From: a virus
Strand: one strand, 5' to 3'
Virus record (IMG/VR): IMGVR_UViG_3300005965_000002
Span: 1 to 64,000 of that record
Length of the DNA stretch: 64,000 nucleotides
Shown here: one piece after another, positions 1-64,000 of the stretch
How positions within the stretch are numbered: position 1 is the first letter of the stretch
How the letters are laid out: every line of letters starts with the position of its first letter
Notes under the pieces: generated by a model
What the model saw: only the letters and a program-made list of their open reading frames with translations
Database searches by the model: none
What the model was told of the DNA's origin: nothing
Translations under genes and position numbers: made by a program

Positions 1-6532: not shown

Positions 6533-7360
6533 ATGTTCGAATATTTACAAGGCTTACATCCTTTGCTTTCCTATTCTTTATCCACTCTCCTTGTAATAGC
6601 TGCGGTAATTATTTCTCTTTTTGCTAAAATAAAATGGGATAAACAATCTTTATCAATAGGCGGTACAGATGACGGAGATAAAAAGAATAATATTAAAGAA
6701 GCTAATCAAAAATCGAGTACCGTTAAGGTTCAGGAAAGAAATTGTATTGACTGCGTTTTTTATGTACTAGCATTAAGAGAGAAGTTTGAAATAGAATACG
6801 TGGCCGTAAAAGATAGCGTGTTAAAGGATCAGATGAATTTTGCTGAACAGAAGTTAAGCGAAGTCAAGACCACTGCTACCACTGAGTTTACTAAAAAATT
6901 GAAAGATCTAGAGCTTAATAAAAACGGAGATATTAGCATAGAAGAGCAATTTTTCAGGGAGACTACTCGTTACGAACTCTTCTGTAGTGTACTAAGAGAA
7001 GTAATGCATATTATTAAAGATGAAATAAGAAGATCCTTTAAGGAAAACGGTTATTTCGATTTTCAAGAAGGTGAGTTTTCTAACTACTTACGTAATAAAA
7101 TGGACTACTTAGAAAGTTTAGCTCTCAACCATTTTTCATCTCGTTATCCTTCATATAATAAAATTTTACCTCTTAGTGAGATCAAAGAAATTTACTTGGA
7201 TAACCGAAAAGAGCTAGAATCGACTTTAAGAGAAGTTTTTACAATTAGTAGAAGTATTAAGACTAAAGCGGATACAGAGGTTAAGAATAAAAAAGAAGAA
7301 TTCAAGAAAAGAATTGATAGCTTTATAAATAAAAGAAATAAAGCCCAGGATGAGGATTGA
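6533..7360 (+). CDS. membrane-anchored coiled-coil protein, 275 aa
   Basis: The N-terminus has one transmembrane segment (LSTLLVIAAVIISLFAKI, residues about 18-36), then a hydrophilic linker with NCIDCVFY and a long charged helical region rich in Lys/Glu (residues 80-275). Not recognised. Being on the minority plus strand behind an AATAATC box, it may belong to a different (perhaps late) expression class. Its last 19 bases overlap tRNA-Thr(GGU) on the other strand. Confidence 0.75.
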   Translation: MFEYLQGLHPLLSYSLSTLLVIAAVIISLFAKIKWDKQSLSIGGTDDGDKKNNIKEANQKSSTVKVQERNCIDCVFYVLALREKFEIEYVAVKDSVLKDQMNFAEQKLSEVKTTATTEFTKKLKDLELNKNGDISIEEQFFRETTRYELFCSVLREVMHIIKDEIRRSFKENGYFDFQEGEFSNYLRNKMDYLESLALNHFSSRYPSYNKILPLSEIKEIYLDNRKELESTLREVFTISRSIKTKADTEVKNKKEEFKKRIDSFINKRNKAQDED

Positions 7361-7413
7361 ACTCACGACCCCTACCTTACCAAGGTAGTACTCTACCACT
7401 GAGCTACCTGGGC
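7342..7413 (-). tRNA. tRNA-Thr(GGU)
   Basis: Acceptor GCCCAGG/CCTGGGC, anticodon loop TTGGTAA (GGU), T loop TTCAATC, no encoded CCA. The 3' end overlaps the end of the plus-strand gene. Confidence 0.93.
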
Positions 7414-7417
7414 GTAA

Positions 7418-7495
7418 TGGGGTGACCGAGGGGAATTAAACCCCCAACCACCAGAGCCACAATCTGGTGCTCTACCCGGTTGAGCTACGGCCACC
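7418..7495 (-). tRNA. tRNA-His(GUG)
   Basis: Anticodon loop TTGTGGC reads GUG. The extra G-1 faces C73, the histidine hallmark. CCA is encoded, T loop TTTAATT. Confidence 0.93.
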
Positions 7496-7505
7496 ATAAA
7501 TTCAT

Positions 7506-7757
7506 TTATGCAGATTTTAAAATATTTGACAGATAGGAAATAATGTCTGTGCTCTCGTCAGCTCTGTTGCGGGGTAGCTTATGCAGTTTACTTAAAGCTT
7601 TCTCAACCGTCTCCCGGTCAATATCCATCGGCAGCTCATTTATCTTCTCAGGAGATAGTATTTTTACCTTGTAGTGTCCGTTTCCATTTGATGCGAATAA
7701 TACCTTTATGAGCTTACCCTGGTTGTAAAAAAATTCCTGGTAATTAGGTTTTGACAT
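7506..7757 (-). CDS. unknown protein, 83 aa
   Basis: Soluble small protein (MSKPNYQEFFYNQGKLIKVL...). No motif recognised. An AATAATC-TCT-TAATAG box lies about 40 bases upstream, and the leader has GGAGACG before the ATG, supporting independent transcription. Confidence 0.6.
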   Translation of the reverse strand: MSKPNYQEFFYNQGKLIKVLFASNGNGHYKVKILSPEKINELPMDIDRETVEKALSKLHKLPRNRADESTDIISYLSNILKSA

Positions 7758-7796
7758 TCTTCGTCTCCGTTTGTATGATAGACGATAATAGAATGC

Positions 7797-7812
7797 CTAT
7801 TAAGAGATTATT
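7797..7812 (-). promoter_or_regulatory. AATAATC-N3-TAATAT box
   Basis: AATAATC-TCT-TAATAG on the minus strand, upstream of the 83-aa gene. Confidence 0.5.
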
Positions 7813-7836
7813 AGTTGTGAACAAAATAACGAAAAA

Positions 7837-7912
7837 TGGCAGACCCGAAGGGACTCGAACCCCCAACCACTGGTTTTGGAGACCAGGACTCTACCAATTG
7901 AGCTACGGGCCT
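7837..7912 (-). tRNA. tRNA-Trp(CCA)
   Basis: Anticodon loop CTCCAAA reads CCA; acceptor AGGCCCG/CGGGTCT with G discriminator and encoded CCA; T loop TTCGAGT. Confidence 0.94.
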
Positions 7913-7914
7913 GT

Positions 7915-8811
7915 TTAATATCCTATTAATTTTCTCATTAAGTGTTTTCTATATCTGTTCATGATTTTGTGCCTACCCGCAGTTCTCCCTACGACTGTAT
8001 CTTCCGGTGCCCTCTCGTGGAGAAAGTGCTTAATGTATGTGTTTGTTATCAGCCTACACTCAACACCAGCAAACATAGAATCTACCCCAAAGGCCACGTC
8101 CTCATGGCCCCAGGATTTGAATTCAGTGTCATCGAAGTAGAATAGATCATCGTTTATTCTTCTTATTGCTTTTAAGCCTGGAACGTCTATTGCAAAGTTA
8201 CATGACCAAGTAATTCTACCTGTAAGGATAAGATCCATCTTCTCGTTAAATGAAGTCATTTTATTATACAGATCTACTATTCCTGAGATATCCCGATAAT
8301 CTTTATAATCGAGCTCGCGCTCAAAATAAAGGTTATCGTAAAGATTGTCGCTGTTCGAGTTCAAAAAAGAAGAGGGCATCTTATCTACTGGCATATAGCA
8401 ACAGGACTCATCGTCTTTTAAGAACTCTTCAAAATCTTCAGGCCGTTGTATATGCTCTCTCATTCCGTAGAAGCCCACACACTCACTACCATACTCTGAG
8501 AAAGCTTTCTCATAATTTTCTATAAAGTGTTTATTCGCTGGGAAAGAATCTCCGTCGAAGAATACCAGATAATTATTACCCATGGTGAGTGCTTTGTTGA
8601 TACCTATGTTTCTCCCCCGGGCTCTTCCTACTGATTTTTCATTACGGATCACTGTCACAAGGGTATCCACAATTGGGTAGAAAGGTTCTATGGAACCATC
8701 ATCTACGACAATGATGTTTCGAGGTAGTACTGTTTGCTCACAGAGTTTTGCTATTGCATAATTAACAAAATTTTGCTGATCTCGGCAAAGTATAATTACT
8801 GATGTGCTCAT
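7915..8811 (-). CDS. family 2 glycosyltransferase
   Basis: A 298-residue GT-A enzyme. The start STSVIILCRDQQNFVNYAI and IIVVDDGSIEPF are the nucleotide-binding strand and DDGS motif of GT2. GRARGRNIGI and NYLVFFDGDSFPA supply the DxD-like metal site, and EFKSWGHEDVAFG resembles the acceptor/catalytic ED motif. It likely adds sugar to phage DNA, virion or host envelope; the target is unknown. It overlaps the 67-aa gene at TAATG, just downstream of the topoisomerase operon. Confidence 0.85.
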   Translation of the reverse strand: MSTSVIILCRDQQNFVNYAIAKLCEQTVLPRNIIVVDDGSIEPFYPIVDTLVTVIRNEKSVGRARGRNIGINKALTMGNNYLVFFDGDSFPANKHFIENYEKAFSEYGSECVGFYGMREHIQRPEDFEEFLKDDESCCYMPVDKMPSSFLNSNSDNLYDNLYFERELDYKDYRDISGIVDLYNKMTSFNEKMDLILTGRITWSCNFAIDVPGLKAIRRINDDLFYFDDTEFKSWGHEDVAFGVDSMFAGVECRLITNTYIKHFLHERAPEDTVVGRTAGRHKIMNRYRKHLMRKLIGY

Positions 8812-9014
8812 TATTTTACCAATTTAGCTTCTTTTCTAAGTACCTTTTTTCCATTATCATAGTCGTACTTAATTATATAGTCTTCATCGTTAGCTGGGCA
8901 GCTTACAAGTATATGATCACCAAAATCTCCTAAGATAGTATCTTCCTCAGTGAAGATATAACCAGTGTCTGGATCCTGTGGATATTTGGAATAGTCTAGT
9001 TTAAAACAATTCAT
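8811..9014 (-). CDS. small acidic protein, 67 aa
   Basis: Lies between topA and the glycosyltransferase with ATGA/TAATG overlaps on both sides, so it is co-translated. Acidic and beta-rich (DTILGDFGDHILVSCPAN). Not recognised. Confidence 0.6.
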   Translation of the reverse strand: MNCFKLDYSKYPQDPDTGYIFTEEDTILGDFGDHILVSCPANDEDYIIKYDYDNGKKVLRKEAKLVK

Positions 9015-11026
9015 TTTTTCTTCCCATATGTTTTTCTTTTAAATTCAATAGGATTACATTCCATATCAAACATTCTCTTACATGCTGGAAAACCTGAGCA
9101 CCCTCCAAATTCTTTACCTGTCTTTGTAGACTTGCGGATAGCAACGGGCTTTCCGCACTTATCACATTTAAAAGGTTTTCCCGAGGAGTCCTTTAAGTAG
9201 TTAACTTTTTTAACGACGGGGGAGCCGTCATCACCTATTTGAAAGGTGGCTTTGCATTTAGCCTTGCCTTTTTCCATAAATCCGGCACATCCGTAGAACT
9301 CCCCATAGCGACTTTTTCGTATTACTAACTTATGAGTTTTACATATAGGACAGACAATATCTGTCTCTTCTGCTTTCTTCATACTTTTTGCTGTTTTTGC
9401 TGCGCCGATTCTTTTTTGTAATTCGCTGTAAAAATCATCTACAGTTTCATACCATACTAACGTACCCGCAGCTATCTCATCAAGTTTATCTTCGATACGG
9501 GCGGTATATTTTGTGTCCATTAATTCGGGGAATGCCCCCTTAAGAAAGTCGCTTACTGTTGTCCCGAGTTCTGTAGCTATAAACTTTTTGCCTTGTCTTT
9601 CAACATATGCTCGTTTTATTAAAGTGTCGATAATGGAAGCATACGTGGAAGGTCTACCCACACCGTTTTCTTCTAATGTCTTCACCAGGGAGGCATCATT
9701 GTAGTGTGGCGGCGGTTGGGTAAAATGCTGAGAAGGATCCACTACTAAAAGATTCGAATCCTCTCCCTTATTTATTTCAGGCAAGATCTGATCTTTAGAA
9801 GAGCCGAAGGACCAAACTTTTAAGAATCCGTCGAATTTTAACTTCTGACCGCTTGTCTGGAACTCATGCTTTTTCGACCCGCTTTCGACGGTAATCTTCA
9901 TCGTGTCGAAGATTGCGCTCTCCATTTGACTAGCTACAAATCTTTGGTAAATACCTTTATATAGTTTTATCTCGTCCGGAGAGTTAGCATTCACTACATT
10001 TAAGTCAGTAGGTCTAATGCCCTCATGAGCTTCCTGAGCAGATTTGGATTTAGTTTTAAATAAGCGAGGTTTAGAAGGTAGATATTTATTACCATAGGAC
10101 CCCTTTATATGGTCTCTCACAGCGACCATAGCTTCTTTACTAATATTTAGTGAGTCGGTCCTCATGTATGTGATTAGTCCGCTTTCATACAACTTCTGAG
10201 CTACGCTCATCGTTTTTTTACCAGGCCAGCCGTAAACAGCGGAAGCAAATTGTTGTAAAGATGAGGTGTTAAAGACAGGATAGGGGCTACGGGTTTTCTC
10301 AGATTCCTTTACATCTTTAATTTTCCAGGAATCCTCAGCCTTTATAGAATCGACAACTTCTGTAGCTTCTTTTTCGTTTTTAATCTTTTCTTTTTTTACA
10401 TAAGAAGCCTTAAAGCTATCCTTACGAGGAGTAGCAAAAGTCCCCTCAATTTCCCAATACTCCTCGGGTTTAAAGGCGTCTATCTCTTTTTGTCTCTCTG
10501 CTATGAGCATCAACCCAATAGATTGTACCCTACCGGCGCTCGTACCCTTACATACTTTTCTCCACAATACAGGAGAAACACCATATCCTACTAGCCGGTC
10601 CAGTACAGCACGGGCTTGCTGTGAGTGATACATTTCTTCATTCAGATCGCCTGGATTGGCAAAGGCTTTATGTATAGCTGATTTTGTGATCTCATGAAAT
10701 GTGGTGCGTTTGATAGGGCAAGCGTTTTTAATAGCAAATTTAGCTAGATGCCAGCCAATTGCTTCTCCCTCTCTATCAGGGTCAGAAGCTATGTAGCAGA
10801 GACTGCTTTTCTTAGCCGCCTCTTTGATCTCTTTTATTACCTTACTCTTTTTTTCAGCTATTACATATTTAGGCGCGTACTGGTTATCAACATCAATCGA
10901 AAGCCCTTTAGGATCTATTTGGTAACAGTGCCCAAAGGAAGCTTTAACCACGTACCCGGATCCCAGGTAGCTTTGTATTTTTTTAATCTTCGCAGGACTC
11001 TCAACAATAACTAAGATCTTTCCCAT
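9011..11026 (-). CDS. topA: DNA topoisomerase I (type IA)
   Basis: A 671-residue bacterial-type enzyme relaxing negative supercoils. Toprim comes first (ILVIVESPAKIKKIQ; ASDPDREGEAIGWHLA with the DxDxEG metal site). The active-site tyrosine is in SGLITYMRTDS near residue 290. GVGRPSTYASII follows, and two C-terminal zinc ribbons (CPICKTHKL... and CDKCGKPVA...) end the protein. It is shorter than the 865-residue E. coli protein, mostly in the C-terminal repeats. GAGG precedes the start; its stop overlaps the next gene. Confidence 0.95.
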   Translation of the reverse strand: MGKILVIVESPAKIKKIQSYLGSGYVVKASFGHCYQIDPKGLSIDVDNQYAPKYVIAEKKSKVIKEIKEAAKKSSLCYIASDPDREGEAIGWHLAKFAIKNACPIKRTTFHEITKSAIHKAFANPGDLNEEMYHSQQARAVLDRLVGYGVSPVLWRKVCKGTSAGRVQSIGLMLIAERQKEIDAFKPEEYWEIEGTFATPRKDSFKASYVKKEKIKNEKEATEVVDSIKAEDSWKIKDVKESEKTRSPYPVFNTSSLQQFASAVYGWPGKKTMSVAQKLYESGLITYMRTDSLNISKEAMVAVRDHIKGSYGNKYLPSKPRLFKTKSKSAQEAHEGIRPTDLNVVNANSPDEIKLYKGIYQRFVASQMESAIFDTMKITVESGSKKHEFQTSGQKLKFDGFLKVWSFGSSKDQILPEINKGEDSNLLVVDPSQHFTQPPPHYNDASLVKTLEENGVGRPSTYASIIDTLIKRAYVERQGKKFIATELGTTVSDFLKGAFPELMDTKYTARIEDKLDEIAAGTLVWYETVDDFYSELQKRIGAAKTAKSMKKAEETDIVCPICKTHKLVIRKSRYGEFYGCAGFMEKGKAKCKATFQIGDDGSPVVKKVNYLKDSSGKPFKCDKCGKPVAIRKSTKTGKEFGGCSGFPACKRMFDMECNPIEFKRKTYGKKK

Positions 11027-11033
11027 TTATACC

Positions 11034-11276
11034 TCATATGATTTGTCGTATCAATTCATTAAGTTCTGGCTCACCATACCAAAAAAAATATTGGTAATTT
11101 TCATAACTGATGTATATTATTCCTACTTCTTTTTTTATGTGTTTTCTCAAATGATCTATTACAGAGGGAGTACACATAGATACTCTTAAAGAGGCTATAA
11201 TGTGGCTCGGGAATTCTTTTATAGCATCCCGGACTCTCCTGTATATTTTTTCTTTTTCTGTAATATATCGATTCAT
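11034..11276 (-). CDS. unknown protein, 80 aa
   Basis: Seven bases upstream of topA, in the same operon. A basic N-terminal helix (MNRYITEKEKIYRRVRDAIKE) is followed by a beta-rich tail with YISYENYQYFFWYG. Not recognised. Confidence 0.55.
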   Translation of the reverse strand: MNRYITEKEKIYRRVRDAIKEFPSHIIASLRVSMCTPSVIDHLRKHIKKEVGIIYISYENYQYFFWYGEPELNELIRQII

Positions 11277-11285
11277 AAGAAATAA

Positions 11286-11361
11286 TGGTGGAGCCGGTCG
11301 GGATCGAACCGACGACCGCTAGCTTGCAAAGCTAGTGCTCTCCCAATTGAGCTACGGCCCC
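11286..11361 (-). tRNA. tRNA-Ala(UGC)
   Basis: Acceptor GGGGCCG/CGGCTCC with G3:U70, anticodon loop TTTGCAA (UGC), encoded ACCA, T loop TTCGATC. Confidence 0.95.
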
Positions 11362-11637
11362 TTATTCAGAAAAATTGGCAGAATTCTTTATATGTTTTTT
11401 AGTTTCTATTCTATTGACTAATATCCCAATGAGGTTTGTAAAAGAATTTACCTCAGTAGCTTCAACGTAATAGCAGCCCCCGCCGAGAGCCGGTTCAATG
11501 TTGAAAAGGATACCCATCCATAAGCCGGTTACAGGGTCCTGGGCAATCTCTCTAACGAGCCATCCTTTAGGTATAAGGCTAAGGACGCTTTCTTCTTGAT
11601 TTTTGGGTTTGCTTTTAAAAAATGAAAACATAGGCAT
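11362..11637 (-). CDS. unknown protein, 91 aa
   Basis: Ends exactly at the tRNA-Ala 5' base. Sequence includes LIPKGWLVREIAQDPVTGLW and GGGCYYVEATEVNSF; no family recognised. It may start at Met1 or Met3 of MPMFSFF. Confidence 0.55.
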   Translation of the reverse strand: MPMFSFFKSKPKNQEESVLSLIPKGWLVREIAQDPVTGLWMGILFNIEPALGGGCYYVEATEVNSFTNLIGILVNRIETKKHIKNSANFSE

Positions 11638-11645
11638 TTAATTGT

Positions 11646-11731
11646 TGGTGCTCCGGGGGAGACTCGAACTCCCAAGGGCAGTGCCCGCCAGATTTTGAAT
11701 CTGGTGCGTTTACCAATTCCACCACCGGAGC
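11646..11731 (-). tRNA. tRNA-Leu(CAA)
   Basis: Acceptor GCTCCGG/CCGGAGC with ACCA, loop TTCAAAA (CAA), long variable arm CGGGCACTGCCC, T loop TTCGAGT. Confidence 0.94.
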
Positions 11732-11967
11732 TAAAGAATGATTGTTTTGCTTTCTCTACAAGTTTCTTCCAAACGGTTGTACTCAGTTTTGGGTACTGTC
11801 TGTGTGCGGTACTGATGATATGAGGCGATACCCATTCCAAGAAGAAGGATGCTGAGGAGAGCAGCACTTATGAATAAGCCATCACCTGACGTGGCTGCTA
11901 AAGCTACTGAAAGAATGACAATAAAAAAGAGGAAAGAGATAACTATTACTAAAAAAATAGGTAGCAT
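11731..11967 (-). CDS. two-helix membrane protein, 78 aa
   Basis: Two hydrophobic segments (IFLVIVISFLFFIVILSVAL and LFISAALLSILLLGMGIA) with a short loop, then a charged tail (YNRLEETCRE). AAGGAC precedes the ATG at 11967; longer forms lack an RBS. The stop is at the tRNA-Leu(CAA) 5' end. Function unknown; could be holin-like or a membrane accessory protein. Confidence 0.6.
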   Translation of the reverse strand: MLPIFLVIVISFLFFIVILSVALAATSGDGLFISAALLSILLLGMGIASYHQYRTQTVPKTEYNRLEETCRESKTIIL

Positions 11968-11968
11968 A

Positions 11969-12157
11969 CTAGTCCTTTTTTGAGGCGTCGCGCTTATAGA
12001 TATCACATTTAGATATACCACATTTGCTGATGCCCTCTAGTGTTCTTTGTTCCAGGTCAGAATAGTCTTCCCACGGAATAATCGGGGTAAATGATTCTTT
12101 GGCTTTCTTCCCCATCTCAGTACGGCTTTGAATATTTTCTATGTTAGGCTTATCCAA
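11969..12157 (-). CDS. unknown protein, about 62 aa
   Basis: A TTG at 12157 preceded by AAAGGAA, three bases after the upstream stop, is preferred; an ATG at 12199 without RBS is the alternative. The C-terminus has two CGISKCDIYK-like cysteines. Not recognised. Confidence 0.5.
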   Translation of the reverse strand: MDKPNIENIQSRTEMGKKAKESFTPIIPWEDYSDLEQRTLEGISKCGISKCDIYKRDASKKD

Positions 12158-12159
12158 TG

Positions 12160-12336
12160 TTATTCCTTTACTTCTCCTGAAAATATGTGATTGTCGCATT
12201 TAACTACATCATCTTGACAGGTATCTTTTAGTACCGGATGATGCCCTCTAAATTCAGGATTGCTCATGCATTTAGGCCATTTATCAGTATGGTCACACAT
12301 AATGCATAAATTAGGTAATGTAGCTAATTCATTCAT
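12160..12336 (-). CDS. cysteine-rich small protein, 58 aa
   Basis: ATG with AGGAAG upstream, just after the tRNA-Leu(UAA) 3' end. Cysteines in NLCIMCDHTDKWPKC, DTCQDD and VKCDNH suggest a small zinc- or iron-sulfur-binding fold. Function unknown. Confidence 0.6.
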   Translation of the reverse strand: MNELATLPNLCIMCDHTDKWPKCMSNPEFRGHHPVLKDTCQDDVVKCDNHIFSGEVKE

Positions 12337-12406
12337 AAATACTTCCTGAAAAAATGGTACTCGGGACGAGATTCGAACTCGTACGGGGTTACCCCCAATG
12401 GATTTT

Positions 12407-13174
12407 CTTACTACTCTTGCTTTCACAAGCCGCTATAACGTTGTAGTCTGGACTATATCATCTCCTTAGTAAAACCTTAGGAGGGACGTGCATAGTCTCT
12501 GAACCTTCCCCATTTTAAAGGGGCTCGGCTGCTGATTACCCAATCTCTGATAGTTTTTTAACTTTCACACCCGCTGTTTTCAGCCATGTTGTAGTCATCT
12601 GAGCTATAAGGGCTTTCCAGCAATTCTCGTCCTGCTCACCTATTGATTTCTCAATAAGGGCTCTTTGATCCCTTATAAAAAAGTGAAGCCTGCCATGCTG
12701 CATCCTACTAATAATTATCATGTTACTTAAAGAGTTGTCTTTTATATCACCGTTAATATGATGAATAACTTCGTTATAAGAAAGTTTTCTCTTCAAAACT
12801 TGTTCAGCTATTACCCGGTGTATATCTTTAGAACTTCCTTTAAGTTTATTGTAATTACCAGTAGCATTGTTACCTATTTTTGAGACTTTTCTATAGCATT
12901 CTAAACAGTACTTTTGGTCTTTGTGGTTTAGCTTAATTTTTTTAGTGCATAAAACACAAAATCCCCAACCGTATCTATTTTTGTAAGCCGCTCCTCCTTT
13001 TTGAAGATAAAAATATTTACGTCTTTCTAGGTAACAAGGATTACAGTATCGTCTTCCTTTTGTTGGCGGGATCTTTTTACATTTAACACAAAGCCTCTCC
13101 ATAATAACTCCTTTTATTGGAAGGACCAATATTAGGAGATTATGGTGGACACAACGTGTCAAGTGTAAAAAACA
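12407..13174 (-). ncRNA. group I intron in tRNA-Leu(UAA)
   Basis: A 768-nt intron ending in omega-G, with core strings CAGAGACTAT and GATATAGTCCAGACTACAAC and the 3' end GAGTAGTAAG shared with the other tRNA-Leu intron. It hosts an HNH endonuclease gene on the same strand. Confidence 0.88.
12536..13102 (-). CDS. HNH homing endonuclease inside the tRNA-Leu(UAA) intron
   Basis: A 188-residue protein. The N-terminal half carries two zinc-binding cysteine clusters (CVKCKK...YCNPC and CVLCTKK...YCLEC). The C-terminal half has the HNH core VIHHINGDIKDNSLSNM, then HGRLHFF. The ATG at 13102 has GGAG upstream; longer reading enters the tRNA exon. It would cut an intronless tRNA-Leu allele to spread the intron. 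Confidence 0.88.
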   Translation of the reverse strand: MERLCVKCKKIPPTKGRRYCNPCYLERRKYFYLQKGGAAYKNRYGWGFCVLCTKKIKLNHKDQKYCLECYRKVSKIGNNATGNYNKLKGSSKDIHRVIAEQVLKRKLSYNEVIHHINGDIKDNSLSNMIIISRMQHGRLHFFIRDQRALIEKSIGEQDENCWKALIAQMTTTWLKTAGVKVKKLSEIG

Positions 13175-13230
13175 AAGTCCACAGTGTCTACCATTCCACC
13201 ACCCGAGCATGTCAAAGATCATCTCATATG

Positions 13231-13259
13231 AATATACTCCTTTGATTATTCTAATTAAA
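13231..13259 (-). promoter_or_regulatory. promoter, TTTAAT-N16-GTATATT
   Basis: A one-mismatch member of the class, 22 bases upstream of tRNA-Leu(UAA). Confidence 0.65.
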
Positions 13260-13268
13260 GTAAAAAAG

Positions 13269-13352
13269 TGCGGAGAAAGGGACTCGAACCCTTAATCTCA
13301 TTTAGAGAATTAGCTCCTCGGGCTAACGTGTATACCATTCCACCATCTCCGC
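13269..13352 (-). tRNA. tRNA-Leu(GAG)
   Basis: Acceptor GCGGAGA/TCTCCGC, anticodon arm TTAGC-CCGAGGA-GCTAA (GAG), long variable arm, T loop TTCGAGT, no encoded CCA. Confidence 0.93.
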
Positions 13353-13393
13353 AATTATCTTTTGATATCCTTTTGTAGAAAAAGGAGATATGT

Positions 13394-13825
13394 ATGATAA
13401 TCAAAAAACTGGAAAAATATGCTTCTATCTTAGAAGATAGAGGTATGAAAAAGCAGGCTTTTGAAATAGATTTAATTTGCAATAGCATAGAAAAAGCAGC
13501 TTTTAAGTTTCCATGGACTAAGAAAAAAGAGCAAGACAAAGCTGAACTTGAGCAACTTATAGGTGACCGGGTAAAGAGCGATAATAAGTTTCTGGCTAAT
13601 AAGATTGAGATCTATGATCGTCAAAAAAACTTTTCTTCTGAGGGCCGCGTAAGGACCAAAAACCCTCCTAAAGAATTTAAGAACAAGTTTGTTGAGGGTC
13701 CAGATGGGTATTGGTACCTTCAGGATGATAGAGCGATGAGCGTACAGAAGTTTCCAGATAAAATGGTTCTATACGATGACTCTAAAGACCTTGGCGTACC
13801 GGTCCAAGGGTTAGAGATAATGTAA
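13394..13825 (+). CDS. unknown plus-strand protein with the shared 30-residue N-terminal module
   Basis: A 143-residue protein. Residues 5-35 carry a helical module (YASILEDRG, then DLICNSIEKAA) also found in the proteins at 24393, 27907 and 57509. The rest is hydrophilic, with EGPDGYWYLQDDRAM. Strong AAAGGAG ribosome binding site. A degraded AATAATC-like box (AATTATC-TTT-TGATAT) lies just upstream. Function unknown; a shared targeting or packaging role of the module is a guess. Confidence 0.7.
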   Translation: MIIKKLEKYASILEDRGMKKQAFEIDLICNSIEKAAFKFPWTKKKEQDKAELEQLIGDRVKSDNKFLANKIEIYDRQKNFSSEGRVRTKNPPKEFKNKFVEGPDGYWYLQDDRAMSVQKFPDKMVLYDDSKDLGVPVQGLEIM

Positions 13826-13930
13826 AGACCGACCTCAGCTTCATAGGTTTAGCGTTGTTTCGCCTGCCACGCCTCAGCAGAGGGCCCGGGGTTCTGCGGG
13901 CCCAGGCGCACTTCCTGGTTTCTGGTCTTT
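13824..13930. ncRNA. compact pseudoknotted RNA candidate, 107 nt
   Basis: Bounded by the perfect 7-bp stem AAAGACC/GGTCTTT. Inside, CGCCTG/CAGGCG encloses an H-type pseudoknot: GGGCCC pairs with a second GGGCCC while GCAGA between them pairs with TCTGC beyond. It is far more GC-rich than its surroundings. It begins at the stop of the plus-strand gene and ends 10 bases before tRNA-Tyr, so it could be a 3' UTR element or an independent RNA; the strand is undecided. Confidence 0.5.
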
Positions 13931-13940
13931 AATGTAAAAA

Positions 13941-14025
13941 TGGGAGCACTAGGACTCGAACCTAGGAAGGCCGCTACAGCCGCCGGAGCTACAATCCGGT
14001 GCATTCGCCGCTATGCTATACTCCC
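13941..14025 (-). tRNA. tRNA-Tyr(GUA)
   Basis: Acceptor GGGAGTA/TGCTCCC, loop TTGTAGC (GUA), long variable arm, T loop TTCGAGT, no encoded CCA. Confidence 0.93.
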
Positions 14026-14041
14026 TTAATCGGTAGTTAAA

Positions 14042-14124
14042 TGCTGACGGAGAGACTCGAACTCTCATGAGCATAAGCCCACCAGGTCCTGAACCTGGCG
14101 TGTCTACCATTCCACCACATCAGC
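14042..14124 (-). tRNA. tRNA-Leu(CAG)
   Basis: Acceptor GCTGATG/CGTCAGC, arm CCAGG-TTCAGGA-CCTGG (CAG), long variable arm, T loop TTCGAGT, no CCA. Confidence 0.93.
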
Positions 14125-14130
14125 GAAAAA

Positions 14131-14204
14131 TGGAGACGGGATCGGGATTCGAACCCGAGATGGGAGTTTTGCAGACTCCTGCCTTACCGCTTGGCTATCC
14201 CGTC
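14131..14204 (-). tRNA. tRNA-Cys(GCA)
   Basis: Acceptor GACGGGA/TCCCGTC with U discriminator and encoded CCA, loop CTGCAAA (GCA). Confidence 0.94.
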
Positions 14205-14206
14205 TT

Positions 14207-14237
14207 AAAAGGAAGACTCTATGAAACAGAGTCTTCC
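14207..14237 (-). terminator. rho-independent terminator
   Basis: Perfect 10-bp stem GGAAGACTCT/AGAGTCTTCC followed by TTTT on the minus strand, ending the 49-aa gene before tRNA-Cys. Confidence 0.7.
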
Positions 14238-14308
14238 CTCTATATAAAAAGGACAATTTCCTAACTAATGTGCCTATCAATGCGTCAAAATGTCAAAGAG
14301 CAATCTAA

Positions 14309-14458
14309 CTATCGAGTTTTGATGATCTTCACTCGATCTATTCTTTTTCTAACTTCTTCTTCAGGCATCATAGCTACCATACGCCGAGCTTGAGCCTTGC
14401 TTACACAAATTCTTTTTTCAATCAATCCGTCAATGAGTTCGTTTTTCTTATCTTCCAT
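14309..14458 (-). CDS. small helical protein, 49 aa
   Basis: Very strong ribosome binding site (AGGAGGAG) before the ATG, with terminators on both sides. Charged helical sequence with KAQARRMVAMMPEEEVRKRI. Function unknown. Confidence 0.65.
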   Translation of the reverse strand: MEDKKNELIDGLIEKRICVSKAQARRMVAMMPEEEVRKRIDRVKIIKTR

Positions 14459-14475
14459 ATCTCCTCCTAAACGCA

Positions 14476-14510
14476 AAAAACCCCTCCCAGGTTTGCTGGA
14501 AGGGGTTTTT
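14476..14510 (-). terminator. strong rho-independent terminator
   Basis: Stem CCCCTTCCAG/CTGGGAGGGG followed by T6 on the minus strand; closes the 38-aa gene unit. Confidence 0.85.
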
Positions 14511-14539
14511 CTAACTATCGGTATCTTTTGCTTATTTCG

Positions 14540-14656
14540 TTAGAAGTTCCTCCCAGCTACTATTGTATTCGCACAGAGATATGAATACAATAAGGTCCAT
14601 GCGGCTGATGTCAGCACGGTATGCAAGGACTGTAGTGTGGAGGATGTCGATTTCAT
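14540..14656 (-). CDS. small protein in a promoter-terminator unit, 38 aa
   Basis: ATG overlaps the upstream stop (ATGA), with AAGGG about nine bases before it. The unit has its own TTTGAA-N17-GGTATATT promoter inside the preceding gene and a strong terminator, like four other small-gene units here. The peptide is hydrophobic in the middle (AAWTLLYSYL). A competing frame (14532-14652) also reads openly; see findings. Confidence 0.5.
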   Translation of the reverse strand: MKSTSSTLQSLHTVLTSAAWTLLYSYLCANTIVAGRNF

Positions 14657-14988
14657 TTCTTTTTTCCCTTAAACAAGTTCATTCCTAATATACCTTTTTT
14701 TCGCTGGATATTCAAAGAATTTTTTCCAGCTTTTCTTTTTGGTATGGAACCGAATAGATTCGCTTCCTTCAAATTATATTCTTCTCTAATCTTAATCAGC
14801 ATCTCTTCAGGGATAGAATCCGGGACACATAGACTTAGTAAGTCTATGAAATTAAAGGTAGTACGCAACTGCTCTCTTGAGGTACATCCCTTTATCATCC
14901 TAATACATTTCGAGTAGACGGCGTCTTTATTTAATGACGCCTTTGGCTCGGTCTCTTTCACACGTATCGCAGGTACAAGCCGGGGCAT
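14653..14988 (-). CDS. unknown protein, 111 aa
   Basis: Start supported by GGAGGG ten bases upstream, overlapping the previous gene by 62 nt. The central helical part reads IRMIKGCTSREQLRTTFNFI; the tail is very basic (LFKGKKK). No family recognised. It contains an internal promoter. Confidence 0.6.
   Translation of the reverse strand: MPRLVPAIRVKETEPKASLNKDAVYSKCIRMIKGCTSREQLRTTFNFIDLLSLCVPDSIPEEMLIKIREEYNLKEANLFGSIPKRKAGKNSLNIQRKKGILGMNLFKGKKK
14687..14716 (-). promoter_or_regulatory. promoter, TTTGAA-N17-GGTATATT variant
   Basis: TTTGAA, 17 bases, GTATATT, inside the 111-aa coding region, facing the 38-aa gene and its terminator. Confidence 0.65.
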
Positions 14989-15334
14989 GAGCTTTTCCCT
15001 CCGTTTGATAGTTCACTCCGCAATCCTTCAGAAGCTCTTTAAGTTGAGAATCTGTGTGGTCATACCAGTTATCGCGGATAAATAGTTTTTCTTTTTTATT
15101 AAACAGCTTTCCTTCAGTTTCCTTATAGACAGTCATCTTGCATGAGCGGCCATTCACATAATCCAGGCTGAGCTTTATGGACGGGTCTTTTTTGTGTACA
15201 CTAATTAGACCTTTTGCCTGCTCGTCAGTAAGGGGGTCAGGGGTGAATTGTAGAAAACCCATTCCCAGAGGCCGTGATAGTTCATACACCTTCTTAACAA
15301 ACTTTACCAAGTCTATGCCGGTAACTTCAATCAT
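14927..15334 (-). CDS. unknown protein with C-terminal CxCxxC, 135 aa
   Basis: Begins MIEVTGIDLVKFVKKVYELS; later KLFIRDNWYDHTDSQLKELL and a tail ACTCDTCERD with three cysteines that may bind metal. Not recognised. Confidence 0.6.
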   Translation of the reverse strand: MIEVTGIDLVKFVKKVYELSRPLGMGFLQFTPDPLTDEQAKGLISVHKKDPSIKLSLDYVNGRSCKMTVYKETEGKLFNKKEKLFIRDNWYDHTDSQLKELLKDCGVNYQTEGKAHAPACTCDTCERDRAKGVIK

Positions 15335-15343
15335 CAGTAGCTC

Positions 15344-16015
15344 CTATTGCTTATGCTTTAAAGTAAAATTGATTGTGTCATTCAGTACTGATCTATCAAG
15401 GATCATAAATCTTCCGAAACCTGTTTTACTGATTGTAGAAGAAAAACTTATTCTATCGTTAAGAGAAAATCTATTTAGTTGACCAAGCCAGTAGTCCAAC
15501 ATTTTTTGCATAGGTTTACTGTGCGTTTTTCTTATGATCACAGAGCTATCTATCATGAGGTATTGATCGCTTGCGCTAAGAAAAAGTTCTTTTTGTTCCT
15601 TTAAAACTTCCTGGGAGGATTCTGGGCTATGTTTAATTAGGTAATCTATTTTTTCAATAAAGGATTCTTCGTCACTACTGCTAAAGAAAAGAGCATCTAA
15701 ATCAGGATCAAGAGTTACTTTTTCAATTAGACTCTTTAAATGTTCAAAATTAGTAATATGTCGATTCCCGTCCAAGTAGACATTTATTTTGTATTCATTT
15801 AAGCAAAAATGAGGTTGCAGTTTGTAGTATTTGTTACTGTAAAGACCACTATTCTCTGCACTGAACTTAGGGAAGACTTTTACGTTCCAACCCGGAGCAT
15901 AAATATTAGGGGAATCCGTGATCAGAACAAAATCAAAGCCTGAATTACTAAAACGGCTCACATTCTGAGGCGCGTCATAATCCCCAAATATAGCAGTATA
16001 GATAACAGTGCGAAT
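15344..16015 (-). CDS. TOD1/MUCI70-like (DUF616) glycosyltransferase, probably starting with ATT
   Basis: A 223-residue protein. The expected family start VIYTAIFGDYD is encoded upstream of the first GTG (15961), so the true start must lie further up; the only candidate before a stop is an ATT at 16015. Other matches are DFVLITDSP, PGWNVKVF, NKYYKLQPH and a DxN-type INVYLDGNRHI. It would transfer sugar to an unknown acceptor. A class-1 promoter ends five bases before the ATT, so the transcript may be leaderless. Confidence 0.7.
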   Translation of the reverse strand: MRTVIYTAIFGDYDAPQNVSRFSNSGFDFVLITDSPNIYAPGWNVKVFPKFSAENSGLYSNKYYKLQPHFCLNEYKINVYLDGNRHITNFEHLKSLIEKVTLDPDLDALFFSSSDEESFIEKIDYLIKHSPESSQEVLKEQKELFLSASDQYLMIDSSVIIRKTHSKPMQKMLDYWLGQLNRFSLNDRISFSSTISKTGFGRFMILDRSVLNDTINFTLKHKQ

Positions 16016-16020
16016 AGTTC

Positions 16021-16049
16021 AATATACTTTTTTGAAAAGGTTATTTAAA
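16021..16049 (-). promoter_or_regulatory. promoter, TTTAAA-N16-GTATATT class
   Basis: Exact match; GTATATT is followed by GAACT and then the ATT start of the glycosyltransferase gene. Confidence 0.75.
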
Positions 16050-16250
16050 TCTAAATTTCCACCAGGGGTCACATCCCTTCCCATAAAACCGATAATCAGA
16101 AATATTCCAGGAGCAGTAGTACTTTTTATACCCTCCCCCATCCGGAACAGATTCTGATCTTCTTATCTTCCGGTTTGCCTGGTTTTTGTAGTACGCCCTG
16201 GATTTACCTTCGCTGGTTATCCAGAGGTTTTTGCGGTAAGAACGAGACAT
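16041..16250 (-). CDS. small basic protein, 69 aa
   Basis: AAGGAG before the ATG at 16250. Basic N-terminus (MSRSYRKNLWITSEGKSRAY) and a tail rich in Tyr/Trp/Gly. It follows the CCA enzyme gene. Unknown. Confidence 0.55.
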   Translation of the reverse strand: MSRSYRKNLWITSEGKSRAYYKNQANRKIRRSESVPDGGGYKKYYCSWNISDYRFYGKGCDPWWKFRFK

Positions 16251-16276
16251 GTAAAACTCCTTGAAAAAGTTGAGTC

Positions 16277-17830
16277 TTACATTTTGTCCCTCCTTTTTTT
16301 CCATCTTTTCATAAGTTCTTTCTCCATATATTCTTTGGAAGGTTTCTTACCTTCTTTTTCAACGTATTCGTCCTCGATATCATTAACTATTCCAATAGCT
16401 ACTCCAACCTCAGGTCCAGCTTTTATATCGAGCAGTTCTTTTATCTCATTGCCGTTTAGGGGCGGCTTCTTCGATACAGGTACTTTTCTAGCTTGTTCTA
16501 TTTTTTCCCTTAGCATAGGAATTGAGTTACTAGGAGGTATTTTACCTAATTGATCTGCTTCAGCTAAATCGAGTAGAGAATCTACCAATTCGTCCCCAAT
16601 GCTTCTAATGAAACGACGTAATGCCTTTTCTGTAAGCTTTCCTTCTTCTAGATCTTTCGCCAAGGCATGGGGACGCATATGGTTTCTAACCATCTTTTTA
16701 ACCTTGTCGATATCTTTGACCTTAAAGTTCAGCCTCCTCATTATGCCCTCGGCTATTTCAGAGGCGGCAGCTTCATGGCCGTGGTGCTTTATTTCACCCT
16801 CCATCATAGATCTTGTTGCGGGCTTTCCAATGTCGTGCAGCAGAGCTGCCATCTGATTATTAAGACCAGGCTTTGCATTATCAAGCACCATAAGAGTGTG
16901 CGTCAATACATCACCTTCCTGGTGATGCCTCTCTGATTGCGTTTCCTCTTGTAGTGCTTTTACCTCGGGCAGTATGTGCTCAAGAAGACCGGTATCTCTC
17001 ATAAATTTAATCATAGAGGATAGTTTACCGTAATCAGCTATTTTTTCCATTTCCTCTTGGATACGCTCACTCGAAATGATATTAATTCGGTCTGCATTTC
17101 TTTTTACGGAGTCTATCATGTACTGTGGGATCTTCCAGTTGTATTTAGCTTTGAATCTCACAAGTCTGAGCATTCTCAATGGATCGCTCGTAAACATTTC
17201 ATCCAGGTTTACTTTCGGATGACCAGTAAGGTTTCCTTCTTCTATATCCTTCCGGCTACGCCCGGTAAGATCTTTTATCTCACCGGTAGATAAATCTTTT
17301 AAGAGCATGTTGACCGTAAAGTCACGCCTCATTATATCTTCCTCTACGGTGCCCGGCTCGGTTACTCTTTGCCTGGATTTAGGATCGGGAAAGGATTCCT
17401 TCTGGGAGTCAGCAAATTCTATTACTGCGCCCTGAGTCTGGTAGAGGTCACCTTTATAGTTAATGTTTTCCTTAAAGGTAATCTGCCATATCGGGTAAGA
17501 TTTTCCCATTTGATAAGGAGTCGATACAGATCCTGGATTCTCTTTGTTTAACGTAGTATTGATATATTTGGTCAGCTCTTCTGCGCCACCCCCCTTAGGG
17601 CTATCTACCATTATATCCAGGTCTTTGGCTTTTATTGAAGGATCTTTTTTTATTTTACTCAGATACTCATCGCGGACGTAACCGCCGACAGCATAAGCCT
17701 TACCTTTCCAAGGAGTGGTTGGTAGCCAATCTTTAAAAAGTCTTTCTACTTCTTTTTCTGCATCCGCAGCTACCTTTTTTAAAAGGTGGTTAGCTGCTTC
17801 TCTCAGTTTCGCTGCTGTCTTGAGTTCCAT
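16277..17830 (-). CDS. cca: CCA tRNA nucleotidyltransferase / poly(A) polymerase family
   Basis: A 517-residue class II nucleotidyltransferase. The head domain has YAVGGYVRDEYL and the DLDIMVD metal-binding aspartates; the neck has RRDFTVNMLL and DPLRMLRLVRF, typical of CCA enzymes. The C-terminal half has an HD domain (HDIGKPATRSM, then HHGHEAAA). It would add or repair CCA 3' ends. About half the tRNAs in this window lack an encoded CCA, so the enzyme has clear local substrates. It overlaps the small gene upstream. Confidence 0.9.
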   Translation of the reverse strand: MELKTAAKLREAANHLLKKVAADAEKEVERLFKDWLPTTPWKGKAYAVGGYVRDEYLSKIKKDPSIKAKDLDIMVDSPKGGGAEELTKYINTTLNKENPGSVSTPYQMGKSYPIWQITFKENINYKGDLYQTQGAVIEFADSQKESFPDPKSRQRVTEPGTVEEDIMRRDFTVNMLLKDLSTGEIKDLTGRSRKDIEEGNLTGHPKVNLDEMFTSDPLRMLRLVRFKAKYNWKIPQYMIDSVKRNADRINIISSERIQEEMEKIADYGKLSSMIKFMRDTGLLEHILPEVKALQEETQSERHHQEGDVLTHTLMVLDNAKPGLNNQMAALLHDIGKPATRSMMEGEIKHHGHEAAASEIAEGIMRRLNFKVKDIDKVKKMVRNHMRPHALAKDLEEGKLTEKALRRFIRSIGDELVDSLLDLAEADQLGKIPPSNSIPMLREKIEQARKVPVSKKPPLNGNEIKELLDIKAGPEVGVAIGIVNDIEDEYVEKEGKKPSKEYMEKELMKRWKKRRDKM

Positions 17831-17960
17831 CGATTAATTCCCAAAAATGATCGTTAACAGCTTGAGCTATATCCGGGTCTAGATCTTTTTGGCCCGATAT
17901 TAACTTTTCATGAAATCCTTTAAGGATGTTTTCTTTTTCAGCTTCTTCCATATTCACCAT
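17790..17960 (-). CDS. small acidic protein, 56 aa
   Basis: Starts in an ATGGTGA overlap with the upstream gene's stop and overlaps the CCA-enzyme start by 41 nt. Acidic helical peptide (MEEAEKENILKGFHEKLISG). Unknown. Confidence 0.5.
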   Translation of the reverse strand: MVNMEEAEKENILKGFHEKLISGQKDLDPDIAQAVNDHFWELIDGTQDSSETERSS

Positions 17961-18391
17961 GTTATACAGATTGGTCCTAAGTAAAAACCCTTGCATACTT
18001 TCATTAAATGCTGAGAATTACGAGGGTCGTTCCTAGTAACCAAAAGGCGTGTGAGTCTCCAATCGAACGGGGTAAACTGGATACCAAAGTCTTCTATTTT
18101 CATATGGATTTTTACCCACCACTTTTTATCTCTTTCCTTCTGCTCTTCTTTAAATTTTTCGTAATCTTCGTCCGGGACGTAATCTGTCGGCTCAGCTTTT
18201 TTCATTTGCTCTATTACTTTTAATATGTCATCGGTTTGCTCATCTGGAAAATCGAAGCAGAGTCCTACGCCTTCATCTTCATCGTCATCAGAATCTTTTA
18301 ATAGCTGCCAGATGGCGCACCCAACCCCATCCTTATATCGAATCTTCTCACCTCTTATTTTACCACTCTTAAACCTTATAGTGTCATCCAT
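17954..18391 (-). CDS. unknown acidic protein, 145 aa
   Basis: Central acidic stretch KDSDDDEDEGVGLCFDF, then a basic/aromatic C-terminal half (DKKWWVKIHMKIEDFGIQF). Preceded by an AATAATC-CTT-TAATAA box and a leader with AAGGAT. No family recognised. Confidence 0.6.
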   Translation of the reverse strand: MDDTIRFKSGKIRGEKIRYKDGVGCAIWQLLKDSDDDEDEGVGLCFDFPDEQTDDILKVIEQMKKAEPTDYVPDEDYEKFKEEQKERDKKWWVKIHMKIEDFGIQFTPFDWRLTRLLVTRNDPRNSQHLMKVCKGFYLGPICITW

Positions 18392-18430
18392 CTTTTTATC
18401 CTTGTTATTGTTACTTTTTACACGAAGATA

Positions 18431-18446
18431 TTATTAAAGGATTATT
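18431..18446 (-). promoter_or_regulatory. AATAATC-N3-TAATAT box
   Basis: AATAATC-CTT-TAATAA on the minus strand, overlapping the end of the NADAR gene and upstream of the 145-aa gene. Confidence 0.5.
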
Positions 18447-18915
18447 TTAGGGAATCTCGGACTTTTGTAAGGGTCTCTCCCAACCAATTTTTTCCCTTCC
18501 AATCCTTGGGATTGTTACATCGGGGATCGTCCCATTTCAGACCTATACCCCAAATCCTATCATATGGGCTACCTTCCACAAGAATGAGGGGTGCTGTCTC
18601 AATCAGTTTTTCTTTGAGCCCGGGGTTTTGGCTGTACTTAGCGTAGTTCCCTTCAAAGACAATATCTTTAGCCTTAGCATTCCATAATTCTTCGTTAAAA
18701 CCTTTAACTTTACGACCTAAAGCTTTTTGTTCTTTGGGGTTGTTTGTCGCCATTATTGATTCGAAGGTATGAAAGTCATTAAATATCCGAGCCTTCTCAG
18801 CCATCATAAACTGCTCAGCACAGCAATACACCCGACCTGCTACTGAAAAATCGGACATGTACCATTGAGACAGAAAGCCGTGCCAAAAGAACAGATACTT
18901 ATCAGTTTTTCTCAT
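18442..18915 (-). CDS. NADAR-domain protein (YbiA-like)
   Basis: A 157-residue protein. Family signatures are FFWHGFLSQWYMSDF near the start, YCCAEQFMMAEKARIF, and RIWGIGLKWDDPRC with NWLGETLTKVRD at the end. NADAR proteins act on ADP-ribosylated or ribosylated substrates; some reverse guanine ADP-ribosylation by DarT-type toxins. A counter-defence role is therefore plausible, but is inference. Met5 is taken as start because GAGG precedes it. Confidence 0.8.
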   Translation of the reverse strand: MRKTDKYLFFWHGFLSQWYMSDFSVAGRVYCCAEQFMMAEKARIFNDFHTFESIMATNNPKEQKALGRKVKGFNEELWNAKAKDIVFEGNYAKYSQNPGLKEKLIETAPLILVEGSPYDRIWGIGLKWDDPRCNNPKDWKGKNWLGETLTKVRDSLK

Positions 18916-19138
18916 TTTCCGCCTCATCCTTATAATCGAATTTGATAGAATGTAATAAGCTTGAATAATTTCGATTGAATGGTTTGGGTGTAGTTGTTTG
19001 AGTTATTTGGCCCCAGGTAGCAGGCTCGACAAATCTACGTCTTATTTTATAGCCGTCATAAGCTCTGTAATGGGGCAGCATCAATTCATTTATTTCTTTT
19101 TCCCCTACGAGGTTTTTTAGGTTTCTTTTCTTCTTCAT
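18902..19138 (-). CDS. unknown basic protein, 78 aa
   Basis: Basic start MKKKRNLKNLVGEKEIN, then YRAYDGYKIRRRFVEPATWG. Overlaps genes on both sides. Not recognised. Confidence 0.5.
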   Translation of the reverse strand: MKKKRNLKNLVGEKEINELMLPHYRAYDGYKIRRRFVEPATWGQITQTTTPKPFNRNYSSLLHSIKFDYKDEAENEKN

Positions 19139-19346
19139 TATTATCTGTTTTCTTAAAGCTGTTAATGTATCTTTTTTTCATTTCCTCAGTTTCATAGTAA
19201 GGACACTTACAAGAATCCGGTTCTATGACTTTTAAAACTGTCGGTATAATGATATCACATTTACCATTTTCTTGATTTAAACAGCTTTTTAAATTGCATT
19301 CATTCGTCTTTTTCTTGGTTATCTTCTCGCTCTTTTTGCCAGACAA
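19086..19346 (-). CDS. cysteine-containing lysine-rich protein, 86 aa
   Basis: Cysteines in NECNLKSCLNQENGKCD and DSCKCPYYE look like a small metal site between lysine-rich ends (KKPKKPRRGKRNK). Overlaps neighbours by 47-53 nt. Unknown. Confidence 0.55.
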   Translation of the reverse strand: MSGKKSEKITKKKTNECNLKSCLNQENGKCDIIIPTVLKVIEPDSCKCPYYETEEMKKRYINSFKKTDNNEEEKKPKKPRRGKRNK

Positions 19347-19677
19347 TTTTTACATCCCTCTCTAAATTGTATATCCTGTCATCTAATAATTCCCGGAAGC
19401 TTACGCCCATTGGTACCTTTCCAAGGGATTTTATTGAAAGATAATAGGTACCGCCCATCTGGACATTAGTCTTACGAAGAAGCTGCCCTTCAATGTAGTC
19501 CAACCTCCGAGTATCGTTGATAGAGATGGCTTGTTCCGGTTTTTGATTCCATTGAGTCCTGCAATTTGGCTCATTACACTGGCAGGTTAACCGTGTGCCG
19601 TCATTACTGAAATAGGCATTGATTTTAGCGCTCTTACAGTTAGGGCAGCAGGGCAATAGTAATCGGTTGCTGTACAT
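19300..19677 (-). CDS. zinc-ribbon protein, 125 aa
   Basis: N-terminal ribbon CCPNCKSAKINAYF...LTCQCNEPNC, resembling the phage Ogr/Delta-type or transcription-factor ribbon but not enough to name. The remainder is charged and helical. First gene of a five-gene overlapping operon running down to the 145-aa gene. Confidence 0.6.
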   Translation of the reverse strand: MYSNRLLLPCCPNCKSAKINAYFSNDGTRLTCQCNEPNCRTQWNQKPEQAISINDTRRLDYIEGQLLRKTNVQMGGTYYLSIKSLGKVPMGVSFRELLDDRIYNLERDVKIVWQKEREDNQEKDE

Positions 19678-19693
19678 AATAATCCTTTAATAT
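19678..19693 (+). promoter_or_regulatory. AATAATC-N3-TAATAT box, plus strand
   Basis: Exact AATAATC-CTT-TAATAT, 24 bases before the plus-strand gene at 19718. Confidence 0.6.
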
Positions 19694-19717
19694 AGTTCTA
19701 TTAAGAGAGGTATATCT

Positions 19718-20053
19718 ATGTCTAAAGATATTTCTGATAAAGTATCCCAGCGCATACAAGCTGGAGACCGTGGCGAATTTGTTAAATTACGCTATTCCTG
19801 CGATTATGGGCACGGTTTTTTGGGGTTGTTTGCTGCTCTCTTTAAAGGTAATATCGAGGAAGTCATTGATGACCCAGGCCCTCCTTACGTTGATAAAGCT
19901 CATATGCCTATGATTGTCAGGAACCTCTATTTCCTTTATAATGAGGGCAACGGAAATGAGCACCTAAAAGATATCCCCAAAAAATACCACAAATACATAT
20001 GTGATATTTCGGAACTTAACAAGCCTTCCTCAGACTGCCTCTTTGAGTCCTGA
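19718..20053 (+). CDS. unknown plus-strand protein, 111 aa
   Basis: GAGAGG ribosome binding site. Starts SKDISDKVSQRIQAGDRGEF, then GHGFLGLFAALFKGNIEEVI with a hydrophobic patch. No family recognised. A minus-strand promoter at 20057-20085 fires across it antisense. Confidence 0.65.
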   Translation: MSKDISDKVSQRIQAGDRGEFVKLRYSCDYGHGFLGLFAALFKGNIEEVIDDPGPPYVDKAHMPMIVRNLYFLYNEGNGNEHLKDIPKKYHKYICDISELNKPSSDCLFES

Positions 20054-20056
20054 TAG

Positions 20057-20085
20057 AATATACTAATTAAAATAACTATTTTAAA
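20057..20085 (-). promoter_or_regulatory. promoter, TTTAAA-N16-GTATATT class
   Basis: Exact match facing left. The next minus-strand gene is 380 bases away (19677), so the transcript would run antisense through the plus-strand 111-aa gene. Confidence 0.7.
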
Positions 20086-20388
20086 TCACTTTTTATCGAG
20101 CATATCTAGCTTGTATAAAAGTCCTGCTGTTTTGTGATCCACCAGATGTCCGTGGAAGGTATTTGCTGAGGATCCAGGAGGGGTGTAAGGAGCATACCAT
20201 TTGGTCTTTTTCTCAACCTCTGATAGCTCCCGGGGCTCGTCGTAGGCTCCGATTTCAGTAGCATTACAGTGCTCACAGTGGTAGGGCCCACACTGTACGT
20301 ACCCTACTTCTACATCAACCCAATCTGCTTCGCATTCTGCTCCACAGTACGGGCATTTTTTCTTCGGCCTCTCGTACGCCGATCTCAT
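20086..20388 (-). CDS. zinc-ribbon protein, 100 aa
   Basis: CPYCGAECEADWVDVE and CGPYHCEHCNATEIG form two CxxC pairs of a rubredoxin-like ribbon. The C-terminal half is ordinary. Start overlaps the ATP-grasp gene's stop by one base. Role unknown. Confidence 0.65.
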   Translation of the reverse strand: MRSAYERPKKKCPYCGAECEADWVDVEVGYVQCGPYHCEHCNATEIGAYDEPRELSEVEKKTKWYAPYTPPGSSANTFHGHLVDHKTAGLLYKLDMLDKK

Positions 20389-21443
20389 TAAAAATCCTCT
20401 TTAGAGTTTTTTCTTAGTATCTCATAGATTTTTCGGCCCTGCTCTATGTTTTCCTTGGGCTCTTTTTTGCCTTCATTTTCTATCATTGATTCAATAAAGG
20501 CCTTTGTTTGTTCTTCATTGAGAGGAGGAGTACAGCGTATTCGTAGCCGTGGCTCGTCATCATATTCCAGAGTACCATAAATATCCTCATACTCCTTTAA
20601 AGCTTGCCGCTCAGCTTCATCAACAATCAAAGAAATGTTGCAATCATACAGTCCGGCACAGGAGAACGAACCTATCTCTAACAATCTCATTTCCCCTTCG
20701 GCAGTTTCACAGATGTCTATGACATACATAGGATCCGGATTGTAGCCCTCATTAGCTATTTCCTGTGCCTTTTTTAATGCAGCTTTATCTTTTGGGAAGT
20801 TAACGATATCGATTTCTCGGTATTTACCAGAGCTTATAGGTCCTATTCTTTCTTTGTACAAGCTGCCTGTAACTACTTTTTTATCTGATATAATAAATCG
20901 CCATTCCCTGATAATAACTTTAGGGGAGCTGATAATGACCAAAGAATGTGGCTCTGTGAATTCCTCTACCCAGTCCCAGTCGCTTTCAAAATGCTTCTCA
21001 TGGAAAACTTTTCCAGTAAAAGTTTTGTGCCCGGAACTCGGGCGCATAAAGAGAGCGTTTTCCTCACTACCAAAGGTCTTTTTAAGAAAACCCATTTGGC
21101 GAGGGACTTCTGCTCGGGGAAGCATTACGTAGTCGGAATTAAGATGGTGATGCCCTAAAGATGCATAATAACGAGAGCACTCGTACGCGATGCTGTTTAG
21201 CCAGGGACCTGGTACCCAGTAGTCCTCTTTTTGTAATTGTCTACAAAGATTAATAGATCCTTGCACAACAACGCAATCATGTCCTTTAAAAAAATGACTA
21301 TACTTCCCGCTTTTAAATGGGCGATATTTTACTACCTCGGTCTGTAGCCCCCGTCTACGGGTTTCTTCAGCTAATTTGTCAAACTTGTTATCCGCTTCGA
21401 AATCTTCTATTAACCATCTTGGTCTTACTTTAGCTATAGCCAT
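20388..21443 (-). CDS. ATP-grasp domain protein (DUF4343-like)
   Basis: A 351-residue protein. LFMRPSSGHKTFTG is the nucleotide-binding strand of ATP-grasp; VIIREWRFIISDKKVVTGS and YVIDICETAEGEMRLLEIGSFSC supply the metal-binding D/E-x-N-like end. This matches the DUF4343 family seen in phages and polymorphic systems. It should ligate a carboxylate to an amine using ATP; partners are unknown. Confidence 0.75.
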   Translation of the reverse strand: MAIAKVRPRWLIEDFEADNKFDKLAEETRRRGLQTEVVKYRPFKSGKYSHFFKGHDCVVVQGSINLCRQLQKEDYWVPGPWLNSIAYECSRYYASLGHHHLNSDYVMLPRAEVPRQMGFLKKTFGSEENALFMRPSSGHKTFTGKVFHEKHFESDWDWVEEFTEPHSLVIISSPKVIIREWRFIISDKKVVTGSLYKERIGPISSGKYREIDIVNFPKDKAALKKAQEIANEGYNPDPMYVIDICETAEGEMRLLEIGSFSCAGLYDCNISLIVDEAERQALKEYEDIYGTLEYDDEPRLRIRCTPPLNEEQTKAFIESMIENEGKKEPKENIEQGRKIYEILRKNSKEDF

Positions 21444-21466
21444 TTTTCAATTAAACCTTATAGTTA

Positions 21467-21586
21467 TCACTTATTGAGTTTTTGTAGTTCTTGTTTTACT
21501 TCAGAAATATTTGTGTCAATACTTTCCAGCTTATCACATATGATAAGTAAAGAAAATAAAACTATGATTCCATATAGATATCGCAT
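21467..21586 (-). CDS. small lipoprotein-like membrane peptide, 39 aa
   Basis: AGGA upstream of the ATG. Hydrophobic start MRYLYGIIVLFSLLIIC with a lipobox-like cysteine, then a helical tail (SEVKQELQKLNK). Possibly a lipoprotein; function unknown. Confidence 0.5.
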   Translation of the reverse strand: MRYLYGIIVLFSLLIICDKLESIDTNISEVKQELQKLNK

Positions 21587-21612
21587 TATTAGGGTTCCTA
21601 ATTAAAATAAGA

Positions 21613-21699
21613 TGGCGGAGGGTGAGGGATTTGAACCCCCGTGCCCTTTCGGACGCTTGTTTAGCAAACAAGTGGTTTTACCGATTCACCCAACCCTCC
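21613..21699 (-). tRNA. tRNA-Ser(GCU)
   Basis: Acceptor GGAGGGT/ACCCTCC, G discriminator, encoded CCA, loop TTGCTAA (GCU), long variable arm, T loop TTCAAAT. Confidence 0.95.
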
Positions 21700-21725
21700 G
21701 TTATCCTTGTACCGGAATGTATATA

Positions 21726-21992
21726 TTAGACCAAGCAAATGGATATGAATGTGCTTGGGGGTAGAACTTCTAACATTAATTTTCTTCCGCCCTGATTGAG
21801 GGAATGGACATAAACTTCTGGCGGACATCTATCTAAATTCCTTGATAGCCATTCTGCTACCTCGTATCCGGTACCCTCTCCGGAAGGGACATAGACTTTA
21901 CCGTCTAAGTCGTGATCAAGATATAAAAGATCCCACAAATTTGCGACGAAATAGCTTCATCCTATCCAAATCATCTTCGAGTATTAAAACAT
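21726..21992 (-). pseudogene. broken cREC-type receiver-like gene
   Basis: The first part reads MNVLILEDDLDRMKLFRRKF, the typical start of small cyclic-phosphate receiver-like proteins; it then shifts frame. The second part, in another frame, continues WDLLYLDHDLDGKVYV, GTGYEVAEWL and VHSLNQGGRKLM, the expected second half. About 25-30 residues normally between them are missing, so a deletion has left the gene out of frame. It overlaps the stop of the upstream deoxyribosyltransferase-like gene. Confidence 0.6.
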
Positions 21993-22502
21993 TCATGAGC
22001 ATGCTTTCATAATTAAATAGCTATCAATTTTTCTTTTAATGTTGTCTATATGTTTGTCCAGACTCCAAGAAATATCTTCACCTAATTCTGGGTGGATAAG
22101 ATTTAGCTGAATAAACACATCTTTTTCTCTTTTATACCCGGGTTCTACGCCGACTGCAATCTCATGTAGATAGTCAGCTTTGTATTGTCTAAGGGCTACC
22201 TGTCTGCCGAGTTCATACATGCAAATAGGCTGGTCGCTAGGGGCATCGCTAAACCACATTGAAAATATGTCACATTGGTTTAGTGCGTGGAATTCCCAAG
22301 TAATTTGTTCCTCAGAAGCGTTTGGGTCATCGATAGGAAAGTTTTCTCTCCGAGGATTTAAAATGATACAATCAGTACCTTCTAATCCTTTGATTACTTC
22401 ATCCTGCCAATTTGGGCAGTTTGTTATACCTCCGGCTAAAAACACGGAAGGTAATCCTTGTACCCCCAACGTAAACGGACGAGGAGCTGTGTACAGTATC
22501 AT
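21993..22502 (-). CDS. nucleoside 2-deoxyribosyltransferase-like protein
   Basis: A 169-residue protein with the second NDT-like family pattern: SVFLAGGITNCPNWQDE, DCIILNPRRENFPID, EEQITWEFHALNQCD and FSMWFSDAP. It may cleave or exchange bases of (deoxy)nucleosides or nucleotides for salvage, or degrade signalling nucleotides. TATCTCCT-type RBS region precedes it; the next upstream gene ends one base away. Confidence 0.75.
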   Translation of the reverse strand: MILYTAPRPFTLGVQGLPSVFLAGGITNCPNWQDEVIKGLEGTDCIILNPRRENFPIDDPNASEEQITWEFHALNQCDIFSMWFSDAPSDQPICMYELGRQVALRQYKADYLHEIAVGVEPGYKREKDVFIQLNLIHPELGEDISWSLDKHIDNIKRKIDSYLIMKACS

Positions 22503-22503
22503 T

Positions 22504-22665
22504 TTATCTCCTGGAAAATCCCATGGTTTTATTTTTATTTTTTATCTGATTTAGAGTGTACTTCAGCTTTATAATTGCATTTGCGTAAACAGAAAAAGCT
22601 GTAATCAGGTTAGCAGTCAGCATTAAAATATAGGCTGCTTTCGCAAATGCTTTTTTTGTTCTCAT
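22504..22665 (-). CDS. single-pass membrane peptide, 53 aa
   Basis: Positively charged start MRTKKAFAKAAYILMLTANL leading into a hydrophobic helix (LITAFSVYANAIIKL), then a lysine-rich tail. Lies between two genes of the operon. Could be a secreted or membrane peptide; unknown. Confidence 0.5.
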   Translation of the reverse strand: MRTKKAFAKAAYILMLTANLITAFSVYANAIIKLKYTLNQIKNKNKTMGFSRR

Positions 22666-22673
22666 ATTGAGCA

Positions 22674-23243
22674 TTACTGTTGGACCTCAAACACCTCTTC
22701 ACAGAGATGGTAGCTGTCTCTTTTTTCTTTTGCGATGGCTCTACATTTATCGCATTCGCCATCAGGCTTCCTATGCACGCAAACTACATTCTCATAAAGA
22801 GGATCCCAGGTTACGTAAACCTTTTCTTTATCTTTATTGTGTGAGTAGGATTTCTGAGCCTCAAGTACCCAACCGATATTTAAATTAAAAAGATGCTCAA
22901 GAGAATCGTACTCTTTATCTGGTATATGTCCCTTTAGGGGTATTAACCGACCAACACAGCTAGTCCAGTATCTACCCTCCCCCAAGGATTGTAAATCATA
23001 ATAGTAGTCATCTTTATCCGTTTTGAAATCTATCAAACGTACTACCGTCGTTCCGTCTATCAGCAGATCACCTTTATGTTTTTCAACAAACTGGATTAAA
23101 TCAGTTTTAGAAGATTGAGGGAAGTATGAATCGCAATCTTTGAGGTTGGTTTCTTCCTCGGCGCATTCAGATTTGGGGAGAGGAGTTACTTCGCCGGTTA
23201 GATATTCAAACTTATATCTGCAGGATTCACAAGGACCCTTCAT
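22674..23243 (-). CDS. cysteine-rich protein, 189 aa
   Basis: Cysteines at both ends (GPCESCRYKFEY; ECAEEE; KDCDSY; VVCVHRKPDGECDKCRAIA; HLCEE) suggest two zinc clusters flanking a beta-rich centre. Start overlaps the previous gene's stop. No family recognised. Confidence 0.6.
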   Translation of the reverse strand: MKGPCESCRYKFEYLTGEVTPLPKSECAEEETNLKDCDSYFPQSSKTDLIQFVEKHKGDLLIDGTTVVRLIDFKTDKDDYYYDLQSLGEGRYWTSCVGRLIPLKGHIPDKEYDSLEHLFNLNIGWVLEAQKSYSHNKDKEKVYVTWDPLYENVVCVHRKPDGECDKCRAIAKEKRDSYHLCEEVFEVQQ

Positions 23244-23551
23244 ACGTCATTCCTTTTCCATCCGTAGTTAAAAATAAACCAGTCTGCAGCTTTTTTTAGT
23301 TCTGTTTTTCTTCTCGATGATGGGAAGCGAAGCATCTCAAGTCGAGCTTCTTTGGTTTTGTACCAATAATCTACAAGCCAGTCATGAAATGAGATCTCTT
23401 CTTTTTTATTCCATGTGTGTGAGCAGTACCATTGGGGGTCAAAGAAATCAACATCTTCATATTTGACATTTACTCTGCTACACATTTCTTTCAGTGCCGC
23501 TTTTACATGGGTTCCAAACTCTCTTTTTTGAGGTTTATCTTGAGTGTCCAT
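23240..23551 (-). CDS. unknown protein, 103 aa
   Basis: Soluble, aromatic-rich (DFFDPQWYCSHTWNKKEE; WFIFNYGWKRN). Overlaps the following gene by 4 nt; GAGATAT before the ATG. Not recognised. Confidence 0.55.
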   Translation of the reverse strand: MDTQDKPQKREFGTHVKAALKEMCSRVNVKYEDVDFFDPQWYCSHTWNKKEEISFHDWLVDYWYKTKEARLEMLRFPSSRRKTELKKAADWFIFNYGWKRNDV

Positions 23552-23616
23552 AGATATCTCCTTTTCAAAGCACAGAATAATGTATTATTTGGAGATCCGT
23601 ATTTAAAGAAAATTAG

Positions 23617-23688
23617 AGAAGAAGGCAGGAATCGAACCCACGCCTTCTCCCGGACAGGGAGTGTTCAACCAGCTTAAACTACTTCTTC
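23617..23688 (-). tRNA. atypical tRNA, apparent anticodon GUC (Asp)
   Basis: Acceptor GAAGAAG/CTTCTTC, T loop TTCGATT. The anticodon arm is CTCC-CTGTCCG-GGAG, giving GUC but with C at position 37 and a mismatch at the stem base. No CCA. A normal tRNA-Asp(GUC) lies 180 bases upstream, so this copy may be decayed or specialised. Confidence 0.6.
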
Positions 23689-23852
23689 TCTAACATAGAG
23701 GCGGCTAAGGCCTTCAGGTGGCTACAAGGTTTTTCCTTGTTATCCATATTTATCACGCAACCACAAACTGTGCAGATTACGTTTGATACCTTAAGTGTGT
23801 GGGTTTCTACTCGTTCGAAGGCTTTTTTAATTTCTTCTACATCAATAGTCAT
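23679..23852 (-). CDS. small zinc-binding protein, 57 aa
   Basis: AGGAG before the ATG at 23852. CTVCGCVINMDNKEKPCSH has four cysteines/histidine of a ribbon. Its TAG stop lies 10 bases inside the following tRNA gene. Confidence 0.6.
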   Translation of the reverse strand: MTIDVEEIKKAFERVETHTLKVSNVICTVCGCVINMDNKEKPCSHLKALAASMLEKK

Positions 23853-23872
23853 ATTATATTCTCCTAAAAAAA

Positions 23873-23947
23873 TGGCGGGCCCACGGAGAATTGAACTCCG
23901 GTTACGAGATTGACAGTCTCGCGTCCTAGCCACTAGACGATGAGCCC
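23873..23947 (-). tRNA. tRNA-Asp(GUC)
   Basis: Acceptor GGGCTCA/TGGGCCC, G discriminator, encoded CCA, arm CGAGA-CTGTCAA-TCTCG (GUC), T loop TTCAATT. Confidence 0.93.
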
Positions 23948-23953
23948 TTAAAC

Positions 23954-24031
23954 TGGTAGGGACGCCCGGGATTGAACCGGGGACAACGCGGATTTTCAGT
24001 CCGCTGCTCTACCAAACTGAGCTAAGTGGCC
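23954..24031 (-). tRNA. tRNA-Phe(GAA) with a mispaired acceptor stem
   Basis: Anticodon arm GCGGA-CTGAAAA-TCCGC (GAA), T arm CCCGG-TTCAATC-CCGGG, encoded ACCA. The 5' strand GGCCACT pairs poorly with CGTCCCT: three of seven positions cannot pair. The only Phe tRNA seen here. Confidence 0.8.
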
Positions 24032-24084
24032 TTAAATTTATTTTAAAGCCACTAAAGTCAGAATCTCCCATCATTGCCTCCAAA

Positions 24085-24126
24085 AAGAGAAACCCCGCTG
24101 AACTTTCGCTCGGCGGGGTTTCTCTT
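24085..24126. terminator. strong bidirectional terminator
   Basis: A 13-bp perfect stem AGAGAAACCCCGC/GCGGGGTTTCTCT with A/T runs on both sides. Closes the 31-aa gene on the minus strand. Confidence 0.85.
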
Positions 24127-24146
24127 GAATTCACTTTTATAAAAAG

Positions 24147-24242
24147 TTATCTTCGAGACCCCCGCCCGGGCATAATATCATCGCCACTATCAAAATCGAT
24201 AGCGCTCATGCTGATGATAAAAATGCTGGTTACGATAGTCAT
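24147..24242 (-). CDS. small protein in a promoter-terminator unit, 31 aa
   Basis: AGGAG ten bases before the ATG, its own TTTGAA-N17-GGTATATT promoter and strong terminator. Hydrophobic start MTIVTSIFIISMSAI, acidic middle, GRGSRR end. Probably highly expressed; function unknown. Confidence 0.6.
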   Translation of the reverse strand: MTIVTSIFIISMSAIDFDSGDDIMPGRGSRR

Positions 24243-24275
24243 TGAAGATAAACTCCTATTCATTGGTTCGTTTCT

Positions 24276-24305
24276 AATATACCCTTTTGTTACAAGGAAT
24301 TCAAA
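24276..24305 (-). promoter_or_regulatory. promoter, TTTGAA-N17-GGTATATT variant
   Basis: TTTGAA, 17 bases, GTATATT, leading into the 31-aa gene. The leader shares ACGAACCAAT with the unit at 59.7 kb. Confidence 0.75.
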
Positions 24306-24335
24306 TACTTTTTTCAGAAAGTTTAGGAACCCATT

Positions 24336-24351
24336 AATAATCTTATAATAT
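24336..24351 (+). promoter_or_regulatory. AATAATC-N3-TAATAT box, plus strand
   Basis: Exact AATAATC-TTA-TAATAT, 41 bases before the 716-aa gene. Confidence 0.6.
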
Positions 24352-24392
24352 TTTCTTGTTATAAGATATTTTCTGTAAAGAGGGGCTACATA

Positions 24393-26543
24393 ATGGATTG
24401 GGTAGGATTAAGTTTATTTGGATATAGAGAAGCTGCAAGAAAATTTAAAAAACCTGCAGATCTTCAGTCTATACTAAAGACCATCAATATCACCTCAGAA
24501 CAATTTGAAGAGATTCGAAAAGAGGTGGCTCAAAAAGATACAGCCGGGTTAAAAGTAACTGCTCAGACTTCTGGGGCTATTGAATTATATGATCCGATCA
24601 TCACCTACCTTACTTGGATAGTACTACACGACAAGTTTAAATCTAAAAAAGAAAAGCCTGAATATCCTACTCACCAAGAATATGATTTCTTTCATGATTT
24701 ATTAGTTGCTGGTAAATTTGATGATATAAGAAAAATCATATCTAATGATAATGTTCCTCGTAACCAGCTACAGCAATATATACAGAAATTTCAGTCTTCC
24801 AATAAGTCAGATAATAAGCTCACCAAAGAAGATTTGAAAGTTTTAAATAATAAAAAAGAAGTAGTTGATTTAGGGGGAGGGTGGTCTTGGATAACCCTAG
24901 TAGATGATCAAGGCAACATAAAAGGTGGTTCTACGGTACTTACTAAAATACTAGGTCACTGTGGTAACGGTGAAGGTTTACCTGGAGATAAAATGTATCT
25001 ATTAAGTAATAAAACCATGGGACTTATACCTACTATCAAAGCTACAGTTATTGTTGATGGTGAAGGAAAAATCAGGGAGTCTAAGGCTTCTTTCAATAGA
25101 AAGATAAACATTAATAAATATGGGGGTGCCTTCTTAAAACTTCTTGAGCAACCTTTCGTAAAAGGCCTAGACGATAGTGGTGCTTACATGGCTGATTCAA
25201 ATCTCCATATGAGTGACTTTTCTGGTACTCCTTTTGAAGAACAAGCCAAGGCTCTTATAGAGAAAAAACCTAATCTTATGAATAATGATTTTGATCAAGT
25301 TATTACTAAATATAAAGATGAAGTATCAAGTCTCTCCCCAGAAGATAAAAAAGACGAATTACGGAAATTATTAGAAGATGGTCATATAAATTTAGTACAA
25401 GCTCGCGCCTTGAATGGCGGAAAATTTCCCTTTACAGACGACGAGTTGGTCGGTATGATTGATGGGGGATTAGATATAGGAAAGATAATTTCTGCCGGTA
25501 ATAGCTTATTTAGCCTTAAAGTGCAGCAAGCTTTAGCAAAAAAAGATCCTTCAAAAAACATCTCTTACATGCTTTACATGGCAGCTACTTTAAATAACAG
25601 TCCTATAGATAAAAAAATTCTTATAGAGGGTCTTAATTCCGCAAAAAAATTTAAAATGAATAGCTTTGCAGGTGATGTAGGAGATGAGACAAAAAATAAA
25701 TTAACTTCTTACTTGAAAAAGAATACTGATTTATTGTCCGCTTATCTTAAGAAAGATCCCTCGGCTATAGATTATTTCCCTGAAGACCAGCGAATGCATA
25801 TATTTAATAAAATGCCCGAGGCGTTCGCCGAAGTGTTTAAAAAAGTTCCTTCGGCTATACGTTATTTCCCTGAAGATAAAAGGATGGATATCTTTAACCA
25901 AATGCCCGAGGCGTTCGCCGAAGGGTTTTATGAAGACCCCTCGTCTATTGGTTATTTCCCTGAAGATAAAAGGATGGATATCTTTAACCGAATGCCCGAG
26001 GTGTTCGCCGAAGGGTTTAAAGAAGTTCCTTGGTCTATAAGTTATTTCCCTGAAGATAAAAAGATGGATATCTTTAACCGAATGCCCGAGGCGTTCGCCG
26101 AAGGGTTTAAAAAAATTCCTTCGGCTATAGGTTATTTCCCTGAAGACCAACACGGTTATATAAAGGAAACTATAAGAAAAATAAATGAGAAGAATAGAAC
26201 AAAGGAAGCGGCTACTATGAACAAGATATCTACCCTGTTAGACACAATAGCCAACCGATTGGAAGCAAAAGGCCTAATTAAGGAAGCTTTCAGCTTAGAT
26301 ACAATAGCAAATACTCTTGAAAAATGTGCTGCTATAGATCCATATGCGGCTACCTTGATAGCCCATGCAAAAGGTAATATGAATCAAATTCAGCAAGCTG
26401 CTCAAGATGTTAAGCAACTAGGGAAGAAAGGTATAGAATCGGTAGGCCCTGTAGAAGAAGTATTAGAAAAGCATAACTTAACTTTAAAGTCCAAGGATGA
26501 GGCTGCTTTAGAAAATCTTTGTGCTAATCTTTTAAAGATCTAA
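24393..26543 (+). CDS. large repeat protein, 716 aa, with the shared module near its C-terminus
   Basis: GAGGGG ribosome binding site. Residues 1-440 are soluble and unrecognised. Residues about 450-590 hold five 30-residue repeats built on YFPEDKRMDIFNRMPEAFAE, resembling DUF4116-type helical repeats. Residues 609-646 are the shared module (IANRLEAKG, then DTIANTLEK) seen in three other proteins here; an internal ATG with AAGGA stands exactly at its start, so a second short product is possible. On the plus strand behind an AATAATC box. A virion or host-interaction role is speculation. Confidence 0.75.
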   Translation: MDWVGLSLFGYREAARKFKKPADLQSILKTINITSEQFEEIRKEVAQKDTAGLKVTAQTSGAIELYDPIITYLTWIVLHDKFKSKKEKPEYPTHQEYDFFHDLLVAGKFDDIRKIISNDNVPRNQLQQYIQKFQSSNKSDNKLTKEDLKVLNNKKEVVDLGGGWSWITLVDDQGNIKGGSTVLTKILGHCGNGEGLPGDKMYLLSNKTMGLIPTIKATVIVDGEGKIRESKASFNRKININKYGGAFLKLLEQPFVKGLDDSGAYMADSNLHMSDFSGTPFEEQAKALIEKKPNLMNNDFDQVITKYKDEVSSLSPEDKKDELRKLLEDGHINLVQARALNGGKFPFTDDELVGMIDGGLDIGKIISAGNSLFSLKVQQALAKKDPSKNISYMLYMAATLNNSPIDKKILIEGLNSAKKFKMNSFAGDVGDETKNKLTSYLKKNTDLLSAYLKKDPSAIDYFPEDQRMHIFNKMPEAFAEVFKKVPSAIRYFPEDKRMDIFNQMPEAFAEGFYEDPSSIGYFPEDKRMDIFNRMPEVFAEGFKEVPWSISYFPEDKKMDIFNRMPEAFAEGFKKIPSAIGYFPEDQHGYIKETIRKINEKNRTKEAATMNKISTLLDTIANRLEAKGLIKEAFSLDTIANTLEKCAAIDPYAATLIAHAKGNMNQIQQAAQDVKQLGKKGIESVGPVEEVLEKHNLTLKSKDEAALENLCANLLKI
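25741..26160 (+). repeat. five tandem 90-bp repeats within the 716-aa gene
   Basis: The string GTTATTTCCCTGAAGA recurs with a period of exactly 90 nt, at 25861, 25951, 26041 and (last bases slightly changed) 26131, and as ATTATTTCCC at 25771. Near-identity at DNA level indicates recent expansion. Confidence 0.9.
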
Positions 26544-26704
26544 AGAGTATCGGGTATTGATGCTTTTTCGGTTTCTTCTAATTCTTTTTGTAACGCCTTT
26601 ATATTTTCACGAGTTTCGTATATTATGCAGTGGTAGCTGTCATCAGTGTTATGTAGAAAATGCTCAAGCAATTTTATTGATTTTCTTAGCGTCTGTGCCT
26701 TCAT
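26540..26704 (-). CDS. small helical protein, 54 aa
   Basis: GAGG ten bases before the ATG. Helical, ending NIKALQKELEETEKAS. Follows the kinase gene and its TAG overlaps the end of the plus-strand 716-aa gene. Confidence 0.55.
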   Translation of the reverse strand: MKAQTLRKSIKLLEHFLHNTDDSYHCIIYETRENIKALQKELEETEKASIPDTL

Positions 26705-26713
26705 TTTTATACC

Positions 26714-27334
26714 TCACAGAAAAACATGGTCTGCGTTTTTAACAAGAGCCTCGACGGCAGCACATTCTTTTGTGACAACTTTTTTTCTAAAGTTGTCTGT
26801 TTCGTTTTCTTTTTTCCTTTTCTTTCGGAAATCGTAGGTAGATTCTGGATCCGTCTTTCCTATGTGTACTTTAATATTAGAAGGAATATTAGAATGACAG
26901 CCATACAATCCTTCAAAAATTAATACATCACAGCTAGATTTATCTATGCTTGCATTAATTACTGCAGTGGAGAATTTTGACATTTGAAAGAACTGCACCC
27001 TATTGTAGAGTGGGTTATAAAAGGTCTCGTATGTCCAAGCCAGGCGTTTCCAGTCCATCTCTTTAGGTCCAATTACTTTGTTTTTCTTCCGTATATCATT
27101 ACGGGTGTGCCAGGGAGTCATGTAATAGTCATCCCCAGATATTATATGGCACTGCTTACCGGAACAGATGAGCATCTCGGCCAGTTTATGTGCTGTCTCC
27201 GATTTGCGCGTTCCTGAGATACCACCAATAGAGATGGTGAAGCGCTTTAATAAAAGCTTTTTATCTAGACCCTCAAAAATTTGTTTAGAATACTTTTCGC
27301 TAATAGCATCCCAAACCAAATAATCGCCGAACAT
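26714..27334 (-). CDS. P-loop kinase, uridine-kinase/phosphoribulokinase-like
   Basis: A 206-residue protein. The Walker A is GGISGTRKS, followed by HIISGDDYYM, the acidic substrate motif of uridine kinase-type enzymes, and DVLIFEGLYG as Walker B with the typical EG(L)Y. RKKRKKENETDNFRK resembles the lid. It likely phosphorylates a nucleoside or small metabolite; the substrate is not determined. Confidence 0.7.
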   Translation of the reverse strand: MFGDYLVWDAISEKYSKQIFEGLDKKLLLKRFTISIGGISGTRKSETAHKLAEMLICSGKQCHIISGDDYYMTPWHTRNDIRKKNKVIGPKEMDWKRLAWTYETFYNPLYNRVQFFQMSKFSTAVINASIDKSSCDVLIFEGLYGCHSNIPSNIKVHIGKTDPESTYDFRKKRKKENETDNFRKKVVTKECAAVEALVKNADHVFL

Positions 27335-27371
27335 AATACACTCGCTATCAGTTATTGCTTAGACTGAACAT

Positions 27372-27411
27372 AAAAAAAAGGCCCCGTCAATAGATAATAT
27401 CAGCGGAACCT
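27372..27411 (-). terminator. rho-independent terminator
   Basis: AGGTTCCG/CGGGGCCT stem followed by T8 on the minus strand, just after the 81-aa gene. Confidence 0.75.
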
Positions 27412-27438
27412 AAACCTTAGACTTTTAAGCTAGGCCAC

Positions 27439-27684
27439 TTACAGGTTATTAGCAATCCAGCTAGGAGCTCCTGCATACATCTTCAAGTAACCGCCTCCAG
27501 CCGATCCCTGTGTTTGGGTAGGCTTAACCTCAGTCTCAGTAGAGGGGGCACCATTTACCGGGTTGTTTCCGGCAGAATTATCCACAACGTCTCCACTAGG
27601 ATTACCCATGTTGGTATCTTTGGTCTCGAAAGTTGTGTTAATAGAGAATCCGCTCATTCCAGCATAAGAAGTATCTGTAGACAT
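27439..27684 (-). CDS. Asn/Thr/Gly-rich protein, 81 aa
   Basis: AAAGGGG before the ATG and a terminator after the stop. Low-complexity disordered composition (MGNPSGDVVDNSAGNNPVNG) with a hydrophobic end MYAGAPSWIANNL. Could be a decoration or secreted peptide; unknown. An AATAATC box lies 63 bases upstream. Confidence 0.6.
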   Translation of the reverse strand: MSTDTSYAGMSGFSINTTFETKDTNMGNPSGDVVDNSAGNNPVNGAPSTETEVKPTQTQGSAGGGYLKMYAGAPSWIANNL

Positions 27685-27746
27685 AATTTCCCCTTTATTG
27701 AGTTATTTTCAACGATTGTCTCAAAAGTATCGCTATGAACTATTAA

Positions 27747-27762
27747 ATATTAAATGATTATT
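27747..27762 (-). promoter_or_regulatory. AATAATC-N3-TAATAT box
   Basis: Exact AATAATC-ATT-TAATAT upstream of the 81-aa gene. Confidence 0.55.
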
Positions 27763-27910
27763 AATTTTTGTATGGAGGAGTTAAGTCACCATTTTTATCG
27801 ATAAATCCTTTTTTCTCAAGGAAAGCTCGTGCCGCTTTTTTACTCCTGCATATCTTTCTAGAGTATGCCCTTAGAGCTTTTATTTCTCTTTTTAGTTCTT
27901 TTTGTGTCAT
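27761..27910 (-). CDS. small basic protein, 49 aa
   Basis: ATGA overlap with the preceding gene's stop. Basic helix with KAARAFLEKKGFIDKNGDLT. Unknown; translation coupling supports it. Confidence 0.55.
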   Translation of the reverse strand: MTQKELKREIKALRAYSRKICRSKKAARAFLEKKGFIDKNGDLTPPYKN

Positions 27911-28539
27911 TTTATAAGGTTATGCTTATGAGCTATATCTAAAATGATTTTACATGTCCAGGCATCAACACCCGTAACCTCAGCAACTGAGTGCTCGGTG
28001 TCTGCTCCCTTATTAAAAGCTTGAATAACAAGATAGGCTTTTTCGGGGGGGATATCATTGTTCGCTATTTCATCGCTGAAACTAATTACGTTAATAGAAT
28101 CCCAGTTGGACTCGATGGTATTAGCTATAATATCCATTAAGTAAGATTCTTCGAAGGCTCCTTTTTCTTCTAAAGAATTTGCTATCTTTTCAATAGCCTG
28201 TATGGCGAGCTTAAGCGATAATTGCTCAGCTTCTTGCTTAGGTTCCTGCTTAGGTTTTTTCTCGGGCTTTTGCTTTTTTGCTCCTATCCTATCTATATCT
28301 AAATATTTTCTCCATTCCGAGAATGAAAAAGGATCCTTGCCCTTTTTTGGGCATACATAATCGACAAATTTAAAAAATTTTTGAAGTTTGTCGTAGCGGG
28401 TAGAGGATAAGGAGCGGGGCTCCCATTCCTTTAAAGGAATAGGAGTAACGGTATACTCTTTACCGTTATATAGAAAGGAAAACTGGCGTAAACCGGTATC
28501 GTGGTCTTTTGTCTCGCTTGTTACAATCGGATTCTGCAT
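27907..28539 (-). CDS. unknown protein containing the shared 30-residue module, 210 aa
   Basis: Residues 1-80 are mixed; 84-105 form a Lys/Gln/Glu-rich linker; 112-144 are the module (IEKIANSLEEKG, then DIIANTIES). The C-terminus has AEVTGVDAWTCKIILDIAH, helix-turn-helix-like. It is the only minus-strand carrier of the module. Confidence 0.65.
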   Translation of the reverse strand: MQNPIVTSETKDHDTGLRQFSFLYNGKEYTVTPIPLKEWEPRSLSSTRYDKLQKFFKFVDYVCPKKGKDPFSFSEWRKYLDIDRIGAKKQKPEKKPKQEPKQEAEQLSLKLAIQAIEKIANSLEEKGAFEESYLMDIIANTIESNWDSINVISFSDEIANNDIPPEKAYLVIQAFNKGADTEHSVAEVTGVDAWTCKIILDIAHKHNLIK

Positions 28540-28578
28540 ATTTCCTCCTGCAACAATCGAGTTATAATGAATAGATAA

Positions 28579-28791
28579 TTATAACGTAAGAATCTCTGTT
28601 TCACCAACGTCTTCAGGTAGTTCTTCGACTACCATCTTTGTGCTTTTATCCTTAGTGTTAAACCAGAAAAATATCTGATTATGATGGGTTGTAAAGGATT
28701 TTTCATCAAATTTGTCATTAGATGTGGTAGGGAATATCTCCTTATGTTCCTTTATAGCTCTTTCAATTAATCTTTTTCTTATGCTTTCCAT
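28579..28791 (-). CDS. unknown protein, 70 aa
   Basis: Basic start MESIRKRLIERAIKEHKEIF, then a beta-rich acidic end (MVVEELPEDVGETEI). Overlaps the upstream gene by 29 nt. Not recognised. Confidence 0.5.
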   Translation of the reverse strand: MESIRKRLIERAIKEHKEIFPTTSNDKFDEKSFTTHHNQIFFWFNTKDKSTKMVVEELPEDVGETEILTL

Positions 28792-29071
28792 GATTGTTTC
28801 CTTCTTTATTTTTTAACTGATTAAACAGTTTTTTTGTATTATTTATCATTGTTTTTAAGATATTAGGATCTTCTATATATTTTACGTTATCAGGGTTACT
28901 CTCGCTTACACAAATTAAATCAGATAGTATTGTGTCTGATATATCGTGAGACTCAACAATGTTGAAGAAAAAGTCGATCCCTTTTTCTGTAAATATTTTT
29001 TCCTTTAAATTAGCACAACACCGGGGCGTGCGGCTATTCTCATTATCTAAAAATTCCCTGGAGTTATCCAA
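28763..29071 (-). CDS. unknown protein, 102 aa
   Basis: Soluble, with DNVKYIEDPNILKTMINNTK and a lysine-rich end. Overlaps neighbours on both sides by 25-29 nt. Not recognised. Confidence 0.5.
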   Translation of the reverse strand: MDNSREFLDNENSRTPRCCANLKEKIFTEKGIDFFFNIVESHDISDTILSDLICVSESNPDNVKYIEDPNILKTMINNTKKLFNQLKNKEGNNHGKHKKKIN

Positions 29072-29607
29072 TAGAGTTGTGAATAAATCATACTCATAAA
29101 AATAGCTTTTTTGTCTCTGATATAACGTTTTAGTTCTTCATATGTAATTGATATTTTGTATGTTCTTTTAGACTGAATCTTCAAGGATCCATTATGCCTT
29201 GAAATATTAACCTTTGCTGGATCTGTTTTTTTATAGTTTTTTGACATCCATATAGGTTCATAATTATCGACTGAACGGTATCTATCTATATCTTCTTCTA
29301 CGTTATCGGAGTGGACATAGCCGGAGGAAGCCCACTCATCCAGATCATTATCATATATCGCTCTAGAAGCAACTTCCCAGGCTACTGAGTTACCACCTGT
29401 CTCCTTGCTTATAGTCTGATACAATACATAATACTTTTTCAGATCAAATTCTATGCCCATATGGTTTTCAACGGTATCGCCCACTTTATCTGTTTTAAGT
29501 ATAGCAATGAGCTCAACTTCTTTCAAGTCTTTAAAAGCTTCTAAGCATTTATCAATAAATACGTTATCTTGCATCATAGCTCCGTAAATCTGATTTTTTA
29601 GAGACAC
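29047..29607 (-). CDS. unknown protein, 186 aa
   Basis: Mixed alpha/beta composition; segments YYVLYQTISKETGGNSVAWE and EPIWMSKNYKKTDP. Overlaps the phosphatase gene by 44 nt. May start at Met1 or Met11. No family recognised. Confidence 0.55.
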   Translation of the reverse strand: MSLKNQIYGAMMQDNVFIDKCLEAFKDLKEVELIAILKTDKVGDTVENHMGIEFDLKKYYVLYQTISKETGGNSVAWEVASRAIYDNDLDEWASSGYVHSDNVEEDIDRYRSVDNYEPIWMSKNYKKTDPAKVNISRHNGSLKIQSKRTYKISITYEELKRYIRDKKAIFMSMIYSQLYWITPGNF

Positions 29608-30109
29608 CCTCGTTTAGCTGGGTCTCCCAGAAATTTTGATAACACGCATTTAAGCCTGAGGTTTCCATAAGGGTGTTCAGAACAAACACATTTGGTAAGA
29701 CATTATTGTCTTTCCGAAAATTTTTTTCGTCCAACCCCAGAAATCTGTTAGCAAATAGGCCTACGGCTCCTGACCGGCTAATACCGGCATCGCAGTGGGC
29801 TACTAATGTATCTACCCGATCCTTGTTCCTATCAATAAACTCTATAATTCTAAGAGCGCATTCTTTCGAGAACAAAGTTATATCTTCATGCTTGGAAAGC
29901 CTGTTGTACTCCTCAAGGGTAACATCAGAAAATACACATTCCAGATAGTCTTTACAACCTTTTTTCTTCAGTTTATCTTTATCGACAATTGTCTCATCTT
30001 TTGTAGTGGTAATCGATATTAAAGACCAATTATCCCATATTTTTATGGAATCATCTAAAATCATGTCTTTAATAACCATTCTTGGTACTACTATTATTTT
30101 TTGAATCAT
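29564..30109 (-). CDS. dual-specificity/tyrosine phosphatase-like protein
   Basis: A 181-residue protein. LVAHCDAGISRSGAVGLF is the Cys-x5-Arg phosphatase loop, preceded by a general-acid region with aspartates. It starts in an ATGA overlap with the metallophosphoesterase gene. It may dephosphorylate protein or nucleotide ends; the paired arrangement with a phosphoesterase suggests a common pathway. Confidence 0.75.
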   Translation of the reverse strand: MIQKIIVVPRMVIKDMILDDSIKIWDNWSLISITTTKDETIVDKDKLKKKGCKDYLECVFSDVTLEEYNRLSKHEDITLFSKECALRIIEFIDRNKDRVDTLVAHCDAGISRSGAVGLFANRFLGLDEKNFRKDNNVLPNVFVLNTLMETSGLNACYQNFWETQLNEGVSKKSDLRSYDAR

Positions 30110-30807
30110 ACTATCTTCTTTATCGAATGATAGAGCATATGGAATCTTCCAGAATCCCATTCATCGTGCCAGTGTCCGCAATAATATTCAGCGTTTCTGC
30201 ACGTACGGAACACGTCATCTAGGTATAACCTTGTAGAATCCAGCTCCGTAAATCTGGAGCTTAGCCCTATAGTAGCAAAATACATGCGTATAAGAGTCTC
30301 CGGAGCGGTATGAGAGATTACGAAGTCTATTTGGTCTCCCATTTTTTCTAAAATCTTATAGCCTTTTTCTTTTTCCTCAGGTGACGGCACTTCCTGGGGC
30401 CACCAAGTTTTTCCCGGCTTACGCGAGTTCCGGTCGATGCTTTTTGCTCCACCCATAGTAAAAAAGAGTTTACCTTCGATATTATATACGTTACCTCTTT
30501 TTAGGTGAAAAACACTGTCAGAAGTCTTTCCAACAGAGCTGCCAAACATATCCACATCTTCGAACTCTTCAGCCAACCTTGCGTGATTCTCGTGGTTTCC
30601 GTCAACCCAGAGTGTTGTCCAGGGTTTATCATTCAACCACTTTAACCAGTATTCTTCAACGTTATCTTTTTTCGTCCATATCAGACCAAAATCCCCGGCG
30701 ATTATTAAATAATCTTTTTTAGTAAGCGTTTTCCCCTCAGGCCAATTTTTGGAAGAAAGATCGCCCATCCCTAATTCGCCGTGCTTATCTCCAGTAACAA
30801 AAATCAT
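30106..30807 (-). CDS. calcineurin-like metallophosphoesterase
   Basis: A 233-residue protein. Metal motifs MIFVTGDKHGE (D-x-H), IIAGDFGLIW (GDxG), WVDGNHENHARL (GNH[E/D]), FVISHTAPE and YYCGHWHDE (GHxH) are complete. Substrate unknown; phage members act on nucleotides or RNA ends. Overlaps the phosphatase gene. Confidence 0.88.
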   Translation of the reverse strand: MIFVTGDKHGELGMGDLSSKNWPEGKTLTKKDYLIIAGDFGLIWTKKDNVEEYWLKWLNDKPWTTLWVDGNHENHARLAEEFEDVDMFGSSVGKTSDSVFHLKRGNVYNIEGKLFFTMGGAKSIDRNSRKPGKTWWPQEVPSPEEKEKGYKILEKMGDQIDFVISHTAPETLIRMYFATIGLSSRFTELDSTRLYLDDVFRTCRNAEYYCGHWHDEWDSGRFHMLYHSIKKIV

Positions 30808-30808
30808 T

Positions 30809-31051
30809 TTAATACTCTACTTTATCCGTCTCAAAGGATATACCAGTTTTTTTGACGATAACAGTTACCTGTATATGCTTTAAAGGGATTGGTAAAGGCG
30901 GTAAATAAATGTCTTTTCTATACGGATCATATCTTTTAATCGAAGGAACGAATGGTAACAGTTTTAAGCGCCCCCGAAAGGATTCGAACCTTTGACTGAC
31001 TGGTTTTAGGGACCACTCCTCTACCACTGAGGTACGGGGGCTGATAGTCAT
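30809..31051 (-). CDS. unknown protein of uncertain start; frame runs through the CUA tRNA
   Basis: The C-terminal half (KRYDPYRKDIYLPPLPIPLK to KVEY) looks like real protein, but no ATG, GTG or TTG lies between it and the tRNA. The only ATG in frame is at 31051, upstream of the tRNA, with AAAGG in front. Translation would thus read the tRNA as codons from a longer transcript, or use a rare start. Confidence 0.4.
   Translation of the reverse strand: MTISPRTSVVEEWSLKPVSQRFESFRGRLKLLPFVPSIKRYDPYRKDIYLPPLPIPLKHIQVTVIVKKTGISFETDKVEY
30969..31041 (-). tRNA. tRNA with CUA anticodon (candidate amber suppressor)
   Basis: Perfect acceptor GCCCCCG/CGGGGGC with G discriminator, D stem CCTC/GAGG, T arm AAAGG-TTCGAAT-CCTTT. 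The anticodon arm TGGT-CCCTAAA-ACCA has 34-36 = CUA, which reads UAG. Position 33 is C instead of U, and there is no CCA. An in-frame UAG occurs in the methyltransferase gene at 38770. Confidence 0.75.
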
Positions 31052-31052
31052 T

Positions 31053-31081
31053 AATATACCTTTGTGATATATTTATTTTAA
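31053..31081 (-). promoter_or_regulatory. promoter, TTAAAA-N16-GTATATT
   Basis: Class-1 promoter with one deviation, ending 11 bases before the CUA tRNA. Confidence 0.65.
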
Positions 31082-31393
31082 CTACTTTACGATATCAAGG
31101 CTTTTGAAGATACTTCCCAGATCGAAACAAGCTAGTGCTGTTTCTTGGTTGTCCAGGTCTGGCTCCCGAAAAACCGAAAAAATCTTCTCTTCTTTTTCTA
31201 GTTTTTCTTTCCAATACCTGAGGCCCCTCAAATGAGGGACCCCAAGATAAATGAGAGTGCCATTACCCCATGCCTTAAAAAGAGATTCATGTTCTAAGGC
31301 ATACTGTGAAAGCGCGTGGCCTCCTTGTACCAAACCGTAGACTTTGGAAAGATCAAGCCTCACTAGCACATACATCTTTGGCTGTGTAGGCAT
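31082..31393 (-). CDS. PTH2-type peptidyl-tRNA hydrolase-like protein
   Basis: A 103-residue protein. KMYVLVRLDLSKVYG, GGHALSQYALEH and the late EPDLDNQETALACF follow the PTH2 fold (beta strand, Ala/His helix, and a turn ending in ALAxF). It would recycle peptidyl-tRNA, useful with so many phage tRNAs. AGGAG precedes the ATG at 31393. A second PTH2 start survives at 37488. Confidence 0.65.
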   Translation of the reverse strand: MPTQPKMYVLVRLDLSKVYGLVQGGHALSQYALEHESLFKAWGNGTLIYLGVPHLRGLRYWKEKLEKEEKIFSVFREPDLDNQETALACFDLGSIFKSLDIVK

Positions 31394-31661
31394 CTTTGAT
31401 CTCCTGAATAGTCTTCCAGTTAGGTTCGTTACCTTCTCTACAATGGTTCTCAATTTCTTCATATTTTCGTCCTCTAAGCAGGCAGTAGGCAATATGACTG
31501 TGGCGGTAGTCAGCCTTTAGAGAAAGAACCTCTGCTTGTTCTCTCCAAGCATTCCCGGTTCCTGACTCCCTTTGGATTGATCTAATCTTGTTTTTGAGTT
31601 CACGTAGACCTAAAGCCTTCTTCTTCAGCGTATTTTTCAGAATTGAATATGAGGTATGCAT
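31353..31661 (-). CDS. unknown helical protein, 102 aa
   Basis: Charged, helical; AEVLSLKADYRHSHIAYCLL and RGRKYEEIENHCREGNEPNW. Overlaps PTH2 by 41 nt. Not recognised. Confidence 0.55.
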   Translation of the reverse strand: MHTSYSILKNTLKKKALGLRELKNKIRSIQRESGTGNAWREQAEVLSLKADYRHSHIAYCLLRGRKYEEIENHCREGNEPNWKTIQEIKDAYTAKDVCASEA

Positions 31662-31816
31662 TCCGCACTCCTTTAATTAAGTGAATAGTTAATAGATAGC
31701 ACTTAAAAAAGGAATGCTTTAAGGAGGCTTAAAAACTCGGAGGACCTATGTGAATCCGGAAACCTACACAGGTGAGAAAAAGTGGGTCATTTTATTTTCC
31801 TATTAAGATTTAATAT

Positions 31817-31939
31817 TTAAATACCGATAATTTCATCATCGTAAAAATAGGTATCTTTTTCGTGACCACTCTTCATTTTATAGATGAAATAAGTAGCTAC
31901 TAATGCAAGAATACCCGATATAGCGATAATTTTTTTCAT
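31817..31939 (-). CDS. single-pass membrane peptide, 40 aa
   Basis: MKKIIAISGILALVATYFI is a signal-anchor; the rest is charged and acidic. Preceded 12 bases upstream by an AATAATC-TTT-TAATCT box. The adjoining stretch 31662-31816 holds no gene I can support, only a weak imperfect hairpin. Confidence 0.55.
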   Translation of the reverse strand: MKKIIAISGILALVATYFIYKMKSGHEKDTYFYDDEIIGI

Positions 31940-31951
31940 ACTATGACTCTC

Positions 31952-31967
31952 AGATTAAAAGATTATT
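31952..31967 (-). promoter_or_regulatory. AATAATC-N3-TAATAT box
   Basis: AATAATC-TTT-TAATCT on the minus strand, directly before the 40-aa membrane peptide. Confidence 0.55.
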
Positions 31968-32793
31968 AGATACCCAAGTAATGATGCCCATATTGCTGGA
32001 AGTTATATACTGGGTTTTCTACAATAATTCTTTTGTATTTTTCAATGTAAGCTAAAAACTTTTTTGATTCCTGCGCCCATGATTTTAGGGAATTGCAGGT
32101 AGGGACTGTTCTTACTTTAAGCTTATGCAATAAATCATGTTCCCATTTAAAATGATGAACAAAATTTTTGGAGAAACAGCTATCTACTTCCGGAAAATAT
32201 GTTTCTGTTCGGTAGCCGTTTACTTTTTCTCCGTTCTCCCGCAACAAAACATGATGACCTCCTCCGATGTCTCTCGATGCCTTCGCGGCCATTACCTTTT
32301 TATCCCAGGCACCTAACAGGTAGTGTGTAATAAACCCACCCAGTGAGAATATTTCTTCTAAAGAATATTCTTCTTTAAATAAAGGTAAGTCACCGCTGGA
32401 ATAGACTCTATCTAGTAACCTACCCTCGATTGAATCTAAGAAATGCTCTGAACAATAATTGATTTGATCACGTAAAGGAGGATCAAAGTAATGAAATTCA
32501 TCGCTATCCGCGTAAATCACCCAGTCCTGGTCGTCACAGACCTCATTTTTGGCTTTATTTTCGATCTCTATCTTTTTGTCCTCACTAAAATGTCCGTGCC
32601 AGGATCCATTTCCTTTTACATTATACCGGTTACAGACCTTACTAATACCCTGCAGTATATCGTATGAAAAATCTGGATAAGGCTGGTGGTTAGTAACTAT
32701 AAATTGATCGACACCAAGTCTCTGATAATAGCCAAAGAAACGATCCAGATACTTAATATCAGGACCTATCGTTGTGACTAAATAAATCTTCAT
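31966..32793 (-). CDS. glycosyltransferase (GT2/GT92-like), 275 aa
   Basis: Start MKIYLVTTIGPDIKYLDRFF with RLGVDQFIVTNH, then DWVIYADSDEFHYF giving the DxD metal site. KASRDIGGGHHVLL and NFVHHFKWEHD resemble the acceptor end of GT92-type enzymes. Acceptor unknown. Confidence 0.75.
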   Translation of the reverse strand: MKIYLVTTIGPDIKYLDRFFGYYQRLGVDQFIVTNHQPYPDFSYDILQGISKVCNRYNVKGNGSWHGHFSEDKKIEIENKAKNEVCDDQDWVIYADSDEFHYFDPPLRDQINYCSEHFLDSIEGRLLDRVYSSGDLPLFKEEYSLEEIFSLGGFITHYLLGAWDKKVMAAKASRDIGGGHHVLLRENGEKVNGYRTETYFPEVDSCFSKNFVHHFKWEHDLLHKLKVRTVPTCNSLKSWAQESKKFLAYIEKYKRIIVENPVYNFQQYGHHYLGI

Positions 32794-32981
32794 TTTTTAA
32801 CTTTTGGGATAAGGTAAATTTCAGAAGTATCGTAAGATCCATCATCATTCTTGTTTAAGCGCCCATGATAGATTGGAATGTGTGGGCCTATCTTCCTGGC
32901 GGTATCCCGCGCCTCATTCAATGCTGTGTAGGGGCCTTCATATTTTTTGCCTTTTTCTACTTCTACGAAAAATCCTTGCAT
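32790..32981 (-). CDS. unknown protein, 63 aa
   Basis: KKYEGPYTALNEARDTARKI looks like a small SPOR-like or DUF-type beta-alpha unit. Overlaps the glycosyltransferase start by 4 nt. Function unknown. Confidence 0.5.
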   Translation of the reverse strand: MQGFFVEVEKGKKYEGPYTALNEARDTARKIGPHIPIYHGRLNKNDDGSYDTSEIYLIPKVKK

Positions 32982-32987
32982 TTGTCC

Positions 32988-33509
32988 TCACTTGTTATAC
33001 CATACCCAACCTACGAAAATTACCTGGTCACCGTTATCAAGATTTACCAAAAATCTTTTTAATTCGTTATCACCATCACAGGGAAGAGTGCAGGTAGTAT
33101 AGCCATGGCCTAAAGAAGCTCTTTCAATATGAGAGAGTACTCGTATACCATTTAGCACAAACGATGCATCAAACTTGTATTCAAACATAGCAGAATCAAA
33201 GTTTGGCTTTCTGTACTGATCTACATCGTTTTTTACGATAATAGCAGTAGGTATCATCCAGAAGTATCTGTTGCCTATGATATAGGGGCACTCATAAATT
33301 ACTTTATCTCTGATCTTTGATAGATCAACATTAAGTCGTTCCGCTTCATGCCAGGGGTCTGGTCTGATTAAAGATATTAAACCTATTTTTTCAGATTTAA
33401 TAGATTCTAATTTATCGAAGTCATAGGTGTGGGAAACATACTCTGACCCATACAAAATATCTCCGTAATCTTCACCCTGAAAAGTCTTAGCGACTACTGG
33501 CTTAATCAT
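32988..33509 (-). CDS. unknown protein, 173 aa
   Basis: Beta-rich soluble protein; IGNRYFWMIPTAIIVKND and ASLGHGYTTCTLPCDGDNE stand out. Overlaps the next upstream gene by 4 nt. Not recognised. Confidence 0.55.
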   Translation of the reverse strand: MIKPVVAKTFQGEDYGDILYGSEYVSHTYDFDKLESIKSEKIGLISLIRPDPWHEAERLNVDLSKIRDKVIYECPYIIGNRYFWMIPTAIIVKNDVDQYRKPNFDSAMFEYKFDASFVLNGIRVLSHIERASLGHGYTTCTLPCDGDNELKRFLVNLDNGDQVIFVGWVWYNK

Positions 33510-33694
33510 GATTCCTCCGTACTTATTTCGTCTATTTCCTTTTGTATTTCCTTTTGTATTTCTTTCTTAGCTTTTTGTCTTTCGGTCTTCTTATTAAGAC
33601 TATCTAACTCTGCCTCCCACCAATTGATGTATCCTTTGGGAGGATGGTTATCTTCGTAGTTATGACTTTTTGGTTTACGCCCGTAAGGTTTCAT
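33506..33694 (-). CDS. small charged protein, 62 aa
   Basis: Basic start with NHPPKGYINWWEAELDSL, ending in a repeated KKEIQKEIQKEI helix. Coupled on both sides by 4-nt overlaps. Confidence 0.5.
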   Translation of the reverse strand: MKPYGRKPKSHNYEDNHPPKGYINWWEAELDSLNKKTERQKAKKEIQKEIQKEIDEISTEES

Positions 33695-34161
33695 TTTTCA
33701 CAGACAAATTCTAGTTTTGTCCCACCATCGTAAGGTACAGCTAGACCGGCTGTAATTAGCATTTCAGCCAAATTCTGACCATCAATAAGAACATCAGCTA
33801 AAATCCTAAAATATTTACCTCTTTGTATATTGGTAAGCTCAATTTTTTTAGCATTTGAAAGCTTATCTATGACGAAGGCTTTAGCTTCTTTAGCTTTGGC
33901 TTTTTCACAGGGGCGGCTTCCCCTTATCTCCGGTGCGTCTATTCCTTTTACACGTATAGATACTGTGTCGCCGATGAGGGGGTGAACATTATTGATATTA
34001 GCGTGAAAAGTATCGCCATCATAAACTTTAACGATGTTTTTCACCTTCAGGGATCCGTACGTCTTATCAGCAGCGTGAAGAGAATTAACTACGCAGAAAA
34101 ATAAAATCAATAAAACAAACAAGTTTTTGAAAATTTGATTGTAAAGGTTCGATCCAAACAT
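33691..34161 (-). CDS. membrane-anchored/secreted staphylococcal-nuclease-like protein
   Basis: A 156-residue protein. Hydrophobic signal NLFVLLILFFCVVNSLHA, then VKVYDGDTFHANI, IRVKGIDAPEIRG and GKYFRILADVLIDGQNLAEM, which cover the SNase active-site Asp, Arg and Glu segments. It would cut nucleic acid outside the membrane or at the envelope. AGGA precedes the ATG at 34161. The same frame is open upstream through the transposon remnant, so the pre-insertion gene may have been longer (see finding on 34210-34585). Confidence 0.75.
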   Translation of the reverse strand: MFGSNLYNQIFKNLFVLLILFFCVVNSLHAADKTYGSLKVKNIVKVYDGDTFHANINNVHPLIGDTVSIRVKGIDAPEIRGSRPCEKAKAKEAKAFVIDKLSNAKKIELTNIQRGKYFRILADVLIDGQNLAEMLITAGLAVPYDGGTKLEFVCEK

Positions 34162-34209
34162 TGGGTGGTATCCTGTGTTAGAGCTATCCGTCCCAACCTC
34201 TATATCTTT

Positions 34210-34585
34210 GGGTGTAGACTCCATTTTACGCAGCTTTGGCGAATGTTTTGTACTGTTGCCAAGCATCCTCCCACCTCTGGGATTTGACAAGCGTACGGAA
34301 TGTCAGGATGTTCTGACCACCTTCACAGGACCAACGCATGCCGCTTCGCTGAGATTGCTGGTCATCTTCTCTACAAGCTCGGCGTTGAGCTGCGAAAAGT
34401 TGAAGTCGTGGCATAAATCTACCATTTTTTGTTTAAATGTACTGACAAAGCGATCGACTATTCGGCCAATAGATATCATCGGATCCTCCTGAATTTCCCT
34501 TTAACTTGTTGTTCAATAAGCAGTTAGGGAATACGATGGGGGATCCTTTTTTCCTGAATACATGCGTAAAAACGAGTCTACACCC
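34210..34585. mobile_element. 376-bp transposon remnant with terminal inverted repeats
   Basis: Both ends begin GGGTGTAGACTC and continue with TTTTACGCA after two differing bases (about 23 bp inverted repeat). Flanks ATATCTTT and AAATCTTT look like an 8-bp target duplication with one change. GC content is clearly higher than the surroundings. Inside are transposase fragments in two frames. It sits in the 34513-34887 gene. Confidence 0.75.
34226..34479 (-). pseudogene. internally deleted transposase remnant
   Basis: From an ATG at 34479 (AGGAGG upstream) a frame reads DLCHDFNFSQLNAELVEKM to a stop at 34303. A second frame then gives GMRWSCEGGQNILTFRTL and WEDAWQQYKTF, like the C-terminus of a DDE transposase. 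Family not certain. Confidence 0.55.
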
Positions 34586-34887
34586 AAATCTTTCCAAAGA
34601 TCTTTCGGCATTGTGACACTAAACTTTTCCATTAATTTGTTTAATTCAGTATACGGTGTAGATTTTATTTTGTATGGATCGTATGCTCTAAATGCTGTCC
34701 GGTTGGTAGTTGTAGCTGTTGTACGGCCTATAACAGACCCGTTTACAGCTAAATCGTTTTCATGGGAATTATATACTCCATGAGGTTTACCTACAGGTTT
34801 ACCAAGCCAGCACTCGTCAGTGCGTCCTATAGATAATTCTGAAGCTTTGAATATGTCATTATTTCTATTTGGTGGTAACATAGGCAT
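34513..34887 (-). CDS. unknown protein truncated by a transposon insertion, 124 aa
   Basis: About the first 100 residues are native (FKASELSIGRTDECWLGKP and so on); the last 24 (GVDSFLRMYSGKKD...) are coded by the inserted element. Without it the frame would continue IEVGTDSSNTGYHPM into the nuclease frame. The ATG lies five bases after the GTATATT box, so the mRNA may be leaderless. Confidence 0.6.
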   Translation of the reverse strand: MPMLPPNRNNDIFKASELSIGRTDECWLGKPVGKPHGVYNSHENDLAVNGSVIGRTTATTTNRTAFRAYDPYKIKSTPYTELNKLMEKFSVTMPKDLWKDLGVDSFLRMYSGKKDPPSYSLTAY

Positions 34888-34892
34888 ATTAT

Positions 34893-34921
34893 AATATACT
34901 CCACAGATAAAAGTATTTAAA
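34893..34921 (-). promoter_or_regulatory. promoter, TTTAAA-N16-GTATATT class
   Basis: Exact match. GTATATT-ATAAT-ATG: the start codon falls where transcription should begin. Confidence 0.75.
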
Positions 34922-34938
34922 GGAGAGAAATAAGAAAA

Positions 34939-35013
34939 TCGAGGTGCCCGGATTTGAACCGAGGACCCCCGCCTCCCAAAGACGGTGCTCTAGCCAAGCT
35001 GAGCTACACCTCG
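34939..35013 (-). tRNA. tRNA-Pro(UGG)
   Basis: Acceptor CGAGGTG/CACCTCG, arm CCGTC-TTTGGGA-GGCGG (UGG), T loop TTCAAAT, no CCA. Confidence 0.92.
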
Positions 35014-35255
35014 TTAGATTATGATTTTTAGAGCACTCACAACATTTTGGATGCGGTTGATGACAGTTGTCGTACTACTCCCGGCAAAAAGAAGACCTAC
35101 GGCGTTATTTTGACCGTTAAATACCACTGACCCACTATCGCCTCCTTGGCTCATAGGTCCTGCAATAAGCTGGTCAGTAAAAACAGCCACTTTATTGGCT
35201 CCGTAGCTTACTTGTACTGTAGCATCTATCTGCTGAATAGTACCTTCTGTGTACC
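35014..35255 (-). pseudogene. C-terminal fragment of a trypsin-like serine protease
   Basis: About 80 residues survive: STGYTEGTIQQIDATV, then MSQGGDSGSVVFNGQNNAVG with the GDSGS nucleophile loop. The catalytic His and Asp halves are missing. Upstream sequence switches abruptly to a transposase at about 35250, the left border of the foreign island. Confidence 0.7.
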
Positions 35256-35767
35256 CGGTAGACATCCCACAGAAGAGAGCTGTCGGTGGGATAGTGGATG
35301 TTCGACTCACACACCGTGCTGTCCACCCGCAGCCTCTCGGCGGTGATCTTGCCGCTGCGCTGAGCAGCATCCAGGACAATCGCATTGATCTTTTGCCATG
35401 TCGAAGCCTGGATATGCTTGAATGCCGTACACAGCTGGTTAAAGCTCATCACCTTGCCCATGCCGATGCGGGTGAAATTGAGCAAAAAATCGCTATCTGC
35501 GATACGAATCACCGTCTCGCGGTAAGGAAGGTCTTCTATAATCATAACAATACTCATCCGCAATACCTGTTCGCTGCTATAACTGGCTCCACGCCCCTTG
35601 CTCGAGCCACATCGGCGCAGGTCTTTATGAACGACATTCAGAATCTCTGGATGCTCGTCCAGGAAGCGGTCAATCGAATCGTATTTGGCTCGGTACTCAC
35701 GAATCACCTTCTGTTCACTGAATACATTGAAGGGAAAACATGGCTGTGCGTGAACTATTTTTCTCAC
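35250..35767 (-). pseudogene. 3'-truncated DDE transposase (ISNCY/IS1202-like)
   Basis: Starts with GTG. VKVIREYRAKYDSIDRFL-like N-terminal domain, EDLPYRETVIRIADSDFL, then RVDSTVCESNIHYPTDSSLL, the first catalytic Asp block of this family. Homology ends at WDVYRV where the protease gene begins; the remaining DDE residues are lost. Confidence 0.75.
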
Positions 35768-35844
35768 TGGGATGCCCTCCGTTTTCTGTAAAACCCTTTT
35801 GGTTTTTTGATCAACAGAAAAATAGGATAAGGCATCCCTTTTTG

Positions 35845-36852
35845 TTAACCCTTAGTGCTTTCTGAACAGAAACTAACTAATACTCTTTTGTTTTTTACTA
35901 TGATTCTGAAATACGGGCATTTTCCATTTATCGACAAATCTTTTCCATCATTACCTTTTCTAAATTTAACAATCTCAAATTGGTCAGGATTGAATTTGTG
36001 TAGGAACGTTATGGGGACACCCATATATCCATTATAATCGATTGGTATATCCTGTGTTTTATTGACATTTATCCCATCATAATTATCATACTTTGGATAT
36101 TCAGCTTCATTACCAAGATATTTCCTTTTTAGTTCAATGTCTTCATGACGTTTAAAAGTGTCCAAATTAGTTAGCCATAGACAATTATTTGGCGAAACTA
36201 TTCTATTTCCAGCATCATCTATGCGTGCTTCTGTTCCATAGAGATCATAGTGGTCAGGTACAATAAAACCAGAAACGCCTCTACCAAGACCTATTCCTAG
36301 CCAAGCATTGTTTTCCTTAATTAACTTAAAAATTTCCTTATACGTTATGGCATTAACATTCCCAATTATCAAAAATTGTTTATCATAGTTTACCAATTGA
36401 GCGACATACTCTCTGAATAGCGAAAAAGGAGGATTAGTAACAATAATATCTGATTGTTTCAAGAGTTCAATGCTTTCAGCACTTCTAAAGTCTCCATCTC
36501 CTTTGAAATAAACTATATCCGTTGTATCTGGTATCTTTTTCTCGCCCTCAGTTCCTGTATATGCATAGAAAAAACCATTTTCATCTTCTTGCGTATTAAA
36601 TAAATCTCTTGTTTGTTCCTTATAACATGACGCGATTACTTTTTTAAGGCCAAGTTCCTCAAAGTTTGAAGTAAAATAACGGAAGAAGTTGCTGATACGA
36701 GGGTCATCACAATTACAATAAACAACTTTATTCTTAAAATGACTCTTATAATGTTGTAATTCACTTTCTATATCCGCAAGCTGGGTGTAAAATTCATCAC
36801 TTTTCGATTTTTTTGCCTTTTGAAGTAATTTATTTGTTGCATTTCGTGCCAT
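35845..36852 (-). CDS. ecoRIM: EcoRI-type adenine-specific DNA methyltransferase
   Basis: A 335-residue protein strongly resembling M.EcoRI (326 residues) end to end: MARNATNKLLQKAKKSKSDE, VVYCNCDDPRISNFFRYF, IVTNPPFSLFREYVAQL with the NPPF catalytic motif, and NYDGINVNKTQDIPIDYNG. It would methylate the inner A of GAATTC. It appears intact, so it could protect phage DNA; GAATTC sites do occur here (for example at 304). Located 10 bases after the EcoRI fragment. Confidence 0.93.
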   Translation of the reverse strand: MARNATNKLLQKAKKSKSDEFYTQLADIESELQHYKSHFKNKVVYCNCDDPRISNFFRYFTSNFEELGLKKVIASCYKEQTRDLFNTQEDENGFFYAYTGTEGEKKIPDTTDIVYFKGDGDFRSAESIELLKQSDIIVTNPPFSLFREYVAQLVNYDKQFLIIGNVNAITYKEIFKLIKENNAWLGIGLGRGVSGFIVPDHYDLYGTEARIDDAGNRIVSPNNCLWLTNLDTFKRHEDIELKRKYLGNEAEYPKYDNYDGINVNKTQDIPIDYNGYMGVPITFLHKFNPDQFEIVKFRKGNDGKDLSINGKCPYFRIIVKNKRVLVSFCSESTKG

Positions 36853-36861
36853 TAATTCACC

Positions 36862-37488
36862 TTAGTTGTTATTTGTTAATTGATTGAATATGTCGCTTCC
36901 CAATACTTTGAGCGAGGTCTTCGAAATTTCAATCATAACATCAAACATATCCTTAGTATCCCACCTTTCTCCGTTCCCCTGTGTATAAATAGATGTTGCT
37001 TGAAGCATAATTGTTTTATCAATATGCTTAACAAACTTATTCATACATAAATTGGTGTTGATGGGCATACCATAATTTGCTGATGTCAACCTATCTAGTC
37101 TATTTAGCATTCCTGAGTTATATTCAAGAGTTACAACTCTTCCGTCTGGCCTTTGAATTGAAATAGTTTCTGTTAAGAAATTTGAGCCTTCCAAAAACAG
37201 TACGTAAGGGAAATGAGATTCAGCTAGCATAAAGTTAGCTATTTCTGATATGTTTTTATGAGACCTTTCAATCGCATTTCCAGCGGCCATCAAGTCTTGG
37301 TTATTACCAGTGCCAACTAATTGACCATTTCTAATGTTTTCAATGTCTTTTCCCTGATGTTTGGCTTCTGAAACCAAAACTACTCTCCAATTGCCGTTGT
37401 CGTCTTTTACTTCAATAATTCCGCCATCAGGTTTAATACTAGAATTACCTAAATCTTTTCTCATTACTATGACTTGTTTGTAATTCAT
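36862..37488 (-). CDS. ecoRIR: N-terminally deleted EcoRI endonuclease fused to 13 residues of a PTH2-like protein
   Basis: From residue 14 on, the sequence follows EcoRI: SSIKPDGGIIEVKDD, VSEAKHQGKDIENIRNGQLV, DLMAAGNAIERSHKNISEIA, FPYVLFLEGSNFLTE. The catalytic Asp (PDGG) and Glu/Lys (EAK) remain, but roughly the first 85 residues of EcoRI are missing. They are replaced in frame by MNYKQVIVMRKDL, the start of a PTH2-type peptidyl-tRNA hydrolase. Probably inactive, since the N-terminal fold is gone. It overlaps the previous gene at ATGA. Confidence 0.9.
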   Translation of the reverse strand: MNYKQVIVMRKDLGNSSIKPDGGIIEVKDDNGNWRVVLVSEAKHQGKDIENIRNGQLVGTGNNQDLMAAGNAIERSHKNISEIANFMLAESHFPYVLFLEGSNFLTETISIQRPDGRVVTLEYNSGMLNRLDRLTSANYGMPINTNLCMNKFVKHIDKTIMLQATSIYTQGNGERWDTKDMFDVMIEISKTSLKVLGSDIFNQLTNNN

Positions 37489-37742
37489 GCGTCTTCCATT
37501 TCCTGCTTTACCCGTTTATTCTTTTTCTTTACCTGTTTGCGGCACCCTTCAATAAACTCTTTGCTTACTTTTTTACTGGGCACTTTAACTAATTTAATTG
37601 TAAAAACGCCTTCACACTTAGGACAGTACATTGCTTTTGAAAACCAGCCGTTTGAGACCTCTTCAAGACCTGTCCCGCATTTGTTGCAGACTGCATTGGT
37701 AATAAAAGGACTTGCGTGTATTTCGAAGTTATCAAATTTCAT
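37485..37742 (-). CDS. zinc-ribbon protein, 85 aa
   Basis: AGGAG before the ATG at 37742. VCNKCGTGLEEV and MYCPKCEGVF form a four-cysteine ribbon, followed by a basic C-terminus (RKQVKKKNKRVKQE). Possibly nucleic-acid binding. The following gene in the ancestral phage was PTH2-like. Confidence 0.65.
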   Translation of the reverse strand: MKFDNFEIHASPFITNAVCNKCGTGLEEVSNGWFSKAMYCPKCEGVFTIKLVKVPSKKVSKEFIEGCRKQVKKKNKRVKQEMEDA

Positions 37743-37743
37743 A

Positions 37744-38310
37744 TCAACTCCTAAGTTCTCTTTCGCCTGAGCGGGATAAATAGTTTTTATCTGCTGGTGA
37801 ATCGTAAAACCAGCAGGGCCAGTGCTTTTTAAAGCTTTCAATTACTGCTTGGTTACAAGTAATCACTAAACTCCAAGGACGAAAGAGTACCATATCAAAC
37901 ATTACCCAGCCGGGCTGGAGGGTCACCGCGTGGAAATTGTATTGGCTCTGTTCGCTGTCGTGGGAGACAATGATATCTGTGTTTTTCTGTAGTCGGTCTA
38001 AGAGTTGCCATCTTAACTCGACATCATTGTCTACGAAAATCATATCCCACTTACCGGATAAGCGGGATGCATAATTTAAGACCTGATCGTGATCGGGTAA
38101 GTATAGCGAGTTAGGGTTGATTTTTTGAGAAGAATCAAACCATTGTTCATTCTGGGTTTCTATAGAGGTAAGTACGCAACCTCTCTCTACAAAATATCTC
38201 GTGCTAAAGTCTCCGGTACCGAACTCAAGTACTTCCTTTGGATTCACCGTATTGAACACACGATCCAAAACTGGTATATGACTCATAATCCCATCAAATT
38301 TAAATATCAT
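37744..38310 (-). CDS. methyltransferase-like (family 24-like) protein, 188 aa
   Basis: EVLEFGTGDFSTRYFVERG is motif I; LTSIETQNEQWFDSS the acidic strand end; KWDMIFVDNDVELRWQLL and DIIVSHDSEQSQYN follow the pattern also seen at 1189-1890. Substrate unknown, perhaps a sugar. Located just after tRNA-Pro(GGG). Confidence 0.65.
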   Translation of the reverse strand: MIFKFDGIMSHIPVLDRVFNTVNPKEVLEFGTGDFSTRYFVERGCVLTSIETQNEQWFDSSQKINPNSLYLPDHDQVLNYASRLSGKWDMIFVDNDVELRWQLLDRLQKNTDIIVSHDSEQSQYNFHAVTLQPGWVMFDMVLFRPWSLVITCNQAVIESFKKHWPCWFYDSPADKNYLSRSGERELRS

Positions 38311-38326
38311 ATTATCTCTCCAAAAA

Positions 38327-38404
38327 TGGTCGGGACGCCCGGATTTGAACCGGGGACCCCAAGTCCCCCAGACTTGTGCGCTGACCAGGCTGCGCCACGT
38401 CCCG
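38327..38404 (-). tRNA. tRNA-Pro(GGG)
   Basis: Acceptor CGGGACG/CGTCCCG, ACCA encoded, arm CAAGT-CTGGGGG-ACTTG (GGG), T loop TTCAAAT. Confidence 0.94.
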
Positions 38405-38418
38405 AAAAAAACTAGTAA

Positions 38419-38937
38419 TCAATTTTTAACGTTTCCTTTTTTAAACTCTACGTGATAGTTTGTAAACTGCTGCTCTGATCTGTTTTCCAAATTACTTAAT
38501 TCAGGGTGCTCGGATTTTCTATATTTACATTTTTTTATGTTTATAAATCCTAGAATCTTAGCTATATACTCTAATTCTTCAAAGGCAGGAAAATGAATGT
38601 GTCCGAATCTTTTTACATTGATTTCCTCTAAAATGCAAAATTCTCTATAACCATACCCTATATAAAGGAGCGTATCTATGGGTGGGAATGATGCCCGAAA
38701 AACACCGTTGGGTTTTAATATTCTATAGATCTCTGAAAGAAACTTCATCACGTCTATTTGCGATAAGTGCTACAATACATCTTGGCAGTATACGAAGGAA
38801 GCGGTACTATCTTTAAAGGGGTGTTGCTTTGTTATATCTGCTATAAGCTGCGTGTCCGGGTTGTCTGCGTCAAAGCGTAGGTCAACGTTTAGCCTCCCCT
38901 CTTTGTAATCGTTACCACTGCCGTAATGGATCTTCAT
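38419..38937 (-). CDS. SAM-dependent methyltransferase with an in-frame UAG codon
   Basis: From an ATG at 38937 the frame reads HYGSGNDYKEGRLNVDLRF, a truncated family-11 type start, to FVYCQDVL, then TAG (38772-38770), then HLSQIDVMKFLSEIYRILKP and on to 38419. The usual text at this point is VLEHL, so the UAG replaces a conserved Glu (or Gln) in one of the most constant family motifs, and coding continues normally on both sides. A tRNA with CUA anticodon lies at 30969-31041. Either the codon is read through or the gene is a fresh amber mutant. Confidence 0.75.
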
Positions 38938-38965
38938 AGTGAATTCTTTAATATTTATGGTACGC

Positions 38966-39160
38966 CTAATTTTTTATTTCCACTACTCTACCGCTGTCAT
39001 ACACGAGATCTTTTTTATCGAAAAGGCTTGCGTTCATCACACAGGAGGCATCCCACCCCTTAGAAGTGTCTTCTGCTTCTCCATATAGGTCTGAGGATGT
39101 TTTCCCGCAACAAACACAAACCCAAATTTTACCTTCCGGGGCTATCTTATTTTTGCTCAC
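38966..39160 (-). CDS. small zinc-finger-like protein, 64 aa
   Basis: KIWVCVCCGKTSSDLYGE and a later ASCVMNASLFDK give three or four cysteines of a half ribbon. Overlaps the next gene by 14 nt. Unknown. Confidence 0.55.
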   Translation of the reverse strand: MSKNKIAPEGKIWVCVCCGKTSSDLYGEAEDTSKGWDASCVMNASLFDKKDLVYDSGRVVEIKN

Positions 39161-39359
39161 GAGACTGCTCCCATTCTTTTATAAATGCTATAGCTGTATA
39201 GTTGGTATCACATTTACGCATTAGTATACACTGCCCATTTTTTAATGTCACATTAAATGCGTTATTCTCATCGGATAGTGTAGATATAATATCAACGGCC
39301 ACTACCTGATTAAGCATAAAAGCACCTTTGGGATGTTTGATAATTTTTTCAGAGTTCAT
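39147..39359 (-). CDS. unknown protein, 70 aa
   Basis: Beta-rich small protein with NQVVAVDIISTLSDENNAFN and KNGQCILMRKC. Overlaps neighbours by one and 14 nt. Not recognised. Confidence 0.5.
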   Translation of the reverse strand: MNSEKIIKHPKGAFMLNQVVAVDIISTLSDENNAFNVTLKNGQCILMRKCDTNYTAIAFIKEWEQSREQK

Positions 39360-39565
39360 CAGTCTTCCCTGACTATGTCAAATCGTTCTATTTTGCTGAA
39401 ATCTTCCACAATGTCTTTTGAAAAAATAAGTCTCCAGGAACCATCCGGGAGTCCATCAAGATGCAGCATCTCAAGATCTGATTTTATAGAGGTAGCTTTA
39501 GATAGCTCCAATTCCTTATAAGACCCATCTTTCATAACAATTCGGATAGCACGCCTAATACTCAT
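39359..39565 (-). CDS. unknown protein, 68 aa
   Basis: MSIRRAIRIVMKDGSYKELE and DLEMLHLDGLPDGSWRLIFS, a small beta-rich protein. Coupled to both neighbours. Not recognised. Confidence 0.5.
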   Translation of the reverse strand: MSIRRAIRIVMKDGSYKELELSKATSIKSDLEMLHLDGLPDGSWRLIFSKDIVEDFSKIERFDIVRED

Positions 39566-39566
39566 G

Positions 39567-39719
39567 CTACAGATCCTCTCGTGGTTGAAACTGCTTCATA
39601 AAGTGGACAACGTTTTTGTATTCCTCAGGTTTATCGCAGGAGACGTAGCCGCTGGTTTCCCTTTGTTTCGTTCCACTACACTCCGCATACAGCAAAGGTA
39701 TACCCGATTTTACTCGCAC
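39567..39719 (-). CDS. small protein, about 50 aa, GTG start
   Basis: The frame from a GTG at 39719 reads YAECSGTKQRETSGYVSCDK and YKNVVHFMKQFQPREDL, protein-like throughout. It overlaps the upstream gene's end by 10 nt and stops one base before the next ATG. Start uncertain. Confidence 0.5.
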   Translation of the reverse strand: MRVKSGIPLLYAECSGTKQRETSGYVSCDKPEEYKNVVHFMKQFQPREDL

Positions 39720-40138
39720 CCGCCGCTGTTTTTAGGATGTGCTTTACCCGTTAAGCTACAGCCACCATAAACTCTTGGTAAATTTTTTATTTGGGTATAG
39801 ATACTCATTGCTTTCCAGTAACTTTTTCCTTCATCGTCTTTATAACACTTAATAAGCTGAATCTTCTTATCAAGTAATTCTGAAAAGACTAAAGCCATTC
39901 CCAAATCAAAATGAGATCCTTTTGAATCTACATCCCAGAACACATGTATCTCATCAGCATCCTTCATCCCTATGTAATGGCCCATGACGATACTGTAGCC
40001 AGTATCGTCATTTTGATTCACTTTTTTGTAGGAATGAACATCATGTCCTTGGCTTTCAAGGTTAGAGATATACTCGTCTAATTCCTCTTTTTGCTCATCT
40101 GTCATTTTTCTTACGGGACAGAGAATGTAGATGTTCAT
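39710..40138 (-). CDS. nucleoside 2-deoxyribosyltransferase-superfamily-like protein, 142 aa
   Basis: MNIYILCPVRKMTDEQKEEL, ADEIHVFWDVDSKGSHFDLG and the preceding HYIGMKDADE follow the flavodoxin-like nucleotide-processing fold (D...FDLGMA). The last 20 residues (YGGCSLTGKAHPK...) are coded by DNA that looks like the 5' half of a tRNA-His gene. Substrate unknown. Confidence 0.6.
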   Translation of the reverse strand: MNIYILCPVRKMTDEQKEELDEYISNLESQGHDVHSYKKVNQNDDTGYSIVMGHYIGMKDADEIHVFWDVDSKGSHFDLGMALVFSELLDKKIQLIKCYKDDEGKSYWKAMSIYTQIKNLPRVYGGCSLTGKAHPKNSGGCE

Positions 40139-40155
40139 TTTGTCTCCTTAAAAAA

Positions 40156-40235
40156 TGGAAGGGGTGCCCGGATTCGAACCGGGGAAAAATAACGGGACCA
40201 AAACCCGTCGTGTTAAGCCGCTTCACCACACCCCT
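40156..40235 (-). tRNA. tRNA-Gln(UUG)
   Basis: Acceptor AGGGGTG/CACCCCT, encoded CCA, arm ACGGG-TTTTGGT-CCCGT (UUG), T loop TTCGAAT. Confidence 0.93.
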
Positions 40236-40427
40236 CTAATTACCGAAACTAATACCTGATCGCTTGTACGGTTTCGTTATTGCCCAGTATATAAAGATAA
40301 ATCTTCTTTCGAACCAAAGAGTATACGGCCCATACATAGTACCGCCCTCTTCCGGATCGTACCGGGCAAAGGATTCTCCTTTGGTGTAGAATAGATTTAA
40401 ACCGAGTTTACCTATCCAAATAAACAT
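40236..40427 (-). CDS. unknown protein, 63 aa
   Basis: Aromatic-rich (MFIWIGKLGLNLFYTKGESF; YTLWFERRFIFIYWAITKPY), similar to small phage proteins of beta-hairpin type. Ends beside the tRNA-Gln 5' base. Not recognised. Confidence 0.5.
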   Translation of the reverse strand: MFIWIGKLGLNLFYTKGESFARYDPEEGGTMYGPYTLWFERRFIFIYWAITKPYKRSGISFGN

Positions 40428-40434
40428 GATAAAT

Positions 40435-40511
40435 TGGCTGGCGCGGCAGGGCTCGAACCTGCGACCTGGTGGTTAACAGCCACCCGCTACTGCCAACTGA
40501 GCTACGCGCCA
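40435..40511 (-). tRNA. tRNA-Asn(GUU), first copy
   Basis: Acceptor TGGCGCG/CGCGCCA, G, encoded CCA, loop CTGTTAA (GUU), T loop TTCGAGC. Confidence 0.94.
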
Positions 40512-40596
40512 GTACTTGGTATTGAGTTTTTCAGAATTTCAAGAATACGCTTATCTTCATCGCGTACTATATCATTCATAGCTTTTATGGTATATG

Positions 40597-40648
40597 CTGA
40601 CGTACTCCCACGACTGAAGTCGTGGGCTTTCCCGCTCACTCTCGTAAA
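40597..40648 (-). repeat. 52-bp IS200/IS605-end-like element, copy 1
   Basis: Identical to 53619-53670. On the minus strand it begins TTTAC, holds the hairpin CCCACGACTTCAGTCGTGGG and ends GTCAG, like the right end of IS605-family elements. It interrupts the 40636-40884 gene, whose remaining codons resume on the other side. Confidence 0.7.
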
Positions 40649-40884
40649 TCCTGCCAGTGCTCAAGAGCCCAACGAGGAAGATACTTAGCGTAATTTTTTC
40701 TAAATTTTTTATTCAATCTTTTGTTGTTTAACCAACGCTTAGGTCTACGAACTTTTGCGTACCGTGCCATTTCCGGTAGAGTAATACTCGTAGGGATTTC
40801 TACAGCACCTTTTAGATCAAAAGACGCCTTAATCGTAAATTTTTTAGAGTTTTTTAAAATGCCTTTAACAGCCTTATCATTCAT
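40636..40884 (-). CDS. unknown basic protein cut short by the IS605-like element, 82 aa
   Basis: Basic protein (MNDKAVKGILKNSKKFTIKA; KVRRPKRWLNNKRLNKKF) ending in TGA inside the element. After the element another frame continues YTIKAMNDIVRDEDKRILEI to a TAG at 40504, evidently the original C-terminus. The ATG lies five bases after the GTATATT box, so the mRNA may be leaderless. Confidence 0.6.
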   Translation of the reverse strand: MNDKAVKGILKNSKKFTIKASFDLKGAVEIPTSITLPEMARYAKVRRPKRWLNNKRLNKKFRKNYAKYLPRWALEHWQDLRE

Positions 40885-40889
40885 ACAAG

Positions 40890-40918
40890 AATATACTCAT
40901 TAGAATAAGCATTTTAAA
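40890..40918 (-). promoter_or_regulatory. promoter, TTTAAA-N16-GTATATT class
   Basis: Exact match; GTATATT-CTTGT-ATG, start codon at the expected transcription start. Confidence 0.75.
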
Positions 40919-40925
40919 GTAAAAG

Positions 40926-41001
40926 TGGCTGGGGTGCCAGGATTTGAACCCGGGATCTTCTGGGCCAGAACCAGACGTTCTACCAACTGAACTACACCCC
41001 A
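40926..41001 (-). tRNA. tRNA-Gln(CUG)
   Basis: Acceptor TGGGGTG/CACCCCA, G, encoded CCA, arm TCTGG-TTCTGGC-CCAGA (CUG), T loop TTCAAAT. Confidence 0.94.
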
Positions 41002-41008
41002 GTAAAAA

Positions 41009-41081
41009 CTGGCAGGGTCGGGATCGAACCGACAGTCACCTGGGTAACAACCAGGCCGCTTGCCAATTTGCGTACCTGCCA
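41009..41081 (-). tRNA. tRNA-Asn(GUU), second copy
   Basis: Acceptor TGGCAGG/CCTGCCA, arm CCTGG-TTGTTAC-CCAGG (GUU), T loop TTCGATC, no CCA. Confidence 0.9.
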
Positions 41082-41123
41082 ATGAAATGTACTACCACCA
41101 AATAGATATCAAAGAACAAATAA

Positions 41124-41160
41124 AAAACCCCGGAGAACTCTTGGTTCGCCGGGGTTTTTG
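41124..41160 (-). terminator. strong rho-independent terminator
   Basis: AAAAACCCCGG/CCGGGGTTTTT stem with T run; closes the 26-aa gene. Confidence 0.85.
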
Positions 41161-41181
41161 ATTCTCTTATTGAGCTTTAAT

Positions 41182-41262
41182 CTAGGCCAAAAGAATCCCT
41201 CCCAACGAACCTTCTGTTCGCGGTTGTTGTGGATTAGGATTATTCTGGTTCATGATAAACAT
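41182..41262 (-). CDS. small protein in a promoter-terminator unit, 26 aa
   Basis: GAGGAAAAATT before the ATG, TTTGTA-N17-GGTATATT promoter upstream, strong terminator downstream. Asn/Pro/Gln-rich (MNQNNPNPQQPRTEGSLGG), likely disordered. Function unknown. Confidence 0.6.
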   Translation of the reverse strand: MFIMNQNNPNPQQPRTEGSLGGILLA

Positions 41263-41282
41263 AATTTTTCCTCGTCAGTACT

Positions 41283-41312
41283 AATATACCCTTTTGCAGT
41301 AAAAAATACAAA
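41283..41312 (-). promoter_or_regulatory. promoter, TTTGTA-N17-GGTATATT variant
   Basis: Drives the 26-aa gene with a leader of about 20 bases. Confidence 0.7.
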
Positions 41313-41319
41313 TACTTTT

Positions 41320-42057
41320 TTAGTAGGGTAGAATTACTTCAAGCTCTACCTGTTGATCGATTCTAATATCAGTGCCGTCGATAAGCTCTCTAATATCGCT
41401 ACTCGGGAATTTCCAGGTACCACAATCTTGCACGGATCCGAAAAATAGGATAGCTTTACCGACTCCTGACTGGAAGTTTATTCTTAAAAAGGAGTCTAAT
41501 GTATTAGTCGTAACAGGTATATTATTGGATTTATTATATCCAGCAACGACTCCTGACTTATCCGGCTTTAGAAGTTCTACCGTAAGTTCAGCAGCAGCGC
41601 AAATACGAGACCAATCGCTATTATCGACAGCCGGTTCCGATGTTGTTGAGTTGGCAACTACGCACTGCCAGATAGCTCCATTGTGGTAGACATAATCATT
41701 CTGTGAGTAAGTTTCCGCAGTCCAAATACTGATGTTTTCGATCTCTAAATCAGAAGGTGCGTTAGCTTTAATACCAATATCACTACAGCTAAATCTTAAC
41801 CATTGTTTGGCGAATTCAATTGAGAAATCTAGGCCGGTGATTTGACCATCGGTCCATACTAGTGTGTAGTCACTATCGATAGATATTCTATCTTCTTCCT
41901 CCTGGGTGGTCTGGTAATAAGCGATATCGGTGACATCACCACCTGTGTAGTTGGTTGCTAGTGCATCTAAAAATCCTTGAGCGGGATCTGAAGATAATCT
42001 TCTTTTTTCCAGCTCCTGCTGTGTTGAAATTTGACCGAAAATGTAGAGGCTTGACAT
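41320..42057 (-). CDS. putative virion-associated protein with a carbohydrate-binding-like motif, 245 aa
   Basis: Beta-rich. The segment WTAETYSQNDYVYHNGAIWQ, then NSDWSRI, matches the short chitin/cellulose-binding (CBM5/12-like) repeats often found in tail fibres and adhesins. The N-terminus is SLYIFGQISTQQELEKRR. A tail or surface-binding role is inferred. Confidence 0.6.
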   Translation of the reverse strand: MSSLYIFGQISTQQELEKRRLSSDPAQGFLDALATNYTGGDVTDIAYYQTTQEEEDRISIDSDYTLVWTDGQITGLDFSIEFAKQWLRFSCSDIGIKANAPSDLEIENISIWTAETYSQNDYVYHNGAIWQCVVANSTTSEPAVDNSDWSRICAAAELTVELLKPDKSGVVAGYNKSNNIPVTTNTLDSFLRINFQSGVGKAILFFGSVQDCGTWKFPSSDIRELIDGTDIRIDQQVELEVILPY

Positions 42058-42060
42058 TTT

Positions 42061-42303
42061 CTAACCTTTCTTTAATTGTTCTTTGTATTCACCCTTTGTG
42101 ATTCTTTCATAGTATATCAATGTGTATCTTATGTTAGGGTTTTTCTTCTGTTGCTTTAATATCCAGTCTTTAGGGTCTTCTCTTTTATCTTTTGATTTCA
42201 ATATTTTGGTGTGATATAATGGTGCAGATAAACTCTTCGTGTTCTGGGTAGTATACGTGACATAGTAATAAAACTCTCTACCCCAGTAAATCTTTATTTT
42301 CAT
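42061..42303 (-). CDS. unknown basic protein, 80 aa
   Basis: Basic, aromatic (KIKIYWGREFYYYVTYTTQN; DWILKQQKKNPNIRYTLIYY). Four bases upstream of the 245-aa gene. Not recognised. The stretch 42304-42441 upstream holds no supported gene, only a weak hairpin (AAGCCTG/CAGGTTT) that may end the lipoprotein transcript. Confidence 0.5.
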   Translation of the reverse strand: MKIKIYWGREFYYYVTYTTQNTKSLSAPLYHTKILKSKDKREDPKDWILKQQKKNPNIRYTLIYYERITKGEYKEQLKKG

Positions 42304-42441
42304 TTATTTCTCCTTATTTAATTAAGTTAAATAAGTATGCGTATATAAGGAGATAATTACACTTTTTTGCTCCTTAAGATGAATTTAACAATAAACCTGA
42401 TAAAGGATTTACCAGGCTTTATAGATAATATGTAGGAACGG

Positions 42442-42618
42442 TTAAAAGAGGCTTTTGCGGTATTTGACTACTTTAAATCTACCGTCGCGGACATGGATAG
42501 TGTCTATATCGACAATCTTCTTTTCTTCTACCCAGATAGGGTCGGTTAAGGTAAAATGGGCAGTCTTTATAGTACAGCTTACCGTGAGTAGGAAAAACAA
42601 AATTATACCTAATTTCAT
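42442..42618 (-). CDS. small lipoprotein, 58 aa
   Basis: Signal MKLGIILFFLLTVSC with lipobox LTVSC, then a short charged beta domain. ATGA overlap with the preceding lipoprotein gene, so the two are probably co-translated. Confidence 0.65.
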   Translation of the reverse strand: MKLGIILFFLLTVSCTIKTAHFTLTDPIWVEEKKIVDIDTIHVRDGRFKVVKYRKSLF

Positions 42619-43016
42619 TTGGTGCGATACCTTTCCTTTAAACTATCCATGTAAGCGACCTCAGACTTAGGGACTACTGTAGGATCGCTATCGACCAGAT
42701 TTCCAACATAAATGGTTATAGCTTTGTCTATCCAGGGGGCGGTTAGTCTTAATTCTCGTGTCTTTTTATTTTCCCAGATTACCATAGCATAAGCAATGTG
42801 TTTACCGCCGAGTTCGTTTGTATACTCGACTTTCAATGCGTGAGAAGTGTCATTCGGGGTTATATAGTATTTAAGTTCCCAAGGACTAGAAGATCCTACC
42901 AGAGTTGTGTCCGGGTTCCAAGGAGCTCTAGTTTTTGGTTCAGGAAGTTTATTGTTTCTTTGACAGCTATATATACTTAGAAGCAATAAGATAAGGAATA
43001 GAATAGTTTTAATCAT
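42615..43016 (-). CDS. lipoprotein, 133 aa
   Basis: Signal peptide MIKTILFLILLLLSIYSC with lipobox; the mature part is beta-rich and ends DSLKERYRTK. Overlaps the ferritin-like gene by 8 nt. Could act in envelope modification or superinfection exclusion; unknown. Confidence 0.65.
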   Translation of the reverse strand: MIKTILFLILLLLSIYSCQRNNKLPEPKTRAPWNPDTTLVGSSSPWELKYYITPNDTSHALKVEYTNELGGKHIAYAMVIWENKKTRELRLTAPWIDKAITIYVGNLVDSDPTVVPKSEVAYMDSLKERYRTK

Positions 43017-43707
43017 CTTTTTCCTCTTTTATTTTTGCTAACTTTTCTTGTATCAATTCTTCGGCTTCTTGGACACCTTTACCTACGAGGTGCTCGTTTT
43101 CAGGATCTATTCTAGCTAAGAGTTCCTCGAATTCTCCAACGTGTTCCTTCTCTTCATTAGCTACATCCTGCATTATCTTTCTAACCGCTGCATCCGGTGT
43201 GGAATCAGCGATAAGCTCATATAGGTGCACAGCATCGTGCTCGGCTGTAATAGCTAATCTGATAGCTCTAGCGAGCTCTCGTACAGTCATAAACCGATTA
43301 GGGTTAAGAGTGGGCTCTATAGATGTGAACTCTACGGCTGTCTTTTGCTGGAGAGAGGGGTCATCGCTAAAGATAGGCTTAACAATATATCGGATAGATC
43401 CGTGTTGTTGATTCATTTTCTCAGCTTGAGTTCTAGCCCTATTTTTGTGGTACTCACTTTTTGGAGGAGGGTAAGAGCCGCCTACTTGCTGTTTTGTTTG
43501 TTTATCGTAAATTCTGTATTCAGCGATTTCTCTGGGGTTATTTTTATCCACTAACCCCCCTGGAATGGTATCCTGTGCTTGAATAAACATATAGGCTACT
43601 CTCTGAGCAGCCTCTTTAATTTTGTTTGCAGATTCCATTTGTTTTACCACCTTTTTTGCCCAGGAATATCCGGGATCACCACCCCAACACTTTTCAGGCT
43701 TAGCCAT
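43009..43707 (-). CDS. protein with C-terminal ferritin/rubrerythrin-like helices, 232 aa
   Basis: N-terminal half is varied. Residues about 145-225 read RLAITAEHDAVHLYELIADS and QDVANEEKEHVGEFEELL, the E...ExxH pattern of short ferritin-like (encapsulated-ferritin type) di-iron helices. Redox or structural role unknown. Preceded by AGGAGG and an AATAATC box. Confidence 0.65.
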   Translation of the reverse strand: MAKPEKCWGGDPGYSWAKKVVKQMESANKIKEAAQRVAYMFIQAQDTIPGGLVDKNNPREIAEYRIYDKQTKQQVGGSYPPPKSEYHKNRARTQAEKMNQQHGSIRYIVKPIFSDDPSLQQKTAVEFTSIEPTLNPNRFMTVRELARAIRLAITAEHDAVHLYELIADSTPDAAVRKIMQDVANEEKEHVGEFEELLARIDPENEHLVGKGVQEAEELIQEKLAKIKEEKDD

Positions 43708-43749
43708 ATAAAATCCTCCTAAACTATTAATATAAGTTAAAAGGATTTT

Positions 43750-43765
43750 ATATTAGTTGATTATT
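43750..43765 (-). promoter_or_regulatory. AATAATC-N3-TAATAT box
   Basis: Exact AATAATC-AAC-TAATAT upstream of the ferritin-like gene. Confidence 0.5.
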
Positions 43766-44063
43766 ATCCAGCCTGAATTTCGGTGCAGAGGCGCAAAGGC
43801 GGGCCCGCTAGTCTGCTTTCGACCATTTCGCAGGTTTCCAAATTTCCCTGGTACGCTATAGCTTTACCATTATTGTGGGCTTCTATAGTAATAGAGTAAG
43901 CTTTGTTTAAATCGCATTTGACTGATCTTTGTACATGGATCACCACTTCTTCGAAAGAATGGTGCTCATCGTTAAAAAGCACTACCTTATGCGGCTTACC
44001 TAAAAGCGTGCTTATATCTGTTGTGGTCTTTAGATCGGGAGTTTGAATACTACCGCTATTCAT
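43764..44063 (-). CDS. clpS: ClpS-like adaptor protein
   Basis: A 99-residue protein. KVVLFNDEHHSFEEVVIHVQ matches the ClpS core (VVLxNDxxxxxExV), followed by LNKAYSITIEAHNNGKAIAY and a C-terminal LRLCTEI strand. ClpS delivers N-degron substrates to ClpAP; a phage copy may redirect host proteolysis. Confidence 0.8.
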   Translation of the reverse strand: MNSGSIQTPDLKTTTDISTLLGKPHKVVLFNDEHHSFEEVVIHVQRSVKCDLNKAYSITIEAHNNGKAIAYQGNLETCEMVESRLAGPPLRLCTEIQAG

Positions 44064-44172
44064 TAGTATACTCCGGGAGGCTATATTTGTTAAGAATGTA
44101 GAAATAACTTATTGTAATAGCGCTTACAATAAATAAAGCAAGACCTAAGAATAACCGTTTAAACATTTTCAT
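44056..44172 (-). CDS. single-pass membrane peptide, 38 aa
   Basis: MKMFKRLFLGLALFIVSAI is a membrane segment; short acidic tail. Lies between prs and clpS with overlaps or near-contact at both ends. Confidence 0.5.
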   Translation of the reverse strand: MKMFKRLFLGLALFIVSAITISYFYILNKYSLPEYTNE

Positions 44173-44173
44173 T

Positions 44174-45184
44174 TTAATGCCTATCGAAGATTTCGGACAT
44201 TGAGTTTTGGAAGTAGACACAAAGAATAGCATCAGAAAACATATCAGCCATTGAGATATATTCAAAAGTTTCCTGGATATTACTATCATTGGATATTTCA
44301 TTATCGATTGATTCCCTATAGACCGTATCGGTAAGATAAACTTTTTGAATACAAGACTCAGCTATCTTCTTAGGCGCTCCCTCGGTAAGCACGCCATGGA
44401 CGGCAAACACTTCTATGCTGTTGGCTCCAAGTTCCTTTAGTTTTTCAGCAGCTTTTATTACTGAGTTACCCGAGGCTATTTCATCATCCATTATAAGGCA
44501 GTTCTTGCCTTTTACATTCCCGGCTACATTAGTAATGGTGGGAGATTCGCTGTCATCGACTCTGATTTTATTCATATACGCCACAGGCGTACCAAAATAC
44601 TCAGCGTATCCAGCTACCATTTTACTACTCCCGGTGTCGGGAGCTACAAGTACAACATTATCCTTTAGCTTATCCTTCATGTATTTCCGAATAGTTATAG
44701 CAGGCAATAGATGATCTACTGGTATCCGAAAAAACCCTTGTACCTGAGGGGAATGAAGATTCATCGTAATTACCCGGTCAGCTCCTGCTGTTTCCAGCAT
44801 GTCAGCTACGAGTCTGGCTGTTATAGATATTCTGGCTTCATCCTTCTTATCTGATCGGCTATAGGGAAAATAGGGCAAAACAGTTGTTATACGCCCTGCG
44901 CTTGCATGCTTTAGGGCATCTATTAATATCAGAAGTTCTACCAACCGTTCATTTTGGTTGGGATAATTAGGCTGAATGATAAAGATATCATCGCCTCTTA
45001 CACATTTTTCTATTTTTACTTTTATGTTGTCGTTCGAAAATTTTACACAACTTACAGGTACTATAGGCTGTTCGCCCTGATAAGCTTCTTGGATATTTTT
45101 TGCAACAAGATCATAAAGGGGATAATAAGAGGATCCAGTAATAATCCCTAAACTTTTTGTCATAATATTTAACTGATAATTCAT
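44174..45184 (-). CDS. prs: ribose-phosphate pyrophosphokinase
   Basis: A 336-residue protein close in length to bacterial Prs. FIIQPNYPNQNERLVELLIL, DKKDEARISITARLVADMLE and RVITMNLHSPQVQGFFRIPV are family hallmarks, and VAPDTGSSKMVAGYAE follows. The PRPP loop reads CLIMDDEIASGNSV where most enzymes have DDxIDTGGT, a notable change. It makes PRPP from ribose-5-phosphate and ATP for nucleotide and NAD synthesis, and pairs logically with NadE at 62 kb. AAGGAT precedes the ATG. Confidence 0.9.
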   Translation of the reverse strand: MNYQLNIMTKSLGIITGSSYYPLYDLVAKNIQEAYQGEQPIVPVSCVKFSNDNIKVKIEKCVRGDDIFIIQPNYPNQNERLVELLILIDALKHASAGRITTVLPYFPYSRSDKKDEARISITARLVADMLETAGADRVITMNLHSPQVQGFFRIPVDHLLPAITIRKYMKDKLKDNVVLVAPDTGSSKMVAGYAEYFGTPVAYMNKIRVDDSESPTITNVAGNVKGKNCLIMDDEIASGNSVIKAAEKLKELGANSIEVFAVHGVLTEGAPKKIAESCIQKVYLTDTVYRESIDNEISNDSNIQETFEYISMADMFSDAILCVYFQNSMSEIFDRH

Positions 45185-45264
45185 AGTATATCCTTAAGCG
45201 TCTGTTTAAAAATTATTAATAGAGGCACGCTCCCCAAGATTTCACACTGAGTAGCCCTTAGAAG

Positions 45265-45293
45265 AATATACTTATTTGAGACAAGATATTAAA
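45265..45293 (-). promoter_or_regulatory. promoter, TTTAAT-N16-GTATATT
   Basis: One mismatch in the upstream box; faces prs with a leader of about 75 bases. Confidence 0.65.
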
Positions 45294-45563
45294 TCAGCTA
45301 TGGTATTTCATTGAGAGGGAGCAGGCACCTGCCACAATATAATAGAAAAAGCTCATGGGATGCTTTGTCGTGTCGGGTAGCTTGAAGAGCTTGTAGAGTG
45401 TATGTTCTACTTCTCGGTGGGATAATAATAGAGGGATATGAATGGATCTGTTTTCACATTTCAGAGAGGGCATGTAACCCGCATTTTTCTCTCTGAAGAT
45501 AACTTTGCAGCTTCCTTCTAAGATATCGAACTGATCTTCTATTAAATTGTTCATGTTGTCCAT
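45294..45563 (-). CDS. unknown protein, 89 aa
   Basis: Soluble; QFDILEGSCKVIFREKNAG and IPLLLSHREVEHTLYKLF. Resembles in layout the 83-aa protein at 7506 (both end with a helical segment after a short beta part) but is not clearly homologous. Confidence 0.5.
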   Translation of the reverse strand: MDNMNNLIEDQFDILEGSCKVIFREKNAGYMPSLKCENRSIHIPLLLSHREVEHTLYKLFKLPDTTKHPMSFFYYIVAGACSLSMKYHS

Positions 45564-45637
45564 TACGCCCGGTAGGATTCGAACCTACGACTACCGGCTT
45601 CGGAAGCCGGGACTCTATTCCGCTGAGTTACGGGCGC
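45564..45637 (-). tRNA. tRNA-Arg(CCG)
   Basis: Acceptor GCGCCCG/CGGGCGT, loop TTCCGAA (CCG), T loop TTCGAAT, no CCA. Its first 10 bases lie inside the previous gene. Confidence 0.92.
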
Positions 45638-45927
45638 TTGCCTAATATGGAAATTCTTTGGCAGACTTTAGCCAGGTTGAGCCCCTCCACATCGGATACG
45701 TCAACCCCGTAGATTTCTTCTATTTTTTTAAAGTCTTCTCTTCTGTCTCTTTGAATTCCATCTTCTGTGAGCTCAAAGTTAAAATCATCTAACGAAGATT
45801 CGTCTGTAATAAAAGATTGCTTTATTCCATAGACCCTAAATAAAAGGTCATGTGCGATATCTTTGTAAGATTCGATTTCTATTTGAGGAGCAAAGTAAAA
45901 CTTTAGTTCGGGTTTTTCTTTCTTCAT
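45628..45927 (-). CDS. unknown protein, 99 aa
   Basis: Charged soluble protein; FAPQIEIESYKDIAHDLLF and KIEEIYGVDVSDVEGLNLAK. The stop lies within the tRNA-Arg(CCG) 5' end. Not recognised. Confidence 0.5.
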   Translation of the reverse strand: MKKEKPELKFYFAPQIEIESYKDIAHDLLFRVYGIKQSFITDESSLDDFNFELTEDGIQRDRREDFKKIEEIYGVDVSDVEGLNLAKVCQRISILGKRP

Positions 45928-45942
45928 AATAACCTTTATAAA

Positions 45943-45988
45943 TGGTGGGCACAGTAGGATTCGAACCTACGACCCCCTGCTTACTAAG
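45943..45988 (-). pseudogene. 3' half of a tRNA (Thr-like), 5' half missing
   Basis: A complete acceptor 3' strand TGTGCCC-A-CCA, T arm GTAGG-TTCGAAT-CCTAC, and the 3' side of an anticodon arm (AGTAAGCAGG). Upstream the sequence is AT-rich promoter DNA of an HNH gene; no GGGCACA half is found nearby. Confidence 0.7.
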
Positions 45989-45996
45989 AACTATAT

Positions 45997-46012
45997 AATA
46001 ATCTTTTAATAT
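45997..46012 (+). promoter_or_regulatory. AATAATC-N3-TAATAT box, plus strand
   Basis: Exact AATAATC-TTT-TAATAT, 39 bases before the HNH gene. Confidence 0.6.
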
Positions 46013-46051
46013 AATATACTTTTTTGTACCACTAAAATACAAAGGAATATT

Positions 46052-46843
46052 ATGAAAAATTGTTTATTGTGCGGAGACCTTATTCCAAATTGGATTAAAA
46101 TAGACGGGAAAAGGAAAAATATATCCAGTCGAAAATACTGTTTAAAATGTTCGCCTTATAAAAAACACAACACAAAAAAGTTACACTTAAATAGTAACTC
46201 CGAAAAATTTAAAAAATGTAAAAGCTGCGGTAAAAAACAATCTATTGATAAATTCAGAAAAAGAACAGATAGAGAAAATTTAAGGGTGCCTTATTGTAAA
46301 AAGTGCCAAAATAAAGAGATGCTGATTAGATATAAAAAAAGACACTATAAATTAAAACTCAAAGCTGTTAAATACCTGGGCGGGAAATGTCATGTTTGTG
46401 GTTATAGTAAAAACATACATGTTTTAGACTTTCACCATAAGAACCCAAAAATTAAAAAAGGAGAATTTATAAAATTTAAAAGCGAAGCACGCATTGAGAA
46501 AGAACTAGATAGGTGCGTGTTACTTTGCTCTAACTGCCATAGGGAGCTCCACTATAATGTAAAGAGTTCTAAAATAATTAAAAAAGACACAATAAGAATA
46601 AAAAAGCTGTTGCTTAGTCTAAAGCAAAAAGCTGTTACATACCTGGGAGGGAAATGTTCTGCCTGCGGCTATAAAAAATGTATAGCCGCGCTTGAGTTTC
46701 ACCATATTTCAAAGAGCAAAGAATTTAATATATCAAAGCCTAAATCAATAGTATTTGAAAAAATAAAAACCGAATTAGATAAGTGCTCCCTATTATGCTC
46801 TAACTGTCACAGGGAAACACATCATAATAGTTGCAAAAAATAG
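46052..46843 (+). CDS. tandem HNH endonuclease, 263 aa
   Basis: N-terminal zinc clusters (CLLCGDLIPNW; YCLKCSPYKKH; CKSCGKKQ...YCKKCQ) are followed by two similar HNH units, each YLGGKCxxCGY...FHH...LLCSNCHRE. The duplicate units suggest an internal duplication. It is close kin of the minus-strand protein at 47444. Lies between a truncated tRNA and tRNA-Val, as homing genes often do. AAAGGA before the ATG. Confidence 0.85.
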   Translation: MKNCLLCGDLIPNWIKIDGKRKNISSRKYCLKCSPYKKHNTKKLHLNSNSEKFKKCKSCGKKQSIDKFRKRTDRENLRVPYCKKCQNKEMLIRYKKRHYKLKLKAVKYLGGKCHVCGYSKNIHVLDFHHKNPKIKKGEFIKFKSEARIEKELDRCVLLCSNCHRELHYNVKSSKIIKKDTIRIKKLLLSLKQKAVTYLGGKCSACGYKKCIAALEFHHISKSKEFNISKPKSIVFEKIKTELDKCSLLCSNCHRETHHNSCKK

Positions 46844-46914
46844 GCGATCAGGGATTTGAACCCTGGATCTTTTGAATGTAACTCAAACGCTTTTACCAAC
46901 TAAGCTAATCGCCT
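46841..46914 (-). tRNA. tRNA-Val(UAC)
   Basis: Acceptor AGGCGAT/ATCGCCT, arm TTTGA-GTTACAT-TCAAA (UAC), T loop TTCAAAT, no CCA. Confidence 0.92.
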
Positions 46915-46944
46915 ATGTAAACTCTGTGGGCTATTTAGCAAACT

Positions 46945-47112
46945 TTATGAAATCTCAATATGGTGCTCTTTCCACATTTCTTTACTTACCAATCTTTTTG
47001 CGCCTACCAAGATGATTAATCTCCATCCATACAGATAAGCTAATTCTTCTCTACGTTCTTTAATAGCATCTTTTTCATTATGTCTCTGTATAAAAGTGAT
47101 GACCAGTAACAC
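46945..47112 (-). CDS. small protein, about 55 aa, GTG start
   Basis: The frame reads FIQRHNEKDAIKERREELAY, then LYGWRLIILVGAKRLVSKEM, clearly protein-like. The only start is a GTG at the 3' end of tRNA-Arg(ACG), or a nearby non-standard codon. Unknown. Confidence 0.45.
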   Translation of the reverse strand: MLLVITFIQRHNEKDAIKERREELAYLYGWRLIILVGAKRLVSKEMWKEHHIEIS

Positions 47113-47184
47113 CCCCGCCAGGATTCGAACCTGGAACTAACCGGCGTTCGTAGCGCCGTGCTCTATCCATTGAGCTACGGGGGC
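47110..47184 (-). tRNA. tRNA-Arg(ACG)
   Basis: Acceptor GCCCCCG/CGGGGGT, arm CGGCG-CTACGAA-CGCCG (ACG), T loop TTCGAAT, no CCA. Confidence 0.93.
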
Positions 47185-47187
47185 GTA

Positions 47188-47273
47188 AAGCAGATAGACA
47201 AATCGGTAGCTGGTCTCACATGATTGTCTCAAAGCCCTGGCTTTCAGTTTTCACGTCACTGCCCTCTCTGCTT
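47188..47273 (-). ncRNA. small structured RNA among tRNAs, 86 nt
   Basis: Closed by AAGCAGA/TCTGCTT and placed exactly between tRNA-Lys(CUU) and tRNA-Arg(ACG). Inside are hairpins CAGT/ACTG, AAAGC/GCTTT and AGACAA/TTGTCT; the first loop (ACGTG) can pair with CATGT beyond. It lacks a T loop and anticodon arm. Function unknown. Confidence 0.45.
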
Positions 47274-47278
47274 ATAAA

Positions 47279-47353
47279 TGGTACGCCCGGCTGGGCTTGA
47301 ACCAGAAACTCTCGCCTTAAGAGGGCGATACTCTACCATTGAGTTACGGGCGC
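47279..47353 (-). tRNA. tRNA-Lys(CUU)
   Basis: Acceptor GCGCCCG/CGGGCGT, encoded ACCA, arm TCGCC-CTCTTAA-GGCGA (CUU), T loop TTCAAGC. Confidence 0.92.
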
Positions 47354-47366
47354 ATATCATCAAAGA

Positions 47367-47441
47367 ACATGGGCTTGCCCAGAATATAACCGGAGGCTCA
47401 ATGCCAAAGAGGCATTTTAACCATCTGAGCTATAAAGGCAT
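47367..47441 (-). pseudogene. degenerate tRNA-like sequence
   Basis: Recognisable D arm (TAGCTCAGATGGTTAA) and an ATGC/GCAT anticodon-like stem, but the T loop is TTATATT and the acceptor strands do not pair. It follows the HNH gene directly. Confidence 0.4.
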
Positions 47442-47443
47442 AC

Positions 47444-47977
47444 CTATAAAAATTTTTTTATGTTTATTAGCTTTCCGTGTACTTCCGCGTGGCAACTCCT
47501 GCACAAGCATATGCATTTGTTTAGTTCTTTTTTTACTTTATCTAAATTTAACAGTTTGGATTTTGATATTATATAATCTTTTTTAGAAGGTTCTAAATGA
47601 TGAAATTCCAATGCTCCATAATACTTATTATATCCACAGATTAAACACTTACCGCCTAAATACTCTACCGCTTCTTTTTTTAATTTTATTTGCCTATCTT
47701 TAGTGCTGTTGCTACAACATAATTTACAGTAAGAGCTATACCCTCCGCTCTCCCTTTTATAAAACTCATTTAACTTCTTTTTTTTGTTGCATTTTGGGCA
47801 TAGCTTTTCTGACTTAATATCGATTCCTAATTCATCCGGTACGTGTAGCTTTTTTGTGTTATGCTTTTTATAGGGAGAACACCTTAAACAATATTTTCTA
47901 GAAAATAGATACTTCCATTCACCGTTTATTTTTTGATATCCCTTAAACTCTTTATTACATTTTTTACATATTGGCAT
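47444..47977 (-). CDS. HNH endonuclease, 177 aa
   Basis: Zinc clusters ICKKCNKEFKGY, YCLRCSPYKKH, LCPKCNKKKK...YCKLCC, then one HNH unit YLGGKCLICGYNKYYGALEF with FHH and CLCRSCHAEVHG. Homologous to the tandem protein at 46052 on the other strand. Probably a free-standing homing endonuclease of the tRNA cluster. Confidence 0.85.
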   Translation of the reverse strand: MPICKKCNKEFKGYQKINGEWKYLFSRKYCLRCSPYKKHNTKKLHVPDELGIDIKSEKLCPKCNKKKKLNEFYKRESGGYSSYCKLCCSNSTKDRQIKLKKEAVEYLGGKCLICGYNKYYGALEFHHLEPSKKDYIISKSKLLNLDKVKKELNKCICLCRSCHAEVHGKLINIKKFL

Positions 47978-48051
47978 AATAACCTACACTATTTAATTGC
48001 TAAACCTTTGTGTTTAACAACTATAAATTAGTAGATTAGTACATATAATAG

Positions 48052-48125
48052 TGGGTTAGGAGGGACTCGAACCCTCGACTCCGATATTAAAAGTATCGTA
48101 CTCTAGCCATCTGAGTTACTAACCC
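48052..48125 (-). tRNA. tRNA-Lys(UUU)
   Basis: Acceptor GGGTTAG/CTAACCC, arm CGATA-CTTTTAA-TATCG (UUU), T loop TTCGAGT, no CCA. Confidence 0.93.
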
Positions 48126-48205
48126 ATTTTCCTTCCTTCAGCAGCGATGTCCCGACTTTCCTCTGCTAAATTCCCAGGTCTCCCAAGGCGTAGGGTCAGA
48201 GTATT

Positions 48206-48415
48206 CTATCTCTTTATCTTAGCACTAGGAGGATCCGGTGGAGCCGGAGGAGCATTTGAGTTATCAAACTGTCTCATAGCTCCTTGCTTCTTACCTTCTG
48301 TTAGTCGAATACTCCTATTATGATTTCTATCATCTTCAGCTCTATGAAAATTGACCATAGGGTCAGACTTCATATCAGCTTCGCTCTTTTTAAATATATA
48401 AGGTTTCTTTTTCAT
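48206..48415 (-). CDS. small charged protein, 69 aa
   Basis: Lysine-rich start MKKKPYIFKKSEADMK and a proline-rich end SNAPPAPPDPPSAKIKR, likely disordered. The 80 bases between it and tRNA-Lys(UUU) may be structured but are unassigned. Confidence 0.55.
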   Translation of the reverse strand: MKKKPYIFKKSEADMKSDPMVNFHRAEDDRNHNRSIRLTEGKKQGAMRQFDNSNAPPAPPDPPSAKIKR

Positions 48416-48429
48416 ATTATCCCAGAAAT

Positions 48430-48463
48430 AAAAAAGCCCTCCGGATTCCTCCAGAGGGCTTTG
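48430..48463 (-). terminator. rho-independent terminator
   Basis: AAAGCCCTC/GAGGGCTTT stem with T run after the 27-aa gene. Confidence 0.8.
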
Positions 48464-48485
48464 TATCTTAAAAATGCTTTCGCTT

Positions 48486-48569
48486 TTAGATAAAAAGCCT
48501 AAATTCCCCCCTGTGGCTACCTTTACGGCGCTTTACTACGACTTTTACCTTTTTCACGATCATCAGCAT
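48486..48569 (-). CDS. small basic protein in a promoter-terminator unit, 27 aa
   Basis: AGGTGG before the ATG, TTTGAA-N17-GGTATATT promoter and terminator. MLMIVKKVKVVVKRRKGSHR is a basic strand/helix. Function unknown. Confidence 0.55.
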   Translation of the reverse strand: MLMIVKKVKVVVKRRKGSHRGEFRLFI

Positions 48570-48609
48570 AATTCCACCTAATTTCTTCAGTTTTCTTCTC
48601 GTACTTATA

Positions 48610-48639
48610 ATATACCACTTAGAACTCCTTATTTCAAAC
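48610..48639 (-). promoter_or_regulatory. promoter, TTTGAA-N17-GGTATATT variant
   Basis: Drives the 27-aa gene; its upstream box touches the end of the GT8 gene. Confidence 0.75.
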
Positions 48640-49512
48640 ACTTCCTAAATATTTTTTTACTAAGTCTTTGTATACGGATAGGTACTTTAGGTATATCTCA
48701 TTAAAATACACTGCGTTAGGATAGGCCCAGTCCCACGATAAAAATTTATCACTATCTGGAGCGTTAGGTCCTGTAAAATGTACAATGCGTGCTGATTGGG
48801 GAGGAGACCCGACGTCACGCAGGGAGCCGAATGATACCTGATAATTATACAGATAGCTTTGGCTAATTGGTATGTTTAAGACGTTACACCATAGTGTTAT
48901 AATACTTTGATCGGCATACGCACAATACTTAATAAAATCCTTTGAGAGGTCACATAATAGATTATAATAAAAAGGTGTCCTGTACTTTTTGGGAATCATA
49001 AAGACACCAGCGTTTGCCATGCTATTAGGACCGTCTGGGTATTTAATACCGTATCTATTAAGTTTTCTTTGTAGTTTCTTATCGTGCCTTTTATCCTGGC
49101 CAAAGACCCTGACTATTGTATAGGGCTCGTGATTAGAAACTATAAAGAAATCGTGTTCTTCAAAAATATAGTCCAAATTTCTTTGTACAATAGTATCGCA
49201 ATCTAAATAAAGCACATTATCGTATTCATCAAAATCTGATGTCCATAGGTTGTACTTAAGGTAGACCCCTGGATGATTCACAGGCCCTAAACTCTTTTTT
49301 TGAGCCCTAAAATTTTCCCTGTAGAACATATCCTTTAACTCTACGTTTACTAGAGTTCTTAAAAGATTTCTAATCTCTGTGTTTTGTCCTTCGTAATAGA
49401 CTAAAATTTTTGGGTGTGATGGGTAGTTAGTTACTATACTACCCACCAGCGCCCTGGCATAATTCAAGTATCTATCATCGAAGTAAAAAGCTATTGCGTT
49501 TTTCTTAGACAT
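48634..49512 (-). CDS. family 8 glycosyltransferase
   Basis: A 292-residue protein. IAFYFDDRYLNYARALVGSI, DNVLYLDCDTIVQRNLDYIF (DxD), MANAGVFMIPKKYRTPFYYN and ADQSIITLWCNVL with VHFTGPNAP are the GT8 series of motifs. Transfers a hexose; acceptor unknown. Overlaps the AP2 gene by 8 nt. Confidence 0.88.
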   Translation of the reverse strand: MSKKNAIAFYFDDRYLNYARALVGSIVTNYPSHPKILVYYEGQNTEIRNLLRTLVNVELKDMFYRENFRAQKKSLGPVNHPGVYLKYNLWTSDFDEYDNVLYLDCDTIVQRNLDYIFEEHDFFIVSNHEPYTIVRVFGQDKRHDKKLQRKLNRYGIKYPDGPNSMANAGVFMIPKKYRTPFYYNLLCDLSKDFIKYCAYADQSIITLWCNVLNIPISQSYLYNYQVSFGSLRDVGSPPQSARIVHFTGPNAPDSDKFLSWDWAYPNAVYFNEIYLKYLSVYKDLVKKYLGSV

Positions 49513-50071
49513 AATCCTCTGGAAAGTTTAACCGGCTAACGTCTTTAGTTCTTTTATAAACAGCTTGATCATATGCTGCGGCAGCATCTGTTTCTTCACT
49601 AAAGAAACCAAGTTCCATTCTTTTACCAGCTATGCAAGCTCTGGCTCTCCATTTACTGTACGACTCAGCCCAGCTCACTCCTCGAAAGGCGCTACTTTTC
49701 CCTCTTGGAGATACTCTATTAGCTTTTCTTTTATTTAGTTTCTTAGCTTTTCTGTTAGTAGACTTTAGATGAGGGGTTCTGCGCCTATCTACTAAAGTCT
49801 TTTTTTCTACTAGGTTCATCGGACCATCTATACCTTCAGATTCGATGGCTATATTCGAACTTTGCGGGAGGCTCTTTGTACCCCTGTCGGACATTGTTGT
49901 ATCATTTAAGCACTCCGAGAGCCAATCTTCTTCCTCAATAGTAATCTCAGGAAACTCTGCCTCAATAAAATTCTTAATCTCAAGGATTTCATTGAAGAGA
50001 GTTTTGATTTTTTCTTTCGCTGTCACTATCATTGTGCCTTTAAGTGCCGGGGGAATCGAGCTGGTGCTCAT
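49505..50071 (-). CDS. AP2/ERF-domain DNA-binding protein
   Basis: A 188-residue protein whose last 60 residues are an AP2 domain: SSAFRGVSWAESYSKWRARA, MELGFFSEETDAAAAYDQAV, LNFPED. The N-terminal half is a charged helix plus a basic linker. In phages such domains often accompany HNH homing enzymes; here it stands alone and may be a DNA-binding regulator. Confidence 0.8.
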   Translation of the reverse strand: MSTSSIPPALKGTMIVTAKEKIKTLFNEILEIKNFIEAEFPEITIEEEDWLSECLNDTTMSDRGTKSLPQSSNIAIESEGIDGPMNLVEKKTLVDRRRTPHLKSTNRKAKKLNKRKANRVSPRGKSSAFRGVSWAESYSKWRARACIAGKRMELGFFSEETDAAAAYDQAVYKRTKDVSRLNFPEDYV

Positions 50072-50080
50072 TACTACCTC

Positions 50081-50614
50081 CTAGTTTGAATTATAGAATT
50101 TATCCCATGCTGATTTAATAGCTTTTATGTGTAGACTTACTGTTTGATCAGTAACACATAATTTTTTTGCTATCTCTTTACGTGTTCTCTTTATGATTAA
50201 TTCCTCGAAAATTTTTCTTCTTATAGGCGACACCTTTGGATCTTCGTAGTATAAAGAAACAAAAAGATTCCAATCTGATTTTAAATCCATTTCCTTTGCT
50301 AAATCAGAATCCTCCGAGTGTAGAGACTCATCGTATTCAACTTTTACAATATTAGCACCACGTTTTACGCTTTTTTCTTTGTTGGCCTCTTTTTGCGCGA
50401 ACCTTAACAGACATGTAGTGATGTAGGTGTTATACTTAGCAATCTTTTCATTGAACTTCTCCAATATTTCATTTTCTATCATATGAAGCACAAACTTGGA
50501 TATTAACTCATCGACTAAATCCGGATCCCTGACTCTGGTCTTCCAGATAAACATCTTCCTGAGGTCATCCAGGTTTTTTCTATAGAAGGTATCGTATGAT
50601 TTAGTTTCAATCAT
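50081..50614 (-). CDS. small sigma-factor-like protein, 177 aa
   Basis: N-terminal region reads DTFYRKNLDDLRKMFIWKTR and DPDLVDELISKFVLHMIENE like a sigma region 2 helix. The C-terminal KRTRKEIAKKLCVTDQTVSL with HIKAIKSAWDKF is a region-4 HTH. It may be a second, gene-class-specific sigma factor. ATG at 50614 is preferred over the TTG two codons earlier. Confidence 0.6.
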   Translation of the reverse strand: MIETKSYDTFYRKNLDDLRKMFIWKTRVRDPDLVDELISKFVLHMIENEILEKFNEKIAKYNTYITTCLLRFAQKEANKEKSVKRGANIVKVEYDESLHSEDSDLAKEMDLKSDWNLFVSLYYEDPKVSPIRRKIFEELIIKRTRKEIAKKLCVTDQTVSLHIKAIKSAWDKFYNSN

Positions 50615-50647
50615 TTGCAATTATTGGGTTTAAATTAAACTTCATAG

Positions 50648-51229
50648 TCAATTATGTACAAACAGTGCTTTGCTGATATACTCTGCTCTTTGGTTCATTG
50701 CTTTCTTATAATCTTCCAGAAAAAAACCATCGGCACAATAATGAGTGGAATTAAATCCTACTTCTTTAGCTTTTTTTGTCCTGGTGACAAATGCTCCCAT
50801 GTCTATTTTACTAATTTCTGGATAGCTCTTATAATAATTGTAATCCTGGTGGCTATGTACAAAATCATAGTATAGCAGATCCACATCATCTTTAAAGTTA
50901 GAAAGAACTGTGTCTACATATGTAGGTACATAGTAATTATCAAAATTGGTTATTAAAAGCAGCTCCCCGTCGTTTGGGTCTATTTTCGAAAGCATGGTTG
51001 ATCTATTTATATGACCCCAGACACCGGTTGGGGGATCAACTCCTAAAATTCTAACGTCACAAAAGTTTCTGTAATGATTTATTAAGTCTGTGACGGGAAG
51101 GGTCACTATTCCATCATGTATAAAATGTATCACATAGTTTTGGTTAGTTTGTAATAGAAAACTATTAATAAATACGTTGAAGTTAAAAATCTGGTTTTGG
51201 TAACAAGCCGCTATAATCTGTAATCTCAC
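50648..51229 (-). CDS. GT-A type glycosyltransferase-like protein, 193 aa
   Basis: RLQIIAACYQNQIFNFNVFI, QNYVIHFIHDGIV and LLITNFDNYYVPTYVDTVL follow a GT2 layout with FDN in place of DxD. It abuts the next glycosyltransferase gene, forming a sugar-modification operon from 52731 down to 50648. Confidence 0.65.
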   Translation of the reverse strand: MRLQIIAACYQNQIFNFNVFINSFLLQTNQNYVIHFIHDGIVTLPVTDLINHYRNFCDVRILGVDPPTGVWGHINRSTMLSKIDPNDGELLLITNFDNYYVPTYVDTVLSNFKDDVDLLYYDFVHSHQDYNYYKSYPEISKIDMGAFVTRTKKAKEVGFNSTHYCADGFFLEDYKKAMNQRAEYISKALFVHN

Positions 51230-52258
51230 TTATCCCTCCAGGACCTTCTGAATCATTTTCACATAGGCTACTCCTATAGTGTGTATGCCATACTTCTGAA
51301 AGGATGATGCTTTAGCGTTTATACCTATATATTGGCGCAGTTTTGGGTCTTTAAGCATCGTAAGGTATTTTACCCAGTCTTCTTTTGTCTCAGCTATAAA
51401 TCCATTCCTACCGTGCTCTATAGCTTCTATATACGAGGTAAGTGGGCAGGCTATAACAGGCATCCCCAGAGACATAGCGGTGGATGCCTTAACGTTACTT
51501 TTTGCCGGGAACTTATTTATGTCATGATAGCACAAGGCAACGTCACAGCTTGTTAAATCTCCAATCCAAGAATAGGGAGTATACTCCAGACATTCGAATC
51601 GTTTATCAAAATTGGTCTTGTATATCGATGTAAATTTGTAACCTGCTTCATCACATATTTCAAGTAAAAAGTCACTGTAAGGCTGGATATTAGCCCCGAG
51701 TAAACAAGATTTGTTACTTTGGTCATAAGTAGGAAGCTTACTGTACTTGGTCCCAGTATCGACAGGGTCGTATATCGTGAAAACAGGTACCTGCCAGGAA
51801 TTTATAGCAGCAAGATGGCCGTCAGTATATTGAGAAAGTAATGAGCTACAACATGAGATCCCGGCAGCATTCCTCATTATATCATCTTCGTTAGGTAAGG
51901 AAAAAATAGACTCACTATGATCAAAAATGCATTTTGTTTTGCTCCCAGCTAGTCCTATAAAGATGTCTTTATCCTCAACTTCTAAGTCGAAGATGACTAC
52001 TATATCGTATCTTTTTAGGTACTCTATAAAGTTCTCTGTATCATCGCAATGGTATCCTGTGCCGTTGTAATTTTTGTGTCCACCAACTATAACTGTTGAT
52101 TCACTTACCAGGTATTTAAGATTCTCTAAATACCTATGAATTAGATACCTTCTGAGCCTGAACGCAGGATCCGAGATAATATTCATCGAGGGAAAAAGCC
52201 ATGCTATAGAAAAGGGCTTTAGCTCTTTGACTTTATACTGGTCAATACCAATGATCAT
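51230..52258 (-). CDS. GT-B type glycosyltransferase, 342 aa
   Basis: SIAWLFPSMNIISDPAFRLR start; the C-terminal half has DVALCYHDINKFPAKSNVKA, MSLGMPVIACPLTSYIEAI and HGRNGFIAETKEDWVKYL, typical of the donor-binding domain of GT4-like enzymes. Neighbours are a GT-A gene and a DUF2284 gene with 4-nt overlap. Confidence 0.8.
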   Translation of the reverse strand: MIIGIDQYKVKELKPFSIAWLFPSMNIISDPAFRLRRYLIHRYLENLKYLVSESTVIVGGHKNYNGTGYHCDDTENFIEYLKRYDIVVIFDLEVEDKDIFIGLAGSKTKCIFDHSESIFSLPNEDDIMRNAAGISCCSSLLSQYTDGHLAAINSWQVPVFTIYDPVDTGTKYSKLPTYDQSNKSCLLGANIQPYSDFLLEICDEAGYKFTSIYKTNFDKRFECLEYTPYSWIGDLTSCDVALCYHDINKFPAKSNVKASTAMSLGMPVIACPLTSYIEAIEHGRNGFIAETKEDWVKYLTMLKDPKLRQYIGINAKASSFQKYGIHTIGVAYVKMIQKVLEG

Positions 52259-52731
52259 ATAGGATAACCTACAAAAATCGCTTTATAAACTGTTTTTAGA
52301 TCCGAAAAAGAGTTGCTTATTGGAAGACCCTGATTCTTGAGAGATTTGATAACATCAACTCCCATTGCTTCCGGGCAGGAAGTGTGTGCCACCCCACGCT
52401 TTGTTTTTACAAATTCTATGGCTTTTTCTTTTAAGGATTTATTGACTCGGGATTGCCAGTAGAGAACACAGCGGCATTGAAGCTCCGTCCAGTCCGGGTG
52501 CCTGGACTTCATTTTCTTTTTATGAGACTCTAAATCAAAGGTAGTATATATAAACCAATGAGGCTTTGTTAGGTCAAATACGTCCTGTAAAAAAGGTACT
52601 TTGGGAGGACAGGTGTCTTTCTTCCCGTAGTTAGGGCAACCACGGGGGTGGTTAGGGTATGGTAGCTTACACCATTCCCTGGCTCTAGGATTAAGCACAA
52701 GATTGCCGGTTACTTCAACGACACCGTTCAT
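52255..52731 (-). CDS. DUF2284 metal-binding protein
   Basis: A 158-residue protein with the conserved CKLPYPNHPRGCPNYGKKD and TCPP start, and later LQCRCVLYWQSRVNK and SCPEAMGVDV. The cysteines suggest an iron-sulfur or zinc site. Function of the family is unknown; here it heads the glycosyltransferase operon. Confidence 0.7.
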   Translation of the reverse strand: MNGVVEVTGNLVLNPRAREWCKLPYPNHPRGCPNYGKKDTCPPKVPFLQDVFDLTKPHWFIYTTFDLESHKKKMKSRHPDWTELQCRCVLYWQSRVNKSLKEKAIEFVKTKRGVAHTSCPEAMGVDVIKSLKNQGLPISNSFSDLKTVYKAIFVGYPI

Positions 52732-52752
52732 ATTATCTTATTTATTAAAAAA

Positions 52753-52828
52753 TGGCACGCCCGCCAGGACTCGAACCTGGAACCCTGGGATTAGAAATCC
52801 CATGCTATCTCCATTTAGCTACGGGCGC
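52753..52828 (-). tRNA. tRNA-Arg(UCU)
   Basis: Acceptor GCGCCCG/CGGGCGT, G, encoded CCA, arm TGGGA-TTTCTAA-TCCCA (UCU), T loop TTCGAGT. Confidence 0.94.
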
Positions 52829-53142
52829 ATTAATACCTCTTCAATATACCCACGAATTACTTTAGGAGTAATCCGTATCTGTTTTTTACGATTTGCTTCC
52901 TCGAATTCTTCTTTCGACATTTCTACGAATTCCCAGATTTTCATCATATAGAAGTCTTGTTCTGGGGAAAGAAATTTAATGTTTTTCTTTTGTATCTCCC
53001 ATCTCCAGCAGTGCTCATTTACCATTATTTTTCGAGCTAATGCTACCGATCTTCTTTTTTTCGGAGATGTTTTTGATTTCATGTATTTTTGTACATTATA
53101 CGGCTTCCGACTTGTTCTATGGGTTTTACACATAAAGTGCAA
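52819..53142 (-). CDS. unknown basic protein, 107 aa
   Basis: Basic start (CKTHRTSRKPYNVQKYMKSK) followed by charged helices (EFVEMSKEEFEEANRKKQIR). Its end overlaps the tRNA-Arg(UCU) 5' end by 10 bases. May start at Met1 or Met4. Not recognised. Confidence 0.5.
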   Translation of the reverse strand: MHFMCKTHRTSRKPYNVQKYMKSKTSPKKRRSVALARKIMVNEHCWRWEIQKKNIKFLSPEQDFYMMKIWEFVEMSKEEFEEANRKKQIRITPKVIRGYIEEVLMRP

Positions 53143-53162
53143 ACTCCCTGGTATTCAACATA

Positions 53163-53378
53163 CTAACCACCTGAAGCTGTGATGAATACCTCCCGGTCAT
53201 AATCTTCAGAACATTCAGTTGAACAGACGTATTCAAATTCTGCGGTTTTCATAAATTTTAGCGGAAGATTAATTACCGGGTGAGGTATGGGTTTTCCGCA
53301 ATGAATACATCTGGAAGCGTATTTCTTTAAACGCTTCAGTGGTGGTTTTCTTATGAATAAATTATTAAACCATTTCAT
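53163..53378 (-). CDS. small zinc-ribbon protein, 71 aa
   Basis: SRCIHCGKPIPHPVI and EYVCSTECSEDYD give a four-cysteine site in a basic protein. Overlaps the phosphomutase gene by 14 nt. Confidence 0.6.
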   Translation of the reverse strand: MKWFNNLFIRKPPLKRLKKYASRCIHCGKPIPHPVINLPLKFMKTAEFEYVCSTECSEDYDREVFITASGG

Positions 53379-53868
53379 CCAAGAGCCCTCGGTTTTTCAG
53401 CTCTTCATTAATCATGTCAACAATAGAATCAAGAACATGCTCAGGGGTTCCATATAATTCATCAAGATTGTCACTCTCTGACTGTTCTATTAATTTAGAG
53501 CGTACATCAGAGATCACGCTTTTATATTTGTCGCCATTAAGAGCATCTTTGAATGCTTGTTCTTCGGCATACATATCAAATTTTAATATCAGCTTAGGCA
53601 TACTAACTCCAAGGGCTTCTGACGTACTCCCACGACTGAAGTCGTGGGCTTTCCCGCTCACTCTCGTAAAAGGCGAGCAATACATAGCTGCCTTTTGGAT
53701 ACCACTGTAACTAAGGATTTCAGAGATTTTAATTGCTGTAATTTCGGCCTGATTTTTTCCTGCTTCTGTAAGCTCAATCTTGTAATCCGGGACTGTAAGA
53801 TACACGTCTTTATCAACATTCCCTGTTGATTGGCCGTGACGTACTAAAAAAATTTTACGGGGTTTCAT
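53365..53868 (-). CDS. histidine-phosphatase (phosphoglycerate mutase family) protein carrying an IS605-like insert, 167 aa
   Basis: FLVRHGQSTGNVDKD is the RHG catalytic motif and MYCSPFTR the second conserved block. Directly after it 14-15 residues (VSGKAHDFSRGSTS) are coded by the 52-bp repeat element, then EALGVSMPKLIL resumes. The second catalytic His region (usually SHG) is not evident, so activity is doubtful. Confidence 0.65.
   Translation of the reverse strand: MKPRKIFLVRHGQSTGNVDKDVYLTVPDYKIELTEAGKNQAEITAIKISEILSYSGIQKAAMYCSPFTRVSGKAHDFSRGSTSEALGVSMPKLILKFDMYAEEQAFKDALNGDKYKSVISDVRSKLIEQSESDNLDELYGTPEHVLDSIVDMINEELKNRGLLDEMV
53619..53670 (-). repeat. 52-bp IS200/IS605-end-like element, copy 2
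   Basis: Identical to 40597-40648 over 52 bases, including the hairpin CCCACGACTTCAGTCGTGGG. Lies in frame inside the phosphatase gene. Confidence 0.75.
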
Positions 53869-53902
53869 CTGATACCTTTATGCTTCGCGTAGGGCCTATT
53901 AC

Positions 53903-60212: not shown

Positions 60213-61124
60213 TTATCCTTTAATAAAAGAGTAATCTACTTGTTTTGAAAGTTCTTCACCTATTTGTTGGTATTCGGACAAGTATCTAATCTTATCCATT
60301 CCATCGAATTTCTTTTCTTTACCGCTAAACGTATATTGCAGTCGCTGGAAAGAAAAGTTTTCAGAGGTTTCTGTTAGCTGCTGCAGCCAGCACACCTGAG
60401 TGTCGGCAGCAACCACCCGGGCGAGCCCGCCATTTTTTGGATTTAAGTAATAGCTTACTTGTCGAATATTTTTGTAATTTTTAGCTTTATTAAATGGTAT
60501 GCTGTAATCGGTTTTTCCGCATCCTAATGAAATAACGTGCGCGGGTGTGTCTCCCGTCCACCCTTGCCTCAAGATTTCAACATAGCTTTCAACAAGAGGG
60601 CAATTATTATTGCTCGTACCCCCATCCAGCCATACAGCACTATTATCTTTATCCACTATAGAGCCAAAATATAAAGGGGCTGCAAAAGATCGAGCTACTG
60701 TATCCAGGGCAGGAAGACTGCCGTCTGCTTGCTCCCAGGATTTGAAGAAGTGCGTCCTCCCCGTTACCATGTCTACTGATGTGAACATAAATTTAGATTT
60801 AGCATCAGCCAGAAACTTCCCACCTAAGTAAGGGGCCAATTTCTTCTTCGCAGTTCTCATGCTATATTTAGGCTGAATAATAGGTATTCGGATTCTGGGT
60901 TTGAAAATGACTTTTACATCTTCAAGAAACTCTTCTAAGGCCTGTTCTGCTGATTTATCCCCTATCAAGATAGAGGATCCTATAATACTACCTACTGAGG
61001 TACTAACTACTAAATCAGCCCATTCATGGAGAGGCTTACCTATTTCTTTTTCCATGTTCTTTAGGATCGTAAGAGGGATTACGCCTTTAGCTCCTCCACC
61101 ATCTATCTCAATGACGACTCTCAT
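60213..61124 (-). CDS. patatin-like phospholipase, 303 aa
   Basis: IDGGGAKGVIPLTIL is the oxyanion GGGxKG motif, VVSTSVGSIIGSS holds the serine nucleophile (first Gly of GxSxG replaced by Ser), and VWLDGGTSNNNCP the DGG catalytic Asp. The FMFTSVDMVTGRTHFF strand and ARSFAAPLYF are also family-like. It would hydrolyse membrane lipid acyl chains. Related patatins (CapV) are CBASS effectors; here it could serve lysis, membrane remodelling or defence interplay. Confidence 0.85.
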   Translation of the reverse strand: MRVVIEIDGGGAKGVIPLTILKNMEKEIGKPLHEWADLVVSTSVGSIIGSSILIGDKSAEQALEEFLEDVKVIFKPRIRIPIIQPKYSMRTAKKKLAPYLGGKFLADAKSKFMFTSVDMVTGRTHFFKSWEQADGSLPALDTVARSFAAPLYFGSIVDKDNSAVWLDGGTSNNNCPLVESYVEILRQGWTGDTPAHVISLGCGKTDYSIPFNKAKNYKNIRQVSYYLNPKNGGLARVVAADTQVCWLQQLTETSENFSFQRLQYTFSGKEKKFDGMDKIRYLSEYQQIGEELSKQVDYSFIKG

Positions 61125-61146
61125 ATTAAACTCCTCTTTATTCTAA

Positions 61147-61521
61147 TTAATCTATATCCCAGTTTTCGTCACTTCCACATTTTGGGCATGACGCGCATTT
61201 GGCATTATAATCTTTTTTAAAGCTTTTTTGTGTCCACCATTTTTGAGTAAATAGTCTGACAAAATGTCTTCTTATTTCCCACCACATTATACGCCAAGAA
61301 AATATATGGTTACTCTTAAAACCGTTTTCTTTCGCCCACTGAGAATCATACTTAATAAACCGAGGGCGTGCGTATTCAGCTATATCTTCTAGGACTAATG
61401 ATAGGGGATTGTGCCCTAAGGGCCTCCGCGACCACTGCCAAAAACGTAGTAGTCCTTGCCATTTCCATGACCAAAAATCGTCTTGACTCCAAGAACATTT
61501 ATGGCAATGTAGATATGACAT
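61147..61521 (-). CDS. Trp-rich protein with terminal zinc-ribbon, 124 aa
   Basis: GAGGGG before the ATG. LHCHKCSWSQDDFWSWKWQG at the N-terminus and KCASCPKCGSDENWD at the C-terminus make a split ribbon around a Trp/Arg-rich middle. Unknown. Confidence 0.6.
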   Translation of the reverse strand: MSYLHCHKCSWSQDDFWSWKWQGLLRFWQWSRRPLGHNPLSLVLEDIAEYARPRFIKYDSQWAKENGFKSNHIFSWRIMWWEIRRHFVRLFTQKWWTQKSFKKDYNAKCASCPKCGSDENWDID

Positions 61522-61522
61522 A

Positions 61523-61972
61523 TCAATTCCCCTCAATTCGGATATTAAATGTTTTTTCTATCTTTTCAGTAAGATCTTTAAAGAAAGCATCTCCAGGAAC
61601 AAAATGTACAAAAGGAGTAGTAAAATGCTCTAGGTATTTCATTGAATCATCAATATGCAGATCTATATTTTCTTTGTCACAGTAGTGGCCCTTTGTTTTA
61701 TTCCACGTACCTTCATCCATCCAGGGCGTTCCCTTTTCATCGTACCATATGTTTGTGCCCTGTTTTGTGTGGTGGTCCACTATTGAAAAAAAATGAGTAT
61801 AGCCTTTTAATAGGCCACACTCATAATTAAGTTTATAATAAATCTCTTCAGAATACTTAGCACCGGTTATAATATGTACCTGGTGACCAGCATTAATCAA
61901 AGTTTTTGTTATGGGCTGAAAAAATTTAGGGTATGCTTCAACAACACCGTGAAAATCTAATCCAAGCTTCAT
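61523..61972 (-). CDS. HAD-like hydrolase, 149 aa
   Basis: KLGLDFHGVVEAYPKFFQPI has the HAD nucleophile position (hhhhD) though the second Asp is His; GHQVHIITGAKYSEE is motif II and IDLHIDDSMKYLEHF motif IV. Similar to phage 5'-nucleotidase/HAD phosphatases. Activity uncertain because DxD is not intact. Confidence 0.65.
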   Translation of the reverse strand: MKLGLDFHGVVEAYPKFFQPITKTLINAGHQVHIITGAKYSEEIYYKLNYECGLLKGYTHFFSIVDHHTKQGTNIWYDEKGTPWMDEGTWNKTKGHYCDKENIDLHIDDSMKYLEHFTTPFVHFVPGDAFFKDLTEKIEKTFNIRIEGN

Positions 61973-61975
61973 CTT

Positions 61976-64000
61976 TTAACCTTGCCATTTTTGAACTATA
62001 GGTATCCTTCGACCGATACCGAAAGCTTTTTCGTGTATCTTTAAGGTTATAGGTGCCTGATTTCTTTTAAATTCGTTTCTTCTAACCATACGACCAATCT
62101 GGTGGTAGTCGCTTGCACTCATTTGATTTTGTACCCGCAGTATCTCTGCCCAGTCTTCCCTATATGCTTCTCTTCCTTCAATAAATACCTTTAGTCTCGC
62201 ATCTAGAAGAGGATAAGGGGGCAAATTATCAGTATCCTCCTGTCCGGGAGCTAGCTCAGCGGAAGGAGCCTTATTAATGATAGACTCCGGTATTAATTCT
62301 TTATTATGAAATTCATTATAGTACCTGGCAAGCTCATAGACTTCCATCTTATAAAGATCACTTAAAGGGGCCAGGCCCCCATTCATGTCCCCGTATATTG
62401 TGCAATTATGCGTTTTTACGCCATTTACTGTGTATTCATGGTCTTTTTCTACTGTGAAATCGAACATTTCAACTTCTGTTTCCACAGTTTCTAATTTTTT
62501 AATAGCGGCGTAGTATGTCTTACTCTTAATTCTATCTTCCAAAGCAACCGTGATATCACTTTTATTTTTAATTGTATCAAGAAATTTTTTAAGAATACTT
62601 CTTCCAATCCACTTACTATTTTTATTTAAGTGCCTTCGAATAGTCCCATTTACCTTCCAATGTGTGTTGTCCTTGATGTGTGATAATTCACAGTGTGTTA
62701 TAGGAACAACATCATAGCTGGTTTTTATTTTTTTTGTGTTTTTTGTGTTATTATATAGTCTATTAGCTATACTTTTCTTCAGGATTTTAAAATTTAACAA
62801 TTTTTCTGATTCTATTGCCGGTATATACACTTCGTGTAAGTTTTTCCTGGACCTAATATAGGAAACTACCCCCAAATTCAACAAAATTAGATGTAACTTT
62901 TCTACTAATTTATAGCTAACACTATGGTATAGGATTTCTGACGTATTTTTGTTACCGTTGCTAGTACTATCTAAAAAAACACCTTCAATGAAAGGTTTTA
63001 CAAGATTTAGCGGGGCTCTCATAATGCACGCCGGTACATCTTTATTATGGGAACCATGTTCAATTCCTAAATGTCTTAAAAAACTGTTAAACTGAACACT
63101 ACATATTTCTATAAAAAAGCAACCTCTTTGGTCTTTTTTTGTAACTTTATACGAGCTTTCTTTTAGCCTTATGCTCTTAAAAAACATTACACAGAAATCA
63201 GAAACATACTTTTTAGAAGTACGTATTCTATAGATACTATCATTTATCCCGGAATAAGAGCCGTCAGCAACACAGATACCTATAAATTTAGATAGATTTT
63301 CATTCAAGTGAGATGGAAAATTAATATCTTGGGATATATAGTCAAATTCTTTTTTTTTGTAAGAAAACGTTATGTCGGTACTTCTGCCCCATATGTTTTC
63401 ACCAAAACTTACTATAGACATGTCTCCTACTTTTAGATTTTTAGCCTCTATAAATTCTTCTTTTCCATTTTTGTGTATCTTTATTTTGTGGTCTTCCGAT
63501 ATCTTTATTATATCCCCAAGTATGTTAGTAATTTTGATAAATCTATTTTTAACATTCCTAAATGAGTGCGTAACAGGCATGTCCTTGATAGAATAGGAAT
63601 TTTTTTCGTCAAAAACGCTACGAGCGCTAATTATGCCATTATCCGTAAATATGTAACTATCTCCATGGACACAATAACCCACGGACATCTCACTTTTGTT
63701 TCCTGTGGAAACTAGTAGATACCCAAATTGGTTAGAAAAAGCCATCAAAAGGAGCCCTCTTATACGGGCTTGCATGTTTTGCCTAGTCAAATCTGCGTCT
63801 GGAAGGTCGCCGACAGCGAAAAGAAAATCAGTGAAAACTTTTTCAAATATCCCTTTGATAGGTAGATTCTTTAGCTCTACTCCCAAGTTACTGCATAGCT
63901 TCTCAGAGTCCGTCACACTTCCTATACTAGAATACTCTGATGGCATTGTTACCGCAAAAACTTTGTCCGGACCAATAGCATCAGCGGCCATAGCTATTGC
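61976..64000 (-). CDS. nadE: NAD synthetase interrupted by an intein (5' end outside window)
   Basis: The C-terminal domain of NadE: AADAIGPDKVFAVTMPSEYS, QARIRGLLLMAFSNQFGYLL, STGNKSEMSVGY, then after the intein CTIYGDMNGGLAPLSDLYKM, PPYPLLDARL and a C-terminal FKRNQAPITLKI. It adenylates and amidates nicotinate adenine dinucleotide. The intein (62405-63673) sits just before the Cys of GYC in the ATP-binding core. The coding region continues beyond 64000, probably into a glutaminase domain. Confidence 0.93.
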   Translation of the reverse strand, partial: AIAMAADAIGPDKVFAVTMPSEYSSIGSVTDSEKLCSNLGVELKNLPIKGIFEKVFTDFLFAVGDLPDADLTRQNMQARIRGLLLMAFSNQFGYLLVSTGNKSEMSVGYCVHGDSYIFTDNGIISARSVFDEKNSYSIKDMPVTHSFRNVKNRFIKITNILGDIIKISEDHKIKIHKNGKEEFIEAKNLKVGDMSIVSFGENIWGRSTDITFSYKKKEFDYISQDINFPSHLNENLSKFIGICVADGSYSGINDSIYRIRTSKKYVSDFCVMFFKSIRLKESSYKVTKKDQRGCFFIEICSVQFNSFLRHLGIEHGSHNKDVPACIMRAPLNLVKPFIEGVFLDSTSNGNKNTSEILYHSVSYKLVEKLHLILLNLGVVSYIRSRKNLHEVYIPAIESEKLLNFKILKKSIANRLYNNTKNTKKIKTSYDVVPITHCELSHIKDNTHWKVNGTIRRHLNKNSKWIGRSILKKFLDTIKNKSDITVALEDRIKSKTYYAAIKKLETVETEVEMFDFTVEKDHEYTVNGVKTHNCTIYGDMNGGLAPLSDLYKMEVYELARYYNEFHNKELIPESIINKAPSAELAPGQEDTDNLPPYPLLDARLKVFIEGREAYREDWAEILRVQNQMSASDYHQIGRMVRRNEFKRNQAPITLKIHEKAFGIGRRIPIVQKWQG
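62405..63673 (-). mobile_element. intein with LAGLIDADG-type endonuclease in nadE, 423 residues
   Basis: Begins with Cys (CVHGDSYIFTDNGIISARS), block B-like ISEDHKIKIHKNG, C-terminal YTVNGVKTHN followed by Cys+1. Between them, FIGICVADGSYSG is the first LAGLIDADG helix; FIEGVFLDSTSNGN is a weaker second one. All splicing residues are present, so it should be excised. Confidence 0.92.

What the first reader, a model, noticed from the sequence alone, without database searches (positions are those of the whole stretch)
30969..31041. tRNA with CUA anticodon and C33
Acceptor, D and T arms are perfect and the 7-base loop CCCTAAA puts CUA at 34-36. A CUA tRNA decodes UAG, which fits the UAG in the 38.8-kb methyltransferase. 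C instead of the universal U33 is odd (tRNA-Thr(CGU) at 55.5 kb shares it) and may make suppression weak by design. It has its own promoter.
Basis: partly seen in the sequence, partly recalled or inferred. Interest (0 to 1): 0.8.

Follow-up and report, generated by a model that had tools for sequence, protein, structure and literature searches.

The report
Phage amber-suppressor tRNA lacking U33
A large bacterial virus that uses the ordinary genetic code carries, among some 37 tRNA genes, one tRNA built to read the stop codon UAG; its anticodon arm looks like an altered copy of a tryptophan tRNA arm, and similar odd tRNAs turn up in many other viral contigs.

Summary
The tRNA is real: 30969-31041, minus strand, Rfam tRNA 57.6 bits, CUA at 34-36, loop CCCUAAA, so C33. 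Against the phage's own tRNA-Trp, the 17-nt anticodon arm differs at three places: C27G, U33C, C35U. The phage (258,580-nt virus record) uses the standard code in the 144 kb examined: UAG ends 24 of 124 ORFs of at least 100 aa, without excess back-up stops. One conserved methyltransferase frame holds a single in-frame UAG, codon 56. C33-CUA tRNAs recur: 32 non-redundant cases in viral loci, 29 with U31-A39 and 15 with 27-43 open, against 27 of 128 open for U33-CUA and 155 of 1391 for other U33 tRNAs; the C33-U33 contrast fades when clustered at 70% identity. Best reading: a tuned, partial amber suppressor. Lone CUA tRNAs in standard-code phages are already in print; the C33/open-27-43 combination I did not find in print.

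The parts
30969..31041 (-). tRNA gene with CUA anticodon, G73, no encoded CCA
   Evidence: ARAGORN, Rfam 57.6 bits
31000..31016 (-). anticodon arm GUGGU-CCCUAAA-ACCAG; G27·G43 open, U31-A39, C33 at 31010, anticodon CUA at 31009-31007
   Evidence: CM alignment; arm comparison
38419..38937 (-). methyltransferase frame interrupted by one in-frame UAG (codon 56, bases 38770-38772); candidate target of suppression
7840..7912 (-). tRNA-Trp(CCA) with the nearest anticodon arm in the window (14 of 17 bases)
16277..17830 (-). CCA-adding enzyme (tRNA nucleotidyltransferase), would supply the missing CCA
   Evidence: Pfam PolyA_pol domains, phrog_2244
55497..55568 (-). tRNA-Thr(CGU), also C33
31053..31081 (-). 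promoter-like match, 9 of 12; not supported as a promoter

Best explanation
A phage-encoded partial amber suppressor in a phage that keeps the standard code. Its anticodon arm is of tRNA-Trp type, changed by C35U (CCA to CUA), C27G (opens the top anticodon-stem pair) and U33C, on a body with intact acceptor, D and T arms. The phage's CCA-adding enzyme would complete it, a host synthetase would charge it (amino acid unknown), and it would compete with host release factor 1 at UAG, giving partial read-through that rescues ambers such as the one in the methyltransferase while most UAGs still end translation. Shown: the gene, its anatomy, the UAG, the standard code, the CCA-enzyme gene, recurrence in other viral contigs. 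Inferred: charging, read-through, that the open 27-43 pair offsets C33, and the benefit to the phage.
For: Intact cloverleaf with CUA in the CM alignment. Arm nearest to the phage's own tRNA-Trp, 12 of 14 positions outside the anticodon, next best 9, among 36 window tRNAs. D stem C10-G25 where aligned relatives have G10 with C25 or U25: a two-sided change that keeps pairing. Conserved methyltransferase frame with one UAG inside the domain hit. UAG is otherwise a stop and UAG stops have no excess of back-up stops (8 of 24 within 5 codons, against 47 of 100 for the others), which suits a suppressor that is not strong. 27-43 open is commoner in phage CUA tRNAs than in others, 42 of 160 against 163 of 1484, most in C33-CUA, 15 of 32; open 27-43 raises stop-codon reading in E. 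coli (PMC13092985 section 20).
Against: No expression, charging or read-through data. The nearest relatives found have no CUA tRNA in the stretches read. Only one clear UAG-interrupted conserved frame was found, and a UGA-interrupted frame with a marginal hit across its stop exists too (15344-16141), so interruption need not mean suppression. The C33/open-27-43 link is not significant after clustering at 70% identity or looser. Lys(CUU) tRNAs have open 27-43 as often as CUA (11 of 35).
Confidence: 0.55

Rival explanations
1. The suppressor acts mainly on the host or its defences: made during infection, it reads through host UAG stops, or escapes tRNA-cutting defences by its altered loop, and no phage gene is its target.
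For: CUA tRNAs occur in phages without recoding and this role was proposed for them (PMC12386605, discussion part 1). Anticodon-loop changes as evasion are proposed for phage tRNAs (PMC10264068, abstract start and one passage). Most loci with CUA tRNAs here look standard-code.
Against: No host known, no test of either effect; a UAG-interrupted conserved frame exists in this phage. Position 33 and suppressors are not mentioned in the held text of PMC10264068.
Confidence: 0.2
2. A decaying or inactive tRNA: an anticodon change plus C33 and a broken 27-43 pair in a gene on its way out, unrelated to the methyltransferase UAG, which is a nonsense variant.
For: C33 and G27·G43 are departures from consensus; nearest relatives lack the gene in the stretches read; UAG stops show no sign of adaptation.
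Against: Acceptor, D and T stems are intact and the D stem shows a two-sided change; acceptor stems are 7/7 in 27 of 29 C33-CUA tRNAs, and the same loop recurs in 32 non-redundant tRNAs.
Confidence: 0.2
3. The altered arm reads something wider than UAG: UAA by C·A wobble, or a four-base UAGG with C33 as fourth anticodon base.
For: Unpinned tRNA-Trp changed to CUA reads UAA in E. coli (cited in PMC13092985). G follows 11 of 24 UAG stops.
Against: The loop has 7 bases, not 8; the methyltransferase UAG is followed by C; G after UAG may be overlap with ribosome-binding sites (inference).
Confidence: 0.05

Closest known systems
CUA suppressor tRNAs of zeta crAss-like phages without recoding (PMC12386605, passages and discussion part 1)
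   Same: CUA tRNA in a phage that still ends genes with UAG; purpose unknown
   Different: This phage has a tail sheath and is not shown to be crAss-like; position 33 and 27-43 are not mentioned in the passages I saw
CUA tRNAs of code-15 (UAG-recoded) phages (PMC13037316, passages)
   Same: Same anticodon, phage-encoded
   Different: Here UAG is not reassigned genome-wide
4-base-pair anticodon-stem tRNAs that read stop codons (PMC13092985, passages and section 20)
   Same: Open 27-43 pair, Trp-type arm, change at base 27
   Different: Those keep their own anticodon or are engineered; this one is a natural CUA tRNA with C33; the paper's text has no 'phage', 'U33' or 'C33'
E. coli su7/supU, tRNA-Trp changed to CUA (recalled)
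   Same: Trp-type anticodon arm with CUA
   Different: Here the body is not Trp-like, the 27-43 pair is open and base 33 is C

Membership tests
Amber (CUA) suppressor tRNA | Cloverleaf with CUA at 34-36 | tested here: met
Amber (CUA) suppressor tRNA | Charged and reads UAG in the cell | not testable with these tools
   needs a reporter and charging assay
UAG-recoded (code 15) phage | UAG read as an amino acid in many genes, not used as stop | tested here: not met
   24 of 124 ORFs end in UAG; ORFs hardly lengthen when UAG is read; 144 of 258.6 kb examined
4-bp anticodon-stem (unpinned) tRNA | 27-43 not paired, 28-42 to 31-39 paired | tested here: met
   G27·G43
tRNA-Pyl (ARAGORN label) | Pyrrolysine tRNA architecture and partner PylRS | tested here: not met
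   ordinary tRNA proportions: 7-nt D loop, two bases at 8-9, 6-nt variable loop; the short variable loop and compact core of tRNA-Pyl are recalled; PylRS itself was not searched
tRNA-Trp | Trp-type anticodon arm and Trp-type body | tested here: inconclusive
   arm 14 of 17 identical; acceptor differs

The most novel reading that the evidence does not exclude
Viruses of bacteria carry a recurrent class of amber-suppressor tRNA in which the near-universal U33 is C, with U31-A39 kept and the 27-43 pair often opened: two anticodon-arm settings with opposite effects that tune partial UAG reading in phages that still use UAG as a stop.
Probability: 0.25. Interest if true: 0.75.

Novelty: new variant of a known kind. 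Interest (0 to 1): 0.5.

Why it matters
Why phages with the standard code keep CUA tRNAs is an open question in print (PMC12386605). This tRNA is a concrete case with a candidate target gene and two single-base tests (C33 and G27). The survey also suggests that phage CUA tRNAs as a class favour open anticodon stems, a feature tied to stop-codon reading in E. coli.

Tried and rejected
Rejected: general UAG recoding. A phage-encoded release factor or class Ib/Ic synthetase as partner (no match; other synthetase classes not searched). A tandem-stop safeguard after UAG (no excess). UAG fusions of neighbouring genes: 3 of 24 UAG-ended ORFs run on at least 60 codons in frame, against 5 of 46 for UAA and 2 of 34 for UGA, and the family hits lie in the second parts only. 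A late/early difference in UAG stops, 2 of 22 against 22 of 102, is not significant.

Led nowhere: relatives of the 716-aa protein and of the methyltransferase in viral contigs (none confirmed); the window's 24-kb core against phage records (one 39-nt match); topoisomerase relatives (one locus, L061, not used further beyond the tRNA tally).

Limits: of 11 UAG read-through candidate frames 5 were scanned for domains, of 10 UGA ones 3, of 28 UAA ones 3. In bacterial and archaeal genomes one pattern, which also fixed A39 and C40, matched 20 stretches, of which one (L293) has a clear C33-CUA cloverleaf; no U33 control was run there. Dropped before the tally: loci of the own genome other than the window, the isolate-record loci L256-L289 and L310-L312, the cellular contigs L290-L309, and tRNAs without the four inner anticodon-stem pairs (2290 calls to 1793 unique, to 1644 after removal at 85% identity).

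Full report
What is there. The window is bases 1-64000 of a 258,580-nt virus record. ARAGORN makes 37 tRNA calls in the window; Rfam finds 38 matches in the whole record, 37 over the cut-off, all in the first 60 kb. The one in question is 30969-31041 on the minus strand, 57.6 bits. Anatomy, from direct reading: acceptor GCCCCCG/CGGGGGC, D stem CCUC/GAGG, anticodon arm GUGGU-CCCUAAA-ACCAG, 6-nt variable loop, T arm AAAGG-UUCGAAU-CCUUU, G73, no encoded CCA. The anticodon is CUA, base 33 is C, and the top anticodon-stem pair is open, G27·G43. A CCA-adding enzyme lies at 16277-17830.

Origin. Among the 36 other window tRNAs in the filtered set, the nearest anticodon arm is that of tRNA-Trp: 12 of 14 positions outside the anticodon, next best 9. 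The three differences in 17 are C27G, U33C and C35U. The body is nearer to tRNA-Arg(ACG) (73% over 71 nt), so it looks like a Trp-type arm on another body (inference). The D stem is C10-G25 where the aligned relatives have G10 with C25 or U25, a two-sided change that keeps pairing and speaks against decay.

Code of the phage. In the window 24 of 104 non-overlapping ORFs of at least 60 aa end in UAG, 46 in UAA, 34 in UGA. In the window plus four 20-kb stretches, 24 of 124 ORFs of at least 100 aa end in UAG. Reading UAG hardly lengthens ORFs. After UAG a second in-frame stop lies within 5 codons in 8 of 24, against 30 of 67 for UAA and 17 of 33 for UGA. So UAG is a normal stop. No RF-1-domain protein and no synthetase of PF00749 or PF00579 was found in the record; all three searches rang in their control genomes.

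The in-frame UAG. Frame 38419-38937 (-) is a 172-residue methyltransferase if one UAG, codon 56, is read: Pfam Methyltransf_11 4.3e-10 over residues 30-80, PHROG methyltransferases, PDB methyltransferases to 1.1e-5. The UAG stands in DVL-X-HL; Glu is usual there by recall, while the four PDB alignments shown have Phe, Gln, Leu and Leu. Without read-through the remainder starts at best at a GTG at 38751 and lacks the N-terminal part. There is no second copy in the record and no relative in viral contigs. As a caution, a UGA-split frame (15344-16141) has a marginal hit across its stop, 22.1 bits against a cut-off of 21.4. One interrupted frame is thus suggestive, not proof.

Recurrence. Pattern scans of viral contigs for the C33 loop and the U33 loop, ARAGORN on 387 loci (3.34 Mb), and removal of tRNAs at least 85% identical left 1644 tRNAs with pairs 28-42 to 31-39 formed. 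CUA with C33: 32, U31-A39 in 29, 27-43 open in 15. CUA with U33: 128, U31-A39 in 73, 27-43 open in 27. Other tRNAs with U33: 1391, open in 155; with C33: 84, open in 7. Fisher p for open 27-43, C33 against U33 within CUA: 0.006; within U31-A39 only (14 of 29 against 10 of 73): 5e-4; for U31-A39 itself: 3e-4. Averaged over single-link clusters, open 27-43 gives p = 0.017 at 75% identity, 0.16 at 70%, 1.0 at 65% and at 60%, so shared descent is not excluded. All CUA against all others: 42 of 160 against 163 of 1484, p = 5e-7, but Lys(CUU) is as high (11 of 35). An earlier, smaller tally agreed (14 of 29 against 11 of 79). Two entries with C31 (L007, L235) could be read in another register (inference). 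The 12 C33 and 61 U33 loci examined mostly look standard-code, a few U33 ones recoded.

Relatives. By tail sheath the nearest records are Tunturiibacter phage Tunturi_5 and the uncultured phage LR745208.1, each 31% identical. In the stretches read (25.5 kb with 41 tRNA calls; 49 kb with 26) no CUA tRNA was found; some tRNAs of both records lie outside these stretches or went uncalled. The best DNA matches to the tRNA among phage records are 18 records, such as tRNA-Trp of Aeromonas phages and tRNA-Thr of Stenotrophomonas phages.

Mechanism. Section 20 of PMC13092985 says that an open 27-43 pair raises UAG reading by tRNA-Thr changed to CUA and lets tRNA-Trp changed to CUA read UAA, and shows about 2.5-fold more UGA read-through for C27A tRNA-Trp in E. 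coli. The phage arm differs from its tRNA-Trp at the same base 27. C33 would be expected to disturb the U-turn; that amber suppression in yeast tolerates changes at 33 is recalled, not checked. I therefore favour a tuned, partial suppressor. The amino acid is unknown; G73 with U35 would be compatible with Gln in hosts like E. coli (recalled rules, weak).

Print. CUA tRNAs in phages without recoding, and guesses at their use, are in PMC12386605 (passages and discussion part 1). Code-15 jumbo phages: PMC13037316 (passages). Nuclease evasion by loop changes: PMC10264068 (listing and one passage). Tunturi_5 tRNAs: PMC11924767 (passages). Searches listed no paper that, by title and abstract start, treats C33 or open 27-43 in phage suppressor tRNAs; most subscription papers are not held.

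Noticed in passing
2877-3750 (-): A tRNA-Leu 5' half begins at 3750 and a matching 3' half with CCA ends near 2877; a group I intron core (2944-3239, Rfam 79 bits) lies between them, so this looks like a tRNA-Leu split in its anticodon loop by a group I intron of roughly 800 nt, missed by ARAGORN.
   Followed up: partly
12433-12677 (-): Second group I intron, 67.2 bits, near ORFs 12160-12426 and 12536-13222.
   Followed up: no
5727-5817 (-): ARAGORN's 'tRNA-Ala(cgc)' reads better as a tRNA-Ser(UGA): arm CCGGU-CUUGAAA-ACCGG.
   Followed up: no
   Followed up: partly
61976-63991 (-): NAD synthase interrupted by an intein with a LAGLIDADG-like domain.
   Followed up: no
15344-16141 (-): Frame split by a UGA with a marginal glycosyltransferase-like Pfam hit across the stop.
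   Followed up: no
L295, L299, L300, L304, L306, L307, L308: In Omnitrophota contigs a repeated element ending in a CCCTAAAACCCTTTTT-like stretch sits directly before a tRNA T-arm-like sequence; nature unknown.
   Followed up: no
L289:1333-1407: The uncultured phage LR745208.1 has a tRNA for which ARAGORN reports a four-base anticodon, ttta.
   Followed up: no

What the first reader, a model, noticed from the sequence alone, without database searches (positions are those of the whole stretch)
38419..38937. In-frame UAG inside a conserved methyltransferase motif
Seen directly: the frame is open and protein-like on both sides of a TAG at 38772-38770, which stands where the family nearly always has Glu in VLEHL. 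Known: some huge and crAss-like phages read UAG as an amino acid with a suppressor tRNA. Inference: UAG is read here (as Gln or Glu), or the gene is partly suppressed. TAG is still used as a normal stop by several small genes here, so recoding would be partial or timed.
Basis: partly seen in the sequence, partly recalled or inferred. Interest (0 to 1): 0.85.

Follow-up and report, generated by a model that had tools for sequence, protein, structure and literature searches.

The report
Stop codon inside phage methyltransferase gene
A huge bacterial virus that otherwise uses UAG as an ordinary stop signal carries one UAG in the middle of an apparently intact methyltransferase gene and, 8 kb away, a transfer RNA whose anticodon fits UAG, so this gene may be made by leaky read-through, although a recent loss-of-function mutation is nearly as likely.

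Summary
An in-frame TAG (38772-38770, minus strand) interrupts a 172-codon class I SAM methyltransferase gene. Neither half matches a methyltransferase family alone; the read-through product does (Pfam Methyltransf_11, E 4e-10). All 8 near homologues carry Glu there; more distant solved methyltransferases have Gln, Leu or Phe.

It has unusual features (C33, C10-G25), so it may be weak.

Genome-wide recoding is refuted. TAG ends 44 of 272 predicted genes, including terminase and large late genes. The phage has no RF1/RF2-type release factor. In four related phages (about 180 kb of alignable coding DNA) this is the only stop well inside a conserved alignment.

Best explanation: weak, gene-limited amber suppression by the phage's tRNA (about 0.42). 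Close rival: a recent nonsense mutation (0.36), supported by a second decayed gene nearby, an EcoRI-type endonuclease lacking about 82 N-terminal residues. A base error or minor variant is also open (0.16). Published standard-code phages with CUA tRNAs mostly lack an identified target, so this is a testable candidate target, not a demonstrated one.

The parts
38419..38937 (-). Class I SAM-dependent methyltransferase gene, 172 codons if the TAG is read through; ends in TGA
   Evidence: PF08241 40.5 bits against a cut-off of 21.2 on the read-through product only
38770..38772 (-). In-frame TAG at codon 56, where the 8 near homologues have Glu
38770..38937 (-). 55-residue fragment expected if translation stops at the TAG; holds the glycine-rich SAM motif only
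   Evidence: no family match
38419..38751 (-). Frame after the TAG from the first possible start (GTG at 38751, ATG at 38748); no Shine-Dalgarno-like sequence before it
30968..31041 (-). tRNA with anticodon CUA: candidate amber suppressor; called tRNA-Pyl by ARAGORN only because of its anticodon; C33, C10-G25, G73
16277..17830 (-). tRNA nucleotidyltransferase (CCA-adding enzyme), which could finish tRNAs without an encoded CCA, such as the CUA tRNA
   Evidence: phrog_2244, E 1.7e-54
38327..38404 (-). tRNA-Pro(GGG), 14 bases downstream of the methyltransferase gene: the gene lies within the tRNA array

Best explanation
The gene encodes a small class I SAM-dependent methyltransferase of a standard-code huge phage. 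A Glu codon (probably GAG) has become UAG, and the phage's own CUA tRNA reads that UAG at low efficiency, so that some full-length enzyme is made (most plausibly with Gln at position 56) while most ribosomes stop and release a 55-residue fragment. UAG stays a working stop elsewhere because the tRNA is weak (C33 in place of the usual U33) and the host's RF1 competes. Shown: the TAG, the otherwise intact gene, the CUA tRNA gene, and normal use of TAG as a stop. Inferred: that the tRNA is expressed, charged and active, which amino acid it carries, and that full-length enzyme is useful to the phage.
For: CUA tRNA in the same genome, 57.6 bits, all stems paired. Gene intact apart from the TAG, with the C-terminal YRKSE...NLE region shared with the LR756500.1 homologue. 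Only stop well inside a conserved alignment in four phages, and it is the one stop the tRNA could read; mutational opportunity alone would give TAG about one time in three. Gln occurs at this position in a solved relative, 4krh. Next base is C, which follows only 4 of 33 TAG stops in this phage. CCA-adding enzyme present.
Against: No expression or charging data. C33 and C10-G25 may mean the tRNA is poor or dead (own knowledge of tRNA consensus). G1-C72 is unfavourable for Gln identity (PMC9976931). LR756500.1 has a CUA tRNA but a sense codon at this site. Only one genome shows the TAG, so no selection test is possible. Decay of another gene close by.
Confidence: 0.42

Rival explanations
1. Recent nonsense mutation. 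The methyltransferase is an accessory gene that has just been knocked out by a change to TAG, and the CUA tRNA is irrelevant or inactive: a young pseudogene.
For: Single lesion in an accessory gene; the EcoRI-type endonuclease at 36862-37488 is truncated too, whereas three viral relatives are 277-296 aa. Codons around and after the TAG score near zero. TAG is otherwise an ordinary stop.
Against: The phage carries a tRNA that fits exactly this stop; no second lesion in 172 codons; no other conserved gene tested is interrupted.
Confidence: 0.36
2. Base error in the assembly, or a minor population variant carried into the consensus.
For: Metagenome-derived record; a single base separates TAG from GAG, the expected Glu codon.
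Against: No other stop or frameshift well inside the conserved genes of this record, so the sequence looks accurate; the TAG choice would be a coincidence with the CUA tRNA.
Confidence: 0.16
3. Two separate products: translation stops at the TAG and restarts at the GTG or ATG 6-7 codons on.
For: Start codons lie at 38751 and 38748.
Against: No Shine-Dalgarno-like sequence before them; the split cuts a single domain between the SAM motif and the rest, and neither half matches a methyltransferase family.
Confidence: 0.04
4. Genome-wide or late-gene reassignment of UAG, as in Lak and crAss-like phages.
For: CUA tRNA present.
Against: TAG ends 22 of 159 long ORFs and 44 of 272 genes, terminase and late genes included; no excess of TAG junctions; no RF2; no other in-frame TAG in conserved genes.
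Confidence: 0.02

Closest known systems
Standard-code phages with CUA tRNAs: Xanthomonas jumbo phage XacN1 (PMC5852040), Ralstonia jumbo phage RsoM2USA (PMC8504454), Stenotrophomonas phage Summit (PMC9022506)
   Same: CUA tRNA in a phage that uses TAG as a normal stop
   Different: In XacN1 and Summit the authors looked for a gene needing the tRNA and found none; here one conserved gene has homology on both sides of an in-frame TAG. The tRNA here has C33, while XacN1 and LR756500.1 have U33
TAG-recoded phages (code 15): Lak, crAss-like and other jumbo phages (PMC13037316, PMC11210395, PMC9523058)
   Same: In-frame TAG inside a conserved gene plus a CUA tRNA
   Different: There many genes are interrupted and coding density rises under the new code; here one gene, with TAG still a stop in 44 genes
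E. coli amber suppressor made from tRNA-Trp, which is charged with Gln (reviewed in PMC9976931)
   Same: CUA anticodon in a Trp-like anticodon arm, G73
   Different: The rest of this tRNA is closest to the phage's tRNA-Arg(ACG); G1-C72 pair; C33
In-frame stops in prokaryotic genes kept under purifying selection (PMC7918605)
   Same: A stop inside an otherwise intact coding gene, with read-through proposed
   Different: There selection was measured across related genomes; here only one genome shows the stop

Membership tests
TAG-recoded phage (genetic code 15) | Many genes interrupted by in-frame TAG; coding improves clearly when TAG is read | tested here: not met
   No TAG excess in junction scans; one interior TAG in about 51 kb of homology-covered DNA
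TAG-recoded phage (genetic code 15) | TAG avoided as a terminator | tested here: not met
   44 of 272 predicted genes, 22 of 159 long ORFs
TAG-recoded phage (genetic code 15) | Suppressor tRNA with anticodon CUA (common, not universal) | tested here: met
   30968-31041, 57.6 bits
TAG-recoded phage (genetic code 15) | Phage-encoded RF2 (in some members) | tested here: not met
   No PF00472 match in the record, controls positive
Standard-code phage with an amber-suppressor tRNA | CUA tRNA together with normal TAG stops | tested here: met
Standard-code phage with an amber-suppressor tRNA | The tRNA is charged and suppresses UAG | not testable with these tools
   Needs a reporter assay; C33 and C10-G25 leave it doubtful
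Methyltransf_11 (PF08241) class I SAM methyltransferase | Profile match above the curated cut-off | tested here: met
   40.5 bits against 21.2, on the read-through product only
Pyrrolysine tRNA (ARAGORN's label) | Distinctive tRNA-Pyl shape: short D loop, one base between acceptor and D stems, very short variable loop | tested here: not met
   Two bases between the stems, ordinary D loop, variable region of 5-6 bases; the tRNA-Pyl features are own knowledge
Pseudogene | Relaxed selection after the lesion | not testable with these tools
   No close strain found, so no selection test

The most novel reading that the evidence does not exclude
A standard-code huge phage uses a deliberately weak CUA tRNA as a dimmer for one accessory gene: UAG remains a stop genome-wide, but this methyltransferase is made only by programmed amber suppression, which would give a natural target for the phage amber-suppressor tRNAs that have no known target.
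Probability: 0.15. Interest if true: 0.75.

Novelty: new variant of a known kind. Interest (0 to 1): 0.45.

Why it matters
Several standard-code phages carry CUA tRNAs whose purpose is unknown; the authors describing XacN1 and Summit reported that they found no gene that needs them. A gene with homology on both sides of an in-frame UAG, in a phage with its own CUA tRNA, gives that open question a concrete test. It could also show an early stage of stop-codon reassignment, in which suppression makes a nonsense mutation tolerable before the code changes.

Tried and rejected
Code-wide recoding: rejected by stop usage and junction scans. A second read-through candidate, TAG at 95176 (+) followed by 37 open codons: not covered by homology and no Rfam RNA there, left open. 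TAA 28579 junction: an ordinary gene boundary with a good Shine-Dalgarno 13 codons on; TGA 16019 junction: not resolved. Viral contigs sharing the 17-base anticodon arm: chance hits in an unrelated coding region. Near-identical strains to check the codon or the tRNA: none in viral contigs, though records very near this one may be left out of such searches. Structure of the read-through protein: alignment too shallow, pLDDT 39.6, not used. Backup stops after TAG: no difference from other stops. A phage glutamyl/glutaminyl-type synthetase to charge the tRNA: none. A plasmid copy of the gene: none.

Full report
What is there. The window is the first 64 kb of a 258,580-bp virus record, with 37 tRNA genes, all in the first 60 kb. 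The minus-strand frame 38937-38419 encodes a 172-residue protein interrupted at codon 56 by TAG. Read through, it is a class I SAM methyltransferase (Methyltransf_11, 40.5 bits, cut-off 21.2). Separately, the front half has no family match and the back half no methyltransferase match. The gene lies within the tRNA array, 14 bases upstream of a tRNA-Pro.

Is the position conserved? In an alignment with eight homologues (two huge-phage records that appear to be near-copies of each other, three smaller phages, three Streptomyces), all eight have Glu where the TAG stands. In the nearest solved structures the position holds Phe, Gln and Leu. So Glu is the rule close by, while Gln and other residues occur in the wider fold. 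The closest homologue, in LR756500.1, has GAA; a Salmonella phage homologue has GAG.

Is it unusual for this genome? I trained a coding model on the phage's long ORFs and looked for stops with coding sequence in the same frame on both sides. Nearly all are ordinary gene boundaries, and TAG is not in excess over TAA or TGA. The region just after the target TAG scores weakly, so the target itself did not pass these filters. I therefore also used homology: ORFs of LR745208.1, Tunturi_5 and most of LR756500.1 were aligned to this genome, and the reverse. In about 51 kb of aligned DNA here and 129 kb in the relatives, 38772 is the only stop well inside an alignment; the few others lie within about 14 positions of an alignment end.

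The missing piece. The phage encodes a tRNA with anticodon CUA at 31041-30968, 57.6 bits against the tRNA model with every stem paired. It lacks an encoded CCA, as do several other tRNAs of this phage, and the phage has a CCA-adding enzyme. Its body is closest to the phage's tRNA-Arg(ACG), with tRNA-Trp second; its anticodon arm resembles the phage's tRNA-Trp (GTGGTCCCTAAAACCAG against CTGGTCTCCAAAACCAG). Two features suggest weak activity: C at position 33, where U is nearly universal, and C10-G25 in the D stem (own knowledge of tRNA consensus). G73 and U35 would suit GlnRS; G1-C72 would not (PMC9976931). The related LR756500.1 also has a CUA tRNA, with the usual U33, but keeps a sense codon in the methyltransferase.

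TAG as a stop. TAG ends 22 of 159 long ORFs and 44 of 272 predicted genes, at similar rates in the tRNA region and the structural region, terminase included. TAG stops are not protected by a close second stop more than other stops are. No RF1/RF2 family protein is encoded. So UAG must mostly terminate; a strong suppressor would be costly.

Mechanism. I favour low-level amber suppression that matters mainly for this gene: most ribosomes stop at codon 56, a few insert an amino acid (Gln most plausible) and make full-length enzyme. The steps shown are the codon, the intact remainder, the tRNA gene and the normal stop usage. Expression, charging and activity of the tRNA are inferred. Whether the arrangement is selected (a dimmer) or merely tolerated cannot be told from one genome.

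Main rival. A recent nonsense mutation explains the same sequence without any role for the tRNA. Supporting it, the neighbouring EcoRI-type endonuclease (36862-37488) lacks about 82 N-terminal residues that three viral relatives retain (278, 296 and 277 aa), while its methylase partner is still a strong match, so accessory genes do decay here. Against it, mutational opportunity gives TAG only about one time in three, and the gene shows no second lesion. These are modest likelihood ratios, hence nearly equal confidence. A consensus error cannot be excluded without reads.

Comparison with what is known. XacN1 and Summit are standard-code phages with CUA tRNAs in which the authors found no target; RsoM2USA is similar, though its authors suppose several targets. 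Recoded phages have many interrupted genes. This phage resembles the first group and adds one candidate target. It fails the membership tests for the second.

Noticed in passing
window 35845-36852 and 36862-37488 (-): An EcoRI-type restriction-modification pair in a huge phage: the methylase is a strong match (PF13651, E 2e-132), while the endonuclease lacks about 82 N-terminal residues. Its first residues (MNYKQVIVMRKDLG) look like the start of a peptidyl-tRNA hydrolase 2, from memory only. Six other viral contigs carry EcoRI relatives, and the three read are full length.
   Followed up: partly
window 2944-3239 and 12433-12677 (-): Two group I introns by Rfam (79 and 67 bits), the second next to an HNH endonuclease gene at 12536-13222.
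   Followed up: no
window 5727-5817 (-): ARAGORN calls this tRNA-Ala(CGC), but it has a long variable arm and a TTGAAAA anticodon loop; it looks like a tRNA-Ser(UGA).
   Followed up: no
LR745208.1, loci L073 (2130-2206) and L074 (633-707): A relative carries a tRNA with anticodon UUA, which would read the UAA stop, and one with a possible four-base anticodon loop, UUUA.
   Followed up: partly
LR756500.1, locus L082 11703-11771 (-): Another huge phage, with the closest methyltransferase homologue, also has a CUA tRNA, with U33 and a shortened D arm.
   Followed up: partly
G000:C1 95176-95289 (+), outside the window: A gene ending in TAG is followed by 37 open codons with coding-like composition and no ATG; could be a read-through extension or an unannotated element.
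   Followed up: partly
window 46052-46843 (+) and 47444-47977 (-): Two related HNH endonuclease genes on opposite strands, about 600 bases apart, match the same proteins of LR745208.1.
   Followed up: no
window 37744-38310 (-): The gene just downstream of the tRNA-Pro has a methyltransferase-like motif (EVLEFGTGDFSTRYF) but no Pfam match.
   Followed up: no
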